Assembly: GCA_947570215.1 (NCBI GenBank) | Contig: CANOTO010000002.1 | Coordinates: 1 to 64,000, forward strand | Direction: 5' to 3' | Origin: an uncultured Clostridia bacterium | GTDB lineage: Bacteria; Bacillota; Clostridia; Christensenellales; CAG-314 | Length of the DNA stretch: 64,000 bases | Shown here: positions 1-64,000 of the stretch, piece by piece | Position numbering within the stretch: the first letter of the stretch is position 1 | Layout of the letters: every line of letters begins with the position of its first letter | Notes under the pieces: generated by a model | Database searches by the model: none | What the model saw: the letters and a program-made list of their open reading frames with translations, nothing else | What the model was told of the DNA's origin: nothing | Translations under genes and position numbers: made by a program

Positions 1-1
1 G

Positions 2-304
2 TTAATCAATATCTTTATTTACCGAATTGTGCTTTACGACGATAAAATGAAAGTGCTATTCCACCTAAAAGGCGGGCAGAAAGAGGAACTTTTATTGAAC
101 TTGATATTCCCCGATTACCCCGACGGCAACAGCGAAAACGGGAGCGAAACCGAACAGAGCGCAAAAGAAAAAGAAGCCGCTAATGCGACTTCTCTTTCGG
201 GGTGTTCTTATACCCCTCGTCTGGTGACCTGCAAGAAACTCGCGTCGAGCCGAAAGATTGGAATATGTGGCGTTATTTCGGCTTATTTATGGAAGATACA
301 GTAA
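2..304 (+). pseudogene. C-terminal end of a large serine recombinase (cut by window edge)
   Basis: The frame is open from the first base and reads LINIFIYRIVLYDDKMKVLF, the usual C-terminal strand region of large serine recombinases (integrase/resolvase type that moves integrative elements). The catalytic N-terminal domain lies outside the window. After about residue 45 the sequence turns into a low-complexity Glu/Ser-rich tail and then an unrelated stretch, as expected when such a gene runs into its attachment site. The motif TGGTGAC at 222-228 recurs at the tRNA-Glu 3' end (14495-14501), where a second recombinase gene ends the same way. This gene probably belongs to an older element lying upstream in tandem. 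Whether it is intact outside the window cannot be seen. Confidence 0.6.
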
Positions 305-448
305 TTCATTATAAAAGAACAAGATAACTATGGCACTAATGTGGAGAAAACTATAACGAATTTAAGGTATGAGTTAAATTTTAATTAATAAAAATTTGCT
401 GTAATTAAAAAACAACATAATATTTTCTAAAAATGCAATCAAAAATGC

Positions 449-477
449 TTGACAATAGCAATATTGTGTGGTAAACT
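449..477 (+). promoter_or_regulatory. sigma-70 type promoter for the DUF3892/hsd region
   Basis: TTGACA at 449-454 and TAAACT at 472-477 are separated by 17 bp. Transcription would start near 484, just before two inverted repeats and about 150 bases before the DUF3892 start codon. Confidence 0.6.
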
Positions 478-495
478 ACTTACGCAAAGAAAAAA

Positions 496-566
496 CACAT
501 CGGGCTTGATAGAAACCCGATGTGCCGATAGCATCTTGCAATACTGTCTAGTAGCGTATTCAGTAT
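496..566 (+). other. two hairpins in the leader before the DUF3892 gene
   Basis: CACATCGGG (496-504) pairs perfectly with CCCGATGTG (516-524). ATACTG (541-546) pairs with CAGTAT (561-566). Neither is followed by a U-tract, so they look like 5' leader structures and not terminators. I recognise no known RNA family. The rest of 305-615 is AT-rich and holds nothing else I can support. Confidence 0.35.
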
Positions 567-630
567 ATAACAAAAACGATTTGTTTGTCAAGTGTTATCA
601 TCTTTGTAATCTAAAATGGGAGGAATAAAG

Positions 631-915
631 ATGGTCTACATAGATTCAGTTCATTATGAGTCAGATCGTTATGGCAATCGGTATATCCAAAAAGTTAAGT
701 GGACTAATTCATTGAACCAATGGGCTACCGATATTTGCACAAAGCAAGCCATGATAGATTTTATCAACGAACATCCGAATTGTACGAAGACGAAGTATTA
801 TCGTTATGGGACATGGCATGAAGGCGAAGATGTGAGAGTTGTTGATAATTCATATCTCAGAAGTGATGCTAACAAAATCACGTCAGATAATCTCGGTGAA
901 TTGCCAGAGTTTTAA
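631..915 (+). CDS. DUF3892 family protein
   Basis: This small protein of about 94 residues has no known function. It matches the DUF3892 pattern: an N-terminal stretch on the effect of a tyrosine/tryptophan-rich sheet (IQKVKWTNSLNQWATD), a short helix (TKQAMIDFINEHP), and an end with VRVVDNSYLRSDANKITSDN followed by a final LGELPEF. The start at 631 is preferred over the in-frame ATG at 616 because GGGAGGA at 618-624 is correctly spaced for 631. The gene is the first in the run leading to the type I restriction-modification genes, 60 bases before the solo specificity protein. DUF3892 genes occur in many mobile and defence contexts, so a role linked to the hsd locus is possible but not shown by the sequence. 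Confidence 0.65.
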   Translation: MVYIDSVHYESDRYGNRYIQKVKWTNSLNQWATDICTKQAMIDFINEHPNCTKTKYYRYGTWHEGEDVRVVDNSYLRSDANKITSDNLGELPEF

Positions 916-975
916 GAAAAGCTGTAGCGCGGGATTTCTATCTACCGCGCTATCTATTATTTAGGAGATGAGTAT

Positions 976-1545
976 ATGCGGTATATTAGGCTTGGAGATA
1001 TAGCAAGAATCAGGCTGAGCGTAATTATGCAGGAAAGAATGAGACGTCAGAAGGAATTAACGAAGTGGTTGACGGCGGCGAATTTCCAAGCGGACAATAT
1101 AATAACAGGTGAACCCACGTATTTGGACTATTTTCCTGATGATGATTGCTTGATTTCAGCGGGTGATATAATCATCAAAAGGATTTCGCCAACATACGTA
1201 AACTATATTGATGACATCGAACCTCAAATATACGCCGGTAATAATCTTGCTATTGTAACTCCTAATCCGAATTATTATCCTAAATATGTTGCGATGCTGT
1301 TGAGCGAACATATATTGGAAATTTCCACAAGGACGTCAATAGGGTCAGTGTTAAAATCCATTGGCAAACTGGATTTGGAGTCATGGGAATTTCCGATATT
1401 GGAATATGAAAGGCAAGTATTGGTAGGAAATTATTGGTACGATAACATTAAGCTTAAAAAGCTACGAAAGCGGTTGATTGAGCTTGAGTATATAAAAGAA
1501 CGTGATCTAATAAAAAATTATGTTATTATGACAAAAGGAGACTGA
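976..1545 (+). CDS. solo half-size type I specificity (HsdS-like) protein
   Basis: The 189-residue product looks like a single target-recognition domain of a type I specificity subunit. It opens with RLGDIARIRLS, continues with DCLISAGDIIIKRISPTYVN and a segment (YAGNNLAIVTPNP) typical of HsdS TRDs, and ends in a Lys/Leu-rich helix (KLKKLRKRLIELEYIKE) like the conserved spacer helix. Normal HsdS has two TRDs and more than 380 residues; a full one follows at 3507-4775. The gene ends 5 bases before hsdM, so the two are surely co-transcribed. Half-size HsdS proteins can act as dimers in known systems. Here it could provide a second specificity, regulate the complex, or be a degraded copy. Confidence 0.6.
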   Translation: MRYIRLGDIARIRLSVIMQERMRRQKELTKWLTAANFQADNIITGEPTYLDYFPDDDCLISAGDIIIKRISPTYVNYIDDIEPQIYAGNNLAIVTPNPNYYPKYVAMLLSEHILEISTRTSIGSVLKSIGKLDLESWEFPILEYERQVLVGNYWYDNIKLKKLRKRLIELEYIKERDLIKNYVIMTKGD

Positions 1546-1550
1546 GTATT

Positions 1551-3161
1551 ATGACAAAGAAAACAACTTTTGAAGATATTAAGAATGCCTTGTGGGCGGG
1601 GGCAAACACGTTCAGGGATAATATAGATGCGGCAAACTACAAAGATTACGTTTTGTCGATGTTCTTTGTTAAGTATCTCAGTGATACTTATGCGGAAAGT
1701 GTAAGCGATCTAGAAAAAGAATACTCAGGGATACGCCTTGAGCGACAGATAGAAAATCTACCGTTTTCTTTAAAAAGAGAATATACGTTTGATTATTTAC
1801 TTGAACATAAATATGATATTAATCTTGGCAATCTTATTTGCGAGGCTCTTACTGGGATAGAGAGTTCTAATGCCATTTTGAGTGGTATATTTCGCGGCAT
1901 AGATTTCAATAGCGAAAGTAACCTTGGAAAAAAAGAGCAAAAGAATCCTTTGTTACGTAACTTGATCGGGGATTTCGAAAATCTTAATTTAAGGCCGAGC
2001 TGTATAGAAACAAAGGAGAATCAGATCCCTGCCGATGTTATAGGTGATGCGTACGAGTATATGATTGGGGAATTCGCAACGCTTGCCGGTAAGAAAGCGG
2101 GAAGCTTTTTTACGCCGCAGCAGGTTTCCGAGATAATGGCACGGATTGTAAATCCTGAAGCCGGAGACAGAGTTTATGATCCGACATGTGGTTCAGGATC
2201 GTTGCTTATACGTGCGGCGAGAAAGGGTGGTTTCGATAAAGTACAAATGTATGGACAAGAAGTGAATAGCTCGGCGATTGCTATGGCAAAGATGAATATG
2301 TTTATACATGGAATAAAAGATGCCAATATAAAATGGGGCGATACACTTGCCAATCCGCAGCACTTGGATAGCGATGGGAACTTAATGAAGTTCGATTGTA
2401 TTGTTGCAAATATGCCGTTTAGTAAAGATAAGTGGGCTTCCGGATTTAATCCAGGAGGAGAAGCTTCTTCTGGTGATGATGATAAGGCAGATGGTAAAAA
2501 GAAGAGCGAAAAGGAATTTAAGATGGAAGCGGGGCTTGATCGGTTTCACCGCTTTGATATTGGAGTCCCCCCGGCAAGTAAAGGCGATTGGGCTTTCTTA
2601 CTCCATATGATAAAGAGCGTGAGCGGAAACGGTAGAGTGGCTGCGGTAGCTCCCCATGGCGTATTATTCCGCGGAGCAAGCGAAGGTAAGATAAGACAAA
2701 CCGTTATTGAAAAGAACCTGATAGATGCAGTGATAGGCTTGCCTGAAAACCTTTTTTACGGCACGTCCATTCCAGCGTGTATCATCGTGTTCCGTAGGGG
2801 AAAAAGTAACTCAGATATCTTATTTATTGATGCATCAAAAGCATTTGAAAAGGATAAAGCAAAAAATACCCTTAGAGTTCAAGATGTAACGAAAATAGCA
2901 GATACGTATTGGGCGTATCGTAACGGAACATATAACAGTTTACCCACCGATTATAAAGAAAAATATAGTCATATCGCTTCGTTTGAAGAAATAAAGTCGA
3001 ATGAATACAACTTGAATATTCCACGCTATGTAGACACTTTTGAGGAAGAAGAGCTTATAGATATTGAACAAGTAAATGTTGAAATAGCTGATTTGAAAAC
3101 ACAAATAGCGGCCGTCGAGGCGGAAATGGAACAGTATTTAATTCAGTTGGAGTTAAAATAA
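1551..3161 (+). CDS. hsdM: type I restriction-modification methyltransferase subunit
   Basis: HsdM methylates adenine at N6 in the site recognised by HsdS and is needed for both modification and restriction by the HsdRMS complex. The 536-residue protein has the HsdM N-terminal helical domain (WAGANTFRDNIDAANYKDYV), the AdoMet-binding motif DPTCGSGSLLI near residue 210, and a catalytic motif IV reading NMPF near residue 287. Most HsdM proteins have NPPF at that place; NMPF is a known natural variant. The C-terminal end carries a predicted coiled coil (EQVNVEIADLKTQIAAVEAE). The gene is complete, starts right after the solo half-HsdS gene and heads the hsd operon. Confidence 0.93.
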   Translation: MTKKTTFEDIKNALWAGANTFRDNIDAANYKDYVLSMFFVKYLSDTYAESVSDLEKEYSGIRLERQIENLPFSLKREYTFDYLLEHKYDINLGNLICEALTGIESSNAILSGIFRGIDFNSESNLGKKEQKNPLLRNLIGDFENLNLRPSCIETKENQIPADVIGDAYEYMIGEFATLAGKKAGSFFTPQQVSEIMARIVNPEAGDRVYDPTCGSGSLLIRAARKGGFDKVQMYGQEVNSSAIAMAKMNMFIHGIKDANIKWGDTLANPQHLDSDGNLMKFDCIVANMPFSKDKWASGFNPGGEASSGDDDKADGKKKSEKEFKMEAGLDRFHRFDIGVPPASKGDWAFLLHMIKSVSGNGRVAAVAPHGVLFRGASEGKIRQTVIEKNLIDAVIGLPENLFYGTSIPACIIVFRRGKSNSDILFIDASKAFEKDKAKNTLRVQDVTKIADTYWAYRNGTYNSLPTDYKEKYSHIASFEEIKSNEYNLNIPRYVDTFEEEELIDIEQVNVEIADLKTQIAAVEAEMEQYLIQLELK

Positions 3162-3373
3162 TTTAAGTCAAAAAGGTTTCGAGAGCAAACTCAGACAAAT
3201 TTTCAATAATGGCGATAATATTGCGTATATCTCCGTTAATGATAAAAGCGTTTTATTTTATAAGAAAATTAATATTTAGCCACCTAGTCGTGGAGACGGT
3301 AGGCGCTTGCATCAAATACTTTGTTGAAATAGCTAAGAACAGTCAAACTAAAAATCTAATGGAGGTGCTACAT

Positions 3374-3490
3374 ATGGAAAAAAGATGCGATCGTTTTCTG
3401 GACGCCATGATTAAAGTGGCGTCTTTGGCAGGTTTTATTGTTGGATTATTATTTTTTAACGATGCAAGCGTTGCTACTGCGCTACGATAA
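3374..3490 (+). CDS. 38-residue hydrophobic peptide between hsdM and hsdS
   Basis: An ORF of 38 codons begins at ATG 3374 after a perfect GGAGGT at 3361-3366. The peptide starts with a charged end (MEKRCDRFLDAM) and contains one hydrophobic segment (VASLAGFIVGLLFF), so it should insert in the membrane. It ends 16 bases before hsdS. The 10-base sequence CGCTTGCATC at 3304-3313 is exactly complementary to GATGCAAGCG at 3461-3470, so the two ends of the message could pair around the ribosome site. That architecture and the peptide type recall type I toxin genes, but no antitoxin RNA can be identified by eye. It may also be a simple small membrane protein. Confidence 0.45.
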   Translation: MEKRCDRFLDAMIKVASLAGFIVGLLFFNDASVATALR

Positions 3491-3506
3491 ACATATAGGA
3501 TACAAT

Positions 3507-4775
3507 ATGAAGCAAGAGATACAAAAACGGATAGATCAAATAAAAGCTGGACAAATTCCCGATGGGTATAGCCGAACATCATTGGGGATATTTCCGTGTG
3601 ATTGGGAGATTGATAAGAGCTTTTCTGAGCTATTTTCTTTCCATAGCAACTTAGGAAAGTCTAGGGAAGAGTTAGGTGACAATGGAATATGTTATTTGCA
3701 TTATGGAGATATGCACAGAAACTCATCATATATAGCTAAATATTCTGACTATTTGTATGAACCCAAGTATGATATTAGTTTATTCGGTAAAGAAGATTTT
3801 TTGATGCAAGATGGGGATATTGCGTTTCTTGATGCGTCAGAAGATTTATCGGGTACATCGAGAGCGGTTTTAATAGATAACCCCGATAATGAACCGTTTA
3901 TTGCTGGATTACATACCATATTAGCTAAGGAAAGAGGGACGGCTTTTGCAAAGTATTTTAAACAATATATTACTATTTCGCAAGATGTGCGGAAACAATT
4001 TCAGAGACTGGCAGTAGGATTTAAAGTTTATGGCCTGAATAAGGATACGCTTGGCTGGATAAGGATATCATACCCCAAAAGCATTAAAGAGCAAGAAAAG
4101 ATTGCACAAATTTTAATGACTTGGGATAAAGTAATCGAACTGCAAGAAAAGTATATTGAAGTATTATTGAAGAAAAGAAAGTATTTTTTACAATGTTTAT
4201 TTAATCAAAATTTATGCAGCAAGCATATTCAATTAGGAGATTATGTCGTTCAGAGAAATCATCGTAACCGTTTTAGAACTATTAAAAATGTGAAGAGTGT
4301 GTCTAATACGCGTGGTTTCATTGATCAAAGTGAACAGTTTTCTAAAATTGTTGCAAGCGAGGATATGAGCAATTACAAGATAGTAAAACAAAATTATATC
4401 GCGTATAATCCTTCTAGGATAAATGTTGGATCTATCGCATTATATGAAGGAGTGACAGACTGTATTGTAAGTCCTATGTATATTGTGTTCTCGTGCAAGA
4501 ACATATCCCCGAAATTTTTATTGTTGCTATTGGAAACAGAACGTGGATGGTATGAAATAAAATCACATTTGTCTGGTAGCGTGCGCAATTCGCTTTCTTT
4601 TGATGATTTGCGTGATATAACCCTCCCTCTTCCTAAAGAAGATTCATTATATATAGTTCAGCTATTTGAAACGATAGACAAAGAAATCTCAATAAAAAAC
4701 AAATATTTAGAAAAATTAAAGGAACAGCGCAAGTCGTTGCAGCAGTTATTATTAACTGGGATTGTCAGGGTATAA
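3507..4775 (+). CDS. hsdS: type I restriction-modification specificity subunit
   Basis: HsdS gives the HsdRMS complex its DNA sequence specificity. The protein has two TRD halves. The first begins after MKQEIQKRIDQIKAGQIP and is followed near residue 200 by the conserved spacer helix (KEQEKIAQILMTWDKVIEL). The second ends with the usual C-terminal helix and the tail LQQLLLTGIVRV. The start at 3507 is chosen because this N-terminus is typical of the family; an earlier in-frame ATG at 3438 would overlap the small peptide gene and has no ribosome site. The stop codon overlaps the ATG of the DUF2971 gene by one base (TAATG), which indicates translational coupling. Confidence 0.9.
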   Translation: MKQEIQKRIDQIKAGQIPDGYSRTSLGIFPCDWEIDKSFSELFSFHSNLGKSREELGDNGICYLHYGDMHRNSSYIAKYSDYLYEPKYDISLFGKEDFLMQDGDIAFLDASEDLSGTSRAVLIDNPDNEPFIAGLHTILAKERGTAFAKYFKQYITISQDVRKQFQRLAVGFKVYGLNKDTLGWIRISYPKSIKEQEKIAQILMTWDKVIELQEKYIEVLLKKRKYFLQCLFNQNLCSKHIQLGDYVVQRNHRNRFRTIKNVKSVSNTRGFIDQSEQFSKIVASEDMSNYKIVKQNYIAYNPSRINVGSIALYEGVTDCIVSPMYIVFSCKNISPKFLLLLLETERGWYEIKSHLSGSVRNSLSFDDLRDITLPLPKEDSLYIVQLFETIDKEISIKNKYLEKLKEQRKSLQQLLLTGIVRV

Positions 4776-5899
4776 TGAACGATAAAGAACAACGAGAAAA
4801 ACTATATAAAGAACATTTGGACGAGATTTTTGGGATAAAATCTGTCGATGACTTTACGCAGGAAGATGTGGATAGGTGTCTTGAAAGACTGATAAGATGT
4901 ATTCCTAATGATGGAAAGCTTTATAAGTATCGTTCCGTAGAAGATACTCAATTTTCATATGCATTTGATGCCCTTTCAAAAGGATATTTGTGGATGGCGT
5001 CTGCAGATACACTTAATGACGATTTGGAAGCGACGTTACAATATGATCCTGAAAAAAGCGTAAAGGAGCTACGTGATTATGTCTATTCTCATCCCGTTGA
5101 ATTTGTTAAGTTTATCTTTGAATTAAGTAACACAAATATCGGGTATGACTACAATGATTACCAAGCATACGAAATTGTGATGCAATGTATTGATAGGGAA
5201 TCCGGTGAAATTAATGTTGATATTGCCGCCGGAACTTTAGTGGAAAAGTGTCACATTGCTTTTGAAAAAGCGGTGGACTACATAAATCAAGTTAACTTAT
5301 TCGTTTCCGATATGTTAGCAAGAAATGAGCATCTTGCAAAAACATTTGCGGAGTCTCATTTAAGACTTAATGAAAATATGAGAAAAATGTCTTATATTTA
5401 TTCGATGTCAGAATTGTTTGATTTAGACAATATGTGGTCATTATATGCAAATAACAATAAAGGTTTTTGTATTGAATATGACTATCATAAAGTGAAGAAT
5501 CTTGATTTTGAAACGCAAAGACGTCTTATAAATACTGTGCGGGTTATTTATAGCGCGAAATCCGACTATAGTTTTGTACCGACTGTTAAAATAGCATTTA
5601 ATAAACACATAGATGATGACGAATCTTTACAAGCGAATCGGACGACATTATTACAGCTTATTACTAAGTCCAAAAGTTGGGAAGCGGAAAAAGAGTGGCG
5701 GATTTTTTTATGTAATTTAGATAACGATAACAAACTATTTGCCGATATCGTTTCCGCAATAATAATTGACGAAAGAGTTGTTAAAACAGAAAATGCTCAA
5801 AAACTGATTGACCTTTGCAAACAAAAAGGATGGAGCATTAAAATTAGGAAGAAAAATTCTGTTGGCACAAAACACGAGTATGTTGAGTTAAAAGATTGA
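4775..5899 (+). CDS. DUF2971 family protein inside the hsd operon
   Basis: The 374-residue protein shows the DUF2971 signature: KLYKYRS near residue 50, a NDD motif near residue 80 in the position of the family NDP motif, MWSLYANNNKGFCIEYD near residue 220, and WEAEKEWRIF near residue 303. The biochemical activity of the family is not established. Genes of this family are often found beside restriction and abortive-infection genes. Here it lies between hsdS and hsdR, with its start overlapping the hsdS stop and its end 11 bases before hsdR. The placement suggests that it modifies the restriction response or is defence cargo; that role is inference. Confidence 0.75.
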   Translation: MNDKEQREKLYKEHLDEIFGIKSVDDFTQEDVDRCLERLIRCIPNDGKLYKYRSVEDTQFSYAFDALSKGYLWMASADTLNDDLEATLQYDPEKSVKELRDYVYSHPVEFVKFIFELSNTNIGYDYNDYQAYEIVMQCIDRESGEINVDIAAGTLVEKCHIAFEKAVDYINQVNLFVSDMLARNEHLAKTFAESHLRLNENMRKMSYIYSMSELFDLDNMWSLYANNNKGFCIEYDYHKVKNLDFETQRRLINTVRVIYSAKSDYSFVPTVKIAFNKHIDDDESLQANRTTLLQLITKSKSWEAEKEWRIFLCNLDNDNKLFADIVSAIIIDERVVKTENAQKLIDLCKQKGWSIKIRKKNSVGTKHEYVELKD

Positions 5900-5910
5900 C
5901 GAGGTGTATC

Positions 5911-8900
5911 ATGTTAAATCATCAAATTTTCAATGAACGCCCTGAATGTCAGGATAGACTTGTAAACTTTCTTCAAAAGATGGGGTACACATATATCTCT
6001 CGAAGCGAAGCTGAACAAAAACGTGGTAGCTTGTCTCAGGTTATATTTACGGACGAGCTCGTTCGTTTTTTAAAAACACAGACATATCGTTATAAAGGTT
6101 ATGAATTTCAATTTTCTGCCGAATCAATTTCCCGCGCTGTCAATGCTCTAGATGCATCCTTATTGCAGGGATTATCTTTGGCAAGCAAAGAAATTTATAA
6201 CCTTCTTACACTCGGTATAAGCCTTGAGGAGACTATTGCCATAGATAAGGATGTACCTGCCCGTCAGTCATTTGATTTATCTTATATTGATTTTGAAAAT
6301 CCCGCCAATAATATTTGGCAGGTTACGGAAGAATTTAGTGTAGAGTGCTCAAACGGCCAATACGCACGTCCTGATGTCGTAATAATGGTCAACGGAATAC
6401 CTCTTGTTGTTATCGAGTGCAAGAAATCGGGTATTGATGTTAAAGAAGGTGTGTTTCAAAATGTGCGAAATATGGGGCCTGATTATATTCCGCATTTATT
6501 TAAGTATGTGCAACTTGTTATGGCGATGAATCCCAACAAGGTTTTATATGGTACTTGCGGAACTACATCTGATTATTTTGTGGAATGGCGTGAAGAAGAA
6601 ACGGAATGGCAAAAAGAAATGTGTCAGAAGTGCTCTCCTAATGGTCAGATTTTGGAACAGGATCGCATTGTTGCTTCTATGCTTGATAAAAGGAGGTTGC
6701 TTAGCTTAATTCGTGATTTTATTTTGTATGACAGCAATATAAAAAAAATAGCACGGCATCAGCAGTTTTTTGCTGTTAAAAAAACCATGGACAGAATAAA
6801 CGGCATTGACGGAAGCGATTCAACGGGCGGCGTAATATGGCACACGCAGGGTAGCGGCAAAAGCCTTACCATGGTATTTCTTGTTAAAAAAATTCAGCGC
6901 GAGAAAACGACAGAACATCCGAGATTCATTATTGTTACTGATCGCATCAATTTGGATAAACAGATTCGCGATAATTTTGCTCACACACAGATGGAGCCCG
7001 CAAGAGCAAAGACTGGAACAGGATTAAAATCACTTTTAAAAGATAAAAGCAATATTATAATAACCACGTTGATCAATAAGTTTGAAACGGTATGTAGAAA
7101 TCAGTATCTTGAACAGGATAGCGACAGATTTTATGTTTTGGTAGATGAGGCTCATCGCTCACAATATAGTGCAATGTATAATTATATGTGTGAAGTTTTG
7201 CCGAATGCAACTTTCATTGCGTTTACGGGAACACCGTTAATTGCGAAAGCAAAAAAGAACACGTACAAGAAATTCGGACAATCAATTCATAGTTATACTA
7301 TGAAGCGTTCTATAGAGGATTGTATTACAGTGCCTATAGTATATGAGGGTAGAAAGGTTAAGCAGAACGATCCTTCGGAAGCGATAGACGCATTATTTGA
7401 CAAATTAACGGTGGGCCTGCCTGAGGAAACTAAAAAGGAACTGAAGCAAAAATATAGTCGTTTTTCAAAGTTGGCCGAAGCAAGCAGTCGTATCAACCTT
7501 ATTGCTTTTGATATTTTTGATCACTTTGTAAATTATTGTAAGCCTAAAAATCTTAAAGCCATGGTGGTGTGTTCTTCGAGAGCAACGGCAGTTGAAATGT
7601 ATAACATATTATCAAGTATGCCGGGGGATATTGTAAATCCTCGCGTTGTAATAACTTTTGGGGATAAGCGAGAGGGTGATGACGATGATGGACGTCCCGA
7701 AGCATTGAAAAGGATAGCTGATTATCACGATAAAAAAGTCAAACCGCTTTTTGGGGATAATGACGAAAAGTATACAGAAACGGTATGCGACGAATTTAAA
7801 AATCCAGAAGGCGATATCAATATTCTTATCGTAAAGGATATGCTACTTACCGGGTTTGATGCGCCGGTTGCAGGAGTGCTATATGTTGACAAGCCTCTTA
7901 AAGAACACAATTTGCTGCAAGCTATTGCAAGGGTAAATCGCATATATAAAGAGAAGGACTTTGGTCTTGTCGTTGATTATTGGGGAATATTTTCAAATCT
8001 TAGATCGGCAATAGACTTGTATGATGATGCTGAATCAGAGATGAACCATTATGACGCCAGTGATATTGACAGTGCAATATTGGGGCCTATTGATGAGAAA
8101 AATAAGCTTGAAGTAGCACACGCCGAATTGATGACATTATTTGAAGGATTATCTGATTCCGCTTCTTCAGATGATTGGCAAATAAAACTTGCCGATGAAA
8201 TAAAACGTAACGAATTTTACGACAAGCTGAAAATATTTGCAAATTTATTAAATTTAGCATTATCAAATAGAGCGATTTTTGTAGAGGTGGGGATTGAACG
8301 ATTAGAAAAATATCGAAAAGATTATTTGTTCTTTAATAAACTGAGAACATGTGTAGTTGAAAGGTTTGATAACACCATTGACGCATCAAGATATGAGGCA
8401 GGCATAAAGAATCTGTTAGATACTTTTGTAAATGCTACAGAAGTAAAAATAATAGTTGATCCTGTATATATTGGTGATGAAAAGGCAATGGAAAGGCTTT
8501 TGGCGAGCAATGATCCAAGTAATGTAAAGGCTGATAAAATAAAGACTCGTATCGAATCTGAATTAAAACAGATACGGTATGACGATCCGCTTGTTTTTGA
8601 AGAATTTTCTACTAAGATAAAAAAGACTTTGGCGGAATATGACCAATCTAGAGATGGGGATAAGTATTTGCAGATTATGCTTAATCTTGCTGACGATTTT
8701 AAGAATGGTCGTTTAACAAGAGATTATCCTACATCTATTGCTTCAGATAGTGATGCAAAAGCTTTTTATGGCGCTGTTATAACAGTCCTTCGATCAAAGT
8801 CACTATTCGAGATTACTGTTGAAATTGAAGAAGAAATAGCTAATTTTTCACTGAACATAAAATCAGCAATAGCAGATAATGCCAAGAGGGATTGGAAGCA

Positions 8901-9054
8901 TAATGAAGTTGTTCATAAACAAATGCATCGAGCTCTTGATGACTGTTTGTTTGATATGTTTGAGAAGATTGGATTCACAATTGATAAGTCAAATATAGAC
9001 ATGCTTGATTTGATAATTGACGAGATTATGAATGTGGCGGTTGCAAGATATTAA
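5911..9054 (+). CDS. hsdR: type I restriction endonuclease and translocase subunit
   Basis: HsdR pumps DNA using ATP and cuts unmodified DNA far from the recognition site. The N-terminal nuclease shows RPDVVIMVNGIPLVVIECKK near residues 152-171, which holds the PD-(D/E)XK residues. The helicase motor follows with the Walker A sequence TQGSGKS near residue 312, the DEAH box near residue 411 and motif III FTGTP just after. At 1047 residues it is full length. The ATG at 5911 is chosen because GAGGTG at 5901-5906 is well placed; a TTG at 5896 is the alternative. The HsdM, HsdS and HsdR genes are all intact, so the system is probably active. Confidence 0.94.
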   Translation: MLNHQIFNERPECQDRLVNFLQKMGYTYISRSEAEQKRGSLSQVIFTDELVRFLKTQTYRYKGYEFQFSAESISRAVNALDASLLQGLSLASKEIYNLLTLGISLEETIAIDKDVPARQSFDLSYIDFENPANNIWQVTEEFSVECSNGQYARPDVVIMVNGIPLVVIECKKSGIDVKEGVFQNVRNMGPDYIPHLFKYVQLVMAMNPNKVLYGTCGTTSDYFVEWREEETEWQKEMCQKCSPNGQILEQDRIVASMLDKRRLLSLIRDFILYDSNIKKIARHQQFFAVKKTMDRINGIDGSDSTGGVIWHTQGSGKSLTMVFLVKKIQREKTTEHPRFIIVTDRINLDKQIRDNFAHTQMEPARAKTGTGLKSLLKDKSNIIITTLINKFETVCRNQYLEQDSDRFYVLVDEAHRSQYSAMYNYMCEVLPNATFIAFTGTPLIAKAKKNTYKKFGQSIHSYTMKRSIEDCITVPIVYEGRKVKQNDPSEAIDALFDKLTVGLPEETKKELKQKYSRFSKLAEASSRINLIAFDIFDHFVNYCKPKNLKAMVVCSSRATAVEMYNILSSMPGDIVNPRVVITFGDKREGDDDDGRPEALKRIADYHDKKVKPLFGDNDEKYTETVCDEFKNPEGDINILIVKDMLLTGFDAPVAGVLYVDKPLKEHNLLQAIARVNRIYKEKDFGLVVDYWGIFSNLRSAIDLYDDAESEMNHYDASDIDSAILGPIDEKNKLEVAHAELMTLFEGLSDSASSDDWQIKLADEIKRNEFYDKLKIFANLLNLALSNRAIFVEVGIERLEKYRKDYLFFNKLRTCVVERFDNTIDASRYEAGIKNLLDTFVNATEVKIIVDPVYIGDEKAMERLLASNDPSNVKADKIKTRIESELKQIRYDDPLVFEEFSTKIKKTLAEYDQSRDGDKYLQIMLNLADDFKNGRLTRDYPTSIASDSDAKAFYGAVITVLRSKSLFEITVEIEEEIANFSLNIKSAIADNAKRDWKHNEVVHKQMHRALDDCLFDMFEKIGFTIDKSNIDMLDLIIDEIMNVAVARY

Positions 9055-9055
9055 G

Positions 9056-9784
9056 ATGACAAAAATATCTTTATATTTAGGTCAAATAAACGGAACGGTA
9101 AATGTTCAAATACTGCGAAAAAATATTAAGAATGTTCATTTGAAAGTTTTTAGAAACTTTGAAGTGGTTTTGTCTGTACCAGTGCAAGTCCCAGAAAAGT
9201 GGATTATAGAATTTCTTTCTAAGCGAACTAAGTGGATTGACAATCAAATTTCAAAATATAAGCTTTCGAATGGGACAAATACTATGGATGATATCAAAAA
9301 CGGAACATCCATACAGATGCTTGGTAAAGATTTTAGATTGCATATTGTTTTATCTCTAAAAAAGAGTATTGTCATTGATGAAAAAAAGATAACATTATAT
9401 GCCATCAATGCAAACGATTCCGATGAAGTGATGAAATACTTTTGGAAATGGTGGCGAGAACAGGCATATCAGGTATTTAATTTGGAAATAGAATCGATTT
9501 ATAATAAGGTTATTAAAAAGTATGATATTCCAAAACCTGCATTAATAGTAAGAAAAATGAAAACAATGTGGGGGAGTTGTTCGCCTAAATTAAACAAAAT
9601 AACGCTTAATGAAGCTTTATTGAAAGCAAACATTCGGTGTATTCAATATGTTGTTTTGCATGAACTAACCCATTTGCTGTATCCGAATCATAATAGTCAG
9701 TTTTATGATTTTTTGACAATACAAATGCCGGATTGGCAAGAACGAAAACATCAACTTGATAACGAAGTTGTACAGGGTTTGTAA
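9056..9784 (+). CDS. YgjP/DUF45-type zinc metallopeptidase
   Basis: This is a member of the YgjP-like (DUF45, SprT-related) family of predicted zinc metallopeptidases. The zinc-binding HELTH motif lies near residues 202-206, preceded by the family motif MKTMWGSCSP and followed by the third ligand region YPNHNSQFYDFL. Such genes are frequent next to type I restriction operons in Firmicutes, though their target is unknown. The start at 9056 is two bases after the hsdR stop; an in-frame ATG at 9032 inside hsdR is possible and neither has a strong ribosome site, so coupling to hsdR translation is likely. It closes the operon. Confidence 0.8.
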   Translation: MTKISLYLGQINGTVNVQILRKNIKNVHLKVFRNFEVVLSVPVQVPEKWIIEFLSKRTKWIDNQISKYKLSNGTNTMDDIKNGTSIQMLGKDFRLHIVLSLKKSIVIDEKKITLYAINANDSDEVMKYFWKWWREQAYQVFNLEIESIYNKVIKKYDIPKPALIVRKMKTMWGSCSPKLNKITLNEALLKANIRCIQYVVLHELTHLLYPNHNSQFYDFLTIQMPDWQERKHQLDNEVVQGL

Positions 9785-10232
9785 ATATTAATCACATGAA
9801 TAAAGACTATTGAACCATCTCCGCTGAGACAACTGAGATATAGGCGTGAATACTAGAGCGGCTTTGCTCTTTGCTTTAAGCTGCCTGAAGTGAAAAACAG
9901 AGCCTTGTTTTTACTATTCAAAACGAATTGAATTCTTCGTGATATTTGCGCGGATTCATAAATTCTCTATATTGGGTTTGAATCTTATTGGCATTTGTGA
10001 TGTAATGTTGCGTGCACTGAAAAGCGGGTTTCCCGCTTGTTCCGAGCGAGCGAAGTGAGCGTATCGAAAAAGCTGAAATACCACATTTTGGCTTTTTCCT
10101 TATCCTGCTTAGGCATTGAAAAATGCCACCATTTTGGGATATCGTATCTGGTATTCTGTAGCCATAAAAATAATTGAAGTTTTTTCCTAATAGTGACAGT
10201 ATTTGTCAACAATATTATGGTATAATGAGTAC
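9785..10232. other. non-coding gap with several hairpins between hsd operon and mobility module
   Basis: No gene is visible here. Three inverted repeats can be read: AAGCGGG/CCCGCTT around 10022-10038, AAAAAGC/GCTTTTT around 10069-10097, and GGCATT/AATGCC at 10112-10127. Because a MobV-like gene lies about 1.2 kb downstream, an origin of transfer is possible, but no known oriT sequence was recognised. A TATAAT box stands at 10221-10226, only 7 bases before the next ATG. Confidence 0.3.
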
Positions 10233-11258
10233 ATGGATAAATTAGCGTATCATCTGAATAAAAAGAAGAAGCCGGCAAAAACCGAAGGTAAGTTCTTGTA
10301 CTACTATCCGTGCAACTCAAAAGGAAAACCGAACTTTCATATTGGCGATAAAAAGTATATTGAGATAGAAGTTACGGGAAAAGAGTGGGAAGCTTTGCGC
10401 GAGCTGGATATGTTCGAGTATAACAACGAGCATAAAGCGTATCGGCATAAAGAGTCGTTCCCTGAAAATGACGAACGGCTATCTCGCCGCGAGCAGAAAA
10501 AGTGGACGGACAAAAATATTCCTTTCTCTACTATTTCTAACGAGCGATTAGATCGAATTAGAGTATTAGGTTCGTTGACGCCGCAAGAGCGTACAGTCTA
10601 TTGTTGCGCAATAGATGACGATATGAAGCAGAAAGAAATTGCCGAAGAGCTTGGCATAACGCAAGGGGCGGTGTCGGCTACTTTTAATCGAGCAAGGCGT
10701 AAGTTGGATGCTTTCGATTTGAGTGCGGATAATACGCCGGACGATATTGTATGGAAGCTATGGCAAATCTTTATGCGAGATTATGAGCTGCCGGACTTTC
10801 TTGATGTTGAAATTGAATTTGTCATAAGAGGAATATACGGAGACTTGCTTCCGTTTATAAATTGGTATTACAGTATCGGCGAGCTGTGCCGTTACATACT
10901 TCGTTACTATCTTTTTGACGAAGATAAAATTGGTGCGGACATTGAAGCATATCTTTCGAGCGCATACGCACAAGAACAGCGGCATTTTAAAGATTGTTAT
11001 TCCGAACAGCTACCGATTATACAAGGCGTTTACGTCCGCCTTTGTATGGAGGTAAAGCGTCGCGAAACAAACAGATTGACGGATAGCCACAAAGCCGTTG
11101 ACAGTATTTACACCGCAGTATCAAAGATAGCCAAGCGATTGGACGTTTCTGTTGAGGATTGCCTTACGCAAAGATTATACCCATACATTGCGGCGAAGCG
11201 GAATAAGCGATTGAGAGAATTTTACAAGTATTTCAGCGGTAAAAAGTTGCCCAAATAA
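10233..11258 (+). CDS. regulator with sigma-70 region 4-like helix-turn-helix
   Basis: The protein of about 341 residues has a sigma region 4-like HTH near residues 115-155 (LTPQERTVYCCAIDDDMKQK, then EIAEELGITQGAVSATFNRA). The remainder is helical and not recognised. Proteins of this kind, with an acidic-basic N-terminal domain and one sigma-4 HTH, are common as regulators on integrative elements of gut Clostridia. The start at 10233 sits 7 bases after a TATAAT box at 10221-10226, so the message may be leaderless; a TTG at 10203 is the alternative. There is no ribosome site for either. It is the first gene of the mobility module. Confidence 0.6.
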   Translation: MDKLAYHLNKKKKPAKTEGKFLYYYPCNSKGKPNFHIGDKKYIEIEVTGKEWEALRELDMFEYNNEHKAYRHKESFPENDERLSRREQKKWTDKNIPFSTISNERLDRIRVLGSLTPQERTVYCCAIDDDMKQKEIAEELGITQGAVSATFNRARRKLDAFDLSADNTPDDIVWKLWQIFMRDYELPDFLDVEIEFVIRGIYGDLLPFINWYYSIGELCRYILRYYLFDEDKIGADIEAYLSSAYAQEQRHFKDCYSEQLPIIQGVYVRLCMEVKRRETNRLTDSHKAVDSIYTAVSKIAKRLDVSVEDCLTQRLYPYIAAKRNKRLREFYKYFSGKKLPK

Positions 11259-11360
11259 TTTTTCAAAAAAATTTTTAAGCAATATAATATTTTCGGCGTT
11301 CTCGTGGCTTATAAGTAGAAGGGGCAAAAACTTAATATTTATCGAACAGATAATGTAAGG

Positions 11361-11395
11361 TCGGCTTTCGGACAGAGAGCCGATTTTGTTTTTCT
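11361..11395 (+). terminator. terminator-like hairpin after the sigma-4-like gene
   Basis: TCGGCT (11361-11366) pairs with AGCCGA (11378-11383) and is followed by a T-rich run TTTTGTTTTT. It ends the upstream gene or attenuates the MobV-like gene just downstream. Confidence 0.5.
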
Positions 11396-11412
11396 TCAAA
11401 TCTATAAAGGAG

Positions 11413-12204
11413 GTGAACAAAATAGGCTTTTATAGTAGACACAATTATTCTTGGTTGTTCCCGAGGGACAAGCACGCTACAATTTCCGTACTTACGTTTA
11501 GGCAACAAGATTTGTCCGCACAGGACGATTACCTTGTAGAAGCACAGACGGAACACGTAGTACATTGGCTGAAACACAAAAGCGGCATATTTCAAACCGA
11601 GATTGCCGATACGATAAAAACGCTGAACGCACAATTTAATCCACGCGGAAAGAATAAAGTTATGGAATGTTTGCAATTCGGTGGTAACCGTGAATTTTGG
11701 CACGACTTTCCCGACGAGGAAGAAATCGAAATATACTTTCGGCACTGCTATGGCTTTGCTATACGGCACATAGGCTTTATGAAAACGGATAAGAACATTA
11801 TCTGCGCCTTGATCGTTACCGAGCCGAACAGGCGAAATCTCTTCGTGTACTATTTGCCCGTAACGGACAAATGGAAAGCAAAAGTGATGAGCAATAACAG
11901 AAGCGAGGACGGAAGCAAGTTGCAAATGCGCGACAAGACCGGAAATCCGATTTACGCGATAAAACAAAGTGTAAGCAGTCCGCGCTTGTGCCATTCAGAG
12001 TTTTGGAAACAGCGCGGTGAAGAAATGTCCTACTCCGTTTTGCAAGAATGCTTTTACCAAAATCTATCCAAGCGTTACGGCGCGAAGCGTGGCGAAAGCA
12101 CGTCATTACTTAAATACACTACTCCCGAACAGGCAGCACGGTTTAAGAGATGCAAAGACGACGAGTACGATATTTTCAAAAATTCGAAAGGAAGTTGGGT
12201 GTAA
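11413..12204 (+). CDS. MobV-like plasmid recombination/relaxase family protein, apparently degenerate
   Basis: Parts of the protein resemble MobV/Pre relaxases: an N-terminal segment GFYSRHNYSWL, the middle stretch ALIVTEPNRRNLFVYYLPVT in the place of the family HxDExxPHxH motif, and the end FYQNLSKRYGAKRGES resembling the QDEF..KYGLERGES region. The catalytic histidines are not visible at the expected place, so strand transfer activity is doubtful. The start is unclear. A perfect ribosome site (AAAGGAGGTGA, 11406-11416) is best placed for ATA at 11422; the GTG at 11413 overlaps the ribosome site, and the ATG at 11386 lies inside a terminator hairpin. Its place between the regulator and the recombinase fits a mobility role. 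Confidence 0.45.
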   Translation: MNKIGFYSRHNYSWLFPRDKHATISVLTFRQQDLSAQDDYLVEAQTEHVVHWLKHKSGIFQTEIADTIKTLNAQFNPRGKNKVMECLQFGGNREFWHDFPDEEEIEIYFRHCYGFAIRHIGFMKTDKNIICALIVTEPNRRNLFVYYLPVTDKWKAKVMSNNRSEDGSKLQMRDKTGNPIYAIKQSVSSPRLCHSEFWKQRGEEMSYSVLQECFYQNLSKRYGAKRGESTSLLKYTTPEQAARFKRCKDDEYDIFKNSKGSWV

Positions 12205-12208
12205 TCTA

Positions 12209-12249
12209 TTGACATATCGGTAAAAGTATGCTATCGTATATATACGATA
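12209..12249 (+). promoter_or_regulatory. promoter with palindromic operator over the -10 box
   Basis: TTGACA at 12209-12214 and TATCGT at 12232-12237 have a 17-bp spacer. An 18-bp perfect palindrome, TATCGTATATATACGATA, spans 12232-12249 and covers the -10 box. A repressor bound here would block transcription; the ribbon-helix-helix gene starting 22 bases later is the obvious candidate. Confidence 0.65.
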
Positions 12250-12270
12250 AATATATTTTATGAGGTGGTT

Positions 12271-12546
12271 ATGGTAACACGCAAAGAAAATACTCCTCAA
12301 CGAATTGCAAACCGCAAGTATGAGGAGAAGAACAGAGAGAAACGTAAGGCTACAAGCGGTAATTTTCAGACAATGATACCGCGCGAGCTTTTAGAAAAAA
12401 TCAATGAGTTCTTGAAGGAATACGGTTATACCAAAGTCGAGCTTATTCAAGCAGGCTATGAAGAACTGCTTGCAAGGCACGATACCGGTTTTGCAAAACT
12501 TAAAGATGGATACGACGATTTCTTTGAGAGCGAGAAGAAAAAATAA
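12271..12546 (+). CDS. ribbon-helix-helix type DNA-binding protein
   Basis: The protein of about 91 residues starts with a basic arm (KENTPQRIANRKYEEKNREK) and then shows a ribbon-helix-helix pattern near residues 33-70: a strand NFQTMIPRE, helix LLEKINEFLKEYG and helix KVELIQAGYEELLARH. This fold is used by Arc/MetJ-type repressors and by plasmid and integrative element copy or transfer regulators. The ATG at 12271 fits GAGG at 12262-12265. The palindrome over the promoter directly upstream suggests that the protein represses its own operon, which includes the two small ORFs and the recombinase. The binding itself is inferred. Confidence 0.6.
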   Translation: MVTRKENTPQRIANRKYEEKNREKRKATSGNFQTMIPRELLEKINEFLKEYGYTKVELIQAGYEELLARHDTGFAKLKDGYDDFFESEKKK

Positions 12547-12566
12547 CAAAATAAAACCATTTTTTG

Positions 12567-12606
12567 TAGCCCGACGAAACGAACAATTGAGTCGGGCTAT
12601 ATTTCA
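12567..12606 (+). terminator. hairpin after the ribbon-helix-helix gene
   Basis: TAGCCCGAC (12567-12575) pairs perfectly with GTCGGGCTA (12591-12599). Only a weak TATTT follows, so it may be a partial terminator or an mRNA-stabilising stem before the next small ORFs. Confidence 0.4.
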
Positions 12607-12636
12607 AAAAAATTATAAGGAGGTAATACGCTATAA

Positions 12637-12753
12637 ATGATGAGAGAACATAGTAGTTATATGGAAAAAGAACATTATATCCGTTCGGCAAAGAGAACAT
12701 TGTATGCCGTAGCGCAAACAATGATTCGAGGTGAAATCTCAACAAAGAAGTGA
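12637..12753 (+). CDS. 38-residue small ORF of the mobility module
   Basis: ATG at 12637 follows a strong AAGGAGG at 12617-12623, and the frame codes for 38 residues: MMREHSSYMEKEHYIRSAK followed by a basic helix ending in ISTKK. The stop codon overlaps the start of the next ORF (12731), so translation is likely coupled. No family was recognised. Small basic ORFs of this kind are common in front of serine recombinases on Clostridial elements and could be excision or accessory factors; that is inference. Confidence 0.5.
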   Translation: MMREHSSYMEKEHYIRSAKRTLYAVAQTMIRGEISTKK

Positions 12754-12985
12754 TTATGTAAAGAAGAAATTAAGTGCATATACAGGTAGTCCCAAGTATT
12801 TAGGCGATTCGGCTGAGGTCGCAGATGATACCATATTCTGCGATATGCAAACGGGCGAAGTCAAATCGGGCATTATACATTACAAAGACGAGTTTATAGT
12901 AGAGTGCGCACAAAGTCTTGCCTACTATCTACTTGACAATCCCGATATAGTAAAACAAATGGAGAATGATTATGGAAATAACTGA
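12731..12985 (+). CDS. 84-residue hypothetical protein before the recombinase
   Basis: The frame starts at GTG 12731 inside the preceding small ORF and ends at 12985 inside the start of the recombinase gene. Overlap on both sides indicates an operon with coupled translation. The product has a basic N-terminus (MKSQQRSDYVKKKLSAYTG) and an acidic C-terminal helix (LAYYLLDNPDIVKQMEND). No domain was recognised. It may be an accessory factor of the recombinase, since compact genes at this place often are, but nothing in the sequence proves it. Confidence 0.5.
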   Translation: MKSQQRSDYVKKKLSAYTGSPKYLGDSAEVADDTIFCDMQTGEVKSGIIHYKDEFIVECAQSLAYYLLDNPDIVKQMENDYGNN

Positions 12986-14618
12986 AAAGAAAACTGTAAT
13001 TTATGCTCGGTACAGTTGCGAGAAGCAAACCGAGCAAAGCATTGAGGGACAGCTTCGCGTTTGCCACGAATTTGCGGAGCGTAACGGATACGTAATAGTG
13101 CATGAGTATATCGACAGAGCGGTTTCGGGTAAGACGGACAAACGCGAACAATTTCAGCAAATGCTGAAAGACAGCGCGAAGCAGGAATTTAATTACGTAC
13201 TTGTATATAAGCTCGATAGATTTGCGCGAAATCGGTACGATAGCGCAATCAATAAAGCGACGCTCAAAAAGAACGGCGTAAAGGTTTTGTCTGCTTGCGA
13301 ACAGATTACCGATTCGCCCGAGGGCATTATACTTGAATCTATGATTGAGGGCATGGCGGAATACTACTCTGCCGAACTTTCGCAAAAGGTTAAGCGCGGT
13401 ATGCGTGAGAGCTGTCTGAAAGGTAATGCGGCAGGGATACAACCGATATTTGGTTATTGCATCGTGGACAAGAAATACCAGATTGTTCCGCACGAAGCCG
13501 AGATAGTACGAAAGATGTTCGACGATTATGTAAACGGCACGACGATTAAAGAAATAAAAACGTGGTTTGAAGAAAGCGGTGTTCGCACCCATAAGGGCAA
13601 TATCTTTTCGTTCGGGCGCATTTCCGATATGCTTCGCAATCAAAAGTATATCGGCAAATGCGAGTATGCTGGCGAAGTCTACGACAATATCATTATGCCT
13701 ATCGTGGATGAAATGACGTTTTATCGCGCACAGGAATTGCTTGTGGTGAATTCGCATAAGTCGGGACGAGTACGCGCCGGAGAGAAATTTATTTTGAGCG
13801 GTAAAGTAGTATGTTCACATTGCGGAGCACTTTACAACGGCGAAAGCGGCACTTGCAGAAACGGAGATATTCATTACTTTTATAAATGCCGCCGTAAAAA
13901 GGAAGGTAAAGAAAAGTGCTGCTCGCACGCCGTTCCAAAACAAGTCTTTGAGGATAGCGTTTATAAAACCGTAATGACGGCGTTAAAGGACGAGACGTTC
14001 TTGCGCCGCGTTGCCGAGCAAGCTGTGGAAATACATAACAAACAAATAATAGAAAAGCCCGAGCTTAAAATACTCAGGCGGCAGCTTGCCGAAACGGAAG
14101 AAATGCTTAATAATATTACAATGGCGATTTGCAAAGGTATTTTCAACGATTATACGCAAAACAAAATGAGCGAGCTTACGCTTCTCAAAACGCAGTTGGT
14201 TGCGAAAATCGCCGACGAAGAAGCGAATAACATTAAACCGTTGCAAGTCGAAATGCTGATGGATTTCTTCCACAAAAGCGTACTTGCAATCGAGTGTGCC
14301 GAAGACCCGACAAATCTCGATAAGCGCAAAAAGCTATTCGATGCGCTAATCAAAGAAATAATCTTCGACGGCGAAAAGTATCTTATCGTGCTTAAAACGA
14401 GTAATATGCCGGACTATCAAGCAACGGACGAGCAAAAAGAAAAGTCCCGAGCCGAATGCGATGAACTTCGCACTCGGTTCGAGACACTTCGTTTTGGTGA
14501 CTCTAAGGGGATTCGAACCCCTGTTATCGGCGTGAGAGGCCAACGTACTAACCACTATACGATAGAGCCGTATTTTTTTGTCGTTATAAGTGGTGTATTT
14601 CAGACACTTATCTTGTGA
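12972..14618 (+). CDS. large serine recombinase of the integrated element
   Basis: Large serine recombinases integrate and excise elements at short att sites. The N-terminal resolvase domain carries the catalytic serine in YARYSCEKQTEQSIEGQ (about residue 15) and the LVYKLDRFARNRYD motif. The recombinase domain is followed by a zinc ribbon near residues 278-318 (CSHCGALYNGES, CRRKKEGKEKC) and a coiled coil near 345-440. ATG 12972 fits GGAG at 12961-12964. From about residue 508 the frame is antisense to the tRNA-Glu gene (GDSKGIRTPV, then TNHYTIEPY), so the last 40 residues come from the target site and would differ in the excised form. The gene otherwise looks intact. Confidence 0.92.
   Translation: MEITEKKTVIYARYSCEKQTEQSIEGQLRVCHEFAERNGYVIVHEYIDRAVSGKTDKREQFQQMLKDSAKQEFNYVLVYKLDRFARNRYDSAINKATLKKNGVKVLSACEQITDSPEGIILESMIEGMAEYYSAELSQKVKRGMRESCLKGNAAGIQPIFGYCIVDKKYQIVPHEAEIVRKMFDDYVNGTTIKEIKTWFEESGVRTHKGNIFSFGRISDMLRNQKYIGKCEYAGEVYDNIIMPIVDEMTFYRAQELLVVNSHKSGRVRAGEKFILSGKVVCSHCGALYNGESGTCRNGDIHYFYKCRRKKEGKEKCCSHAVPKQVFEDSVYKTVMTALKDETFLRRVAEQAVEIHNKQIIEKPELKILRRQLAETEEMLNNITMAICKGIFNDYTQNKMSELTLLKTQLVAKIADEEANNIKPLQVEMLMDFFHKSVLAIECAEDPTNLDKRKKLFDALIKEIIFDGEKYLIVLKTSNMPDYQATDEQKEKSRAECDELRTRFETLRFGDSKGIRTPVIGVRGQRTNHYTIEPYFFVVISGVFQTLIL
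14495..14501. other. probable element attachment site at tRNA-Glu 3' end
   Basis: The recombinase reading frame crosses directly from element DNA into the tRNA 3' end here. TGGTGAC, the complement of the tRNA 3' terminal GTCACCA, is also present at 222-228 next to the other recombinase tail. The 7-base match could mark the crossover core, but a 7-mer can recur by chance in 14 kb. The native terminator expected just after the CCA is absent here, while tRNA-Thr at 17893 has one. Confidence 0.45.
14495..14569 (-). tRNA. tRNA-Glu (anticodon CTC)
   Basis: The minus strand folds as a full cloverleaf. The acceptor stem GGCTCTA pairs with TAGAGTC (one G-U), the anticodon arm is TTGGC-CTCTCAC-GCCGA with anticodon CTC (glutamate, codon GAG), the T arm contains GGTTCGAATCC, and CCA is encoded. 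The gene is intact even though the integrated element ends exactly at its 3' terminus. Confidence 0.93.
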
Positions 14619-14643
14619 GAGATAAATTCTCACGAAAACGACA
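14579..14643 (-). ncRNA. three-way-junction structure in the 5' leader of tRNA-Glu
   Basis: Between the tRNA promoter (14669-14697) and the tRNA, the minus-strand transcript can form three perfect stems. The outer stem pairs 14637-14643 with 14579-14585 (7 bp), a first hairpin pairs 14628-14633 with 14615-14620 (6 bp), and a second pairs 14605-14611 with 14586-14592 (7 bp). The structure ends 9 bases before the tRNA. It could be a processed small RNA or a folding guide for the precursor. No known family was recognised. Confidence 0.4.
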
Positions 14644-14668
14644 TAAGAACATTTAATTATCTTTTATT

Positions 14669-14697
14669 ATTCTAACATAACCGCGTCCTTTTTGCAA
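14669..14697 (-). promoter_or_regulatory. promoter for tRNA-Glu
   Basis: On the minus strand TTGCAA (14697-14692) and TAGAAT (14674-14669) are separated by 17 bp. The leader to the tRNA is about 90 bases, long for a tRNA, and contains the three-way junction. Confidence 0.55.
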
Positions 14698-14768
14698 CCG
14701 TTTTATTCTAATATTTCAAGTGCTGCGCGCAGGACGCAACATTTTCGTCGTTTGCGCGAATTTATGTA

Positions 14769-14797
14769 TTGACTTTTCCTCCGAAACTATATATAAT
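14769..14797 (+). promoter_or_regulatory. strong promoter for the structured RNA and TerD-like/NYN operon
   Basis: TTGACT (14769-14774), a 17-bp spacer and TATAAT (14792-14797). The start point falls at about 14804, the first base of the end-pairing RNA. Confidence 0.7.
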
Positions 14798-14803
14798 ATA
14801 TGC

Positions 14804-14884
14804 AAGTAAGTACCTTGGCGAGTCGGCTCTTATTTCTTGGATGCCTTAAAAGCAAAGATAGACCGGCCGTACTTACTTTTTTTT
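14804..14884 (+). ncRNA. compact RNA with paired ends and U-tract, possible attenuator or stand-alone small RNA
   Basis: The expected transcript start is also the start of AAGTAAGTAC (14804-14813), which pairs perfectly with GTACTTACTT (14869-14878). A T-run (14877-14884) follows at once. Inside, CGG/CCG and TCTT-TGC/GCA-AAGA stems can form. The closing stem plus U-tract forms an intrinsic terminator, and the ribosome site GGAG of the next gene comes only two bases later. This arrangement fits either a terminator-type regulatory leader or a small RNA of about 80 nt with a terminal stem and oligo-U tail. It matches no riboswitch class that I can recall. Confidence 0.5.
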
Positions 14885-14894
14885 ATGGAGAAGT

Positions 14895-16844
14895 ATGAAA
14901 GATAAAATTCTTATAAAACGCGGTGTTTTGGAAATACCGGGCGAATTGTCGCAAGACGCGGCGGCATATAGCGCAAAATTGTTTAACCAATTCGGCGTAG
15001 TAGTCGATCGTCCCAAATATCTGTCCGCCGCAAACCTTAAAACGGTAAGCGCATTTTACGGAACGGATATTCCCGAAGGCTTTTACAAAAATCCCCAGCA
15101 TTTGCAGTATTTTTCCGCCGACGAATTGCTTATCGAACAGCTGATTTCCTATTTTACTGTGGAGATCTGCGGCGAACACAGCCTTAATACGGAAGCGTTT
15201 ACACGCAAGACCGTATTTAACAAGGCGCTTCCTGACTACGAAGAGGGCAAGGAAGTAAAAATACGGTTTTACCGAATGCTTACCTCCGCACAATGCGACA
15301 ATATGCTGTCGAACGTTGTAGCGGATTTGCGCCGTTACACGCGCAAGTGGTCGGCGGACGAAAGCGCGGAGTTCAAGTGGCTGTATCTAAACGGCTATTA
15401 TAACGGCGAAGCATTAAATTGTAAAGATAACGCGATAGAAATGTTTTTGGAATACAAAAATAAATCTTTCGCTGAAATGTTGGATAAAAAGGATATTGTC
15501 AAAATGAGCGTGGACAAATTCGGCGAAAGGAAAACGCTGGATTTCTCCGACGACGACAAAACGCTCTTCGCGCTGGCTTCGGAGTGCGCGCGCGACTGTC
15601 CGCTGACGAAAAAGCAAGCCAAGTACTACAACGCCGTACTAAAAAACGTCGGCATACGCGCACCCAAGGCTACTAATGAAGCAAGCGCGTATAAACGCGC
15701 GCTTAAACTGCTCAAATCGGGAGACGTAATTGGCTCGGCTCAGGTTTTTGCTGCGAGCGGTTCGCTTCTCGAAAGGAATATTGTGTTTTTGCTGTCACGT
15801 TGTAACGCTTGTCAGGCGCAAGCGGTGGCGGATATGCTAAAAGCCGAAAATCCGATAGTGCTGATTCAATTGCTGTACGGTATCAACGCCGACGACGGTA
15901 AAAGCAAACGTACGTTTTCTTTCGTAAAAAACCGTCGCTACAAATCTCACGAAGAAACTGACCGAGAATTTGCTTGCAGAAAATCCGTACTTCCTACTGA
16001 TATTCGCGGCATTTTGAAGAGAACTCTGTACGGCAAGCTCCGCGAATATTATTCTAACAAGCCGTCATTGGGCAATATTTACGTAAGTAAAGCGTTCAAG
16101 AGAGTAGCTTTGCCGCTAAATACAAGCGCAAGCGGTACGGGGTTGGACGTTCTGCCTACTGGCAGCCGCCTGCCTATTCGCGGAGAATATCTGCGTACGT
16201 TCTGTTATTGGCGCAAGGCATTCGACATAGACGCTTCGGTAATTTTTCTCAAAGAAAACGGCGAAAGCGCCTGTTTGTATTGGGGAAACTATTCCGAGAA
16301 GCAGTTCGGTAACAGCGTGTTGTGCTCCGGCGACGACCGCAGCGCAAACGGCGCGGAGTTTTGCGACTTCCGTACAGGCGAAGTGTCGGATTTGGGCTAC
16401 AAGTACGCCGTATTTTACCTTAACGGTTACGGCTCGACATTGGACGAAGGCGAGATATATTGCGGTTATCAGGACAAGTCCGATCTCGATACCGACGTAT
16501 GGAGCGCGAAGAATATAGAATTCGAAATACACGTCAAGGGCAAAACGCGCAATTACGTAGGCTTCGCGTTCGATTTGCAGCGGCGCGAAACGGTAGTGCT
16601 CAACCGTTTGCTCGAAGGAGAATCCCGAGTGGTAAATGCGGGCATGCTGCGCGCAGTCAGGGCGTTTTTGACCGACGGCTATTTGGAAACGTTCAACGCG
16701 TACGACTTGATCTCTATGCGCGGCAGCGTAGTCGATAGCCCCGAAGCCGCGGACGTGGTGTTTGACGCAGACTATTTGCCGAGCGCAGAGCAAAAGGTTA
16801 TACGCCCGTACGATACGGAAAAGTTGGTAAACTTACTTAAATAA
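14895..16844 (+). CDS. 649-residue protein with helical N-terminal region and TerD-like C-terminal domain
   Basis: Residues about 420-600 resemble the TerD fold: GSRLPIRGEYLRTFCYW, then DIDASVIFL, then CSGDDRSANGAEF in the place of the TerD HTGDNRTGEGDGD metal-binding loop, and KYAVFYLNGYGST. TerD-type proteins bind calcium and act in stress or phage-linked Ter systems. The first 420 residues are helical with Lys/Arg-rich patches (YKSHEETDREFACRKS) and were not assigned; an RNA-binding repeat domain is one guess. ATG 14895 fits GGAG at 14887-14890. The gene is 11 bases before the NYN nuclease gene, so the two form an operon behind the structured RNA. The TerD assignment rests on motif reading only. 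Confidence 0.5.
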   Translation: MKDKILIKRGVLEIPGELSQDAAAYSAKLFNQFGVVVDRPKYLSAANLKTVSAFYGTDIPEGFYKNPQHLQYFSADELLIEQLISYFTVEICGEHSLNTEAFTRKTVFNKALPDYEEGKEVKIRFYRMLTSAQCDNMLSNVVADLRRYTRKWSADESAEFKWLYLNGYYNGEALNCKDNAIEMFLEYKNKSFAEMLDKKDIVKMSVDKFGERKTLDFSDDDKTLFALASECARDCPLTKKQAKYYNAVLKNVGIRAPKATNEASAYKRALKLLKSGDVIGSAQVFAASGSLLERNIVFLLSRCNACQAQAVADMLKAENPIVLIQLLYGINADDGKSKRTFSFVKNRRYKSHEETDREFACRKSVLPTDIRGILKRTLYGKLREYYSNKPSLGNIYVSKAFKRVALPLNTSASGTGLDVLPTGSRLPIRGEYLRTFCYWRKAFDIDASVIFLKENGESACLYWGNYSEKQFGNSVLCSGDDRSANGAEFCDFRTGEVSDLGYKYAVFYLNGYGSTLDEGEIYCGYQDKSDLDTDVWSAKNIEFEIHVKGKTRNYVGFAFDLQRRETVVLNRLLEGESRVVNAGMLRAVRAFLTDGYLETFNAYDLISMRGSVVDSPEAADVVFDADYLPSAEQKVIRPYDTEKLVNLLK

Positions 16845-16855
16845 AGGGGGACGTT

Positions 16856-17644
16856 ATGGACGACAAAAAATTTGCCATTCTAATAGACGGCGACAACTCT
16901 ACAAAAAAATATATCAAAACCATTATGGACGAAGTGGCGAAGGTGGGCGTAGCAACGTACAAGCGCGCCTACGCCGATTGGACTGATTCGCGCAATTCTT
17001 CTTGGAAGGACGCGCTGTTGGGCTATTCCATTACGCCTATGCAGCAGTACGCCTACACCAAGGGCAAGAACGCTACCGATTCCGCAATGATAATCGACGC
17101 AATGGATATATTGTACAAGGATAACGTAGACGGTTTTTGCTTGGTTTCGTCCGATTCCGACTTTACGCGCCTTGCGGCAAGACTGCGCGAGGCGGGAATG
17201 GAAGTAATAGGTATGGGCGAGCAGAAAACGCCCCAGCCCTTTGTGCGTTCGTGCAGTATGTTTAAGTATCTCGACCTTATAAGCGAAGGCAAGTCGACGG
17301 AGCAGACTGCTGTCAATGCGTCTGCAGATAACTCCGACAGCAAGGAATCCATCAAAACTCCGCTCAAATCTATTAAGAAGTCTATCGACAAGCTCATCGA
17401 CGAAAACAGCGACGACGACGGTTGGGTGCTTGCAAGCAGCGTCGGTACGTATTTGCAGAACAAATACAATGACTTCGACTGCCGTAACTACGGCAAGAAA
17501 AAGACGATAGAGCTGTTAAAAGACCTTGGATACGCAACGAAGGTATCGTCGGACAAGAGCACCTACTTTATAAGCAAACCGCGTAATGACGCGCTCGCCG
17601 CTGCGGATAAGCCGAAACAGACCGCTAAAAAGAAAAAGAAGTAA
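16856..17644 (+). CDS. NYN-domain (LabA/DUF88) nuclease with C-terminal LOTUS/OST-HTH domain
   Basis: NYN proteins are PIN-like, metal-dependent ribonucleases. The conserved acidic positions are visible: ILIDGDN (residues 8-14), KNATDSAMIIDAMDIL near residue 72 and LVSSDSDFTRLAARLRE near 96. Residues about 165-240 form a LOTUS/OST-HTH module (KKSIDKLIDE, DGWVLASSVGTYLQNKY, KTIELLKDLGYATK), which binds RNA in other proteins. The end is a Lys-rich tail. GGGGG at 16846-16850 is the ribosome site. Pairing with the TerD-like protein and the upstream structured RNA suggests an RNA-processing system; the substrate is unknown. Confidence 0.85.
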   Translation: MDDKKFAILIDGDNSTKKYIKTIMDEVAKVGVATYKRAYADWTDSRNSSWKDALLGYSITPMQQYAYTKGKNATDSAMIIDAMDILYKDNVDGFCLVSSDSDFTRLAARLREAGMEVIGMGEQKTPQPFVRSCSMFKYLDLISEGKSTEQTAVNASADNSDSKESIKTPLKSIKKSIDKLIDENSDDDGWVLASSVGTYLQNKYNDFDCRNYGKKKTIELLKDLGYATKVSSDKSTYFISKPRNDALAAADKPKQTAKKKKK

Positions 17645-17645
17645 T

Positions 17646-17911
17646 AAAAAAGACGCTTACTGCTAAGCGTCTTGGTGCTGGAGAAGGGAATACTGCGCTG
17701 CGCTCCGTGATGTTCGCTTACGCTCGATTGAGCGAACCCCGACCTATTGCTCAGCCGAGCCACACGAAGTGGGGCGAACGCCACGAGCGAAGCGAGTATT
17801 ACGACAAGCTTGCATAAGCTAAGACGTTGTAAGCAATAGAGCAATTGATTCGTAATCGTAAAAAGAAAAAAGACGCTTACTGCTAAGCGTCTTGGTGCTG
17901 GAGAAGGGAAT
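17646..17911. repeat. scrambled partial duplicate of the tRNA-Thr 3' region
   Basis: A 46-bp sequence holding the tRNA-Thr terminator and 3' acceptor/T arm (17866-17911) is repeated directly at 17646-17691. Between the copies, 17735-17765 holds a degraded T-arm/D-arm-like sequence (GAACCCCGACCTATTG and GAGCCAC), and 17837-17857 is a 21-bp inverted copy of the tRNA anticodon arm at 17929-17949. The gap between the NYN gene and the next protein gene therefore consists of tRNA debris plus a GC-rich palindrome-like insert (about 17693-17733), and no protein gene is seen. Confidence 0.75.
17862..17893 (-). terminator. terminator of tRNA-Thr
   Basis: AAGACGCTTA/TAAGCGTCTT form a perfect 10-bp stem with loop CTGC immediately after the tRNA CCA, followed on the minus strand by a T-run. 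A copy of the hairpin lies at 17650-17673. Confidence 0.85.
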
Positions 17912-17968
17912 CGAACCCCCGACCTATTGATTACGAATCAATTGCTCTACCGACTGAGCCACTCCAGC
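17893..17968 (-). tRNA. tRNA-Thr (anticodon CGT)
   Basis: The minus strand gives a full cloverleaf: acceptor GCTGGAG with CTCCAGC, D arm GCTCAGTCGGTAGAGC, anticodon arm ATTGA-TTCGTAA-TCAAT with anticodon CGT (threonine, codon ACG), T arm with GGTTCGATTCC, and an encoded CCA. Confidence 0.94.
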
Positions 17969-18094
17969 ATAGTTTCGGAATGCTTATATAGATTATCATA
18001 CTCTTACAAAAAAGTCAAAGAATATTTTTATTTTTTACAAAAAATTCTACGGACGTTGTGCAAAATTCCTATAATATTTAATTGGAGGGCGCCA

Positions 18095-18478
18095 ATGGAT
18101 ATAAATCCCGTAATTCGCGGACATAAAAAGCTGATAGCTGCAACAGTACTGTATTTATTAGAAGCCGCTTTATGTATTGTATCGTTAATTTTAACTATAA
18201 TATATATGCCTGGAGATATTGTATTGCGGGTAGTTTTCTTTTTGGCAAGCCTCTACTATCTTGTATTCGGTTTTTTAGTGCTTGGTAATAGTAAAAAGAT
18301 AGGGACGTTGCTTAAACAGAACAAAGATATCTCCGTCGCAGTATTGACCGTTGCCAAACGCCTGCAAAAAATTATGTTGGCTGCCGTATATACAGGTTTC
18401 GGCGTATTGTTGGTTTTGGCAATAGTACAGCATTTGCTTGTGGTCAATGCAATCAAGTACGATTTCAATCAATGGTAG
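18095..18478 (+). CDS. small integral membrane protein, unknown function
   Basis: The 127-residue product has about four hydrophobic segments: LIAATVLYLLEAALCIVSLI, IVLRVVFFLASLYYLVFGFL, and two near the C-terminus around MLAAVYTGFGVLLVLAIV. A short Lys-rich loop (GNSKKIGTLLKQNK) lies between the pairs. The start at 18095 follows GGAGGG at 18083-18088; the longer open frame upstream overlaps the tRNA and is not credible as coding. It ends 16 bases before the next membrane protein gene. No family was recognised. Confidence 0.65.
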   Translation: MDINPVIRGHKKLIAATVLYLLEAALCIVSLILTIIYMPGDIVLRVVFFLASLYYLVFGFLVLGNSKKIGTLLKQNKDISVAVLTVAKRLQKIMLAAVYTGFGVLLVLAIVQHLLVVNAIKYDFNQW

Positions 18479-18494
18479 TGTGGAGAGATTGTTT

Positions 18495-19208
18495 ATGAAA
18501 CGCTGTTTACAAACCCTTGCGGTATCGTTGGTATTTTTGATTGTAGCTTCGGTAGTGGGTTATATGGGGCGGTTTATTCCGTTGGACTTTTGGTGGATTT
18601 TCGGCATAGCTACGGCTATACTTGTCGTCAGCGTAATTTTAAGTTTAGCGCTTCGCAAAAATCCGACGTACAAGTTAATTTCCGTTTTTATCAACGCTGT
18701 ATCTATGGGGTTTTACTTGCGCAGCTGGTACATAAACCGCGGCTTCGATAATGCGCTGTGGCTTATGCTGTGCGTTTCGCTGCTTGCGGCGGCGTATATG
18801 TTCGTATTTATTCTGCCGCTGTATATTGATGCGATAAACCGACATTACGGCTGGTATCTGCTTCTATTTACTGTGCTGTCGATTGTGGGCTACGTATGCT
18901 TGGTGGTTTTAACCAAAACGACGTGGGTGTCGACTCTCGGGTACTACGGCTTGCTGCAACTGGGCTTTATTATGACGATGAGTATGGACGGAAGCAACAG
19001 GCTCAAGCTGTATAACAGTTGGCAGGTCGCTTCATATACGGTAGCGGTGTGCGCCGTAATAATTTTGATTATTGTACTTGGCGGCGACGCGGCGGGCGAT
19101 TTTTTGGACGGTTTCAGCGGCGGCGGTGGCGGCAAGTCGAGCGGAATATCTTCGCCGAGGCAACCTAAGCCGAAGAACGAAGCGGAAAGTTTTATAAAAC
19201 CGATGTAG
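18495..19208 (+). CDS. polytopic membrane protein with Gly-rich cytoplasmic tail, unknown function
   Basis: The 237-residue protein has about seven hydrophobic stretches, ending with VAVCAVIILIIVLGG, followed by a hydrophilic tail with a Gly run (GFSGGGGGKSSG) and a Pro/Lys-rich end. GGAGAG at 18481-18486 is the ribosome site for ATG 18495. It is the second gene of a pair with the membrane protein just upstream. No known transporter or enzyme motif could be read. Confidence 0.65.
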   Translation: MKRCLQTLAVSLVFLIVASVVGYMGRFIPLDFWWIFGIATAILVVSVILSLALRKNPTYKLISVFINAVSMGFYLRSWYINRGFDNALWLMLCVSLLAAAYMFVFILPLYIDAINRHYGWYLLLFTVLSIVGYVCLVVLTKTTWVSTLGYYGLLQLGFIMTMSMDGSNRLKLYNSWQVASYTVAVCAVIILIIVLGGDAAGDFLDGFSGGGGGKSSGISSPRQPKPKNEAESFIKPM

Positions 19209-19253
19209 GTTATTAAGACCCAAACGTTTCTTAATGTCGGCAAATTCGTACAG

Positions 19254-19285
19254 TAAAAAAACAACTCCGAGTTTTCGGAGTTGTT
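19254..19285 (-). terminator. rpsT terminator, also between convergent genes
   Basis: AACAACTCCGA (19260-19270) pairs with TCGGAGTTGTT (19275-19285) around GTTT, and a T-run follows on the minus strand. On the plus strand only a weak T-stretch follows. Confidence 0.8.
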
Positions 19286-19309
19286 TGTATTTTAATAATA
19301 TTTGCGTTA

Positions 19310-19882
19310 TTATTTAATTTCGTCGCCGGCAACTTCTTCGGTGGCTTCCGCAGCTGGCTTTTTAGCCGCGCGCTTTTTGGGGGCTGCTTCCGCCTTGGGG
19401 GCTTCGTCCTTTTTGCTCTTTGCGGGAGCCTTGGGAGCGGTTGCTTTCTTTGCGGATTTTTTTGCGGGAGCGGCGGGCGCCTTCGCGCTTTCCTTGGCTT
19501 TCTTGGCTTCGTTTCTTTGCGCTTTTATTGCCGCGGCTTCTTCCGCTTTCTTGGCGGCAGCGGCTTTTTGTTCCGCTTGCTTCAACGTCTTGGCGTCAAC
19601 CTTTACTACGATGACACCCTTTTCAAGCTGCGACAGCGTTTTGGCTATTTGCGCCTTTCTGTGGTTGGCGGCGTTTTTGTGAATAACGTGTTTTACCGCG
19701 GCGTTGTCTATTTTGGAGCTGGTTTCGGGCAGAAGCTGCTTTGCAAGCTCTACGTCTCCTTTGGAAATAGCGGCGTTGAATTTTTTGATAGCCGTTTGCA
19801 TTTGCGAACGAACCATTTGATTTTGAAGCTTTTTCGTTGCTGTTACGGAAACTCTCTTTTCCGCAGATTTAATATTAGGCAT
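19310..19882 (-). CDS. rpsT: 30S ribosomal protein S20 with a long Lys/Ala-rich tail
   Basis: The first 85-90 residues are a normal bS20 (MPNIKSAEKRVSVTATKKLQ; KHVIHKNAANHRKAQIAKTL), which binds 16S rRNA early in 30S assembly. Usual S20 proteins are 85-90 residues long; this one has 190. The extra part is low-complexity Lys/Ala/Pro/Glu sequence (AAPAKKSAKKATAPKAPA), like histone H1-type tails. The start follows a minus-strand GGAG, and a promoter with TTGCGA, 17 bp, TAAGAT lies about 60 bases upstream. The frame runs without interruption to a terminator, so the tail belongs to the gene. Confidence 0.93.
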   Translation of the reverse strand: MPNIKSAEKRVSVTATKKLQNQMVRSQMQTAIKKFNAAISKGDVELAKQLLPETSSKIDNAAVKHVIHKNAANHRKAQIAKTLSQLEKGVIVVKVDAKTLKQAEQKAAAAKKAEEAAAIKAQRNEAKKAKESAKAPAAPAKKSAKKATAPKAPAKSKKDEAPKAEAAPKKRAAKKPAAEATEEVAGDEIK

Positions 19883-19967
19883 TAGTATCTCCTTATTGCA
19901 TAGTATACCATTTTTTGCTTAATAATCTTAGCACACTTTATATTTTTTCGCAACAGTTTTGCACACT

Positions 19968-20621
19968 TTAACGCAAAAGTTTTTTCCGCCGCCTATCAAC
20001 GGGCTGTCCGTATACGGTGATCAATCCCGCGCAGTGGGATATTTCTTGAAATTCGACGTTGTCAAAACTGCTTTTTACATTATCGAAAACGGAATAATAT
20101 TCTTCGTCGTCCCATTCGTCGCCGGCGTTTATTCTGCAAGCGTTTTGTTTTTCCGTCGTTTCGAATGCAACATCGCCTATTAGGATTTTTCCGTCGGGTT
20201 TTAACAACGTCAGCAATAAATCGATAAGCTTGATTTTGTCGTCGTCTTTTAAGTGATGCAGCGAATATGTCGCAACAATGTAATCGTATTTATTATTCAG
20301 TATTTCGCCGTCAAGACCGTTTGCAAAGTCGCCCAAATATAAATGCGCGTCGGGCATCTTACTTTTCGCTTTATCGAGCATATTCTGCGAAAAATCCTGT
20401 CCCCATATTTCGTAACCTAATGCGTACAGTTTGGCAGAAAGCGTTCCCGTACCGAAACCTATATCCAAAATAACGGCGCTTGAAGTACTTGTTACCGTTT
20501 TGAAAATTCTGTTGAGAACTTCCTTGTACCCCGCAAAAGGATACGTATTGTCGCTATCGGAAACGCCGACCGTTTTATCGTATTCGTCCGACCATAAATC
20601 GAAGCCGTTATTGTCAAGCAT
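19968..20621 (-). CDS. class I SAM-dependent methyltransferase
   Basis: The 217-residue protein has the AdoMet-binding motif VILDIGFGTGTLSAKLY near residues 49-65, the acidic end of strand 2 (GQDFS), and the post-motif YDYIVATYSLHHL. The N-terminus (FDLWSDEYDKTV) is typical of the YrrT-like putative AdoMet-dependent methyltransferases of Firmicutes, a group of small-molecule methyltransferases. The substrate is unknown. The gene stands alone, with GGAG placed before its ATG at 20621, and is transcribed towards rpsT. Confidence 0.8.
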   Translation of the reverse strand: MLDNNGFDLWSDEYDKTVGVSDSDNTYPFAGYKEVLNRIFKTVTSTSSAVILDIGFGTGTLSAKLYALGYEIWGQDFSQNMLDKAKSKMPDAHLYLGDFANGLDGEILNNKYDYIVATYSLHHLKDDDKIKLIDLLLTLLKPDGKILIGDVAFETTEKQNACRINAGDEWDDEEYYSVFDNVKSSFDNVEFQEISHCAGLITVYGQPVDRRRKKLLR

Positions 20622-20814
20622 AGGTTTCTCCTTGTTACAATGTGTGCTCGACGAAGTAAAAGCTGCGAGTGTAAAATTAAGTATATCACGTTTAATGCGT
20701 TAAAGCAAACGTATGCGTGTGTATGCAATATTATTTATCGTGCGCGTTTTAACATTTTATTGCCGAAGGCAAAGTAAAATAGTAGGGCGAAAAAAAATAT
20801 TTAGGGGTGGTACA

Positions 20815-21498
20815 ATGCTAAAAATCGGTATAATAGACGACTGCGTGGGAATATTTACAACCTACTATAAGCTAAAACAAGCGGTATCCGCCGATTTTAT
20901 TTGTATGCTCTCAGACATCCGTTTTGCCGATATGCCGCGCGATACTTTGATTGCCGCGTCGTGCGATATGACAAAGCGTTTGACCGATCTTGGGTGCGAC
21001 GCAATAGTATTATCGTCCGTGTCGCTGTCGGCGCTTGCTTACAAAAAGCTGCAAAACATTTGCGGCTGTCCGTTGTATTCTTCCGACGCGCCCGTGCTGC
21101 ACGCCTCTACATACACTGCAAGCGGAGTGTTGGTTGCGGGTAACGGACGCGTAGTTAACCGTTTGTCGTCGCCTACGGTCATTCCCTGCGCTATGGACGA
21201 GTTCCCGCTGCTTGCCGAAAGCGGTAACGAGCGTGTAATAGTAGAGTATGTAGAAAAGAGCCTTGCGCCCCACGACGGAAAATTCGATTGTATAGCGTTG
21301 GCGGATTCCGCTATGAACGCCTACAAAAGGTGTTTTTCCCGCGCTTGTCCCAACGTGCAGATATTTGACAGCTTGGAAGGAGTGGCGCGCAGAATACGCA
21401 AAAAATACAAAAAATCCGCTCGGGAGGAATGTTCATGTATAGTTATTGACCGAAACGGCGTTAAAATCGATGAAAAATACGCGTTATTTTTGCAATAA
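20815..21498 (+). CDS. glutamate racemase-like protein lacking the catalytic cysteines
   Basis: The 227-residue product follows the layout of Asp/Glu racemases (MurI): N-terminal IGIIDDCVGIFTTYY in the place of the DSGVGGLT motif, LGCDAIVLSSVSLSALAYKK in the place of GVKAIVIACNTASA, and a second half with SGVLVAGNGRVVN. MurI uses two cysteines, one in ACNTA and one in CTHYPLL. The first reads SS here, and the second region reads IALADSAMNA with no cysteine. It may be a racemase paralogue with another function or a binding protein. ATG 20815 fits the GGGG at 20803-20806; the longer frame upstream has no ribosome site. Confidence 0.5.
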   Translation: MLKIGIIDDCVGIFTTYYKLKQAVSADFICMLSDIRFADMPRDTLIAASCDMTKRLTDLGCDAIVLSSVSLSALAYKKLQNICGCPLYSSDAPVLHASTYTASGVLVAGNGRVVNRLSSPTVIPCAMDEFPLLAESGNERVIVEYVEKSLAPHDGKFDCIALADSAMNAYKRCFSRACPNVQIFDSLEGVARRIRKKYKKSAREECSCIVIDRNGVKIDEKYALFLQ

Positions 21499-21513
21499 AT
21501 TTTCAAAACTGTA

Positions 21514-21542
21514 TTGAAATTTAAGTCAAAGTAGTTTATAAT
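21514..21542 (+). promoter_or_regulatory. promoter of the EF-G-like gene
   Basis: TTGAAA (21514-21519), a 17-bp spacer, TATAAT (21537-21542). The leader is about 150 bases and GC-rich (GCGCGCCGCG; GGGGCGGATTGCCGCCC), so it is likely to be structured. Confidence 0.6.
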
Positions 21543-21702
21543 ATTTAAGTTGTTTGCTTTATGCCGTATAGCGCGCCGCGTAGGGACTGCAATAATCGGC
21601 GACGCGGGTATTAATCGGCTTTGCGGAAGCAGACCCGTTTGGGGCGGATTGCCGCCCGATAACATTGTACAACTTTATCAAAATTAAATATAGGAGACTA
21701 CT

Positions 21703-23748
21703 ATGGCAGTTTACGCAAAAGACATCAGAAACGTAGCTTTAATCGGACACAGCGGCGAAGGTAAAACCACCCTTGCCGAAGCGATACTTTTTAACGCGGG
21801 CGCAATCGACCGTTTGGGCAAAGTGGACGACGGCAACTCTACAATGGACTTCGAACAGGAAGAAGTGGCTCGCCATATTTCCATAAGTCTATCAGTCGCC
21901 AATTGTACATATAAAGGCGTTAAAATAAACCTTATCGACGTTCCGGGATATTTCGATTTCGAGTGCGAGATGCTGGAAGCATTGTCGGTTGCCGACAGCG
22001 CGATAATCGTTACGGGAGCGACGGGCTCTATGACGGTAGGCACCGAAAAGGCGTTGGAGTACTGCACGGAGCACAAGATTCCTTCGTTGATATTCGTAAC
22101 GGGTATCGACAAGGAAAACGCCAACTATCAGGCGACAGTAGACGCTATAAAGCAAAAGTACGGCAAAGCGGTATCCATCATCGTCCCCGAACTCGAAGGA
22201 CACAAGATGGTGGGCTACGTAGACGTGGTTTCCTGTTCGTATTGTAATTTCAATAACAAGGGCGTTACGGAAATCCCCGCGGCTCTCAAGAACGCATTCG
22301 ATTCCGCGCGCAGTTCCGTAATAGAAATTGCCGCCGAAAGCGACGACGAGCTTATGATGAAGTTCTTCGACGGCGAAGAGCTTACGGATGAAGAAGTAAA
22401 GAAAGGCTTTGCCTCAGGCTTGCTCAGCGGCACGGCTATCCCCGTGCTTGCGGGGTCGGGTCTTACAAACAAGGGCGTTATCAACCTTATGGATACGATA
22501 GTAAGCTCGCTGCCAAGCCCCGCAATCCGTCCCGCCAAGGACGCGCAGGGCAATACAATAGCTGCAGATGACAAGGCTCCTACTGTTCTTCGCGTGTTCA
22601 AGACCATTGCAGACCCGTTTGTCGGCAGACTGTCGCTGTTCAAGGTTATCCGCGGAACGTTGAAGAACGGTATGACGTTAAAGAACGTCAACTCGGACGC
22701 TAACGAAAAGATAAGCACCGTATATTTTATGAAAGGTAAAAAGCAGGAAAGCGCCGACTGCGCTTGCGCAGGCGACCTTGCCGCTCTTGCCAAATTGTCC
22801 GCAACGTCAACGGGCGACGTGTTGTGCGAAGGCGCGGAAGTAACGCTTGCGCCCATCGAACTGCCCCGTCCCGTGTATTCGCGCGCGGTATATGCCGCTA
22901 AGAAGGGCGACGAAGACAAGGTGTTCGGCGGATTGTCCAAACTTAAAGACGAAGATATCGCCTTTACCGTTACCAAAGACCCCGAAACCGGCGAAATGCT
23001 GCTGTCCGGTCTCGGCGAAACGCAATTGGACGTAATTTGCAAAAAACTAAAATCTAAGTTCAACTGCGAAGCCGTGCTTCAAGATCCGCGTATTCCCTAC
23101 CGCGAAACTATCCGTAAGATGGCGGAAGCGGAAGGCAAGCACAAGAAGCAATCGGGCGGCGCGGGACAGTACGGCCACTGTAAAGTACGCTTCGAGCCCG
23201 GCGCGGCGGACGGCGTGTTCGAATTCGTCGACGCGGTTGTCGGCGGAACCGTTCCCCGTCAGTTTATTCCGTCTGTCGAAAAGGGACTGCGCACGGCCAT
23301 TCAAAAGGGCGTACTGGCAGGATACCCAATGGTTAACTTGAAGTGCACGCTGTTCGACGGATCGTCTCACCCCGTAGACAGTAAGGATATCGCCTTCCAA
23401 ATGGCTGCGATATTGGCTTATAAGGACGGTTGCGTAAAGGCGGGACCCGTTATGCTCGAGCCTATTTACGAGCTGCGCATTACCGTTCCCGATAACTATC
23501 TCGGCGACGTAATGGGCGATATGAACAAACGCCGCGGACGTATTATGGGTACGGAAATGGTCAACGGCAAGCAGTTGGTTACCGCTGAAGCGCCGTTGTC
23601 GGAAATTTTGAAGTATGCAACCGACCTGCGCAGTATGACGCAGGGACGCGGCAAGTACGAGATGAGCTACGCCCGTTACGAAGAAGTTCCGCCTGCAAGC
23701 GTTGCCAAGATTGTGGAAGAAGCCAAGAAGCTGCACGAAGAAGAATAG
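21703..23748 (+). CDS. elongation factor G-like translational GTPase (EF-G paralogue)
   Basis: The 681-residue protein has the full EF-G layout: G domain with Walker A GHSGEGKTTL (residues 15-24), DVPGYFDF in the place of DTPGHVDF, then domains II to V (QSGGAGQYGHCKVRFEP in domain IV; GRIMGTEM in domain V). The G4 motif reads TGIDKEN where canonical EF-G has NKMD, so this is the paralogous EF-G-like group found in many Clostridia and Thermotoga, not the main translocase beside rpsL-rpsG. Its specific role is not established. GGAG stands at 21692-21695. The gene is monocistronic and followed at once by a repeat block. Confidence 0.88.
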   Translation: MAVYAKDIRNVALIGHSGEGKTTLAEAILFNAGAIDRLGKVDDGNSTMDFEQEEVARHISISLSVANCTYKGVKINLIDVPGYFDFECEMLEALSVADSAIIVTGATGSMTVGTEKALEYCTEHKIPSLIFVTGIDKENANYQATVDAIKQKYGKAVSIIVPELEGHKMVGYVDVVSCSYCNFNNKGVTEIPAALKNAFDSARSSVIEIAAESDDELMMKFFDGEELTDEEVKKGFASGLLSGTAIPVLAGSGLTNKGVINLMDTIVSSLPSPAIRPAKDAQGNTIAADDKAPTVLRVFKTIADPFVGRLSLFKVIRGTLKNGMTLKNVNSDANEKISTVYFMKGKKQESADCACAGDLAALAKLSATSTGDVLCEGAEVTLAPIELPRPVYSRAVYAAKKGDEDKVFGGLSKLKDEDIAFTVTKDPETGEMLLSGLGETQLDVICKKLKSKFNCEAVLQDPRIPYRETIRKMAEAEGKHKKQSGGAGQYGHCKVRFEPGAADGVFEFVDAVVGGTVPRQFIPSVEKGLRTAIQKGVLAGYPMVNLKCTLFDGSSHPVDSKDIAFQMAAILAYKDGCVKAGPVMLEPIYELRITVPDNYLGDVMGDMNKRRGRIMGTEMVNGKQLVTAEAPLSEILKYATDLRSMTQGRGKYEMSYARYEEVPPASVAKIVEEAKKLHEEE

Positions 23749-23751
23749 AGC

Positions 23752-24115
23752 GTTCGCGAGTACCGTTTTTACTTCAATTCGCCTGCGGCTCATAGGCGTA
23801 AAAACGGTGCCCACTCACTTTGGGTGTTAAGCGGTTGGGCATATAGGAGCAGTTATTCGTGTGTTCGCGCGAAAACGGCTTCGCTTAGATGGTAGAATTA
23901 TATACGTCACTTCGACCGTAGCGGAGAAGTCTAACGAAGCGTAACTTTATAAAACCCCGCGCTTGTGTCAAACGCAGCCTTGTAGTCCGCCCGCGGCAGA
24001 AAAAAACTGATAGCGCAAAGCGAAGCGACTGCGTGCAGTTCCTGCAGCACAGTGCGGTCGGAAAGCGACAGCCGCATACCGTATGTAATGGTGCAAAGCT
24101 GTTGCCGCGGCAATA
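23752..24115. repeat. composite block of dispersed repeats after the EF-G-like gene
   Basis: This 490-base gap has no gene. It contains three repeat modules seen elsewhere in the window. The first starts with GTTCGCG, 3 bases after the stop codon, and has a CCGTTTTTAC/GTAAAAACGG stem (23752-23830). The second is GTCACTTCGACC followed by GGAGAAGTC (23906-23931). The third is a long hairpin from about 23986 to 24061 with AACTG/CAGTT and a terminal CGGTCGG. Confidence 0.7.
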
Positions 24116-24135
24116 TCTTACTAACAAAATACAAG

Positions 24136-24166
24136 ACCCCGCAAGAGTACTTGCGGGGTTATTTTT
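24136..24166 (+). terminator. rho-independent terminator
   Basis: ACCCCGCAAG (24136-24145) pairs with CTTGCGGGGT (24150-24159), followed by TTATTTTT. A near copy with the same upstream flank (TAACAAAATACAA) lies at 26871-26903. Confidence 0.85.
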
Positions 24167-24240
24167 AACTATATGGTTTTGCCGAAAATTACGTATTAGG
24201 CTAATAAACCTTGTTCGGCGCCAAACTTGCTGTATACGGT

Positions 24241-24471
24241 TTAGTCTAACCGAAATATATCTTCGTACTCGGCGTTCAGTATCCGTTTAAGCAGTATTAT
24301 TTCGTCGGGATACAAATGCCGTTGACCTACTTCTATTTTAGCAACTGCGCTGCGCGTTACGTCGCAGCCGGCAAGCTGTAATTTTGCCGCTAATTCGTCT
24401 TGCGTCATTCTGCATCGCTCTCTTAAAGCACGTATATTTTCGCCTATCTTTTTTTCCGTTTGCCTGTTCAT
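24241..24471 (-). CDS. XRE-family transcriptional regulator
   Basis: A 76-residue single-domain HTH protein (IGENIRALRERCRMTQDELA, AGCDVTRSAVAKIEVGQRHLYP). It lacks any effector domain. It is divergent from the zinc-ribbon membrane protein gene, and the 180 bases between the two starts contain three related operator-like sequences (24481-24560), so it most likely represses itself and the neighbour. The start codon follows a good AAGGAG. Confidence 0.85.
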   Translation of the reverse strand: MNRQTEKKIGENIRALRERCRMTQDELAAKLQLAGCDVTRSAVAKIEVGQRHLYPDEIILLKRILNAEYEDIFRLD

Positions 24472-24480
24472 AGTTTCTCC

Positions 24481-24560
24481 TTGCGCCTATACGGGTGCAA
24501 AACGCTTGACTTTATTATGCGCCTATACTATACTTATTTTGCACCTATATAGGTGCAAAA
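24481..24560 (+). promoter_or_regulatory. divergent control region with three related operators and a promoter
   Basis: A perfect 24-bp palindrome with arms TTTTGCACCTAT/ATAGGTGCAAAA spans 24537-24560. A variant, TTGCGCCTATACGGGTGCAA, lies at 24481-24500, and a half site TGCGCCTATA at 24518-24527. The plus-strand promoter TTGACT (24506-24511), 17 bp, TATACT (24529-24534) sits between them. Binding by the XRE protein would cover promoters on both strands. Confidence 0.7.
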
Positions 24561-24650
24561 AGTAAAGCGCTCGGTTATTGACTGTCCAACGGCGCAAAAA
24601 GCGTTTGGCATAATATATTTCGCGCCGAATTTAACAAGGAGAAAAGACTA

Positions 24651-26795
24651 ATGAATAAATGCTGCAAGTGTAATGCGGAGTTTGAAGGAGCGTTTTGTCC
24701 GCAATGCGGAACAAAATGCGAAGCGGAAAAGGTATGTCCCGAATGCAAAGCGGTAGTGTTAGGAAGCGTAAAATTTTGTAACTACTGCGGATACGACTTT
24801 TCGGGCGGCAATTCGGCTGCGGAAGAAGCTGTCCGCAGTGAAACAGCGGCTATAAGAAGTACTGCCGACAGTAAACCGCGGCTAAGAGAGTTGTTCCACG
24901 AGTGGAGTGTTTTGGCAAAGATACTGCCGAATGTTCCGATATTTGCGCTGATGTTATTTTCGCTTTTGACGTGGGTGTTTTGCGTTGCGCCGTTCGCTTC
25001 GTTTTTCGGGGAGAGTCTCGGTAACACGTACTCTACAATAAACGGATTGAGCGATGATTATTTACCTATTGCATATGCGGCATTAGCTTTTTGCGTATTA
25101 AGCTTCGCGTATTCGGCTACGGCGGCGGTGTTGTTTTTTCTGCCGTCAACGTCTAACGTTAAAGTAGGCAAAATAAAACTGAGTTCTTTGATGGGATACG
25201 TAGGCAACGTATTTTACATTTCATTTTTTGCTCTTGGATGCGCCGTTATCGCCAAGTCCAATGAAATAGGCGCGGAAAAGGGGGCTTTTGCAGGCGTCGT
25301 CATTGCGTTTGCGGCAGTGTTTGCATTGCTGTCAGTCGGATCGATAGCCGCCGACTTACTGCTTCGCCGTTACGGTATTTCGTATGCTCAAGCAGCGCAA
25401 GACATCGAACGCGAAAGAAACGAATGTGAAAAATTGTGCCGTCGATACCAATTGGGAACAAACGTCCGCGCGCAGTCAAAGCAAATTTTAGCCGAAGCAA
25501 ATATTTCGGAACCGACAGCCGTCGATGTTCCAAATAAACGTCTCAGACGTAAATTAGAGCGTTTTAACGGCGGAATATTCCGCGTTGCGTATGTGTTCAG
25601 TTTTATAGTGTTTGTAATAGGTATCGTAGCTACTATTGTTGTATGTGTATACGATAAGTCTGATTCAGAGCTATTAAAAGCTATGTTAGGATTGGTTTTG
25701 GGAGTATTATTTGTAATTACGGCGGTTTTTGCCGTTTGCAGTTATACTAAACAAAAACTGTACCGTATAAGCCGCAAAAAAGGACTTATTCAAAACGATT
25801 TCGAGCTGTTAGACCGCGATACGGCATTAAAGCGTATCAAAAACAACAAAATACAACTTATTATTTGCGGTGTGCTGACGATTTTAATGATTATCGTAAT
25901 TATAGTTCAAGAAGTAAGTTTTCGCGCTCGGTTTCCTGTCGGAGACATTGCCGACATAGATGTAGATGTGTTGACGAAGGCGTCTATTGAATTATTTTCA
26001 GTGTTTATATTACTTTCGATTGTATTCATTTTTTTTGCATTGTTATCATTTAGTTACATGCGCGGAAGAAAAATCAGTCGTATATTTGGCTTGAACGGTA
26101 AAAATCAACCGCAGTACGGCGTTATTACGTGCGACGGAGAAATTCCTTTAACGATTGAATTGTTCAGCAGGCAAATCTACGATTACGATATGTATTGCCG
26201 CGAGATGCGCTACTACAATTACAATTTGCGTTTGGCAGGCTCGGGTAAGCCGATTGTAGAACGTCCGCAATATAACTGGCATATTAAAAAAATCAAAGCG
26301 TTAGCGGTGTTGTGCGCGGTTGCAGTTGCAGCATTGTCAATAGCAGTGGGCATAATCGTCGACAGTCAAAACATATTCAAGCAAAGCAAAGTCAACCAAA
26401 TACATCAAGGTATGACGAAGGACGAAGTCGTCAAAGTGTTAGGCAAAGCGGAGTTTGCAAGCGACTATTCTTGGAATTATTACAGCGCTAATTACGTAAA
26501 ACTTATGCGCGAAGCGGAAGATTTGAACAAACAGATGGCAAATGCGACGAGTTTAGAGCAAGCATTTGCTATACAGAAAAAAATAGACGAACTCGATAAG
26601 AAAATGAAAGACACTACGTTCAAGTATATAACCGTCAGCTTCGATTCGGACGGCAAGGTAATAAACGTCGAATACGATTTCAACTTCAAAATAAACGGAG
26701 ACAAAAGTCGTTCGCGAGTACCCCTTTTTATAAACTGCTGGCATAGCCCTTGTTCTCGCCTGACTACCGACACCGCAACGCAGTGGTTGGCTTAA
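24651..26795 (+). CDS. double zinc-ribbon membrane protein with C-terminal BamE/SmpA-like domain
   Basis: Two Cys4 zinc ribbons open the protein (CCKCNAEFEGAFCPQCG and CPECKAVVLGSVKFCNYCG). They are followed by at least eight hydrophobic segments up to about residue 580. A C-terminal domain starts VNQIHQGMTKDEVVKVLGKAE, like the BamE/SmpA-OmlA fold, and has a coiled-coil insert. The function is unknown; zinc-ribbon membrane proteins of this type are common in Clostridia. From about residue 685 the frame continues into a dispersed repeat (SRSRVPLFINCWHSP and on), so the original stop codon has been lost and about 30 residues are repeat-derived. Regulation by the divergent XRE protein is likely. 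Confidence 0.65.
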   Translation: MNKCCKCNAEFEGAFCPQCGTKCEAEKVCPECKAVVLGSVKFCNYCGYDFSGGNSAAEEAVRSETAAIRSTADSKPRLRELFHEWSVLAKILPNVPIFALMLFSLLTWVFCVAPFASFFGESLGNTYSTINGLSDDYLPIAYAALAFCVLSFAYSATAAVLFFLPSTSNVKVGKIKLSSLMGYVGNVFYISFFALGCAVIAKSNEIGAEKGAFAGVVIAFAAVFALLSVGSIAADLLLRRYGISYAQAAQDIERERNECEKLCRRYQLGTNVRAQSKQILAEANISEPTAVDVPNKRLRRKLERFNGGIFRVAYVFSFIVFVIGIVATIVVCVYDKSDSELLKAMLGLVLGVLFVITAVFAVCSYTKQKLYRISRKKGLIQNDFELLDRDTALKRIKNNKIQLIICGVLTILMIIVIIVQEVSFRARFPVGDIADIDVDVLTKASIELFSVFILLSIVFIFFALLSFSYMRGRKISRIFGLNGKNQPQYGVITCDGEIPLTIELFSRQIYDYDMYCREMRYYNYNLRLAGSGKPIVERPQYNWHIKKIKALAVLCAVAVAALSIAVGIIVDSQNIFKQSKVNQIHQGMTKDEVVKVLGKAEFASDYSWNYYSANYVKLMREAEDLNKQMANATSLEQAFAIQKKIDELDKKMKDTTFKYITVSFDSDGKVINVEYDFNFKINGDKSRSRVPLFINCWHSPCSRLTTDTATQWLA

Positions 26796-26903
26796 CGCTC
26801 GCCGTACTCGAAGCGACAGTTTTTAATAATCGGTTGCAATGACGCAGCAATATAATATTAACAAAATACAAAACCCCGCAAGCACTCTTGCGGGGTTTTG
26901 TTT
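26710..26903 (+). repeat. dispersed repeat and terminator overlapping a gene end
   Basis: GTTCGCG at 26710-26716 begins a copy of the stop-codon-associated repeat, here inside the reading frame of the zinc-ribbon membrane protein. The block ends in a terminator with stem AAACCCCGCAAG (26871-26882)/CTTGCGGGGTTT (26887-26898) and T-run. The remaining 120 bases to the next gene hold nothing I can name. Confidence 0.65.
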
Positions 26904-27024
26904 CTTTCTGTTAATTATTAAATTTCGTGTAATACGCCTTAACTCAAATAAACGGATAGACTGTATGTGATACGCTTATTTTACTTACTGAGCTTTATCG
27001 CAGTACGGACAAGCGAAAACGCGG

Positions 27025-28368
27025 TTATTTTACAACTTTAACTTCCGTTATTCCGTAGTAAAGAAACGTTTCAACGGCTTGTTCGTTTATCAGCTCTCCG
27101 CCGTAAAGTACGGGGACGGCGGGCGGACAGGAAACGGTAGGGCAGGCGAGTACGCGTCCAAGGGCTTTGGTAACGTCTACGGTTTCGGCATCGGCTGTTA
27201 AGGCTTGCTTCATAGTCATTGCGCAAGCGGGATTCACGTCAAAGCTCGGCTGTTTAAGCGGCGGCTTTTTCGGAAGATCTTTTAATGCCCGTTCGAGCGC
27301 ATTCAGGTCGCTTTCGTCGTTTTCGGCGGATACCATAAGCACGGTAAAGTCGGCGTCGAAGTATTCCGCTATAACGTTGCCGTCGGCAAGGATTTTTGCA
27401 AGCTCGCGCCCGTCGTAGCCGTAACGTTTGGCGTTAACGGTAATTTTCAGCGGTTCGCTGCCTACAAGCGTATAGCCGTATTCCGTAAGCTCGTTTTTTA
27501 GTCTTTTTACGCGTTCGGCGGTTTGCTTTATTTTAGCTGCATAGCCGTCTATCAGCATACCGTTTACTTTGTCTAATGACTGCAAAATAAGGTAACTGGG
27601 GCTTGTGGATCCGAACATTGCGAGAGCGTCGGCTGCGTTATCCTTCAAACGTTGCGGCGCGTTTTTGCCTATGTGCAGATATGCTCCGCCGGTCAAGCAG
27701 GGCAGCGTTTTGTGCGCCGAATCGCAGCACATATCCGCCCCGACGTCCATCGGGTGGCATTTGTCGTCTAAAAATTTCAAGTACGCCCCGTGCGCGTTGT
27801 CGCAGATAAGCAAACAACCGTACCTGTGTGCGGTTTCGGCTAAGCCCTTAACGTCGGCGATATTGCCCAAATAGTCGGGCGAAGTGATAAACACCGCGTC
27901 GGGCAGACGTTTTAGTTCGGCAAGCGCTTCATCCAACCGTTCGGGCGATAGGCTGCATTCGCATAATGACGCGCGGACGTCTCCGTTTAGCCATATCACG
28001 TCCATGTCCAACAGCGCCGCCGTTAAAGCAAATACCTTGTGCGCGTTGCGGGTGGCGGCAATCAATGGCTTGCACCCCTTATTTGCGGCTACGAGCGACG
28101 ACAAGTACAGCATCGCCCTTATACACTGCGACGACCCTTCGGCGGAGTAAAACGTCGCGCCCGTTCCGTACAGCGCCGCCGCGTTGCGTTCGCTTTCTGC
28201 AATTATGCCCCGAGCTTCGTACAGGCTGTCCGCGCCGGTAATCTCCGTTATGTCGTACGGCTCCGAGCCGAGCAAAGCCCTGCCCTTGTGTCCCGGCATA
28301 TGAAACCGAGCGTATTTCCGTTCGGCGTATTGTTTTGCAAAATCGCAAATAGGCGTTTTAGTTTTCAT
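27025..28368 (-). CDS. Orn/Lys/Arg decarboxylase family PLP enzyme
   Basis: The 447-residue protein belongs to the fold-type I basic amino acid decarboxylases (SpeA/CadA/YaaO group), which make polyamines or agmatine/cadaverine. RFHMPGHKGR marks the N-terminus (residues 21-30), TEITGADSLYEARGII the substrate loop, ICDNAHGA the PLP-binding aspartate (about D190) and CDSAHKTLP the PLP lysine (about K220). At 447 residues it is a short-form enzyme without the N-terminal wing domain of the E. coli inducible forms. The substrate cannot be decided by eye. It is monocistronic. Confidence 0.88.
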   Translation of the reverse strand: MKTKTPICDFAKQYAERKYARFHMPGHKGRALLGSEPYDITEITGADSLYEARGIIAESERNAAALYGTGATFYSAEGSSQCIRAMLYLSSLVAANKGCKPLIAATRNAHKVFALTAALLDMDVIWLNGDVRASLCECSLSPERLDEALAELKRLPDAVFITSPDYLGNIADVKGLAETAHRYGCLLICDNAHGAYLKFLDDKCHPMDVGADMCCDSAHKTLPCLTGGAYLHIGKNAPQRLKDNAADALAMFGSTSPSYLILQSLDKVNGMLIDGYAAKIKQTAERVKRLKNELTEYGYTLVGSEPLKITVNAKRYGYDGRELAKILADGNVIAEYFDADFTVLMVSAENDESDLNALERALKDLPKKPPLKQPSFDVNPACAMTMKQALTADAETVDVTKALGRVLACPTVSCPPAVPVLYGGELINEQAVETFLYYGITEVKVVK

Positions 28369-28437
28369 TGTTTTTGTTAAATCTCATTTTTGATGTTTTA
28401 TATGCGCAAGAAAAAAAGCGGCTCGCACACTCGCATA

Positions 28438-28745
28438 GATTTCTCGCTCGCTTGAAAACCTTCGCCGTCTTTTGGCGAAACTGCATTCGCTATGCTCATT
28501 ACGCTCGAAATGACAAGGAATGGTTATTTCGTATCGACAACAGTTTCAAAATAAGTTCCCGCGAAGTCGGGGCGTGTACCTGACCTTCGCGCCCATACGG
28601 GGCCGGCGGGGTTGTACGCCCGCCTAAGTCGGAATATGATGCGCTTGTGTTCAAGCGCAACTCCCAAGTCCCGACCGCGACGGAGTTAGAACTGCCAGCG
28701 CAAAGCGCAGCGACTGCGTTCAGTTCCCGTCGCGCGTGTGGTCGG
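28438..28745. repeat. repeat block overlapping the 3' end of the SCIFF maturase gene
   Basis: The 350-base gap holds an inverted copy of the TCATTTCGAGCG-type repeat (28438-28514, arms GATTTCTC and TCGAAATGAC). A long structured repeat follows. Its 3' half, 28671-28745, forms a nested hairpin: CCGACC/GGTCGG, GCGACGG/CCGTCGC and GAACTG/CAGTTC. The maturase stop codon lies in the last arm. No gene is seen in the gap. Confidence 0.7.
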
Positions 28746-30096
28746 AAATCTTAAGCATAATGGCGCATTCTATGCGTTTTTTGAACAGCTCGCAGCCCTT
28801 GGGATACACTCCGTTTATGTCGCCCGAAGCGTGGTAGGCGTTTGCCGCGCACGCGCCGGAGCAATACAGCTTAGCCCAGCAGTTTTCGCATTCCGCCTTT
28901 GTGTAAACGTTGCACTTGCGGAATTTTTCGCGCATAGCGTCGTTGGTTACCCCGTCGTAAATATTGCCTAACTTGAAGCGTTCTTCTCCTACGAATTGGT
29001 GGCAGGGATACAAGTCGCCCCAAGGTGTTACCGCCATGTATTCCGTTCCGCTTCCGCATCCTGATACGCGCTTGTAAACGCACGGGCCGCCCGTTAAATC
29101 AATCATATAGTGGTAGAATGTGAAGGGCTTTCCTTCCTTCTTCCGCCGTATCATAAGCTTTGCCAACTGCTCGTACTGTTTACACACAACCTTTACGTCG
29201 TCGTCGGTTAGCCCTGCGGGATCGTTTTCCGCGCATACCACGGGTTCCATAGATAGCTCCGTAAAGCCAAGGTCAAGCATGGTCTTTATGTCTTCCAAAA
29301 AGTCGGGATTGGCGTGGGTAAACGTACCGCGCATATAATAGTTACAGTTGCCGCGAGCCTTTACTAACTTTTGGAACTTGGGTACTATCCTGTCCCAGCT
29401 GCCGCGCCCCGCGTAGTCCACGCGCAGGCGGTCGTGTATTTCCTTACGTCCGTCAAGGCTTAATACGACGTTGCTCATTTCGCGGTTGCAAAAGTCTATC
29501 ACGTCGTCGTCTATCAACATTCCGTTGGTGGTAAGCGTAAAGCGGAAGTTCTTGCCCTTTTCATTTTCTATACTGCGGGCATACCTTACAAGGTCCTTTA
29601 CCACCTGCCAGTTCATCAGCGGTTCGCCGCCGAAGAAGTCCACTTCTAAATTTCTGCGGCTGCCGGAATTTTCTATTAAGAAGTCTAATGCGCGCTTGCC
29701 CGTATCAAGGCTCATCAACGCTCTGTCGCCGTGGTACTTGCCTTGGCTGGCAAAGCAGTAGGAACAGTTAAGGTTACACGTGTGCGCGACGTGCAGACAC
29801 AAAGCCTTTATTACGTTGCCGCTTTTTTGTTTGAATGCGGCGGCAATAGGGGAAAAGGTATCTTCCGTAAACAGCTTGCCTTGGGCGGTAAGTTCCTTTA
29901 CGTCGTTTATACAGTCGGCAATTTCCTGCTTGTCAATGTCGTATTTTACGCTAAGTTCGTTTATTATGGCGTTCTCGTCCTTTTTGCCGTCCGTCATTTC
30001 GATAACGTCGTACGCAACGTCGTCTACCGAGTGAACGGAGCCGGAAAAGGTATCCAAAACTATATTGTATCCGTTAAGCTTGTATTGGTGTATCAT
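28720..30096 (-). CDS. scfB: thioether cross-link-forming SCIFF peptide maturase (radical SAM/SPASM)
   Basis: This radical SAM enzyme forms Cys-to-Thr type thioether bridges in the SCIFF peptide, a ribosomal peptide found in nearly all Clostridia. An N-terminal PqqD-like recognition domain is followed by the CNLNCSYC cluster motif (C107, C111, C114), FFGGEPL, and a C-terminal SPASM region with many cysteines (CGSGTEYMAVTPWGDLYPCH; CENCWAKLYCSGAC). The precursor gene lies 168 bases upstream on the same strand. The last eight residues (SDHTRDGN) are encoded by a dispersed repeat. The gene symbol follows usage for this pathway. Confidence 0.92.
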   Translation of the reverse strand: MIHQYKLNGYNIVLDTFSGSVHSVDDVAYDVIEMTDGKKDENAIINELSVKYDIDKQEIADCINDVKELTAQGKLFTEDTFSPIAAAFKQKSGNVIKALCLHVAHTCNLNCSYCFASQGKYHGDRALMSLDTGKRALDFLIENSGSRRNLEVDFFGGEPLMNWQVVKDLVRYARSIENEKGKNFRFTLTTNGMLIDDDVIDFCNREMSNVVLSLDGRKEIHDRLRVDYAGRGSWDRIVPKFQKLVKARGNCNYYMRGTFTHANPDFLEDIKTMLDLGFTELSMEPVVCAENDPAGLTDDDVKVVCKQYEQLAKLMIRRKKEGKPFTFYHYMIDLTGGPCVYKRVSGCGSGTEYMAVTPWGDLYPCHQFVGEERFKLGNIYDGVTNDAMREKFRKCNVYTKAECENCWAKLYCSGACAANAYHASGDINGVYPKGCELFKKRIECAIMLKISDHTRDGN

Positions 30097-30222
30097 AGTA
30101 TTTCTTATGTTTTCTCTTATTGCTTCGATATGATTGTGTTTTATGCCGCATATTTAACTAACGTCAACCGCAATTACGCATTCAAAGAGGCGCGGTATGC
30201 GACTGTCGCAGCAATAGTAAAA

Positions 30223-30243
30223 TACCGCCATTTTGTGGCGGCA
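30223..30243 (-). terminator. attenuating hairpin between SCIFF peptide and maturase genes
   Basis: CCGCCA (30225-30230) pairs with TGGCGG (30236-30241); on the minus strand TATTTT follows. A partial terminator here would give more precursor message than enzyme message, a common layout in peptide operons. Confidence 0.6.
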
Positions 30244-30264
30244 TTTTTGCAGGTTGTGTTGTAA

Positions 30265-30411
30265 TTATTTATCTTCTTTTTCGCACTTTTGGTTAGCTAC
30301 GCCGCAGCTTGTTTTGCAAGCGGATTGGCAGGAAGTTTGGCATTCGCCGCAGCCGCCGTTTTGGGCGCTTTCGCAAAGGTTACGTGTTTCGAGAGTTTGT
30401 ATTCTTTTCAT
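30265..30411 (-). CDS. scfA: SCIFF ribosomal peptide precursor
   Basis: The minus strand codes for 48 residues with the SCIFF signature: MKRIQTLETRNLCESAQNGG, then CGECQTSCQSACKTSC, then GVANQKCEKEDK. I count seven cysteines, five of them in the core with CxxCxxxCxxxCxxxC spacing. AGGGGGA precedes the ATG, and a consensus promoter lies about 50 bases upstream. The product is modified by the radical SAM enzyme just downstream. Confidence 0.95.
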   Translation of the reverse strand: MKRIQTLETRNLCESAQNGGCGECQTSCQSACKTSCGVANQKCEKEDK

Positions 30412-30458
30412 TCGAGTATCCCCCTAAATAAATTGCCTTTCGGCGTTTGGTTTAATTC

Positions 30459-30487
30459 AGTATAACACTCTTTGAAAATGTTGTCAA
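30459..30487 (-). promoter_or_regulatory. promoter of the SCIFF operon
   Basis: On the minus strand TTGACA (30487-30482), a 17-bp spacer and TATACT (30464-30459), close to perfect consensus, about 50 bases before the peptide start codon. Confidence 0.8.
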
Positions 30488-30585
30488 CAGAAAGGCGGCG
30501 AATAGTCGTATTTGAAACGTGAAGCCGCGGAATCGTATTTGACTTTGTTTGTTATTTATAGTATTCTTTACCGTAGGAGGCTACT

Positions 30586-31134
30586 ATGGAATTATTTGAT
30601 TTATACGACGTAAACCGCCGTCCGTTGGGTATTACTATGGAGCGCGGCGGCTTTCAGCCTAATGGCGTTTATCGCTTGGTTGTGCATATCTGCATATTTT
30701 CGTCAGACGGCAGAATGTTGTGTCAAAAGCGTGTAAGCAGTAAAAAGGTTTATCCCAACTTGTGGGATTTGTCCTGCGGAGGCTGTGTAGACGCGGGCGA
30801 AACGTCGATAGCGGGCGCATTGCGCGAAACCAAGGAAGAACTGGGCGTGGATTTGCCTGCCGACGTCACCCCGTCGCTGACCGTACATTTCAATTATGGC
30901 TTCGACGACGTGTATTGCGTTACAATGGACTTGGACGCGGACGACTTGAACATTCAGACGGAGGAAGTATCCGAAGTCCGTTGGTTTACGCAGGAAGAAA
31001 TTTGCCGATTGTTAGATTGCGGTAACTTCGTACCCTACGACAAGTCGTACATTGCGTATCTTTTTTATTGTCAGCATCATCGCGGGCTTACCGACAGGGA
31101 AAAGCCGCTGCAAGGAGACGTAAATGAACGCTGA
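30586..31134 (+). CDS. Nudix hydrolase
   Basis: The Nudix box GGCVDAGETSIAGALRETKE (residues 64-83) is complete and continues with ELG. The N-terminus (ELFDLYDVNRRPLGITMERG) is like isopentenyl-diphosphate isomerase-type and YfcD-type Nudix proteins, which hydrolyse or isomerise nucleotide- or phosphate-linked substrates. The exact substrate is unknown. GGAGG precedes the ATG. The stop overlaps the next gene start (31124) by 11 bases, so the two are co-translated. Confidence 0.88.
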   Translation: MELFDLYDVNRRPLGITMERGGFQPNGVYRLVVHICIFSSDGRMLCQKRVSSKKVYPNLWDLSCGGCVDAGETSIAGALRETKEELGVDLPADVTPSLTVHFNYGFDDVYCVTMDLDADDLNIQTEEVSEVRWFTQEEICRLLDCGNFVPYDKSYIAYLFYCQHHRGLTDREKPLQGDVNER

Positions 31135-32011
31135 ACTCGAAGGACGTATAAAACGGGCGATAAACGACGGCAAGTATATACAGGCTACGCGTATTTTTCT
31201 TATGCCGATTGACGTAGCCGACGCGCGGGACGTTTACAAATGGGTCGGCGACCCCGACGTTACAAGGTTTATGAATTACAGCACCTATACGTCTGTGTCG
31301 GACGTAGCGGACTGGATAAAAACGGACGGACACAAATCCTTCGGAATATTCTTAAAAGAGAGCGGGCAGCTTATCGGCGGCGGAGACGCGCGCAAGAACC
31401 GCAGCGGCGACACCGAACTCGGGTATAACCTTGCAAAAGCGTACTGGGGCAAGGGTTATTGCACCGAAGCGGTCAAGGCGCTTATTGCCTATAACGTCGC
31501 GCATGGAACGACGGACTTCGTATGCAGACACGCGAAAGATAACGTCCGTTCGTCAAGGGTAATACAAAAGTGCGGCTTTGTATACGTCAAGGACGGCTCG
31601 TATACGTCTTTCGACGGGCTTAGAACATTTGCCGATAAGGAATACGCGCTTCATATCAAACGCTTTGAAATGGACGTCGACAGCGAGTGGTTTTGCAAGA
31701 TAATACGCGGCGACAAAACGATTGAGCTGCGACTGAACGACGGCAAGCGGCGCGGTATTTCCGTCGGAGACTTTGTGATACTCAACAATCTCGACGGCAG
31801 CGCATTATTGCGTAAATGCGTAGTAGCGGTTACTCAATTGCATTATTTCGCCGATTTTAACGGGCTGTACGCTTCGCTCGATATGAGCAAATGCGGCTAC
31901 GGCGCGGATAAAAAAGCAAGCCCCGACGATATGTTAAAGTACTATTCCGCCGAACGCCAGGCGCAATACGGCGTAGTCGGTATACAATTCGAGTTATTGG
32001 CGGTTATGTGA
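31124..32011 (+). CDS. GNAT acetyltransferase fused to an ASCH domain
   Basis: Residues about 20-165 are a RimJ/RimL-type GNAT domain (FMNYSTYTSVSDVADWI, LGYNLAKAYWGKGYCTEAVK, NVRSSRVIQKCGF). Residues about 185-295 are an ASCH domain (WFCKIIRGDKTIELRLNDGK and GISVGDFVILNN), a PUA-like fold thought to bind RNA or nucleotides. The two domains normally occur as separate proteins. The single reading frame has no internal ribosome site at the junction that I can see. It overlaps the Nudix gene. The fusion may link acetylation to an RNA or nucleotide target; that is inference. Confidence 0.82.
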   Translation: MNAELEGRIKRAINDGKYIQATRIFLMPIDVADARDVYKWVGDPDVTRFMNYSTYTSVSDVADWIKTDGHKSFGIFLKESGQLIGGGDARKNRSGDTELGYNLAKAYWGKGYCTEAVKALIAYNVAHGTTDFVCRHAKDNVRSSRVIQKCGFVYVKDGSYTSFDGLRTFADKEYALHIKRFEMDVDSEWFCKIIRGDKTIELRLNDGKRRGISVGDFVILNNLDGSALLRKCVVAVTQLHYFADFNGLYASLDMSKCGYGADKKASPDDMLKYYSAERQAQYGVVGIQFELLAVM

Positions 32012-32020
32012 TAAAAGTAT

Positions 32021-32049
32021 TTGCAAAATAATTTTTGTTATGTTATACT
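32021..32049 (+). promoter_or_regulatory. promoter of tig
   Basis: TTGCAA (32021-32026), 17-bp spacer, TATACT (32044-32049). Confidence 0.65.
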
Positions 32050-32141
32050 TATATACTGTTGAAAACGCCGCTTATAAGCGGAAAATTATAAAAATACGGA
32101 CGGGATGGTATTTCGTCTGAGCATTTATTTGGAGGATTACA

Positions 32142-33434
32142 ATGAAATACACGCAAACAAGAGAAAAGAATACCTTGACTGTTACTTTCAAGATGGATTC
32201 GGCAGAGTGGGCTACGTTCGACAGACGCGCCTACGACCAAAACAAGGGCAAGTACAATATACCCGGATTCCGCAAGGGACACGCGCCCAAGAACGTAATC
32301 GAACAGCATTACGGCAAGGGACTTTTCTTCGAAGACGCGCTTTATATTGCCGCGCAAGAATATTATAGCGAATTTTTGGATAAAAATAAAAAGGTAGAAC
32401 CGGTATCCCGTCCCGCAATCGACGACAAATCCATATCTGCGGACGATAAGGGCGTTACCTTTGCGGTAGTGGTTACCGTCCGTCCGGAAATTACTCTCGG
32501 TCAGTACAAAGGCTTGGAAGTTAAAAAGACGCCCGTTCAAAAGGTTAAGCCCGCCGATGTCGACGCAGAGATTTCCAAGGTTCGGGAGCGCAACGCGCGC
32601 TTTGTAGAAGTGTCCGACCGCGCAGTGCAGGAGGGCGATCAAGTCAATCTCGATTACTGCGGCAAGGTTGACGGCGTAGCCTTCGAAGGCGGTACGGCAA
32701 CTAAGCAAACGCTTACAATCGGCTCTCACACCTTCATCGAAGGATTCGAAGAACAGCTTGTGGGGATGAACATAGGCGATACCAAGGACATAAACGTCAC
32801 ATTCCCCAAGGAATATCACGCCGAGAACCTTGCCGGCAAGCCCGCCGTGTTTACGGTAACTATCAACGGCATCACCGTTAAAGAGCTGCCTGCGTTGGAC
32901 GACGAATTTGCCAAGGACGTTTCGGAATTCAACACCCTTAAAGAATACAAGGACGATATCAAGAAGAATATAGCCGACCGTTATCAAAAGGACGCGGACA
33001 GCAAGGACGAAAGCAACCTTGTGGAAGCAGTGGTTAACGCAACGCCTATCGAGATTCCCGACGAAATGATACAAGAGCAAATCGACCAATACGTCGAAGA
33101 CTTCAAGTATCAGCTAAGTTATCAAGGTCTAAATATAGACAACTACTTCAAGTATACCAATACCACGATGAGCGACCTGCGCGCAAGCCATAAGGAACGC
33201 GCCGAAAAAGCCGTTCATACGCGTTTGGTTTTTGAAGAAATCGTCAAGACGGAAAAAATCAAAGCTTCGCAAAAGGCCGTCGATGCCAAGATTAAGGAAT
33301 ACGCACAGCGTATCGGCAAGCCGTTAGACGAACTAAACAAGGAACTTAACGAAGGGGATAAGTATTATTTCGAAAATCAGGTTATAACGGAAGCATTGCT
33401 TAGCCTGTTGAAGAAAGAAAATACGTTAGCGTAA
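32142..33434 (+). CDS. tig: trigger factor, ribosome-associated chaperone and prolyl isomerase
   Basis: Trigger factor binds the ribosome exit tunnel and folds new chains. The N-terminal ribosome-docking motif is IPGFRKGHAPKNV (residues 44-56). The FKBP-type PPIase domain shows EGDQVNLDYCGKVDGVAFEG near residues 163-182. The C-terminal SurA-like arm region fills the rest. At 430 residues it is of normal length. GGAGG at 32131-32135 is the ribosome site. The gene order tig-clpP-clpX-lon is the standard one in Firmicutes. Confidence 0.96.
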   Translation: MKYTQTREKNTLTVTFKMDSAEWATFDRRAYDQNKGKYNIPGFRKGHAPKNVIEQHYGKGLFFEDALYIAAQEYYSEFLDKNKKVEPVSRPAIDDKSISADDKGVTFAVVVTVRPEITLGQYKGLEVKKTPVQKVKPADVDAEISKVRERNARFVEVSDRAVQEGDQVNLDYCGKVDGVAFEGGTATKQTLTIGSHTFIEGFEEQLVGMNIGDTKDINVTFPKEYHAENLAGKPAVFTVTINGITVKELPALDDEFAKDVSEFNTLKEYKDDIKKNIADRYQKDADSKDESNLVEAVVNATPIEIPDEMIQEQIDQYVEDFKYQLSYQGLNIDNYFKYTNTTMSDLRASHKERAEKAVHTRLVFEEIVKTEKIKASQKAVDAKIKEYAQRIGKPLDELNKELNEGDKYYFENQVITEALLSLLKKENTLA

Positions 33435-33530
33435 AAACGTTTTTGAAACGTCGGGTAAATATTTTTATTTTCCCGACGTATATTATAAGCAGTTTGTCTG
33501 CGAGTTTACAAGGATTTTTAGGAGAATATT

Positions 33531-34118
33531 ATGACACTTGTACCTATGGTGGTAGACCGCACCGATAGCGGAGAAAGAAGCTTCGACATTTATTCCCGAC
33601 TGCTGGAAGACCGCGTGGTCTTTTTGTCGGGGCAGGTAACCAACGAATTGGCTAATCTTGTCGTTGCGCAGCTTATTTATTTGGAATCCAAGGACCCGAC
33701 CAAGGATATTTCGCTGTATATCAACAGCCCGGGCGGCGAAGTAACCGCGGGTATGGCTATTTACGACACTATGCGTTATATTCGCTGCGACGTTTCTACT
33801 ATTTGTATAGGAATGGCGGCGTCTATGGGCGCGTTTCTGCTTGCAAGCGGCGCCAAGGGCAAGCGTTTCGCACTGCCCAATTCGGAAATTATGATTCACC
33901 AAGTTTTGGGCGGATCGCAGGGACAGGCGTCCGACGTGGAAATTCAAACCAAGCAATTGCTCAAAACCAAGCAAAAGCTGAACAAGCTGCTTGCGGAAAA
34001 CGTCGGCAAGCCCGTATCGGTAGTGGAGAAGGATACCGACCGCGATAATTATTTGACGGCGGAAGAAGCCAAGGAATACGGCATTATCGATCAAGTATTT
34101 TATCAAAGAAGCGTTTGA
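33531..34118 (+). CDS. clpP: ATP-dependent Clp protease proteolytic subunit
   Basis: ClpP forms the tetradecameric chamber of the ClpXP protease. The catalytic triad is visible: Ser98 in GMAASMGAF, His123 in IMIHQ and Asp172 in DTDRDNYL. The 195-residue length is normal. The N-terminus ([20 protein letters not shown]) is the typical processed leader region. GGAG precedes the ATG. clpX follows 44 bases later. Confidence 0.97.
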
Positions 34119-34162
34119 AACGGCGTTTCGAACGATTAAGTAACAAGGAGACTGTTTATTAA

Positions 34163-35377
34163 ATGCAGAATTGTTCTTTTTGCGGAAAAAGCGAAGACAA
34201 GGTAAGAAATCTGTTCGCAGGTCCCAACGGCGCGTATATTTGCAACGAATGCGTAGAGACCTGTATGGCTATGATAGATAACGAACAGTGCGCTCGCGTC
34301 GACAGCTCTTTCAGCTTATTGAAGCCCGCCGAAATCAAGGCGGAGTTAGACAAATACGTCGTCGGTCAGGACGACGCTAAAAAAACGCTGTCCGTAGCAG
34401 TGTATAACCATTACAAGCGCGTGTTAAACCGCGGCGGAAAAGCGGACGACGAAGTGGAATTGGAAAAGAGCAATATTCTTATGCTTGGGCCTACGGGCTG
34501 CGGCAAGACTTTGCTCGCCAAAACCTTGGCTAAAATATTGGACGTTCCGTTCGCCGTGGCAGACGCGACTACGCTTACCGAAGCGGGGTACGTCGGCGAA
34601 GACGTGGAAAATATTTTGCTCAAGCTTATACAGGCGGCGGACTACGACGTTGAAAAGGCGGAAAAGGGTATTATTTATATCGACGAAATAGACAAAATCG
34701 CCAAGAAGTCGGAGAACGTATCCATAACCCGCGACGTTTCGGGCGAAGGCGTTCAGCAGGCGCTGCTCAAAATTATCGAAAGCACCGTAGCAAACGTTCC
34801 CCCGCAGGGCGGACGTAAGCATCCGCAGGCGGAAAGTATCCCTATCGATACTACTAATATTCTGTTTATATGCGGCGGAGCTTTCGTCGGATTGGATAAA
34901 ATAGCGGAAAAACGTCAGCAGGGCGCGGGGCTCGGCTTCGGCAACCAAATAAAAAGCTGCGAAGAAGTGGACCACGCAGAGCTTGTCAAGAGCTTGCAAC
35001 CGCAGGACTTCATCAAGTACGGTCTTATTCCCGAGTTCGTGGGCAGGCTGCCTATTACCGTAGGACTGTCTCCGTTAAACGAAGACGCCTTGGTGAAAAT
35101 TCTTACCGAGCCGAAGAATTCGCTTGTCAAGCAGTATACAAAGCTTTTCAAGTTGGACGATATCGATTTGGAGTTCGAAAAGGAAGCGATTGTGGCGATA
35201 GCGCGCAAATCGCTGCGGCTTAAAACCGGCGCAAGAGGATTGCGCTCGGTGCTGGAAAATATAATGTTAGGCTGTATGTACGACGCCCCGAGCTTGGGCG
35301 ACGTAGAATCGGTGTGCATTACGCGTCAATGCGTAGAAGAAAACAACCAGCCGCAAATCAAACGTCGGGCAAGTTAA
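34163..35377 (+). CDS. clpX: ATP-dependent Clp protease ATP-binding subunit
   Basis: ClpX unfolds substrates and feeds ClpP. The N-terminal zinc-binding domain uses Cys4, Cys7, Cys27 and Cys30 ([20 protein letters not shown]). Walker A reads GPTGCGKT near residue 109 and Walker [10 protein letters not shown] near residue 170. The IGF-type loop for ClpP docking reads LGFGNQIKS and is somewhat changed. The 404 residues are slightly fewer than usual because the C-terminal tail is short. It is co-oriented with clpP. Confidence 0.97.
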
Positions 35378-35387
35378 AGCAGCTTAT

Positions 35388-35420
35388 AAGGTCGGAACGC
35401 GTAGATGCTCCGACCTTTTT
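35388..35420 (+). terminator. terminator after clpX
   Basis: AAGGTCGGA (35388-35396) pairs with TCCGACCTT (35409-35417), followed by TTTTT. Confidence 0.85.
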
Positions 35421-35644
35421 GCTGTAACGAGCTGCGGCTTTTTATTCGGCTTACGCGAATGTTGCCGTCATTTTGTTGCAAGAATACGCTTTTTAAGATA
35501 TACTTAAACTTAATATTTTATTATCTGTAAATAGCTGTATTGCGCGGCTGCCGCGGTAACGCCGCGCAAACCGCTTGCGTCAAGCGATAATAAAATCGGC
35601 TAAAATATGCAAACTAACGAAAAGACGAAATAAAGGAGTACCAA

Positions 35645-37957
35645 GTGACACGATACGACAATTTGCCCGTTTTGGCAATGCGCGGAAACTTTTTCTTTCC
35701 CAATATCCGCGCCAAGGTAGAAGTTGCCAGAGAAATTTCCCGTAACGCAATCAAGTTCGCTCTCGATAACGGCGGTAAGTTTTTTATGGTAAGTCAGCTG
35801 GACGGAACCAAGCCGTCGCCTACAAGCCCCGCGGATATGTACGCGGTTGGCGTAGTTACGGAGATAGCTTCCGTCGAATCTGCAACCAGCGAAGCCACAG
35901 TTATTATGGCGAGGACGATAGAAGTTGCGCGCGTAGTCAATATGACTATGAACGACCGCATTATTTTCGCTAACGTGGAAACGTTGGATTTCACCTGCAA
36001 AAATAACGTGGAAACCCGCGCCTTATTCGAAGAAACGCTGAAGTATATCGGCAAACTTGCGGAAACGGACAAAAACATAAATAAGATAGAACTTAAAAAC
36101 TTTTCCGTCTCGCAGGACGTAGATTACTTGGCTTTTACCAACGTGATAGCCAACGAGATAGTTACGCGTTTGGACGTGCGTCAGTCCGTTTTGGAAGAAA
36201 CGTCCGTCGAAGCGCGCCTTGAAAAGATATGCGTGTATATCGAAGGTGAAATGGAGATTGTCCGCGCCGAAAAACGCATACAGAACCGAGTAAAGCAGCA
36301 GGTGCAGGACGGTCAGAAGGAATACTATCTTCGTGAGCAGATGAAGGCTATTTCCGCCGAGCTCGGCGACGACGCCAATGAAAAGCAGGATTATTTGGAC
36401 AAAATAAAGAACAGCGGTATGCCTGCCGAAGTGGCAGACAAGGCCAACAAGGAACTGAACCGCCTGTCCAAGATGTCGCCTACTTCTCCCGACGCAGCGG
36501 TTATACGCAATTATCTCGATTGGCTGTGCGACGTGCCTTGGACAAAGGAAACGGCTGACAACAAGGACCTTAAAAAAGCGCGCGAAATCTTAGACGAAGA
36601 TCATTACGGGCTGGAAAAGATAAAGGACAGAATCATCGAATATCTTGCCGTAATGCAGCTGACGGGCAAGCTCAACGGACCTATACTCTGTTTCGTCGGT
36701 CCCCCGGGAGTGGGCAAAACGTCTATAGTGCGCAGCATTGCCCGCGCGCTTGACCGCAAGTATCTGCGCGTAAGCCTTGGCGGCGTGCGCGACGAAGCGG
36801 AAATACGCGGACACCGCAGAACGTACGTAGGCGCAATACCCGGCAAAATCATTTATATGATGAAACAGGCGGGCTGCGTCAACCCTGTGCTGCTTTTGGA
36901 CGAAATAGATAAAATGGGCAAGGACAACCGCGGAGACCCCGCAAGCGCAATGCTGGAAGTTTTGGACCCCGAGCAGAATTTCAGTTTTACCGACCATTTT
37001 ATGGAAGTCCCGTACGACCTGTCCAAGGTTTTGTTTGTGTGTACCGCAAACGCCACGGACGATATACCCGAACCGCTTTTGGACCGTATGGAAGTAATAG
37101 AGCTTTCGGGCTATACGGAGCTGGAAAAAATAGAAATCGCCAACAAATTTTTGTTGAAAAAAAATCTCGCGCTGCACGGCATACCCGATAACGCAATAGA
37201 AATTACTAACGACGCTTACGCAAAAATAGTGGAACGCTACACGGGCGAATCGGGAGTAAGAAATTTAGAACGTCAGATAGCAGCCATATGCCGTAAGGTT
37301 GCTATCCGTCTTGTCGAAGACGGCGAAGCTCGCGTAATCGTCACGGCGGACAATTTGCGCGACTTCTTGGGCGCCGAAAAGCACAAGGATGAAATGAATA
37401 TCATTCCCGACACGGTGGGCAGCGCGCGCGGTCTTGCTTGGACGCGCATAGGCGGCGTAACGTTAAACGTTGACGCAACGCTGTTTCAGGGCAAGGGCGA
37501 AGTGCAGCTAACGGGAAATTTGGGCGACGTGATGAAGGAGTCCGCCCGTACGGCAATATCCTTGGTCAAGAGCCTTGCCGACGAATACGGCATAGACAAG
37601 AAACGCTTTGCCGAAACGGATATTCACATTCACGTGCCCGAAGGAGCTATTCCCAAGGACGGACCGTCCGCAGGTATAACTATGGCTACGGTGGTTATGT
37701 CGGCGTTTTCCGGCATACCCGTTTCCGGTAAGGTGGCTATGACTGGCGAGATAACGCTTCGCGGCAAGGTTTTGCCGATAGGCGGCTTGCGCGAAAAGGC
37801 TCTTGCCGCGTACCGCATAGGCATACGCAAGATTATCATTCCCAAGGACAACGAACGCGACCTTGAAGAAATTCCCAAGGAAGTACGCGATAATATCAAA
37901 TTTGTACTTGCGGAAGATATTGCCACGGTGTACAAACACGCATTGGTAAAACGGTAA
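35645..37957 (+). CDS. lon: ATP-dependent protease La
   Basis: Lon degrades damaged and regulatory proteins. The N-terminal LON domain (LPVLAMRGNFFFPNIRAKVE) is followed by the AAA+ module with Walker A GPPGVGKT near residue 352 and by the protease domain with the Ser-Lys dyad, DGPSAG near residue 675 and GKVLPIGGLREKALAA. The 770-residue length is normal. The start codon is GTG at 35645, supported by AAAGGAG 6 bases before it. It has its own leader of about 220 bases after the clpX terminator, with a GC-rich inverted repeat (GCGCGGC/GCCGCGC) around 35538-35563. Confidence 0.96.
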   Translation: MTRYDNLPVLAMRGNFFFPNIRAKVEVAREISRNAIKFALDNGGKFFMVSQLDGTKPSPTSPADMYAVGVVTEIASVESATSEATVIMARTIEVARVVNMTMNDRIIFANVETLDFTCKNNVETRALFEETLKYIGKLAETDKNINKIELKNFSVSQDVDYLAFTNVIANEIVTRLDVRQSVLEETSVEARLEKICVYIEGEMEIVRAEKRIQNRVKQQVQDGQKEYYLREQMKAISAELGDDANEKQDYLDKIKNSGMPAEVADKANKELNRLSKMSPTSPDAAVIRNYLDWLCDVPWTKETADNKDLKKAREILDEDHYGLEKIKDRIIEYLAVMQLTGKLNGPILCFVGPPGVGKTSIVRSIARALDRKYLRVSLGGVRDEAEIRGHRRTYVGAIPGKIIYMMKQAGCVNPVLLLDEIDKMGKDNRGDPASAMLEVLDPEQNFSFTDHFMEVPYDLSKVLFVCTANATDDIPEPLLDRMEVIELSGYTELEKIEIANKFLLKKNLALHGIPDNAIEITNDAYAKIVERYTGESGVRNLERQIAAICRKVAIRLVEDGEARVIVTADNLRDFLGAEKHKDEMNIIPDTVGSARGLAWTRIGGVTLNVDATLFQGKGEVQLTGNLGDVMKESARTAISLVKSLADEYGIDKKRFAETDIHIHVPEGAIPKDGPSAGITMATVVMSAFSGIPVSGKVAMTGEITLRGKVLPIGGLREKALAAYRIGIRKIIIPKDNERDLEEIPKEVRDNIKFVLAEDIATVYKHALVKR

Positions 37958-37966
37958 AGTAAGGCG

Positions 37967-38002
37967 ATTATCCCGACGGAAAAACCGTCGGGATAATTTT
38001 TT
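37967..38002 (+). terminator. terminator after lon
   Basis: ATTATCCCGACGG (37967-37979) pairs with CCGTCGGGATAAT (37985-37997), followed by a T-run. Confidence 0.92.
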
Positions 38003-38115
38003 GAAATAATTTTTAACTTTTTTGCAAATTCTTAGGGGAATTTTGCGGTTTGCGCGGTATTTATTTGTAGGTAAAGTTCGTGAACTGACGAAAAGGGGAC
38101 AAGCATAGCGTATTT

Positions 38116-39885
38116 ATGGCGGATTTGACGGATTTTATACAGCAGGTAAAACGCGCCAACGACATAGTGGACGTAATCGGCTCATATTTGGAATTACGCA
38201 GAAGCGGAACCAATTTTATGGCGCGCTGTCCTTTTCACGGAGAAAAAACCGCCAGCTTCAACGTTAACCGCAATATGCAGATATACAAGTGTTTCGGCTG
38301 CGGCGTAAGCGGCGACGTTATAAAATTCGTACAGGAGTACGAGAGCTTGACTTTTATGGAAGCGTTGGAAAAGCTTGCCAAACGCGCCGATATCAAGATG
38401 CCGGAGCTTTCGTCCGACAAGCGGGACGGCGAGCGCGCCGCCCGTAAAAAAAAGCAGGACGTTTACTTGGAAATATGCCGCGATACCGCGATATTTTACT
38501 ACAAGCAGTACTACGGACCGCGCGGTCAAACCGCTCGCGATTACGTACAGAGCCGAGGTTTTTCCGCAGATACGGTCAAGAAATTCGGCATAGGGTATTC
38601 TCCCGATAGCCGTTCGCTGGTTAGCTATCTAAGAAGCAAGGGCTATTCCGACGAAGACTGTCTTGCCTGCGGCGTTATTCAGCGTAAGTCTGCCGACGGC
38701 AATTCCGACAAATTCGACGCGCTGTCCCGCCGACTGATAATCCCCATATTCAATATGCAGGGCAAAGTTATAGCGTTCGGCGGGCGCGGTATGACGGAAG
38801 ATATCACAAGATACGGAAAGTACAAAAATACTTCCGAAACGCCGTTGTTTTCCAAAAAAGACAATTTGTTCGCAATCAATATAGCCAAGGAGCAAAAGCA
38901 GCAGTCGGCTTTGCCCAATATTGTGGTTGTCGAAGGGTATATGGACGTAATAGCTATGTACCAAGCGGGCTTTAAGCGCGCGGTAGCCAGTATGGGTACG
39001 AGTCTTACGGATAATCAAGCCAAATGGCTGTCTCGGTTAACTTCCACGGTATACATATGCTACGACGGCGACTCCGCCGGTCAGAAAGCGACGGTACGCG
39101 GGCTGGATATATTGGACAAGGCGGGCTTGGAAGTAAAGGTTATGTCTGTTCCCGAGCGTTTAGATCCCGACGAGTATATCAAAAAATACGGCTCGGACGC
39201 GTTCGAACGGCTAATCGACGCCGCGCTTCCTCTTGCCGATTACAAGCTAAAACTGCTGGAAAACGCTTTCCCAATCGATACGGCGGATACGGCAAAGCGC
39301 AACGACAATCTCGCAAAGTTTGTAAAGGGCGCGCTTATAATGTTAAAACAGTTGGACGACGTGCGACAGTCGCAGTATATTACGGCAGTGTCGTTAAAAA
39401 CGGGTTTTTCGCAGGAGTATATACGTCGCAAGCTTATGGAAGAACCGAACGACGCGGCAACCGCGCCCGAAATATCGGAACAGCTTTCTCCTGAAACGCG
39501 CGCCAAGTATTTTGTAGCCGCAAGCCTGCTTGCAGGCGAAGACTACGCCGTAATTAACGAAAAGCCGCTGTGCGACACCCTGTTTTTGTCCGACTTGTAC
39601 GATTATATAATAGAGTGCCGTAATCAGGGAGTAAAGCCTTCGGCGGATATGCTGTATACAGTGTGTCCGAACGCAGCCGAATCGGAGTATTCCGCAATTA
39701 TCGACGTGGATTTCGGTAAAAGCAGATACAAGCAGAACGCGCAGTATTTTGCCGAGTGCTACGAGCTTATAGTAAAGGAAAAGCTTCGCCGTAAACGTGA
39801 CGAGTTGCTTGCAAAAATAAAACGGAATCCGGACGATTCTCAGCTTTTGAACGAATTGTATTCGATTTCCACAAAATTGAATTGA
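38116..39885 (+). CDS. dnaG: DNA primase
   Basis: DnaG makes RNA primers at the replication fork. The CHC2 zinc finger uses Cys38, His41, Cys59 and Cys62 ([23 protein letters not shown]). The TOPRIM core shows [17 protein letters not shown] and [13 protein letters not shown]. The C-terminal helicase-binding part is present. The 589-residue length is normal. The ribosome site before ATG 38116 is weak and distant (GGGGA at 38095-38099). It leads the classical dnaG-rpoD pair. Confidence 0.95.
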
Positions 39886-39910
39886 ACCTACCAAGGGGGT
39901 ACGCTTAATA

Positions 39911-40960
39911 ATGGAACTGACGCAGAACTATCTTCAAGCGCTTGCTGCGGAGATAAAAACGGGCGGAGTAGACAAGATTTCCTTCGAAGATCTCGAGACG
40001 AGATTGGAAAAGTTAGAACTCACGCCCGAGCAAAACGCCGAAATATACAAGTTTTTGGAGGATAACGGGGTTAAAATAGTGGATACCTTCGACAAGGACA
40101 ACTCCGCTCTGTACAAAAGCATCGGGGACGTCGCGGTGGACGACCCCGTCAAGATGTATCTTAAAGATATAGGTAAGGTGCCTTTGCTATCCAGCGAAGA
40201 AGAATCCGACCTGTCCCGCCGAATGATAGACGGCGACGAAGACGCAAAGCAAAAGCTGTCCGAAGCTAATCTCCGTTTGGTGGTATCCATAGCAAAACGC
40301 TACGTCGGGCGCGGAATGCTGTTTTTGGACCTTATACAGGAAGGCAATTTGGGCTTGATGAAGGCTGTGGAAAAGTTCGACTATACCAAAGGGTTCAAGT
40401 TCAGCACCTACGCGACTTGGTGGATTCGCCAAGCCATAACCCGCGCGATAGCCGACCAAGCGCGTACTATACGTATTCCCGTACATATGGTTGAAACAAT
40501 TAACCGTCAGGTTCGCGCGCAGCGTACGCTGCTTCAGGAACTGGGGCGCGAACCCACTCCCGAAGAAATAGGCGAGTATATGGGTATACCCGCGGATAAG
40601 GTTATCGAGATTCAAAAGATAGCGCAGGACCCCGTAAGTCTCGAAACGCCGATAGGCGAAGAAGAAGACAGTCATTTGGTGGACTTCATCGAAGATACCA
40701 AGACCGTAGCCCCCGGCGACGCCGCGGCGCAGTCTATGCTGCGCGAACAGCTTATACAGGCGTTGCACAAGCTTACCCCGCGCGAAGAAAAAGTCATACG
40801 CTTGAGATACGGCTTGGACGACGGCAAACAGAGAACTCTCGAAGAAGTGGGGCGCGAATTCAACGTTACGAGAGAGCGCATACGGCAGATAGAAGCCAAG
40901 GCTTTAAGAAAGCTCCGCAACCCTACCAAGTCCAAGAAGCTGCGCGATTATTTGGATTGA
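39911..40960 (+). CDS. rpoD: primary RNA polymerase sigma factor (sigma-70/SigA)
   Basis: Primary sigma factor for housekeeping promoters. Region 1.2 starts at [16 protein letters not shown], region 2 includes [20 protein letters not shown] and [20 protein letters not shown], and region 4 ends with [20 protein letters not shown]. The 349-residue length is that of compact Firmicutes SigA with a short region 1.1. The many TTGACA-17-TATAAT promoters in the window agree with this factor. The stop is one base before the trmK start region. Confidence 0.96.
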
Positions 40961-40961
40961 T

Positions 40962-41600
40962 ATGCTTACCAAAAGGTTGGAAAAACTTGTGTCCGTTATC
41001 CCGTGCTCCGACACGCTTGCGGACATTGGGTGCGACCACGGCTACGTCGGAATAGAAGCTCTTAAACGCGGACTGGCTAACCGAGTAGTTTTTGTCGACG
41101 TATCAGGCGAATGCTTGGCAAAAGCCCGCAGAAACTGCCCCGAAGGGCTTGTGGCGCGCGCTTCTTTCGTTTGTCAGGACGGAATAGGTAGTATACGTAC
41201 GGATACTGCGGCTATTTGCGGTATGGGCGGATTGGAAATAATATCTATCTTGGACAACGCGGAAGCCCTGCCCGACGCGTTGGTTTTGCAGCCTATGCGC
41301 AACGTGCGCGACGTGCGAGAAAGGCTTACTCGCAGCTACGATATCGTAGTAGACGACAAAATATCGGACGGCAAGTTCTACGACGTTATAGCGGCGGTAA
41401 AATGCGACGGCGGCTGTAAGCTGACCGAAGCGGAGTTGGAATTCGGGCGCGGCAATCTCGCAGAGCCGTCGGCGGATTTTCGGGCTTATTTGGAAAACGA
41501 ACGGACGAAGCTTATCGGTATTCTCGAGCGGTGCAACGCTGCGGAAGTATCGGACAGATTAAACTTCGTATGCAAAATTATGGAAGAAATAAGGAGATAA
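40962..41600 (+). CDS. trmK: tRNA (adenine(22)-N(1))-methyltransferase
   Basis: TrmK methylates A22 of bacterial tRNAs. The AdoMet motif reads LADIGCDHGYVGIEALKRG (residues 18-36). The family motifs ICGMGGLEI and LQPMRNVRDVRERL follow. The 212-residue length is slightly short because the C-terminal helical part is reduced. It starts one base after rpoD and is followed 3 bases later by the zinc-ribbon gene; this order is typical for Firmicutes. Confidence 0.92.
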   Translation: MLTKRLEKLVSVIPCSDTLADIGCDHGYVGIEALKRGLANRVVFVDVSGECLAKARRNCPEGLVARASFVCQDGIGSIRTDTAAICGMGGLEIISILDNAEALPDALVLQPMRNVRDVRERLTRSYDIVVDDKISDGKFYDVIAAVKCDGGCKLTEAELEFGRGNLAEPSADFRAYLENERTKLIGILERCNAAEVSDRLNFVCKIMEEIRR

Positions 41601-41603
41601 ATT

Positions 41604-42311
41604 ATGATTCAAAAGGAAATGCTGGAATACCAAAATATCGACAGGGAGCTTAACCGCATCGAGAAAGATTTGCGCAAAAACGAGTTTTATATCAAGCGCA
41701 AGCAGTACAAGTCTCTTTACCAAAGCTGCGAAGACAACGTTGCCAAGTCCGACGCCAAGGCTGCGGATCTTCGCGCGCAGCTTGCTCAAACGCGTCAAAG
41801 TATGGACAAGGTAAACGCCGTGTTGGAAGATTACTTTAAGGAAATAAAGGACGTGGAAGGCGAAGACGAGCTAAACTATATGACCAAGAAGCTCAACGAC
41901 GAATTGGACGCGCTGAACGCATTGGAGCGGGATATTAAACGAATAACGCGCGAAGGGGAAGAAATACTCAAAACTCTCGACGACATAAACGCCAAAATGC
42001 CCAAGATTACCGCTTTGTACAATAAGTGCGGAGAAGAATTCAACAAGATTACGGAAGCGCAGAAGCCGCACATTGCGGAGCTTAGAGCGCAGCAGTCGGA
42101 ATTGAAGAAATCAATCGATCCGTCGGTGTTCGAAATATACAAGAAGATAAGCGACGGGCAGATTCATCCCGTATTCGTTCCGCTTGTAAACGGGTGCCAG
42201 TGCGGCGGCTGCCGTATGGAAATGCCCAAGGCGGTAGTAGACGCGCAGCTTGCAAGCAAGGACTATATGCGTTGCGAACACTGCGGACGTATTATTTACA
42301 AGGAGCAATAA
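41604..42311 (+). CDS. C4-type zinc ribbon coiled-coil protein (COG1579 type)
   Basis: The first 180 residues form a long coiled coil (ELNRIEKDLRKNEFYIKRKQ and on), and the C-terminus holds a C4 zinc ribbon (CQCGGCRMEMP; MRCEHCGRIIYKE). This is the conserved COG1579 family usually found after trmK and the Nif3-like gene; a nucleic-acid role is suspected but not proven. It is the last gene of the dnaG-rpoD operon. Confidence 0.85.
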   Translation: MIQKEMLEYQNIDRELNRIEKDLRKNEFYIKRKQYKSLYQSCEDNVAKSDAKAADLRAQLAQTRQSMDKVNAVLEDYFKEIKDVEGEDELNYMTKKLNDELDALNALERDIKRITREGEEILKTLDDINAKMPKITALYNKCGEEFNKITEAQKPHIAELRAQQSELKKSIDPSVFEIYKKISDGQIHPVFVPLVNGCQCGGCRMEMPKAVVDAQLASKDYMRCEHCGRIIYKEQ

Positions 42312-42352
42312 CAAGTATTCTTGAATAGCAGGTTAATAACGTTTTGTAATAA

Positions 42353-42387
42353 AGAACCGACGTTTCGCATAGCGAACCGTCGGTTCT
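42353..42387 (+). terminator. hairpin after the dnaG-rpoD operon
   Basis: AGAACCGAC (42353-42361) pairs with GTCGGTTCT (42379-42387), with an inner TTCGC/GCGAA stem. The T-run is weak. Confidence 0.6.
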
Positions 42388-42436
42388 CGAATTTATAGAT
42401 AATCTTCGTTTGAGAATGCAGAACGGTTACGGAGAT

Positions 42437-42631
42437 TTTCCGCGAAGTCAGGGCGTGAACCCGACCTTCGGTTCTTGCGGGGGGGGGATACAAAGTGGTG
42501 CGCCGTAGCGAAGGTCTTACGCAAGAAGCAAAACGGACGTTTGGCGCCTTATAGCCCGACCGTGACGGAGATAGAACTGTTAGCACAAAGCGCAGCGACC
42601 GCTGCTCATGATCGGAAACAAGCGCGGTCGG
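42437..42631. repeat. structured dispersed repeat ending at the upp stop codon
   Basis: This is the third copy of the long structured repeat also seen at 23986-24061 and 28555-28745. It shares GCGAAGTC, GGGCGTG, CCGACCTTCG and the right module CCGACCG (42556-42562) to CGGTCGG (42625-42631). Its last base touches the upp stop codon. A run of nine G lies at 42479-42487. The rest of this gap holds no gene. Confidence 0.65.
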
Positions 42632-43261
42632 TTATTTTGTACCGAATAGCCTGTCCCCCGCGTCGCCCAACCCGGGCAAAATGTAGCTATCGGCATTAAG
42701 CTCACGGTCGCGTACGGCGCAGTAAATCTGTACGTCGGGGTGCGCGTCGTGCAGCGCTTTTATACCTTCGGGCGCGGCTATTATATGCATACACTTTATG
42801 TTCTTTACGCCCTTGCTCTTCAGTATATCAACCGCGGCTATCGCGCTGCCGCCCGTTGCCAGCATAGGGTCGAGAACGATACATATTTTGTTTTCGATGT
42901 TTTCAGGAAGCTTGCAGTAATATTCCCGCGGCGTGCAGGTTTCTTCGTCGCGGTACATACCTATGTGTCCTACCTTTGCTGTCGGAAACAGCGTATGCAC
43001 TCCGTTGACCATTCCCAGTCCCGCGCGCAGTATGGGTACAATCGCCACCGAGTTTTCCGCAATGGTCTGTTGAACCGCGGTTTCCAGCGGCGTTTCCACA
43101 GATACGGAAACAGTGGGGATATCCTTGAAGGCTTCGTAGGTTAACAGTACGGAAATTTCTTCAACCAGCTCGCGGAACTGCTTGGTATTGGTGCTTTTGC
43201 TGCGTAAAAGCGCAACCTTGTGGGATATTAGCGGGTGATTGATAATTGTTACGTTGTTCAT
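42632..43261 (-). CDS. upp: uracil phosphoribosyltransferase
   Basis: Upp converts uracil and PRPP to UMP in pyrimidine salvage. The PRPP-binding motif is CIVLDPMLATGGSAIAAVD, and PILRAGLGMVNG and the C-terminal PGLGDAGDRLFGTK uracil-binding end are intact. The 209-residue length is normal. AAGGAG precedes the ATG at 43261. It is monocistronic, with the tiny gene at 43354-43437 upstream on the same strand ending in its own terminator. Confidence 0.96.
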   Translation of the reverse strand: MNNVTIINHPLISHKVALLRSKSTNTKQFRELVEEISVLLTYEAFKDIPTVSVSVETPLETAVQQTIAENSVAIVPILRAGLGMVNGVHTLFPTAKVGHIGMYRDEETCTPREYYCKLPENIENKICIVLDPMLATGGSAIAAVDILKSKGVKNIKCMHIIAAPEGIKALHDAHPDVQIYCAVRDRELNADSYILPGLGDAGDRLFGTK

Positions 43262-43320
43262 TGTTTTCTCCTTATTGTTTCAGCGCTTAAGCGGCAATAT
43301 TCAAAAACTGCGTTCGCGGT

Positions 43321-43355
43321 AAAATAAAACGCCTTGATTAAAAAATCAAAGCGTC
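43321..43355 (-). terminator. terminator of the tiny gene upstream of upp
   Basis: On the minus strand an ACGCTTTGATT/AATCAAGGCGT stem (one mismatch) overlaps the stop codon of the 27-residue ORF and is followed by TTTTATTTT. Confidence 0.75.
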
Positions 43356-43437
43356 AATTTATATTTGAAAAGTCAAGCGAACGCAAAACTTTTTGCGTTT
43401 GAATTGCGTTATACCGTTTAATTTGCGTTTTCGCCAT
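43354..43437 (-). CDS. 27-residue basic peptide gene with its own promoter and terminator
   Basis: ATG at 43437 reads MAKTQIKRYNAIQTQKVLRS then LDFSNIN, 27 residues with a net positive charge. GAGGAG at 43448-43443 is an ideal ribosome site. A promoter (TTGATA, 17 bp, TAAAAT) lies just upstream, and a rho-independent terminator overlaps the stop codon. A complete unit of this kind is unlikely by chance. No family was recognised. It could be a small regulatory or ribosome-binding protein, or a dual-function RNA. Confidence 0.6.
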   Translation of the reverse strand: MAKTQIKRYNAIQTQKVLRSLDFSNIN

Positions 43438-43455
43438 AAATGCTCCTCATAATAT

Positions 43456-43484
43456 ATTTTACACCATATCGGCGCGGATATCAA
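43456..43484 (-). promoter_or_regulatory. promoter of the tiny gene
   Basis: On the minus strand TTGATA (43484-43479), 17-bp spacer, TAAAAT (43461-43456), 8 bases before the ribosome site. The region 43485-43636 between this promoter and the phosphatase gene shows nothing else that I can name. Confidence 0.65.
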
Positions 43485-43636
43485 CTCTTTTTACTTTACT
43501 TTACGTTTATTCTTTCCGTTGGCGCGTTCAATGCGAAAATTGACGGCAAACGGCGAGCAAAACTTTGCGTGGCTATTGCTTTACGCGCGGGTTTATGATA
43601 ATATATAAATAATATTCAATATCAGGCAGGTTAAAA

Positions 43637-45001
43637 ATGTCTAAAATCAAAAGCAAAAAGAAAAGTATAATAGGTTGGTCGGTATTCGGAGCGATAATGG
43701 GGGCTATTCTCATTTGCGTGTGCGTATACGGAATCCGCTGGGCGGTTCACAGTAAAACAGTGGAAACGTACGGCGAGTACGAGTTTGCGCAGGTTAAGGA
43801 GCAGTTCGACGCTAATAACCGCGAAGCCTTTAACGCGGCGGATTTTCTCAATTTGTTTCCTTCCGTGAGCATAGACGAGAACGCCGAATCGGTAAAAATT
43901 ATGCAGATTGCCGATCCGCAGATAAAGTTCGGAAGCTGGACTCGCGACGTTAAAACAATGGATCTTTTGGACAGGGCGATCAAGGCGGAGCAGCCGGATA
44001 TCTGCGTGGTTACAGGCGACCTTACGTTGTCCGTATTTACCTACGACGCGTTTAAGTACTTTGCCGACTTTATGGAAGAACGTCAGCAGTACTGGGCGTT
44101 TGTCTACGGCAATCACGACAGTCAGTTTGATTGCAGCAAGCATACTATTTACACGCTGCTTACAAAGTACAAGTACTGCCTGTTCAATCGCGGAGCAAGC
44201 GACATTTACGGCGAAAGCAACTATCTCGTCAACGTGTTCAAGGGCGAAAAGAAGGCGGAAAACCTTGCGTACAGCCTCGTAATGCTTGATTCGGGTATGT
44301 ACCCCGAGGCGGAAAACGTTGCGTTGACGGATTGGGTGTACGACTGGATTCACCAAAGCCAAATGGACTGGTACGAGTGGGCGATTAAGGGGCTGCAAAC
44401 AATAAAGGCGGATATCCGGTCGTCTATGTTTTTCCATATTCCGCTTAAAGAGTTTGCGAATATGTACTATATAAACGAACAGTCCAAAGGTAACGAAATT
44501 CCCCAAGCGGTAAAGGACGCGCTGCCGAACGTTGCGGTGAGCGACGTTACGGGCGTAGTGCGCGAAAGCGACAAAAAGGATTCCGAATACGTCTACGGCG
44601 ACGACGGCTACACTGTCGGCATTTACTATCAGGGCAACGCCGAAGGAGTAACAGACCACCCCGACGTGTTCGAGTATATCAAGGAATTGAACAGCACCAA
44701 GGGAGTATTTTGCGGACACGACCACGTAAACACGCTAAAAGGCTACTACGACGGCGTGTACCTTGGCTACGGCTTGTGCTGCGGATATCATACCTATCCG
44801 TTCTTCGATCATGAGTTCTTTATTACAAAGTGGTTCGGGCTTTCGGACAAAGTACTTTATAACGCAGACCTTTGGACGGACGAAAACGGGAACAAAATGG
44901 AAAAGGGCGTAACGGTAATAGCGGTGGATATGACCGAGAGCAGTTACGGCGCACTGACCGTCGTCGACCGCCCAAGCAGTTACTACCCGTCCGCAAAGTG
45001 A
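43637..45001 (+). CDS. membrane-anchored calcineurin-like metallophosphoesterase
   Basis: A basic start (SKIKSKKKS) and one membrane segment (residues 12-35) anchor the 454-residue protein. The metallophosphoesterase motifs are all present: QIADPQI (in the place of DxH), VVTGDLT, VYGNHDSQF, a histidine in FFHIPLKEF, and FCGHDHVNTL. The first motif has Asp-Pro-Gln where most have Asp-x-His, a known variation in this family of secreted PhoD/YkuE-like phosphatases. The catalytic domain should face outside. The substrate is unknown. Confidence 0.85.
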   Translation: MSKIKSKKKSIIGWSVFGAIMGAILICVCVYGIRWAVHSKTVETYGEYEFAQVKEQFDANNREAFNAADFLNLFPSVSIDENAESVKIMQIADPQIKFGSWTRDVKTMDLLDRAIKAEQPDICVVTGDLTLSVFTYDAFKYFADFMEERQQYWAFVYGNHDSQFDCSKHTIYTLLTKYKYCLFNRGASDIYGESNYLVNVFKGEKKAENLAYSLVMLDSGMYPEAENVALTDWVYDWIHQSQMDWYEWAIKGLQTIKADIRSSMFFHIPLKEFANMYYINEQSKGNEIPQAVKDALPNVAVSDVTGVVRESDKKDSEYVYGDDGYTVGIYYQGNAEGVTDHPDVFEYIKELNSTKGVFCGHDHVNTLKGYYDGVYLGYGLCCGYHTYPFFDHEFFITKWFGLSDKVLYNADLWTDENGNKMEKGVTVIAVDMTESSYGALTVVDRPSSYYPSAK

Positions 45002-45058
45002 ATAAGCGCGGTTTATAGTAAAAACGGTATTTTCTTCGTTTAATTTACGGAGGGACTT

Positions 45059-45730
45059 ATGCTTACATTACAAAACGTAACTAAATCTTTCAAAACCCCC
45101 GCGGGCGACGTAACTGCCGTCAATGACGTAACGCTCACTGTTGCCGACGGCGAATTCGTAGCAATCGTAGGCAAGTCGGGCAGCGGCAAGTCCACTTTGC
45201 TCAACCTAATAGGCACGTTGGATACGCCTACGCAGGGCACAATCATGTTGGACGAATTCGACTATTCCAAACTGTCCGCAAAGCAAATCGCGCAACTGCG
45301 CAACGCAAAGTTGGGCTTTGTGTTTCAGCGGTTCAATTTGGAAGGAGAGTACATCGTACTGCAAAACGTCGAATTGCCGTTAATTATAGCGGGACAGTTC
45401 AAAAACGAGCAAAAGGTTAAAGGAGTTTTGACGCAATTAGGCATAGCGGACAAAATCAAGACCAAAACGAAATTCCTTTCGGGCGGCGAACAGCAGCGGG
45501 TAGCAATAGCCCGCGCAATTATCAACAACCCCAAGATAATTCTTGCCGACGAGCCGTGCGGAAATTTAGATACCGAAAGCTCCGAAGCGGTAATGGCAAT
45601 TTTACAGCAGTTAAATGAACAGGGCAAGACGGTAATACTCGTCACGCACGACGAATCGGACGCAAAAAAGGCTTCCCGTATTATAACTCTATCCAACGGC
45701 AAAGTAATTTCCGATGAAAAGAATACTTAA
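45059..45730 (+). CDS. ABC transporter ATP-binding protein (MacB/LolD type)
   Basis: The 223-residue ATPase has Walker [10 protein letters not shown] (residues 40-48), the signature LSGGEQQR near 141, Walker [13 protein letters not shown] and the H-loop VTHDESD. It belongs to the MacB/FtsE/LolD group that works with FtsX-like permeases for extrusion or peptide resistance. The start follows GGAGG. Its end overlaps the first permease gene by 17 bases. Confidence 0.93.
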
Positions 45731-46850
45731 ACTGACATTCAACGAAATAAAACACTTAAAGTGGACGGTATTAGTTACCGCCCTTGCTTTGACGCTGTTT
45801 ACCGCGTCGCTGTTTGCTGTAATTTTCGTATATGCAGATTTGTCAGGCAACGTGTTCAATTACTTTGACGGCGAGGGCGATGATATGTCCTTTTACGCTA
45901 AAAGCGCCTCGGCAAAGGACGTTACGAACGAATTGCAAAGCGGTTTATTTGTAGGCGAAGCGGACGGGATTACGCGCTCCGCCGTGCTGACTGCGTATGG
46001 CGGAAACAGCGTTTCAACCGAAACCGAAGTAGTAAAAGGCGACGGCTCGGTTTACTACGAGTCTTTATATTGCCGCGCCGTCGTGGTTACGCAGTTCTAT
46101 CTCGACGCGTACCGTAAAGCGTTCGACGTCGTTTCGCTGCCGAAAAAGTCGGGCGAAATTTTGCTTGCAGACACCATAGCGGAAAAACTGCAAGTAAACG
46201 TCGACGACGAAATAACGATAGGCGAACGTAACTTTACCGTTTGCGGCGTGTACGATAAAAAATTGTTCTCGTCGCTGCTCGATTACGACTATCTCGTGTC
46301 CGTGGACGAAAACACGGTATTTAGCGAAGTCAATGTGTCCTTTAATAAGTCCGAGAATATGTACAATGCGTACCTCACTTTGCAAAAAAACGGCGTTGAG
46401 GCGGAACTTTCGGGATTTGCGCAGGCAATGATGGACAATCTGTCCCTTGTCAACGGGTTTTTAATCGCAATCGCGCTAACGATAGCTACGGTAAATATCT
46501 TAATTCTATACGCCGTATTCGCGGTAATTCTGCGCAACCGTCAATCGTACGTGTGCCGACTTAAAATCGCGGGCGCAGGCAACGGCTTGATTTTTGCGGT
46601 CTATTTTACAATAATAATCGTTCTGCTTGCGTTAATATGCGTTGCGGGCTTTTTCCTGTCGAAGCTAATGGTTAACAGCATTATGGACGCGTGTACGCAG
46701 GCGTTCGAGTCGCCCTTTACGGCTCACACCGATTTCGGTGTTTGCGCCGTTTACTTTGCCGCGGTGGGCGTATTGCTTGTTTTACTGTGCTTTTTTATCG
46801 TACGCAAAATAGACAACAAGGCGATAGTGTCCGTAACGAGGAGCGACTGA
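45714..46850 (+). CDS. ABC transporter permease (FtsX/MacB-like)
   Basis: This 378-residue permease has the type VII layout: one N-terminal membrane helix ([20 protein letters not shown]), a large extracytoplasmic MacB-type domain, and three C-terminal helices ([20 protein letters not shown] onwards). It should pair with the second permease and the ATPase as a heteromeric exporter or sensor. Its stop overlaps the next ATG (TGATG). Confidence 0.82.
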
Positions 46851-48169
46851 TGAAAGGTATACTTACTTTGGCGCGACGCAATTTTGCCGCATACAAAAAA
46901 AATTATATCAAGATAATCGTAGCGCTCGTCGCGCTGCTGTTTTTGATTACGCTGTTTTGCAGTTTTACCGTATCGTTAAAGGCAAAACAGCAAGAGTACT
47001 TGTATCAAAATATATCCTCCAACTACGTTTACGGCGACAGACCGTTGCAAACGGGCGAAATTTCGGAAAGTTTTACTACGTTGGAAGTCAAGCGAGTACC
47101 GCTCGAACCGCTTAATGCCGCGCTGTTCGGCGAGGGTTTCGGCAAAGAGTTTTATCCGGCTTTTCAGCGGATAGCCATCGACTGTCAAGGCAGTCGTCAT
47201 TTTTATGACGAAGGTACTATGGATTTTATCCCGTACGTCGCGCCTGACGGCGCGATTACGCCCAACGACATAAAGGAAGCGGGCGGCGCCGAACTTATGA
47301 TAGGGCGTTATCCCGAGAATGCCTACGAAATAGTGCTTACCGAGGAGTGCCTTAATTGCTACGGATTAACCCGCGATATTCTCGACAAACGCGTAACCTT
47401 CCGCGCAATAAATTTTTATGAAGAATACGGCGGTTTAATGTCGGAGTGGACGCATCCCGGCTTTCCGTCGCAATGGGAGTACGGTTACGTCGAGTTGCCT
47501 TTCGAATCGGAATTTACCGTCTGCGGAATTTTAACCTGCGAATACACAAAATTGAGCGGTAGGTTTTACGGATACCGTCCTACCGCAATAGTAACAGAAT
47601 ACAGCGTTTTTGCGTCCTACGGGCTTACGACGGAATACGTTTGCAGTTTGGACGGTTGGGCAAGCAATGATACCGTGAAGTACGTCGACGGTCAACAGGG
47701 TATTTATTACGCGGGCGAGGACAACGTCAAGATGATGGACATAACCGCCAAAATGAAACTCGTATCCGACCGTCTTGCGCTGTATTTCGGATCGGTTTTG
47801 ATTTTTGCGGTGGTGTTTACGCTTATTATGTTAACCGACCGTCTGTGCCTGTCACAGATGAAAAACAGCGGCGAACTGCTTATTTCGGGACTTACCAACC
47901 GGCAGCTGTTTTTCGTGTGGCTTGCGCAGTTTGCAATTGCCGCGTTAATAGCCCTTGCCGCCGCGATTGTTTTGACGGTGGGTTCATTATACGCCGTTAA
48001 CGCCGTACTGTACGACGCGCTGTCGGTACGTCTTGACGTGTCCGCGGGGACGTTTCTCACTGTGTCGGCGATAGGGCTTGCCGTAGTGGCGGCAGTAACC
48101 GTTGCTTCGCTTGCCTACGTTGCGGTAAAGTACAAACGCAAGCAAACCCGCGAATTGCTGGATACTTGA
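46850..48169 (+). CDS. second ABC transporter permease (FtsX/MacB-like)
   Basis: The 439-residue protein has the same layout as its partner: an N-terminal helix (IIVALVALLFLITLFCSFTV), a large outer domain and three C-terminal helices (LYFGSVLIFAVVFTLIML onwards). ATG 46850 overlaps the previous stop; the open frame that starts further upstream is inside the partner gene. No peptide-sensing kinase gene is adjacent, so the substrate (antimicrobial peptide, lipid or other) remains open. Confidence 0.82.
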   Translation: MKGILTLARRNFAAYKKNYIKIIVALVALLFLITLFCSFTVSLKAKQQEYLYQNISSNYVYGDRPLQTGEISESFTTLEVKRVPLEPLNAALFGEGFGKEFYPAFQRIAIDCQGSRHFYDEGTMDFIPYVAPDGAITPNDIKEAGGAELMIGRYPENAYEIVLTEECLNCYGLTRDILDKRVTFRAINFYEEYGGLMSEWTHPGFPSQWEYGYVELPFESEFTVCGILTCEYTKLSGRFYGYRPTAIVTEYSVFASYGLTTEYVCSLDGWASNDTVKYVDGQQGIYYAGEDNVKMMDITAKMKLVSDRLALYFGSVLIFAVVFTLIMLTDRLCLSQMKNSGELLISGLTNRQLFFVWLAQFAIAALIALAAAIVLTVGSLYAVNAVLYDALSVRLDVSAGTFLTVSAIGLAVVAAVTVASLAYVAVKYKRKQTRELLDT

Positions 48170-48284
48170 CGTTTTTCGGAGTGAATTAGCAAAAACAACC
48201 GACGGTTGAGTAAAATCGCAACTTACGGTTGTAAAATTAGTCCCAAACTCAACAAACGGTCGCTGTTTTTTTAGCGAAAAGTAT

Positions 48285-48328
48285 AGTAAACTGTAATTGT
48301 CGAAAAGCGGAGAAAGATACAGTTTACT
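48285..48328. promoter_or_regulatory. 10-bp perfect inverted repeat upstream of an XRE gene
   Basis: AGTAAACTGT (48285-48294) and ACAGTTTACT (48319-48328) are perfect inverted copies with a 24-bp spacer, about 100 bases before the XRE-type regulator. They may be two half operators or a stem in the leader. Confidence 0.45.
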
Positions 48329-48426
48329 CGCCAGAAACGCCGTCTTGCTCGTTTGCTTTTCGGGCAATAATTTCGGTTCGCCGTAGATTTTACCGAATAA
48401 TAAGAACGGCTAAAAGGAGAAATAGT

Positions 48427-48915
48427 ATGAACGAAACATTCGGTCAGCGTTTTCAACGTCTGCGCAAAAACGCAAATTTAACGCAAGAAGAAGTTGCGAC
48501 TAAACTCAACATAACCGCTCAGGCTGTCAGTAAATGGGAAAACGACGCGTCCGCGCCGGATATATCCGTGTTGGTGGAATTGTCCGATATTTTAGGCGTA
48601 ACGCTAAACGACCTACTCGGTAAACAGGCGGAAACCACGCTTGTCCCCGAACGGCAGCGCAAGGACATCAACAATATGTTTTTCCGCATCAAGGTTATAA
48701 GCAAAGAAGGCGACAAAGTAAACGTCAATATTCCGCTTGCTCTTGCCAAGGTATTTGTGGATTCGGGTATGGATATGCCGCAAATTCAAGGCAAAGATAT
48801 CCTATCCAATATAGATTTCAAGCAAATATTCGACATGGTAGAGCGCGGTATTATCGGTAAAATTATCGAAGTGGAAAGCAAGGACGGCGACTTGGTGGAA
48901 ATCTGGGTAGAATAA
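48427..48915 (+). CDS. XRE regulator with C-terminal SHOCT-like/YvlB-type domain
   Basis: The HTH occupies residues 5-60 (FGQRFQRLRKNANLTQEEVA; ITAQAVSKWENDASAPDISV). The rest (FFRIKVISKEGDKVNVNIPL and on to the end) resembles the short beta-rich C-terminal module in YvlB/LiaX-like envelope stress proteins, where strings such as VNVNIPLALAKVF are typical. Its stop overlaps the start of the next gene by one base, so the two are coupled. A role in envelope or stress control is a guess. AAGGAG at 48413-48418 is the ribosome site. Confidence 0.72.
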   Translation: MNETFGQRFQRLRKNANLTQEEVATKLNITAQAVSKWENDASAPDISVLVELSDILGVTLNDLLGKQAETTLVPERQRKDINNMFFRIKVISKEGDKVNVNIPLALAKVFVDSGMDMPQIQGKDILSNIDFKQIFDMVERGIIGKIIEVESKDGDLVEIWVE

Positions 48916-49211
48916 TGACAATTAGAGTTAAAGTCGGCAAGGACCGCCGAGAAAAACACAAATCAAAGCATATAAACTTAGTGCTGCCCAACGCGCTGTT
49001 AAAAAGCCGTCTTACGGCAAAAATTATCCGCAAAGGCATTGAAAGCCAAGCGGAAGAAGGCAAAATACCCGTAATTTCGCCCGATTACGTCAATTGCAAA
49101 CTGCTCAAAACTTTTTACGGCTGTCTTAAAACGGTAATTAAGCGTAACGGGCATTTCAATCTTGTAGAAGTGGACGCCGCCGACGGTACGAAAGTACTAA
49201 TACGTCTATAA
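48915..49211 (+). CDS. 98-residue partner of the XRE regulator, unknown function
   Basis: The small basic protein begins with MTIRVKVGKDRREKHKSKHI and continues with LVLPNALLKSRLTAKIIRKG. These strings recall the short domain found at the C-terminus of the gene just upstream (IPLALAKVF), so the pair may be derived from one family. It ends with a strand-rich part (HFNLVEVDAADGTKVLIRL). Translation is coupled to the XRE gene. A stop-associated repeat starts 4 bases after its stop codon. Confidence 0.6.
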   Translation: MTIRVKVGKDRREKHKSKHINLVLPNALLKSRLTAKIIRKGIESQAEEGKIPVISPDYVNCKLLKTFYGCLKTVIKRNGHFNLVEVDAADGTKVLIRL

Positions 49212-49215
49212 TGTC

Positions 49216-49422
49216 GTTCGCGGGATATCCGTTTTTACTTCGTTTCGCCGCTTTACGGCTTAAAGGCGAAAAACGGATACCCACTCGCTCCTGTTTTTAA
49301 GTGGATAGTATACGGGACTTGTAGCTCGCAGTATTAAGCGGTAACTTTATAGTACTTGTTTGCTCGGGATAATACAATATGTCACTTCGCCCGAAGCGAC
49401 GTAGGCGCGTAGTGGAGAAGTC
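49216..49422. repeat. composite dispersed repeat block
   Basis: GTTCGCG at 49216-49222 starts a repeat with the CCGTTTTTACTTC/GAAAAACGGAT hairpin and the end CCCACTCGCT, the same as at 23752. About 160 bases later GTCACTTCGC (49381) and GGAGAAGTC (49414-49422) form the second module. The 330-base gap has no gene apart from the promoter of the next one. Confidence 0.7.
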
Positions 49423-49483
49423 AAGGCGCAGCCGCACAATCTTGTTTATTATGTCCTTAACCGAGTGCCTTGCCAAATTGTTG

Positions 49484-49512
49484 TTGACGGTTGCAGCAGT
49501 ATATGTTATCAT
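49484..49512 (+). promoter_or_regulatory. promoter
   Basis: TTGACG (49484-49489), 17-bp spacer, TATCAT (49507-49512), 33 bases before the next start codon. Confidence 0.6.
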
Positions 49513-49545
49513 CGCATCGTTATCCTATTATCAAAGGAGTGTGCT

Positions 49546-50073
49546 ATGAGTAAAGCAACCGTTTCGCCCTGCGTAATAAATATGACCGTATTGAACGACG
49601 GCGATTTTCTTTCGCCCTATTCTGCTACTGATACGCCCGTTATTTCGTCGGACGTGGCGGAATTTTTGGAAAACGGCGCGTCGAAGTTTTTGCCTAAGCA
49701 GCAGATAGAAATCAACGTCCACAGCGACTGTATCGACGACGGCGAAAAAATTATCTACGGCAAGGCAATCCGCAATTATTTCCATGCCAAGGCGGACGGT
49801 ACGCAGCTTTCTCTGCGCCGCAATTTGCTCGTTTCCGTAATTTTCACCGTAATAGGCATCATGGGGCTTGCGGCAATGCTGTTGCTCGATCACTTTTTCG
49901 CAAGCGCCATCTGGACGGAAGTAGTGGATATATTCGCTTGGGTGTTCGTGTGGGAAGCTGTCGACCAGTTTTTCATCGAGCGGCGCAGGCTGCTTCGCGA
50001 CAGGCGCAAATACCAAGCCTTTACACAGGCGCGCATAAGCTTTCAATCTTTAAGTAAAGCCGAGCAACGCTGA
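49546..50073 (+). CDS. conserved membrane protein of unknown function
   Basis: The 175-residue protein has a soluble N-terminal part (VLNDGDFLSPYSATDTPVIS; INVHSDCIDDGEKIIYGKA) and two membrane segments (VSVIFTVIGIMGLAAMLLLD and the stretch around FAWVFVWEAVDQFF), followed by an Arg-rich end (ERRRLLRDRRKY). The layout recalls a widespread uncharacterised Clostridial family with HSDCID and WEAVD motifs. AAGGAG at 49534-49539 supports the start at 49546. It is followed 15 bases later by a small methyltransferase gene. Confidence 0.6.
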   Translation: MSKATVSPCVINMTVLNDGDFLSPYSATDTPVISSDVAEFLENGASKFLPKQQIEINVHSDCIDDGEKIIYGKAIRNYFHAKADGTQLSLRRNLLVSVIFTVIGIMGLAAMLLLDHFFASAIWTEVVDIFAWVFVWEAVDQFFIERRRLLRDRRKYQAFTQARISFQSLSKAEQR

Positions 50074-50088
50074 TAGCGGAGAAATAAT

Positions 50089-50553
50089 ATGAAAATAACG
50101 GAACAAGCGTTAAAAATAATGAAAAACGACGTTATAGGAAAGGACGTGTTGGAAGCGGCGTGCGGACGCGCGGATTTGTCTGTGGCTATGTCGCCCATTG
50201 CCCGAACGGTCGAGTGTATCGACTTGGTGGACTTCCGCCTAAATCCCGAAGTTGCGCAGTGCGCTAACGTTCGGTTTAGCGTAATGGACGCAACCCGTAC
50301 GGCCTTTGCCGACGGATCTTTCGATACGTCGGTTATTTTCAACGCCGCGTATCACATAAAGGACGAGTTGTCAGCGGTGATTTCCGAATGTATGCGCGTA
50401 ACAAGGCAAGGCGGCGCAATATACGTTATTAGCTCCTTTTCCATCGACAGAGCGGTAATAGACTGCGACCTTGTTACGCTGTTGAACGGTATCGGCGCGC
50501 AGTTTACCGTCGAGCGCGGCAAGGCCCTTATAACCGTAAGAATAGCGGTGTAG
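50089..50553 (+). CDS. small class I SAM-dependent methyltransferase
   Basis: The 154-residue protein has a Rossmann-type start (GKDVLEAACGRADLSVAMS), where the motif I reads EAACGRAD, then VECIDLVDFRL and later motifs SFDTSVIFNAAYHIKDEL and ECMRVTRQGGAIYVIS. It is shorter than usual, lacking extra C-terminal strands. The substrate is not known. It is likely to be co-transcribed with the membrane protein just upstream (15-base gap). Confidence 0.75.
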   Translation: MKITEQALKIMKNDVIGKDVLEAACGRADLSVAMSPIARTVECIDLVDFRLNPEVAQCANVRFSVMDATRTAFADGSFDTSVIFNAAYHIKDELSAVISECMRVTRQGGAIYVISSFSIDRAVIDCDLVTLLNGIGAQFTVERGKALITVRIAV

Positions 50554-50607
50554 CTCGGCAGTTTTGTTGTCTGCTGTCGCTCGGATAACGGTAAGTTATT
50601 ATAATAT

Positions 50608-50668
50608 GTCATTTCGACCAAGTGAGCGAAGCGAACGCGTGAAGAAATCCAGCGCAGCGCAACCTTAT
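50608..50668. repeat. TCATTTCGACC-type palindromic repeat
   Basis: GTCATTTCGACC (50608-50619) to AGAAATCC (50643-50650), with the characteristic GTGAGCGAAGCGAAC centre and the tail AGCGCAGCGCAACCTTATGA. It lies between convergent genes. Confidence 0.65.
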
Positions 50669-50740
50669 GAGAAAAAACACAAGGTCTAAAAATCAACAAA
50701 AAAAAGTTATCCGCTTATTTCGGATAACTTTTTATAATTA

Positions 50741-51061
50741 TTATTGAATTTTATCGCCGTTTTCTTCCGATTTGCCGTACAAGAAGTTAAGTCTTTCCAG
50801 CAGTTCGTCGTGAGTGATATCTTTAGAATTTGCTACCGAAAAAACAAACAGCGCGTTGCATTCGGGATATTCCAATACAATCGCCTGTAAAGGATTTATA
50901 AGTATATTGTGTTCCCGCGTATTATTCCGTCTGTATAATATATTTTTTTCCGGCGTGGATAAATCTTTCATATTGATAATATATATTCCCGCATCGCAGA
51001 TTACGGCATATTTGATATGATCTTTTTTTGAAGATACTTTTGTACGTTTCGCGGTAAGGTA
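50741..51061 (-). pseudogene. fragment of an unknown protein, truncated at its N-terminus
   Basis: The minus-strand frame is open from 51061 down to the stop at 50741 (106 codons) but has its first ATG only at 50971. The residues before that ATG (VSSKKDHIKYAVICDAGIYI) read like protein and continue smoothly into it, so the front has probably been lost. The upstream end is a double stop at 51062-51067. The point lies within 20 bases of where the plus-strand OLD-like gene also loses its N-terminus, which suggests one rearrangement junction. No family was recognised. Confidence 0.5.
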
Positions 51062-51075
51062 TTATTAGGTTTCGC

Positions 51076-52362
51076 ATGCATAGTGAAATTTTTCATCATC
51101 TCGATATTTTGCGGATCGTCTTGGTAATAGCTTCGACCCAATATCAGCAACAATTCGGAGTAAACTTTTGGCCGAAAATCATAAAATATGTGGAAAACCC
51201 GCTGTCGGACAATAACTTTTCTATAAAATACAATAGTGTAGGTGATGACTATTTTTTTAAGAAAGTATTAAAAGCTATTAACGTCAAGGTTGAAGAAGTA
51301 AATAATGCTTACTCGGTATTTAGAAATACAAATAATAGGGGTGCTCTGGATAGTTTTCAAAATAAAATAAATATAAAATTAAAGAAACTTGCTCACGATT
51401 TTAATAAATTGTATTATGTTGATGACGAAACGTATAGTTTCAAGTTGTCGTTTGAAAGTGAAAGGATTTATTTTTATATAATGCGCAACGGTGAAGGGAT
51501 GCCATTGAACTATCAATCAACAGGCTTCAAATGGTTTTTCAATTTGTATTTCAATTTACTCGTGGATAACGAGTTGAATGCAGGAGATATAATTATAATG
51601 GACGAGCCTGCAACGCATTTACACGTTCAGGGACAATACGAATTGCGTAAATTCTTGAAAGAATTTGCTATAAAAAACGATATTACGATAGTTATAGCAA
51701 CGCATTCGCCGTTTTTAATAGATATGGATTATTTGGACGAATTACGAGTTGTATCTAATTGTAAAAATATGTCGTCCGTTTGTAACGATTTTTCGACTAT
51801 GGATTTGGACGATCCCGATTCGTTAAAGCCGATTAAAGAGTCTTTGACGGTTAAGAACTATATTTTGACCGACCCTGACAAAAAAGTGGTGTTTGTAGAA
51901 GGAATCACAGATTACAATTATATGGTTGCTTTCAAAAAGTATTTCAAACGCGACGATATCATATTCTTGCCGATAAAGGGTGTCGGGGACGGCAAAAGCG
52001 CAGACATTAAAGTGAAACAGTTAGAAATAAGTAAACGCTTAGTTGCAATACGAAAGAATAATCCTATTTTAATGGTGGACGGCGATAAAGCCGGATACGC
52101 TATGCAAAAGGCAAACAAAGAAAATTCGGTACTCGAAGTATTTACGTTAAAAGACGTGTCCGCAGATTTTTCGGAAATTGAATCATTATTCACGACGAGC
52201 GACGCTAAAAAAGTTGGTTTATTGACTGATAGCGGAACAACGTATATAAAACAATCAAACTTATCTGCAGTTTTCAAAACATATACTGATATTGAAAAAA
52301 CATTATCGAAAACCACAATTGCCAATTTTAAGAAAGTATTTGATTATATCGAAAACTTATAA
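51076..52362 (+). CDS. OLD-family ATPase/nuclease lacking its N-terminal Walker A part
   Basis: The protein has the second half of an ABC-type ATPase (STGFKWFFNLYFNLL; Walker B IIIMDEPATHLHVQGQYELR; TIVIATHSPFLIDMDYLDEL) followed by a TOPRIM nuclease domain (VVFVEGITDYNYMV; ILMVDGDKAGYAMQ), as in OLD and GajA-type proteins. The N-terminal strand and the Walker A loop, normally in the first 40-60 residues, are missing. An in-frame stop stands at 51055-51057. It is therefore either a pseudogene or an ATPase-dead remnant. The codon use is AT-rich compared with neighbours, which suggests transfer. Confidence 0.75.
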   Translation: MHSEIFHHLDILRIVLVIASTQYQQQFGVNFWPKIIKYVENPLSDNNFSIKYNSVGDDYFFKKVLKAINVKVEEVNNAYSVFRNTNNRGALDSFQNKINIKLKKLAHDFNKLYYVDDETYSFKLSFESERIYFYIMRNGEGMPLNYQSTGFKWFFNLYFNLLVDNELNAGDIIIMDEPATHLHVQGQYELRKFLKEFAIKNDITIVIATHSPFLIDMDYLDELRVVSNCKNMSSVCNDFSTMDLDDPDSLKPIKESLTVKNYILTDPDKKVVFVEGITDYNYMVAFKKYFKRDDIIFLPIKGVGDGKSADIKVKQLEISKRLVAIRKNNPILMVDGDKAGYAMQKANKENSVLEVFTLKDVSADFSEIESLFTTSDAKKVGLLTDSGTTYIKQSNLSAVFKTYTDIEKTLSKTTIANFKKVFDYIENL

Positions 52363-52382
52363 AAAACAACGTTGTAAAATAT

Positions 52383-52412
52383 AAAGGAGCTATCCCGCGG
52401 GATAGCTCCTTT
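52383..52412. terminator. bidirectional terminator, 30-bp perfect palindrome
   Basis: AAAGGAGCTATCCCG and CGGGATAGCTCCTTT form a perfect 15-bp arm palindrome between the convergent OLD-like gene and nifJ. T-rich ends follow on both strands. Confidence 0.9.
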
Positions 52413-52474
52413 TGCACTACTTTTTTTGTTTGTGCGTCGGCGTTTGCGTTAACGCTTTGCAAATGTCAGGCGTA

Positions 52475-55993
<3,519 letters not shown>

Positions 55994-56050
55994 TTATTGT
56001 AAAATTTTTGCGCGGCTTGTCCGCAAAGCCGACAAGCCCCATACAAAACA

Positions 56051-56079
56051 ATTATAAACTTTTATGAGCGTAAAGTCAA
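56051..56079 (-). promoter_or_regulatory. promoter of nifJ
   Basis: On the minus strand TTGACT (56079-56074), 17-bp spacer, TATAAT (56056-56051). The leader includes a GGCTTGTC/GACAAGCC stem around 56012-56038. Confidence 0.8.
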
Positions 56080-56380
56080 GAACATAAACGGATATTGGTA
56101 TACCTTGCCGCCGTCAATCGTCTGATAATACGCGCGGAAGCAAATCTGCGCGGTGTTGCCGTAATTCCCATAGGGAATATAATTAGACGCAAATAAAAAG
56201 GTTTAGGCATAGCGTTAAGCTGTGCCTTTTCTCTGCTTTTTTTGTGTACGAATTATGCTACTCGTAGCTTAGTGAGATATAGATATGTTTTATATTTCCC
56301 GAAAAATTCAATCGATTGCGTTCTTTCATTTTTCGTGATATAATGACAGTAAGATAAACAGTAATTTGGCGGAGAGAAAA

Positions 56381-56941
56381 ATGAACGATATATTGGTATT
56401 TTCGGAAAGAGCGGAATTCCGAAATTGGCTAACTGAAAATTGTCTTTCTACCGATGGCGTTTGGCTTTTGTTTGGTAAGCACGGCAATCCGAAAACGATT
56501 AAAGCAGACGAAGCATTGGAAGAAGCCCTTTGCTTTGGTTGGATTGACGGACAAATGCAAAGCATTGATAACAATACCTATAAAAAGTATTTTTCTATGC
56601 GCCGAGTGAACTGCAAGTGGTCGGAGAAAAACAAGACTTTGGTAAAAGTTCTCGAAGAACGGGGACTTATGACTGACTTCGGCAGAAAGAAAATCGAGGA
56701 AGCAAAACAAAACGGACAATGGTATGCCCCGAAACCTGCGGCGGTTACGGAAGAACAAATTGCCGCGCTTGCCGAAATTTTGAAAGCCTATGAGCCTGCT
56801 TATACAAATTTTTCGGCAATGTCATTATCGGTAAAGAAAACGTATGTAAAAGCATATTTAGATGCCAAAACGGACACGGGGCGCGAAAAGAGAATTGCGT
56901 GGATGGTAGAACGGCTTAATAAAAATCTAAAACCGATGTAA
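56381..56941 (+). CDS. YdeI/OmpD-associated family protein
   Basis: The 186-residue protein belongs to the YdeI (bacteriocin-protection, OmpD-associated) family: FRNWLTENCLSTDGVWLLFG, then the family signature EALCFGWIDGQ, then KKYFSMRRVNCKWSEKN, and a C-terminal helical part (EKRIAWMVERLNKNLKPM). The family has been linked to resistance to antimicrobial peptides and oxidative damage, with no known enzyme activity. ATG 56381 fits GGAGAG at 56371-56376. It is the only gene of cassette 1. Confidence 0.85.
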   Translation: MNDILVFSERAEFRNWLTENCLSTDGVWLLFGKHGNPKTIKADEALEEALCFGWIDGQMQSIDNNTYKKYFSMRRVNCKWSEKNKTLVKVLEERGLMTDFGRKKIEEAKQNGQWYAPKPAAVTEEQIAALAEILKAYEPAYTNFSAMSLSVKKTYVKAYLDAKTDTGREKRIAWMVERLNKNLKPM

Positions 56942-56979
56942 GATAAATTTCAATTTATCTTTCTAAATATTTTGCAGTA

Positions 56980-57013
56980 AAAAGCTCTCGAACATATCGT
57001 TCGAGAGCTTTTG
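56980..57013 (+). terminator. terminator of cassette 1 gene
   Basis: AAAAGCTCTCGAA (56980-56992) pairs perfectly with TTCGAGAGCTTTT (57001-57013). Confidence 0.85.
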
Positions 57014-57120
57014 TCCTTGCTTGAAAGTATAACTCTTAATAATTTAGTTTTTTAATTCCCTATGGGAAGTGCGCTTTGCCGCGGACGTTTTTTTTGTAAG
57101 CGGCTTAAGTCGGTACATAG

Positions 57121-57324
57121 TTATTTTTTTGTAATAACGGGACGCAGCGGTATCAAGTTCTGTTCGAAATACGTATCCATTTCGCATTGAAAGCGTGCAA
57201 GCGCGCTTTTTTTCGGTGCAAAAAATTCGCTTGCTTTAACAAGCATAGGCTTGCTCGGGGCAATCAATTTGGCGTAGATTGCTTTTATGTCGAATTGTTC
57301 GTTGCCGTTATATTCGCGGTTCAT
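57121..57324 (-). CDS. 67-residue protein divergent from the WYL regulator
   Basis: MNREYNGNEQFDIKAIYAKL starts a small protein with a Lys/Phe-rich centre (KASEFFAPKKSALARF) and an end in PVITKK. AGGGAGA precedes the ATG at 57324. It is divergent from the WYL-domain regulator and shares with it a region holding two perfect operators, so it is probably the regulator's main target. A promoter with an extended -10 (TGCTATAAT, 57400-57392 on the minus strand) fits. No family was recognised. Confidence 0.55.
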   Translation of the reverse strand: MNREYNGNEQFDIKAIYAKLIAPSKPMLVKASEFFAPKKSALARFQCEMDTYFEQNLIPLRPVITKK

Positions 57325-57409
57325 TCCAAGTCTCCCTTTCCTTATATTGTCAGGCTGCGGTTCTCTGCCGCAGTCCGATTTTTGTGATTACATTATAGCA
57401 CACTAAATA

Positions 57410-57491
57410 TGACAACTATTTGTCAGTTATTATAAAATTTTTTACATTTTTTCATCAAAAACTTGACAATATATTGTCAGTCTTTTATAAT
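57410..57491 (+). promoter_or_regulatory. WYL regulator promoter with two TGACAA-N4-TTGTCA operators
   Basis: TGACAACTATTTGTCA (57410-57425) and TGACAATATATTGTCA (57464-57479) are two copies of one operator type. The second overlaps the -35 box of a promoter, TTGACA (57463-57468), 17 bp, TATAAT (57486-57491). Further half sites TGACAAT follow at 57495 and TATTGTC near 57345. The first site covers the divergent promoter. Confidence 0.75.
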
Positions 57492-57602
57492 CGTGACAAT
57501 AGCGGTATATTTCGGTAAAACGAGCGGCTTCACTCCGTTCCGTATCGTTTTATGCCGCAAAAATTTTCGAAGTCGGCATCCGGTCGCAAGGAGAAACGAT
57601 AT

Positions 57603-58520
57603 ATGCAAATCCCCGTACTTGTAGGAATACTTTCCACCCTGCTGTCCGCCGAAGGCTTGGTTCGCGCGGACGACCTTGCCAAAAAATTTGAAATAAGCTC
57701 GCGCTCCGTTTACCGATATATGGATATGCTGTCCGAAGGCGGCGTACCGATAGAGTCCTGCTTGGGTCGTGGGGGCGGTTGGCGCATAGTGGAAAATTAC
57801 AAGCTCAAAGCCACCTATTTTACCGAAGAAGAATACAACCGCTTGGTGTTTTCCGTACAAAGCTCGTCGCTGCAAGACGACGTTACGCGGCAGGTCTCGC
57901 AAAAGATTCAGGGCTTAAAGCGTACCCATGCCAACGCCACCGTGCTTATGTCCGAGCAGTTTATCGTTGATTCGCAGGACGTGTCCGTCGGCGACCGCGT
58001 AAGCGTTTTGTCGGAGTGCATTTCTCAAAAGACGCTGTGCGAGATAGAGTATCACGCCAAGGACGGCAGCGACTCGGTGCGCGTAGTCGAGCCGTACTGC
58101 CTTATTCTTAAAAACGGAATGTGGTACGTTTATTGTTTCTGTCGCCTGCGCAAGGGGTTTCGGTACTTCAAGGTGTCGCGCATCGTCAATCTCAAAGTCG
58201 GCGACCGTTTTGTCGGGCGCGCGTTTCAAGCGGACAGTAGCGTTATACAGACGGACGTATTGAAGGGCAAGGAAAACTGCGAAGTCATTTTAACCGTCGA
58301 GAGCGCCGCTTTGTCCGCCTGCGAAGAATGGCTGGGCGTAAGCAACGTCGCCAAGATGGGCGAAAGCTACATTGCCAAGGCAACGCTTCCCTACGACGAA
58401 GTGCTTATCAACAATATTTTGTCGTTAGGCGAAGGCGTGCGCGTAGAAAAACCGCAAAAGCTTCGTCTTGCGGTGGTGGAACGCTGTAACAGAATTGCAG
58501 CGGCTAATCATTCGGAATAA
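57603..58520 (+). CDS. WYL-domain transcriptional regulator (HTH-11/DeoR type)
   Basis: The N-terminus is a winged helix (LVGILSTLLSAEGLVRADDL; ISSRSVYRYMDMLSEGGVPI), followed by the WYL sensor domain near residues 125-215 with CEIEYHAKDG, EPYCLILKNGMWYVYCFCRL and FKVSRIVNLKV. WYL proteins sense ligands, often nucleic acid pieces, and many control defence or stress genes. The start at 57603 fits AGGAG at 57588-57592. It should bind the two perfect palindromes in the divergent promoter region and control itself and the 67-residue gene. Confidence 0.88.
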   Translation: MQIPVLVGILSTLLSAEGLVRADDLAKKFEISSRSVYRYMDMLSEGGVPIESCLGRGGGWRIVENYKLKATYFTEEEYNRLVFSVQSSSLQDDVTRQVSQKIQGLKRTHANATVLMSEQFIVDSQDVSVGDRVSVLSECISQKTLCEIEYHAKDGSDSVRVVEPYCLILKNGMWYVYCFCRLRKGFRYFKVSRIVNLKVGDRFVGRAFQADSSVIQTDVLKGKENCEVILTVESAALSACEEWLGVSNVAKMGESYIAKATLPYDEVLINNILSLGEGVRVEKPQKLRLAVVERCNRIAAANHSE

Positions 58521-58523
58521 ACC

Positions 58524-58777
58524 GCTCGCGTATTCTCACGAAAACGGTTTCACTTTGCTCGATGTATTATAAAGCAATGTCATTTCGACCGCGTTACGCG
58601 TTAAACGTATGTCCCCTGCGGGAATTACGTAGCCAAAGCGGTCAATGGGCTATGCCCGTAAACCTCGAAGCGAGCGGATATACTATAGGACTTGCTTGTT
58701 AAAGCTGCTCTGATTATGCCGCTTCGACCAAGTTATGCAAAGCATTGCGCGCGGAGAAGTCCGCCGAAGCGGAATCG
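58524..58777. repeat. repeat block between convergent genes, overlapping the murG end
   Basis: GCTCGCG (58524-58530) starts 3 bases after the WYL stop. GTCATTTCGACC (58579-58590) and GCTTCGACC with GGAGAAGTCC (58721-58762) form two copies of the second module. The last one covers the final 21 codons of murG. Confidence 0.65.
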
Positions 58778-59811
58778 AATTTTATTTTTTTTTTCATTTT
58801 CAATATTTCTTCTATCGTTTTGTCCGTGCCGTACAAGTCGGCGTTCTGTTTTTGTTTGCGAATAATTGTTTGGCGGTTTTCATACGCCCGTTTGATCGCG
58901 TTCGACAGCGTTTTTGTCAAATTATCTTCGGATACGGTAATTCCGCAGCCGCGGCTTACAAACCATTCTGCGTTCTTTACCTGTTCTCCGCGCGAGCATT
59001 TTGTAAGCGGTACGGTAACGAACGGTACGTTTGCCAATGTCAGCTCCGCAAGACTTGTCGATCCTGCGCGGGTCAGACATACGTCACTTGCGGCAAACAA
59101 ATCTCCCACGTCGGTTGCGTATTCCGTTTGATGAACGAAGCCGCAGTCTATGCTTTTGCCTTTGCCCGTTATCACAAATATGTCGAACGTATCCGCAAGT
59201 CGTTCGTTTGCTGTTACCGCTTCGTTTAATGCGTTTGCGCCGAGACTTCCGCCCATAATCAGCAATATCGGCTTTTTACCGTCGAAGCCCATTGTTTCGA
59301 GTCCTTTTTGCCTGTCTCCATTCAATATTTCTTCTCTTACTATAACGCCTACTATTTTGGCTTTTTTGTCGCAGGGGAAGGACGCTAAAAATTCCGTCGC
59401 AAACAGTTTGGATATGCGGTTGGCAAGTCCTAACGACATGTCGCTTTCGTGTATTATAGCGGGTATTTTCAGTTTTTTAGCGGCGATTATCACCGGCAAG
59501 CCAACGTAGCCGCCCTTGGAAAATACTACGTCGGGACGAATGCGTTCGAGATGCTTTTTGGCTTGTTTCACGCTTTTACACAGCTGAAAAGGCAGCGCCA
59601 AGTTGGATAACGTCAGTTTGCGCCGCAGCTTGTTCGCCGTAATTTCGGCGTATTCTTCGATTATGCCGTTGTCCACGTAAGGGCGAACTAAGTTTTTTTC
59701 CATACCGTCCGAGCCTATATAGTACAGTTTTTCCTTTGTCAGTTTGCTTGCAAGTGCCAAATTGGGCGTTACGTGACCTGCCGTACCGCCGCCGCTGAAT
59801 ACTATTTTCAT
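58714..59811 (-). CDS. murG: MurG-type UDP-N-acetylglucosamine transferase (lipid II synthesis)
   Basis: MurG adds GlcNAc to lipid I in peptidoglycan synthesis at the inner face of the membrane. SGGGTAGHVTPNLALA opens the N-terminal GT-B domain. PDVVFSKGGYVGLPVIIAAK, PAIIHESD and the donor-site region TRAGSTSLAELTLANVPFV are conserved. The 365-residue length is normal, but the last 21 residues (from about KFDSASADFSARNALHNL to the end) are encoded by a dispersed repeat. The gene stands outside the usual mur cluster, so it may be a second copy. Confidence 0.88.
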   Translation of the reverse strand: MKIVFSGGGTAGHVTPNLALASKLTKEKLYYIGSDGMEKNLVRPYVDNGIIEEYAEITANKLRRKLTLSNLALPFQLCKSVKQAKKHLERIRPDVVFSKGGYVGLPVIIAAKKLKIPAIIHESDMSLGLANRISKLFATEFLASFPCDKKAKIVGVIVREEILNGDRQKGLETMGFDGKKPILLIMGGSLGANALNEAVTANERLADTFDIFVITGKGKSIDCGFVHQTEYATDVGDLFAASDVCLTRAGSTSLAELTLANVPFVTVPLTKCSRGEQVKNAEWFVSRGCGITVSEDNLTKTLSNAIKRAYENRQTIIRKQKQNADLYGTDKTIEEILKMKKKIKFDSASADFSARNALHNLVEAA

Positions 59812-59956
59812 ATCATTAGTGTATGTAGAAAAACGCGGATTATTTGTATTTTACGTCGATTTCTATGCAAAATGTGTTTGTGTGCTTTTTGTCGCAAAAT
59901 GCAGTAAAGAACGAAGCAAAACGTGGTTTTTTCCACAAAAAGCGGAAAAAACGGTA

Positions 59957-59985
59957 TTGACAACGAATATGTGTTAATATATAAT
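59957..59985 (+). promoter_or_regulatory. promoter of the alpha/beta hydrolase gene
   Basis: TTGACA (59957-59962), 17-bp spacer, TATAAT (59980-59985), 59 bases before the start codon at 60045. Confidence 0.8.
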
Positions 59986-60044
59986 AATAGAGAAAAGTTT
60001 CGGCTTTTGTGAAAATTAAATTTACGCAAGGAAGGCGATTAAAT

Positions 60045-60950
60045 ATGATATTATCCGATTTTACATCTCACGACGGACGTAAAATAAAATTATACGTTTG
60101 GGACGAAGTTCAAAATCCCAAAGCTGTGGTAAAGATTGCTCACGGAATGGTAGAGCACTCCGCAAGATACGACGATTTCGCGCGGTATCTCAACGGCAAG
60201 GGGTATATAGTTGTTATGAACGATCACCGCGGACACGGTCTTACGGCAGAGCGCGACAGCTTGGGCTACGAAGAAGGGGATATGTGGACGAACAACGTCC
60301 GCGACCAGCTTACGTTGCTCGATTACTGCAAGGAAAAGTATAACCTTCCGCTGTTTATGATGGGGCATAGCTACGGCAGCTTCATTACGCAAGCCGTTGC
60401 GGAAGAACACCCCGACGTTGTCGGCTTCGTGCTTGTCGGTTCCAATTATATCAAGGGAGCAAGCTATTCCCTTTGCAAAACGGTGGCTTCCAATATGTGC
60501 CGCAACAAGGGCGGACGTTACCCTGCCAAGATGATAGTAAACCTGTCCTTCAAGCAGTATGAGAAGAAGATTCCCGGCAAAAACGCTTGGCTCAACCGCG
60601 ACGAAGCGGAAGTAAAAAAGTACAACGAAGACGAATTTTGCAGCTATATATGCTCCGCTAACTTCTATCGTACGTTTATGATCGGTATTTCCAAACTTTA
60701 CAAAAAGGAGTACTACAAGCAAATAAACGTTGACAAGCCTATTTTGCTTGTGGCGGGCGACAACGACCCCGTCGGCGAATACGGCAAGGGCGTAAAAAAG
60801 CTTAACAAGTTCTATCTCGACAAGGTCGGCGTCAAGGACGTTACGATGAAACTGTACGAAGGCGGCCGCCACGAGATACTCAACGAAACCTGCAAAGCTC
60901 AGGTGTACGACGACGTTTCCGCCTGGTTGGATGCCAAATTGGAAAAGTAG
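60045..60950 (+). CDS. alpha/beta hydrolase, monoacylglycerol lipase-like
   Basis: The 301-residue protein has a Lip/MGLL-type fold: VVKIAHGMVEHSARYDDFAR, NDHRGHGLT (oxyanion side), the nucleophile in MMGHSYGSF near residue 108, the acid in LVAGDNDPVGEYG and the histidine in YEGGRHEI. The start at 60045 fits AAGGAAGG at 60028-60035; a GTG further upstream is less likely. Such enzymes hydrolyse monoacylglycerols or lysophospholipids; the exact substrate is open. It is not secreted. Confidence 0.85.
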   Translation: MILSDFTSHDGRKIKLYVWDEVQNPKAVVKIAHGMVEHSARYDDFARYLNGKGYIVVMNDHRGHGLTAERDSLGYEEGDMWTNNVRDQLTLLDYCKEKYNLPLFMMGHSYGSFITQAVAEEHPDVVGFVLVGSNYIKGASYSLCKTVASNMCRNKGGRYPAKMIVNLSFKQYEKKIPGKNAWLNRDEAEVKKYNEDEFCSYICSANFYRTFMIGISKLYKKEYYKQINVDKPILLVAGDNDPVGEYGKGVKKLNKFYLDKVGVKDVTMKLYEGGRHEILNETCKAQVYDDVSAWLDAKLEK

Positions 60951-61129
60951 ATTTTCGGATATAAAAATTATAGCGGCTATTCGTTACCGTAGTTCCCATA
61001 GGGAATTTTCCACATAAGTATAGCGTACTATACCTTGCAAGCAAGGTGAGTGCGTTTTTGCTTTACCTTTTAATTTGATTGTCGTATAATAATAGAGTGA
61101 TAAACAGTGATTTACTGGAGATAAATTCG

Positions 61130-61963
61130 ATGGATATTAAAGAGTTAAAACGGCTTGCAGAAAAAGGAGATGCTAACGCACAATATGAATTGGGCGAATA
61201 TTTTAACGGTGAAGATAATTACGACGAGGCGGTTCATTGGTATCTTCTTGCCGCACAACAAGGTCACATAAAAGCGCAGTATGCTCTTGGTGACTGTTAT
61301 GCTCTTGGTTTTGGAGTAGAAGAAGATTGGGAACAAGCCTATCATTGGTTTTATAGTGCGGCAAAGCAAGGCTATGCTGAGGCACAATTTGATGTCGCCG
61401 AATGTCTTGCCACGGGTACGGGTGTGGAAGAAAATAAAACAGATGCTGTTGGTTGGTATCTCAAATCCGCACAGGGAGGTTGTGCTTTCGCACAAGTGGC
61501 TGTCGGCATTTTATATAAAGATGGAGAAATTGTTCCACAAAATTTTAGTGAAGCTGCCAAATGGTATCAACTTGCCGCAGAACAAGGTGATTTAGAAGGA
61601 CAGTACAATCTTGGTTGTTTGTATCTAAACGGACACGGTGTAGAACAAAACTACGAGAGAGCTTTTGAATTGTTTACGCTTGCGGCGTCAGACCATAAAT
61701 ACGGTTCTATATATGCTTTGAACAATATTGGGTATTGTTATGAGAACGGCTACGGCGTTACTCAAAATGCGGAAAAGGCGTTTGAATACTATCTATTGGC
61801 GGCACAACGCGGAGATGAAGTAGCGGCATTTAATGTCGGCGAGTGTTATGAGCTTGGTAAAGGCGTTTCAAAAAATTTGTCAAAATCACTTGAATGGTAT
61901 CGAATAGCTGCCGAGCGCGGAGACGAAGATGCTCAAAAGAAAGTACAAGAATTAATGAAGTAA
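61130..61963 (+). CDS. Sel1-like (SLR) tetratricopeptide repeat protein
   Basis: The 277-residue protein consists of seven to eight Sel1-like repeats of 36 residues. Examples are AEKGDANAQYELGEYFNGED, AAQQGHIKAQYALGDCYALG and AAQRGDEVAAFNVGECYELG. SLR proteins are scaffolds for protein-protein contacts in signalling or secretion. There is no signal peptide or anchor, so it is cytoplasmic. ATG 61130 fits GGAG at 61117-61120. It is the only gene of cassette 2. Confidence 0.88.
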   Translation: MDIKELKRLAEKGDANAQYELGEYFNGEDNYDEAVHWYLLAAQQGHIKAQYALGDCYALGFGVEEDWEQAYHWFYSAAKQGYAEAQFDVAECLATGTGVEENKTDAVGWYLKSAQGGCAFAQVAVGILYKDGEIVPQNFSEAAKWYQLAAEQGDLEGQYNLGCLYLNGHGVEQNYERAFELFTLAASDHKYGSIYALNNIGYCYENGYGVTQNAEKAFEYYLLAAQRGDEVAAFNVGECYELGKGVSKNLSKSLEWYRIAAERGDEDAQKKVQELMK

Positions 61964-61994
61964 CATTGTAAATTTCAATTTATCAGGTAAATAT

Positions 61995-62029
61995 AAAAAG
62001 CGAAGAATTTTGAATTTCTTCGCTTTTTT
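61995..62029 (+). terminator. terminator of cassette 2 gene
   Basis: AAAAAGCGAAGAA (61995-62007) pairs with TTCTTCGCTTTTT (62016-62028); the T-run continues and the right cassette end follows directly. Confidence 0.85.
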
Positions 62030-62088
62030 AATTCTCTATGGGAAGTGCGTTTTCCGATAGCCGTTTTTATTTTTTGCGCATTAAGATT

Positions 62089-62295
62089 TTATCTTGCGTG
62101 TATAAATAATTCTTCAAAGTGTATTTTCATTAGTAGCGCGATTTTGATTAACGTTATCGATTTGTGTTTACTGTTATTCAAAACCTTATCGTATGTATTT
62201 TTCGATATACCGCATTGTTTGCAAAATTCATTTACGGTCGTACCGTTTATTCCTTGGTATATTTTTTTAATCTCGCCGTTTATCTTGCGTTCCAT
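62089..62295 (-). CDS. small helix-turn-helix protein
   Basis: A 68-residue protein with an XRE-like HTH (TVNEFCKQCGISKNTYDKVL) and an end LIKIALLMKIHFEELFIHAR. AGGGAG precedes the ATG at 62295, which is preferred over the longer frame. It is divergent from the XRE gene at 62407. The 111 bases between them carry an inverted repeat (62351-62369). The role is unknown. Confidence 0.65.
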   Translation of the reverse strand: MERKINGEIKKIYQGINGTTVNEFCKQCGISKNTYDKVLNNSKHKSITLIKIALLMKIHFEELFIHAR

Positions 62296-62350
62296 TTTTA
62301 CTCCCTTACAGTATTGCTCATTCGGCAATCGAACGGGATAATTGTATTAA

Positions 62351-62369
62351 ATATTCGATTATTGAATAT
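62351..62369. promoter_or_regulatory. candidate operator between divergent HTH genes
   Basis: ATATTC (62351-62356) and GAATAT (62364-62369) form an inverted repeat with a 7-base centre, midway between the two HTH genes. Confidence 0.4.
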
Positions 62370-62406
62370 GTCAAGAAAAAATTCAAAAACAGAATAATAT
62401 TTGTGT

Positions 62407-62613
62407 ATGACCTTATTACCGGAAAGAATTAAATATCTACGCCAAAGCAAAGGGCTAACGCAAAAGGAATCGGGAGAAGCGGTGGTCTATGACCAAAGCC
62501 GTGTTGCCAAGTGGGAGAGCGGCAAGTTAGAACCGAACTCCGAAGCGTTAATTGCGTTATCTGAATTTTTCTACGTTAGTATCGAATACTTGTTTGGGTT
62601 GGAAGACGATTAA
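62407..62613 (+). CDS. XRE-family transcriptional regulator
   Basis: A 68-residue single HTH protein (LLPERIKYLRQSKGLTQKES; VVYDQSRVAKWESGKLEPNS) ending in EYLFGLEDD, the common form of small XRE repressors. There is no ribosome site before ATG 62407. A TAATAT box at 62395-62400 stands 6 bases before the start codon, so the message may be leaderless. It probably acts on the divergent pair promoter. Confidence 0.8.
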   Translation: MTLLPERIKYLRQSKGLTQKESGEAVVYDQSRVAKWESGKLEPNSEALIALSEFFYVSIEYLFGLEDD

Positions 62614-62630
62614 CAATAATTGCAATATAA

Positions 62631-62670
62631 AACCGACTGTGCTTTGTTCGCAGTCGGTTTGTTTTTTTTG
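62631..62670 (+). terminator. terminator after the XRE gene
   Basis: AACCGACTG (62631-62639) pairs with CAGTCGGTT (62651-62659), followed by TGTTTTTTTT. Confidence 0.88.
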
Positions 62671-62682
62671 TGTGTAAAAATT

Positions 62683-64000
62683 TTACGAAAACTTTTTGCG
62701 TTGGTTAACTATTTTCTGAACGTACGCGTCCATATTGTTTCGGTTTTCGAAGTGAGATATAAACGCGTCAAGGTCGCTGAGGTACATCATATAATCGAAC
62801 GGGTCGATATTTGCCTTGTTGGAGTAATCGAGATATTCTACAAGGCTTAGGTAGTATTCCATCTCGAAGTTGAAGTAAATCTGCGAATCGATTGAGTTGT
62901 TGTCGAAGTTCCGAAGCAGGTTTTTGCGCTCTTTAAGCGTTGCTATAAGCCATTCTTCCGATTTTTCCTGTTTTACCACAATGCTTGCGTTGAACATATG
63001 GCGGTAAATATACGCGCGGAACAAACCGATAAGCCCGATTGAGTCGTTGTTCTCTTTGCTGGGTGTGCGATCTTCCAAGCTGACAATAAATCTCAGACAC
63101 ATTTCGCCGTAATATACCACGCGTTCCAAAAGGTACCTGCGCATTTCGTCGTTAACCTTGGGGTTTTGCGCGTACAGCGAGCAGATATACGCAAGATTTT
63201 CCGATACTATCACCCGCGCCCATTCGTCGTACGTGCCGGAGTCGTCGTCCCGTATGTCTTCTACCATATCCTTGCACACCGTAAAGTATTTGCGGAAAGC
63301 GTTATCCGACAGGTACACCAAGTCATTTTCGGCAATAAGACTTACTTGCGCTTCCAAAAACGCGATACTAAGGTTTATCGATTGGTTAAGTTCCGCCGAG
63401 AATTCCGTATTGTGCAGCCGTTTGAATTCTTTAAGCTCGCCAAGCGCCTTTTCTTCGTCTTGATACATAACGGAAGCCTGCATATAAAACATTACGTACT
63501 GCGCCAACTCGTAGTCCGAGCATTTTGAGCCGAGATCGGAGTAGTGTACTTGCAGCATTTCGTGAATCATATATCGGTTGTTTATGAGGAACATTTTGTT
63601 TGTATCCACCGACAGCTTTTGTCTGCCAAGGAAGTACTTGACGATATTCTTTGCGTAGGTATCCGCGTCCGGCGCGTCGACGGCTTCTACGAAAGCGTTG
63701 TCGAAGTCGCTCGGAAGCGTTATGGCGTCCCCTTTGCGTTTAACGCAATGTACTTTTTTCAGTCCGTAGCTGGACGATACGTAACCCAATTCGAAAAACA
63801 GATTGTTACTTATGCCGGAATCGGCTTTGTTTTGGAAAAATACTATTGCCTGATTGCAGTTCTTCATCTGGCGTATAACGGTGTCGCCCACCGACATCAT
63901 TTGCGAATCGTTTGTGTGGTTTCCGCCGACGTAGCAGACGTAATTATGCTCGCCTTCCAATATTGCCTTTACCTTGACTGCTATTTCGTTGTCGCCCGAC
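62683..64000 (-). CDS. protein with N-terminal TIR-like domain and helical C-terminal region (N-terminus outside window)
   Basis: The minus-strand frame is open to the window edge. Its visible start reads SGDNEIAVKVKAILEGEHNY, then GDTVIRQMKNCNQAIVFFQN, then ISNNLFFELGYVSSSYGLKK, a layout like TIR or TIR-like nucleotide-binding domains (strand, helix, FFELGY in the place of the catalytic helix glutamate). The C-terminal 300 residues are helical and TPR-like (YVMFYMQASVMYQDEEKALG) and may act as a sensor. TIR domains of bacteria often cut NAD in anti-phage systems; that role is inference. The true start lies beyond base 64000. Confidence 0.5.
   Translation of the reverse strand, partial: SGDNEIAVKVKAILEGEHNYVCYVGGNHTNDSQMMSVGDTVIRQMKNCNQAIVFFQNKADSGISNNLFFELGYVSSSYGLKKVHCVKRKGDAITLPSDFDNAFVEAVDAPDADTYAKNIVKYFLGRQKLSVDTNKMFLINNRYMIHEMLQVHYSDLGSKCSDYELAQYVMFYMQASVMYQDEEKALGELKEFKRLHNTEFSAELNQSINLSIAFLEAQVSLIAENDLVYLSDNAFRKYFTVCKDMVEDIRDDDSGTYDEWARVIVSENLAYICSLYAQNPKVNDEMRRYLLERVVYYGEMCLRFIVSLEDRTPSKENNDSIGLIGLFRAYIYRHMFNASIVVKQEKSEEWLIATLKERKNLLRNFDNNSIDSQIYFNFEMEYYLSLVEYLDYSNKANIDPFDYMMYLSDLDAFISHFENRNNMDAYVQKIVNQRKKFS

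What the first reader, a model, noticed from the sequence alone, without database searches (positions are those of the whole stretch)
56205..61984. Conserved expression frame inside the two cassettes
Beyond the ends, both cassettes have in the same order a hairpin near the left end, a promoter with a 17-bp spacer, GATAAACAGT 18 or 21 bases before the start codon, a GGAG ribosome site, then after the gene the identical 15-mer AAATTTCAATTTATC and a perfect terminator beside the right end. A fixed promoter-gene-terminator frame around different cargo suggests a system that exchanges genes and expresses each on its own.
Basis: seen in the sequence. Interest (0 to 1): 0.75.

Follow-up and report, generated by a model that had tools for sequence, protein, structure and literature searches.

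The report
Integron-like gene cassettes in gut Clostridia
The window holds two slots, each with its own promoter and terminator, of a widespread but apparently undescribed gene-swapping system in gut Clostridia: single genes are exchanged at a short fixed DNA site much as in integrons, but with different sites and a recombinase that is still unknown.

Summary
Both cassettes carry the described frame. The same genome has at least 11 further copies of the leader GATAAACAGT-AATTTA, and more than 100 occur in other gut Clostridia, each followed by a different promoterless gene that ends at TAAATTTC-AATTTA. Thirteen genes recur in unrelated surroundings with sequence identity limited to the stretch between the two AATTTA cores. 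One orthologous slot carries different genes in two genomes (98.5% identical for 673 bp, ending at the leader). Two-gene arrays show the predicted joint, TTTC-AATTTA-GCGGAG. This is site-specific cassette exchange: leader = attI-like site just after a promoter; 3' site = attC-like. A second layer surrounds some slots: carriers with inverted TTCCCATAGGGAA ends that sit inside terminator hairpins. It works like an integron but is not shown to be one: no IntI reaches the curated cut-off, and the sites lack GTT/AAC boxes and are about 20 bp. No recombinase was identified. A large serine recombinase lies divergently beside a few slots, but its family is common and not specific. The two window copies have degenerate cores and may be fixed relics.

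The parts
56145..56155 (.). left half of the interrupted terminator hairpin flanking carrier 1
   Evidence: best of 14 partners for its own right flank, duplex -24.4 kcal/mol
56158..56183 (.). carrier 1 left end (CCGTAATTCCCATAGGGAATATAAT; palindrome 56165-56177)
   Evidence: shared with further copies in the genome and with carriers in other genomes
56197..56230 (+). left-end hairpin/terminator-like (AGGCATAGCGTTAAGCTGTGCCTTTT)
   Evidence: identical or 1 mismatch in 6 carriers of this genome
56316..56344 (+). platform promoter TTGCGT-17-TATAAT
   Evidence: sequence; TATAAT upstream of the leader is the consensus of 101 leaders
56350..56373 (+). attI-like leader site TAAGATAAACAGTAATTTGGCGGA (core degenerate: AATTTG)
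56381..56941 (+). cargo gene, 186 aa, OmdA/YdeI family (PF13376)
   Evidence: two other cassette proteins in A1 match the same family
56942..56959 (+). attC-like 3' site GATAAATTTCAATTTATC
56980..57012 (+). perfect terminator AAAAGCTCTCGAACATATCGTTCGAGAGCTTTT
   Evidence: same or near-identical in the other carriers of this type in this genome
57055..57077 (.). carrier 1 right end (palindrome 57056-57068 + GTGCGCTTT)
57079..57087 (.). right half of the interrupted terminator hairpin
60972..60983 (.). left half of terminator hairpin behind the hydrolase gene, carrier 2
60984..61009 (.). carrier 2 left end (TTACCGTAGTTCCCATAGGGAATTTT)
61033..61046 (+). left-end hairpin CCTTGCAAGCAAGG (second frame type)
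   Evidence: sequence; similar upstream sequence seen in L079, L152, L167, L184, L198, L231
61062..61090 (+). platform promoter TTTACC-17-TATAAT
   Evidence: sequence
61099..61121 (+). attI-like leader GATAAACAGTGATTTACTGGAGA (core degenerate: GATTTA)
61130..61963 (+). cargo gene, 277 aa, seven Sel1 repeats (PF08238)
61969..61984 (+). attC-like 3' site TAAATTTCAATTTATC
61995..62029 (+). terminator AAAAAGCGAAGAA..TTCTTCGCTTTTTT
   Evidence: sequence
62031..62053 (.). carrier 2 right end (palindrome 62032-62044 + GTGCGTTTT)
62055..62063 (.). right half of the interrupted terminator hairpin

Best explanation
The two units are slots of an integron-like gene-cassette system. Each slot has a promoter, immediately followed by an attI-like site (consensus TACGATAAACAGTAATTTARCG). 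Behind it sits a promoterless cassette (RCGGAG ribosome site, one gene, 3' site CGATAAATTTCAATTTADCG), then a terminator. Site-specific recombination between leader and 3' sites, with the crossover inside the shared AATTTA, inserts, removes or stacks cassettes so that each new gene falls under the slot promoter. Slots are scattered singly over the chromosome. Some are carried by a second element with inverted TTCCCATAGGGAA ends that inserts into the loop of transcription terminators, so a slot lands in a transcriptionally neutral place. Shown by comparison: frame, boundaries, cassette swaps, arrays, terminator targeting. Inferred: that one recombinase acts at both sites, that circular cassettes are the intermediate, and that the two window copies were once active. 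The enzyme is unknown.
For: (1): 13 distinct cassettes occur in two or more unrelated contexts (34 pairs). Identity averages about 0.4 upstream of position -10 and about 0.9 inside; at the 3' end (20 pairs, 7 cassettes) it falls from about 1.0 to about 0.3 right after AATTTA. (2): orthologous slot with swapped cassette, L170 vs L234, 98.5% over 673 bp ending at the leader. The cassette alone is shared between L236 and L234 (99.6% over 499 bp), and a two-gene cassette between L221 and L234 (97.8% over 1124 bp), with ends at the two sites. (3) Joints TTTCAATTTA-RCGGAG between genes in arrays (L031, L070, L069, L074, L131); one cassette is second in an array (L161) and first elsewhere (L234, L236). 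(4): leader consensus right behind TATAAT in 101 leaders. (5): 85 non-redundant cargo proteins; in 30 of 67 the stop codon is the TAA of the 3' site. (6) Cargo spectrum of integron type: GNAT 17 of 84, glyoxalase, methyltransferases. (7) A predicted empty slot (promoter-site-terminator, no gene) found as L331. (8) Terminator targeting of 14 carriers, permutation p about 1e-5.
Against: No recombinase identified: no IntI over cut-off. The ~310-aa Tyr recombinase family co-occurs with leaders (12 of 29 genomes, p 2e-6) but is not beside a slot and is absent from G009, G010 and G015, which have leaders. The serine recombinase family beside a few slots is common everywhere (156 of 396 genomes). Leader and 3' site differ in their central four bases, which an ordinary two-strand tyrosine or serine exchange would not tolerate well. 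Excised circles and same-slot empty/occupied pairs were not seen. Leader and site searches were pattern-based, so the core conservation is partly by construction.
Confidence: 0.84

Rival explanations
1. A true (if divergent) integron or CALIN: an IntI-family integrase folds single-stranded attC sites; these are ordinary chromosomal cassettes without a nearby integrase.
For: Same logic: attI behind a promoter, promoterless cassettes, arrays, integron-type cargo. CALINs lacking an integrase are known, a few of them in Firmicutes (PMC9024848).
Against: No protein of the 41 family genomes reaches the integron-integrase cut-off (TIGR02249). Known attC sites are 57-142 nt with AAC/GTT R boxes (PMC2727003); here the site is about 20 bp, without GTT/AAC and without room for extrahelical bases. 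Slots are dispersed singly.
Confidence: 0.12
2. Xer-hijacking modules (like Acinetobacter pdif modules): the host chromosome-dimer recombinase moves the genes.
For: A XerS-like tyrosine recombinase is found in nearly all genus genomes and is the only one shared by leader-bearing genomes with few recombinases. Sites have a dif-like layout of two arms around about 6 bp.
Against: The inverted repeat upstream of the host Xer genes, probably their own dif, has arms TATTCGCAAA/TTTGCGAATA, unlike TACGATAAA/TTTAGCGTA. The Xer gene is also in genomes without leaders.
Confidence: 0.12
3. A large serine recombinase is the integrase of the system.
For: A related LSR lies divergently upstream of the leader in L211 (388 bp), L171 (381 bp), L191 and L235, with remnants in L224 and L157, recalling intI next to attI. 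The leader is roughly palindromic around a dinucleotide.
Against: Family present in 156 of 396 genomes including many without leaders; no leader near 30 other members. Central dinucleotides of leader (GT) and 3' site (TC) do not match. The LSR may just belong to an integrated element next to a slot.
Confidence: 0.15
4. A MITE-like transposon family whose inner cargo was replaced by homologous recombination between conserved frames.
For: The outer carrier has inverted ends and many copies with conserved frames.
Against: The same cassette sits behind promoters with no other homology and without carrier ends. Crossovers fall in a 6-bp core. Arrays with precise joints exist.
Confidence: 0.04
5. 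Leader and 15-mer are only conserved 5'- and 3'-UTR regulatory motifs.
For: The leader starts at the expected transcription start, and the 3' site often contains the stop codon.
Against: Does not explain identical genes in unrelated contexts with ends at these motifs, nor array joints.
Confidence: 0.02

Closest known systems
Integrons / CALINs (IntI, attI, attC)
   Same: Promoter plus attI-like site; promoterless single-gene cassettes ending in an inverted-repeat site; arrays; cargo rich in GNATs and other small accessory enzymes; crossover at one point of a short core.
   Different: No IntI found; site about 20 bp with AT-rich core AATTTA instead of 57-142 nt with AAC/GTT boxes; many dispersed slots with mostly one cassette each; slots themselves on carriers; host clade (gut Clostridia) in a phylum where integrons are almost absent (PMC9024848).
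Acinetobacter dif (pdif) modules moved by XerC/XerD (e.g. PMC6449649, PMC13141974)
   Same: Small gene modules bounded by short tyrosine-recombinase-like sites.
   Different: Sites here are not the presumed host dif; exchange inserts the gene behind a fixed promoter; modules are chromosomal.
Group IIC introns (from memory; PMC7923331 found by title and abstract only)
   Same: Carrier layer targets terminator hairpins.
   Different: No reverse transcriptase or intron RNA recognised (no Rfam hit); the carrier sits inside the hairpin loop, not after it.
IS200/IS605 and REP-type hairpin-ended elements (from memory)
   Same: Carrier ends are short hairpins without visible target duplication.
   Different: No Y1 transposase seen in the carriers; not tested by a genome search.

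Membership tests
Integron | IntI-type integrase gene | tested here: not met
   TIGR02249 over its cut-off in 0 of 41 family genomes; best local candidate scores 100 bits against 265
Integron | attC with R''/R' boxes (AAC, GTT), 57-142 nt folded site | tested here: not met
   3' site consensus GATAAATTTCAATTTADCG, about 20 bp; definition from PMC2727003
Integron | attI-like site behind an outward promoter | tested here: met
   leader directly after TATAAT in 101 leaders
Integron | promoterless cassettes with exact boundaries, exchangeable, in arrays | tested here: met
Integron | recombination of single-stranded folded attC | not testable with these tools
   needs an in vivo or in vitro assay; the 20-mer folds weakly on both strands (-4.5 kcal/mol)
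Xer/pdif modules | site resembles host dif and is used by host Xer | tested here: not met
   arms differ from the inverted repeat upstream of the host XerS-like genes; that this repeat is dif is inferred
Large-serine-recombinase element | LSR gene beside the site, specific to genomes with the site | tested here: inconclusive
   adjacent in 4 loci plus 2 remnants, but the family is not specific
Transposon (carrier layer) | inverted ends and a preferred target | tested here: met
   inverted TTCCCATAGGGAA ends, 14 complete carriers inside terminator hairpins
Transposon (carrier layer) | own transposase | tested here: inconclusive
   one end-bearing copy (C4:159382) is followed by a large serine recombinase but is cut by the contig end

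The most novel reading that the evidence does not exclude
An independent gene-cassette capture system, not descended from IntI integrons, with its own recombinase, its own 20-bp sites and dispersed slots that are themselves delivered into terminator hairpins, active across several families of gut Clostridia.
Probability: 0.6. Interest if true: 0.92.

Novelty: new variant of a known kind. Interest (0 to 1): 0.85.

Why it matters
Integrons are the best-known system that captures promoterless genes and expresses them at once, and they are almost absent from Firmicutes (one complete integron and a few CALIN in a large survey, PMC9024848). A second cassette system in abundant gut Clostridia would give these bacteria a route for sharing small accessory genes (acetyltransferases, glyoxalases, nucleotidyltransferases). 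It would offer a new recombinase to find, and would show that cassette exchange can work without a central array. It is directly testable in cultured hosts (Pumilibacter, Anaerocaecibacter).

Tried and rejected
Tyrosine-recombinase fragment after a cassette (L035): its family co-occurs with leaders but sits in its own conserved place, not at slots, and is missing from some leader genomes. Host XerS-like: wrong arms. Tyr recombinase common to all leader genomes: only the XerS-like one. LSR family: common, not specific. Viral contigs: one true leader (L068, beside an LSR); later hits look like chance matches. Plasmid and phage collections: no match to the carrier frame, and none to the L068 slot in phages. 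Defence libraries: few scattered hits among cargo. Rfam: none. Papers: no description of this system found. Of 8 predicted empty slots, most turned out to hold a gene with a variant start; only L331 is clearly empty and L327 is cut by the contig end.
Full report
Observation. Cargo is an OmdA/YdeI-like protein (186 aa) and a seven-fold Sel1-repeat protein (277 aa). The end palindromes, the 15-mer and the leader are far above chance in window and genome.

Own genome. The unnamed 1.53 Mb, 17-contig genome holds further copies. Complete carriers with inverted TTCCCATAGGGAA ends are C2:56165, C2:60993, C4:7227, C5:73674, C5:16364 and C6:60329. Partial ones lie at contig ends. Cargo of the four outside the window differs again: C4 a pyridoxamine-phosphate-oxidase-like protein, C5 a GNAT, C5 an alpha/beta-hydrolase plus a second gene, C6 an unidentified protein. 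At least six more leaders stand without visible carrier ends on both sides, several behind terminators or tRNA genes (C7:817, C7:109557 and a second one in the same stretch, C9:23053, C9:52918, C17:4251).

The key joint. In C7 two genes follow one leader, and the sequence between them reads AAATTTC-AATTTA-GCGGAG (L031:1452). This is the left part of the 3' site joined to the start of a cassette as it appears after a leader (GATAAACAGT-AATTTA-GCGGAG). Leader and 3' site therefore share the layout TAAA-nnnn-AATTTA, and the crossover lies in AATTTA. The same joint, exact or nearly so, occurs in genus relatives (L069, L070, L074, L078) and elsewhere (L131, L156, L161, L227).

Spread. In the family only the window's genus has leaders (11 of 41 genomes). 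In the order 39 of 396 genomes have exact leaders, in five families. A few hits in Fibrobacter, delta-proteobacteria, Bacillus and others look like coding or chance matches and were left out.

Exchange shown by comparison. Clustering genes behind leaders or joints gave 13 cassettes present in unrelated contexts. Over 34 pairs identity is about 0.4 upstream of the leader and about 0.9 inside; over 20 pairs it falls right after AATTTA at the 3' end. BLAST finds these ends without being told: L236 vs L234 match only over the cassette (499 bp, 99.6%), and L221 vs L234 over a two-gene cassette (1124 bp, 97.8%). L170 vs L234 are the same slot (673 bp upstream, 98.5%) with different cassettes. Caveat: leaders and sites were collected by pattern, so conservation of the pattern positions themselves is by construction.

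Site anatomy. Consensus of 101 leaders: TATAAT, about 9 nt, then ACGATAAACAG(T/G)AATTTA(G/A)CGGAG; 66 3' sites: (G/T)ATAAATTTCAATTTA-D-C-K. The inferred unoccupied site TACGATAAACAGTAATTTAGCGTA and the 3' site CGATAAATTTCAATTTATCG are both inverted repeats with arms of about 9 bp. The central bases (CAGT versus TTTC) differ and stay with the left partner. That pattern would follow if only one strand is exchanged at the right edge, as in integrons, but other routes are possible (inference). A predicted empty slot (promoter, site, terminator, no gene) exists in L331.

Cargo. Among 85 non-redundant proteins the median length is 167 aa and mean GC 0.37; in 30 of 67 the stop codon is the TAA of the 3' site. 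Of 84 proteins scanned, 17 match PF00583 (GNAT), with glyoxalase, methyltransferase, OmdA and PNPOx domains also seen. This is the spectrum known from integron cassettes (own knowledge).

Carrier layer. For 14 complete carriers, the sequences outside the two ends are the two halves of a hairpin, mostly followed by T-runs. Own pairs bind at -21.3 kcal/mol on average versus -12.5 for mismatched pairs, permutation p about 1e-5. So carriers sit in the loop of intrinsic terminators, for example carrier 2 in the terminator of the hydrolase gene at 60045-60950. No target duplication is visible. One copy with the same left end is followed by a large serine recombinase but runs off its contig (L030).

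The enzyme. No IntI over cut-off in 41 family genomes. A ~310-aa Xer-like family is statistically associated with leaders (12 of 29 genomes, Fisher p 2e-6, without correction for phylogeny), but it lies at its own conserved place, not at slots, and some leader genomes lack it. The host XerS-like recombinase has a different inverted repeat upstream, probably its dif. A large serine recombinase lies divergently 381-388 bp from the leader in L171 and L211, and near it in L191 and L235 (there with a Rep protein), with remnants in L224 and L157. Its family is widespread without leaders, so this is a lead only.

Comparison with known systems. The system works like an integron in every anatomical respect that could be tested, but two defining features were tested and not met (integrase, attC type), so it is not filed as an integron. 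Integrons are very rare in Firmicutes (PMC9024848). No paper describing this system was found in an open-access library; subscription papers and preprints are not covered.

Status of the window copies. Both have a mutated core at the leader (AATTTG, GATTTA), so they may no longer exchange. The frame around them is intact, which suggests the slots still express their genes.

Noticed in passing
window 12966-14618 (+): Large serine recombinase (550 aa, 40% identical to the L191 recombinase) a few kb downstream of what looks like a type I restriction subunit (5896-9054): a probable integrated element.
   Followed up: no
L025:4418-4440, L026, L028, L029, L035, L036, L070, L080, L206: A second leader type carries an extra 22-bp hairpin (CTACGAAGCAATCGCTTGCGATT) between GTACG and ATAAACAG; conserved in several genomes, meaning unknown.
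   Followed up: no
L035:3111-3392 (-): C-terminal remnant of a Xer-like tyrosine recombinase directly behind a cassette; full-length relatives are chromosomal in 11 other genus genomes.
   Followed up: yes
L191:3400-4284, L235:1004-1888: A rolling-circle Rep protein (PF23343) next to a large serine recombinase and a slot: possibly an integrated small replicon carrying a slot.
   Followed up: partly
L098-L115, upstream of the XerS-like genes: Conserved inverted repeat TATTCGCAAA...TTTGCGAATA, probably the dif site of this clade.
   Followed up: no
window 58580-58680: GTCATTTCGACC...CGGTCAATGGGC repeat-like intergenic element with a CCCCTGCGGGAATTACG motif resembling the carrier end; not examined.
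   Followed up: no
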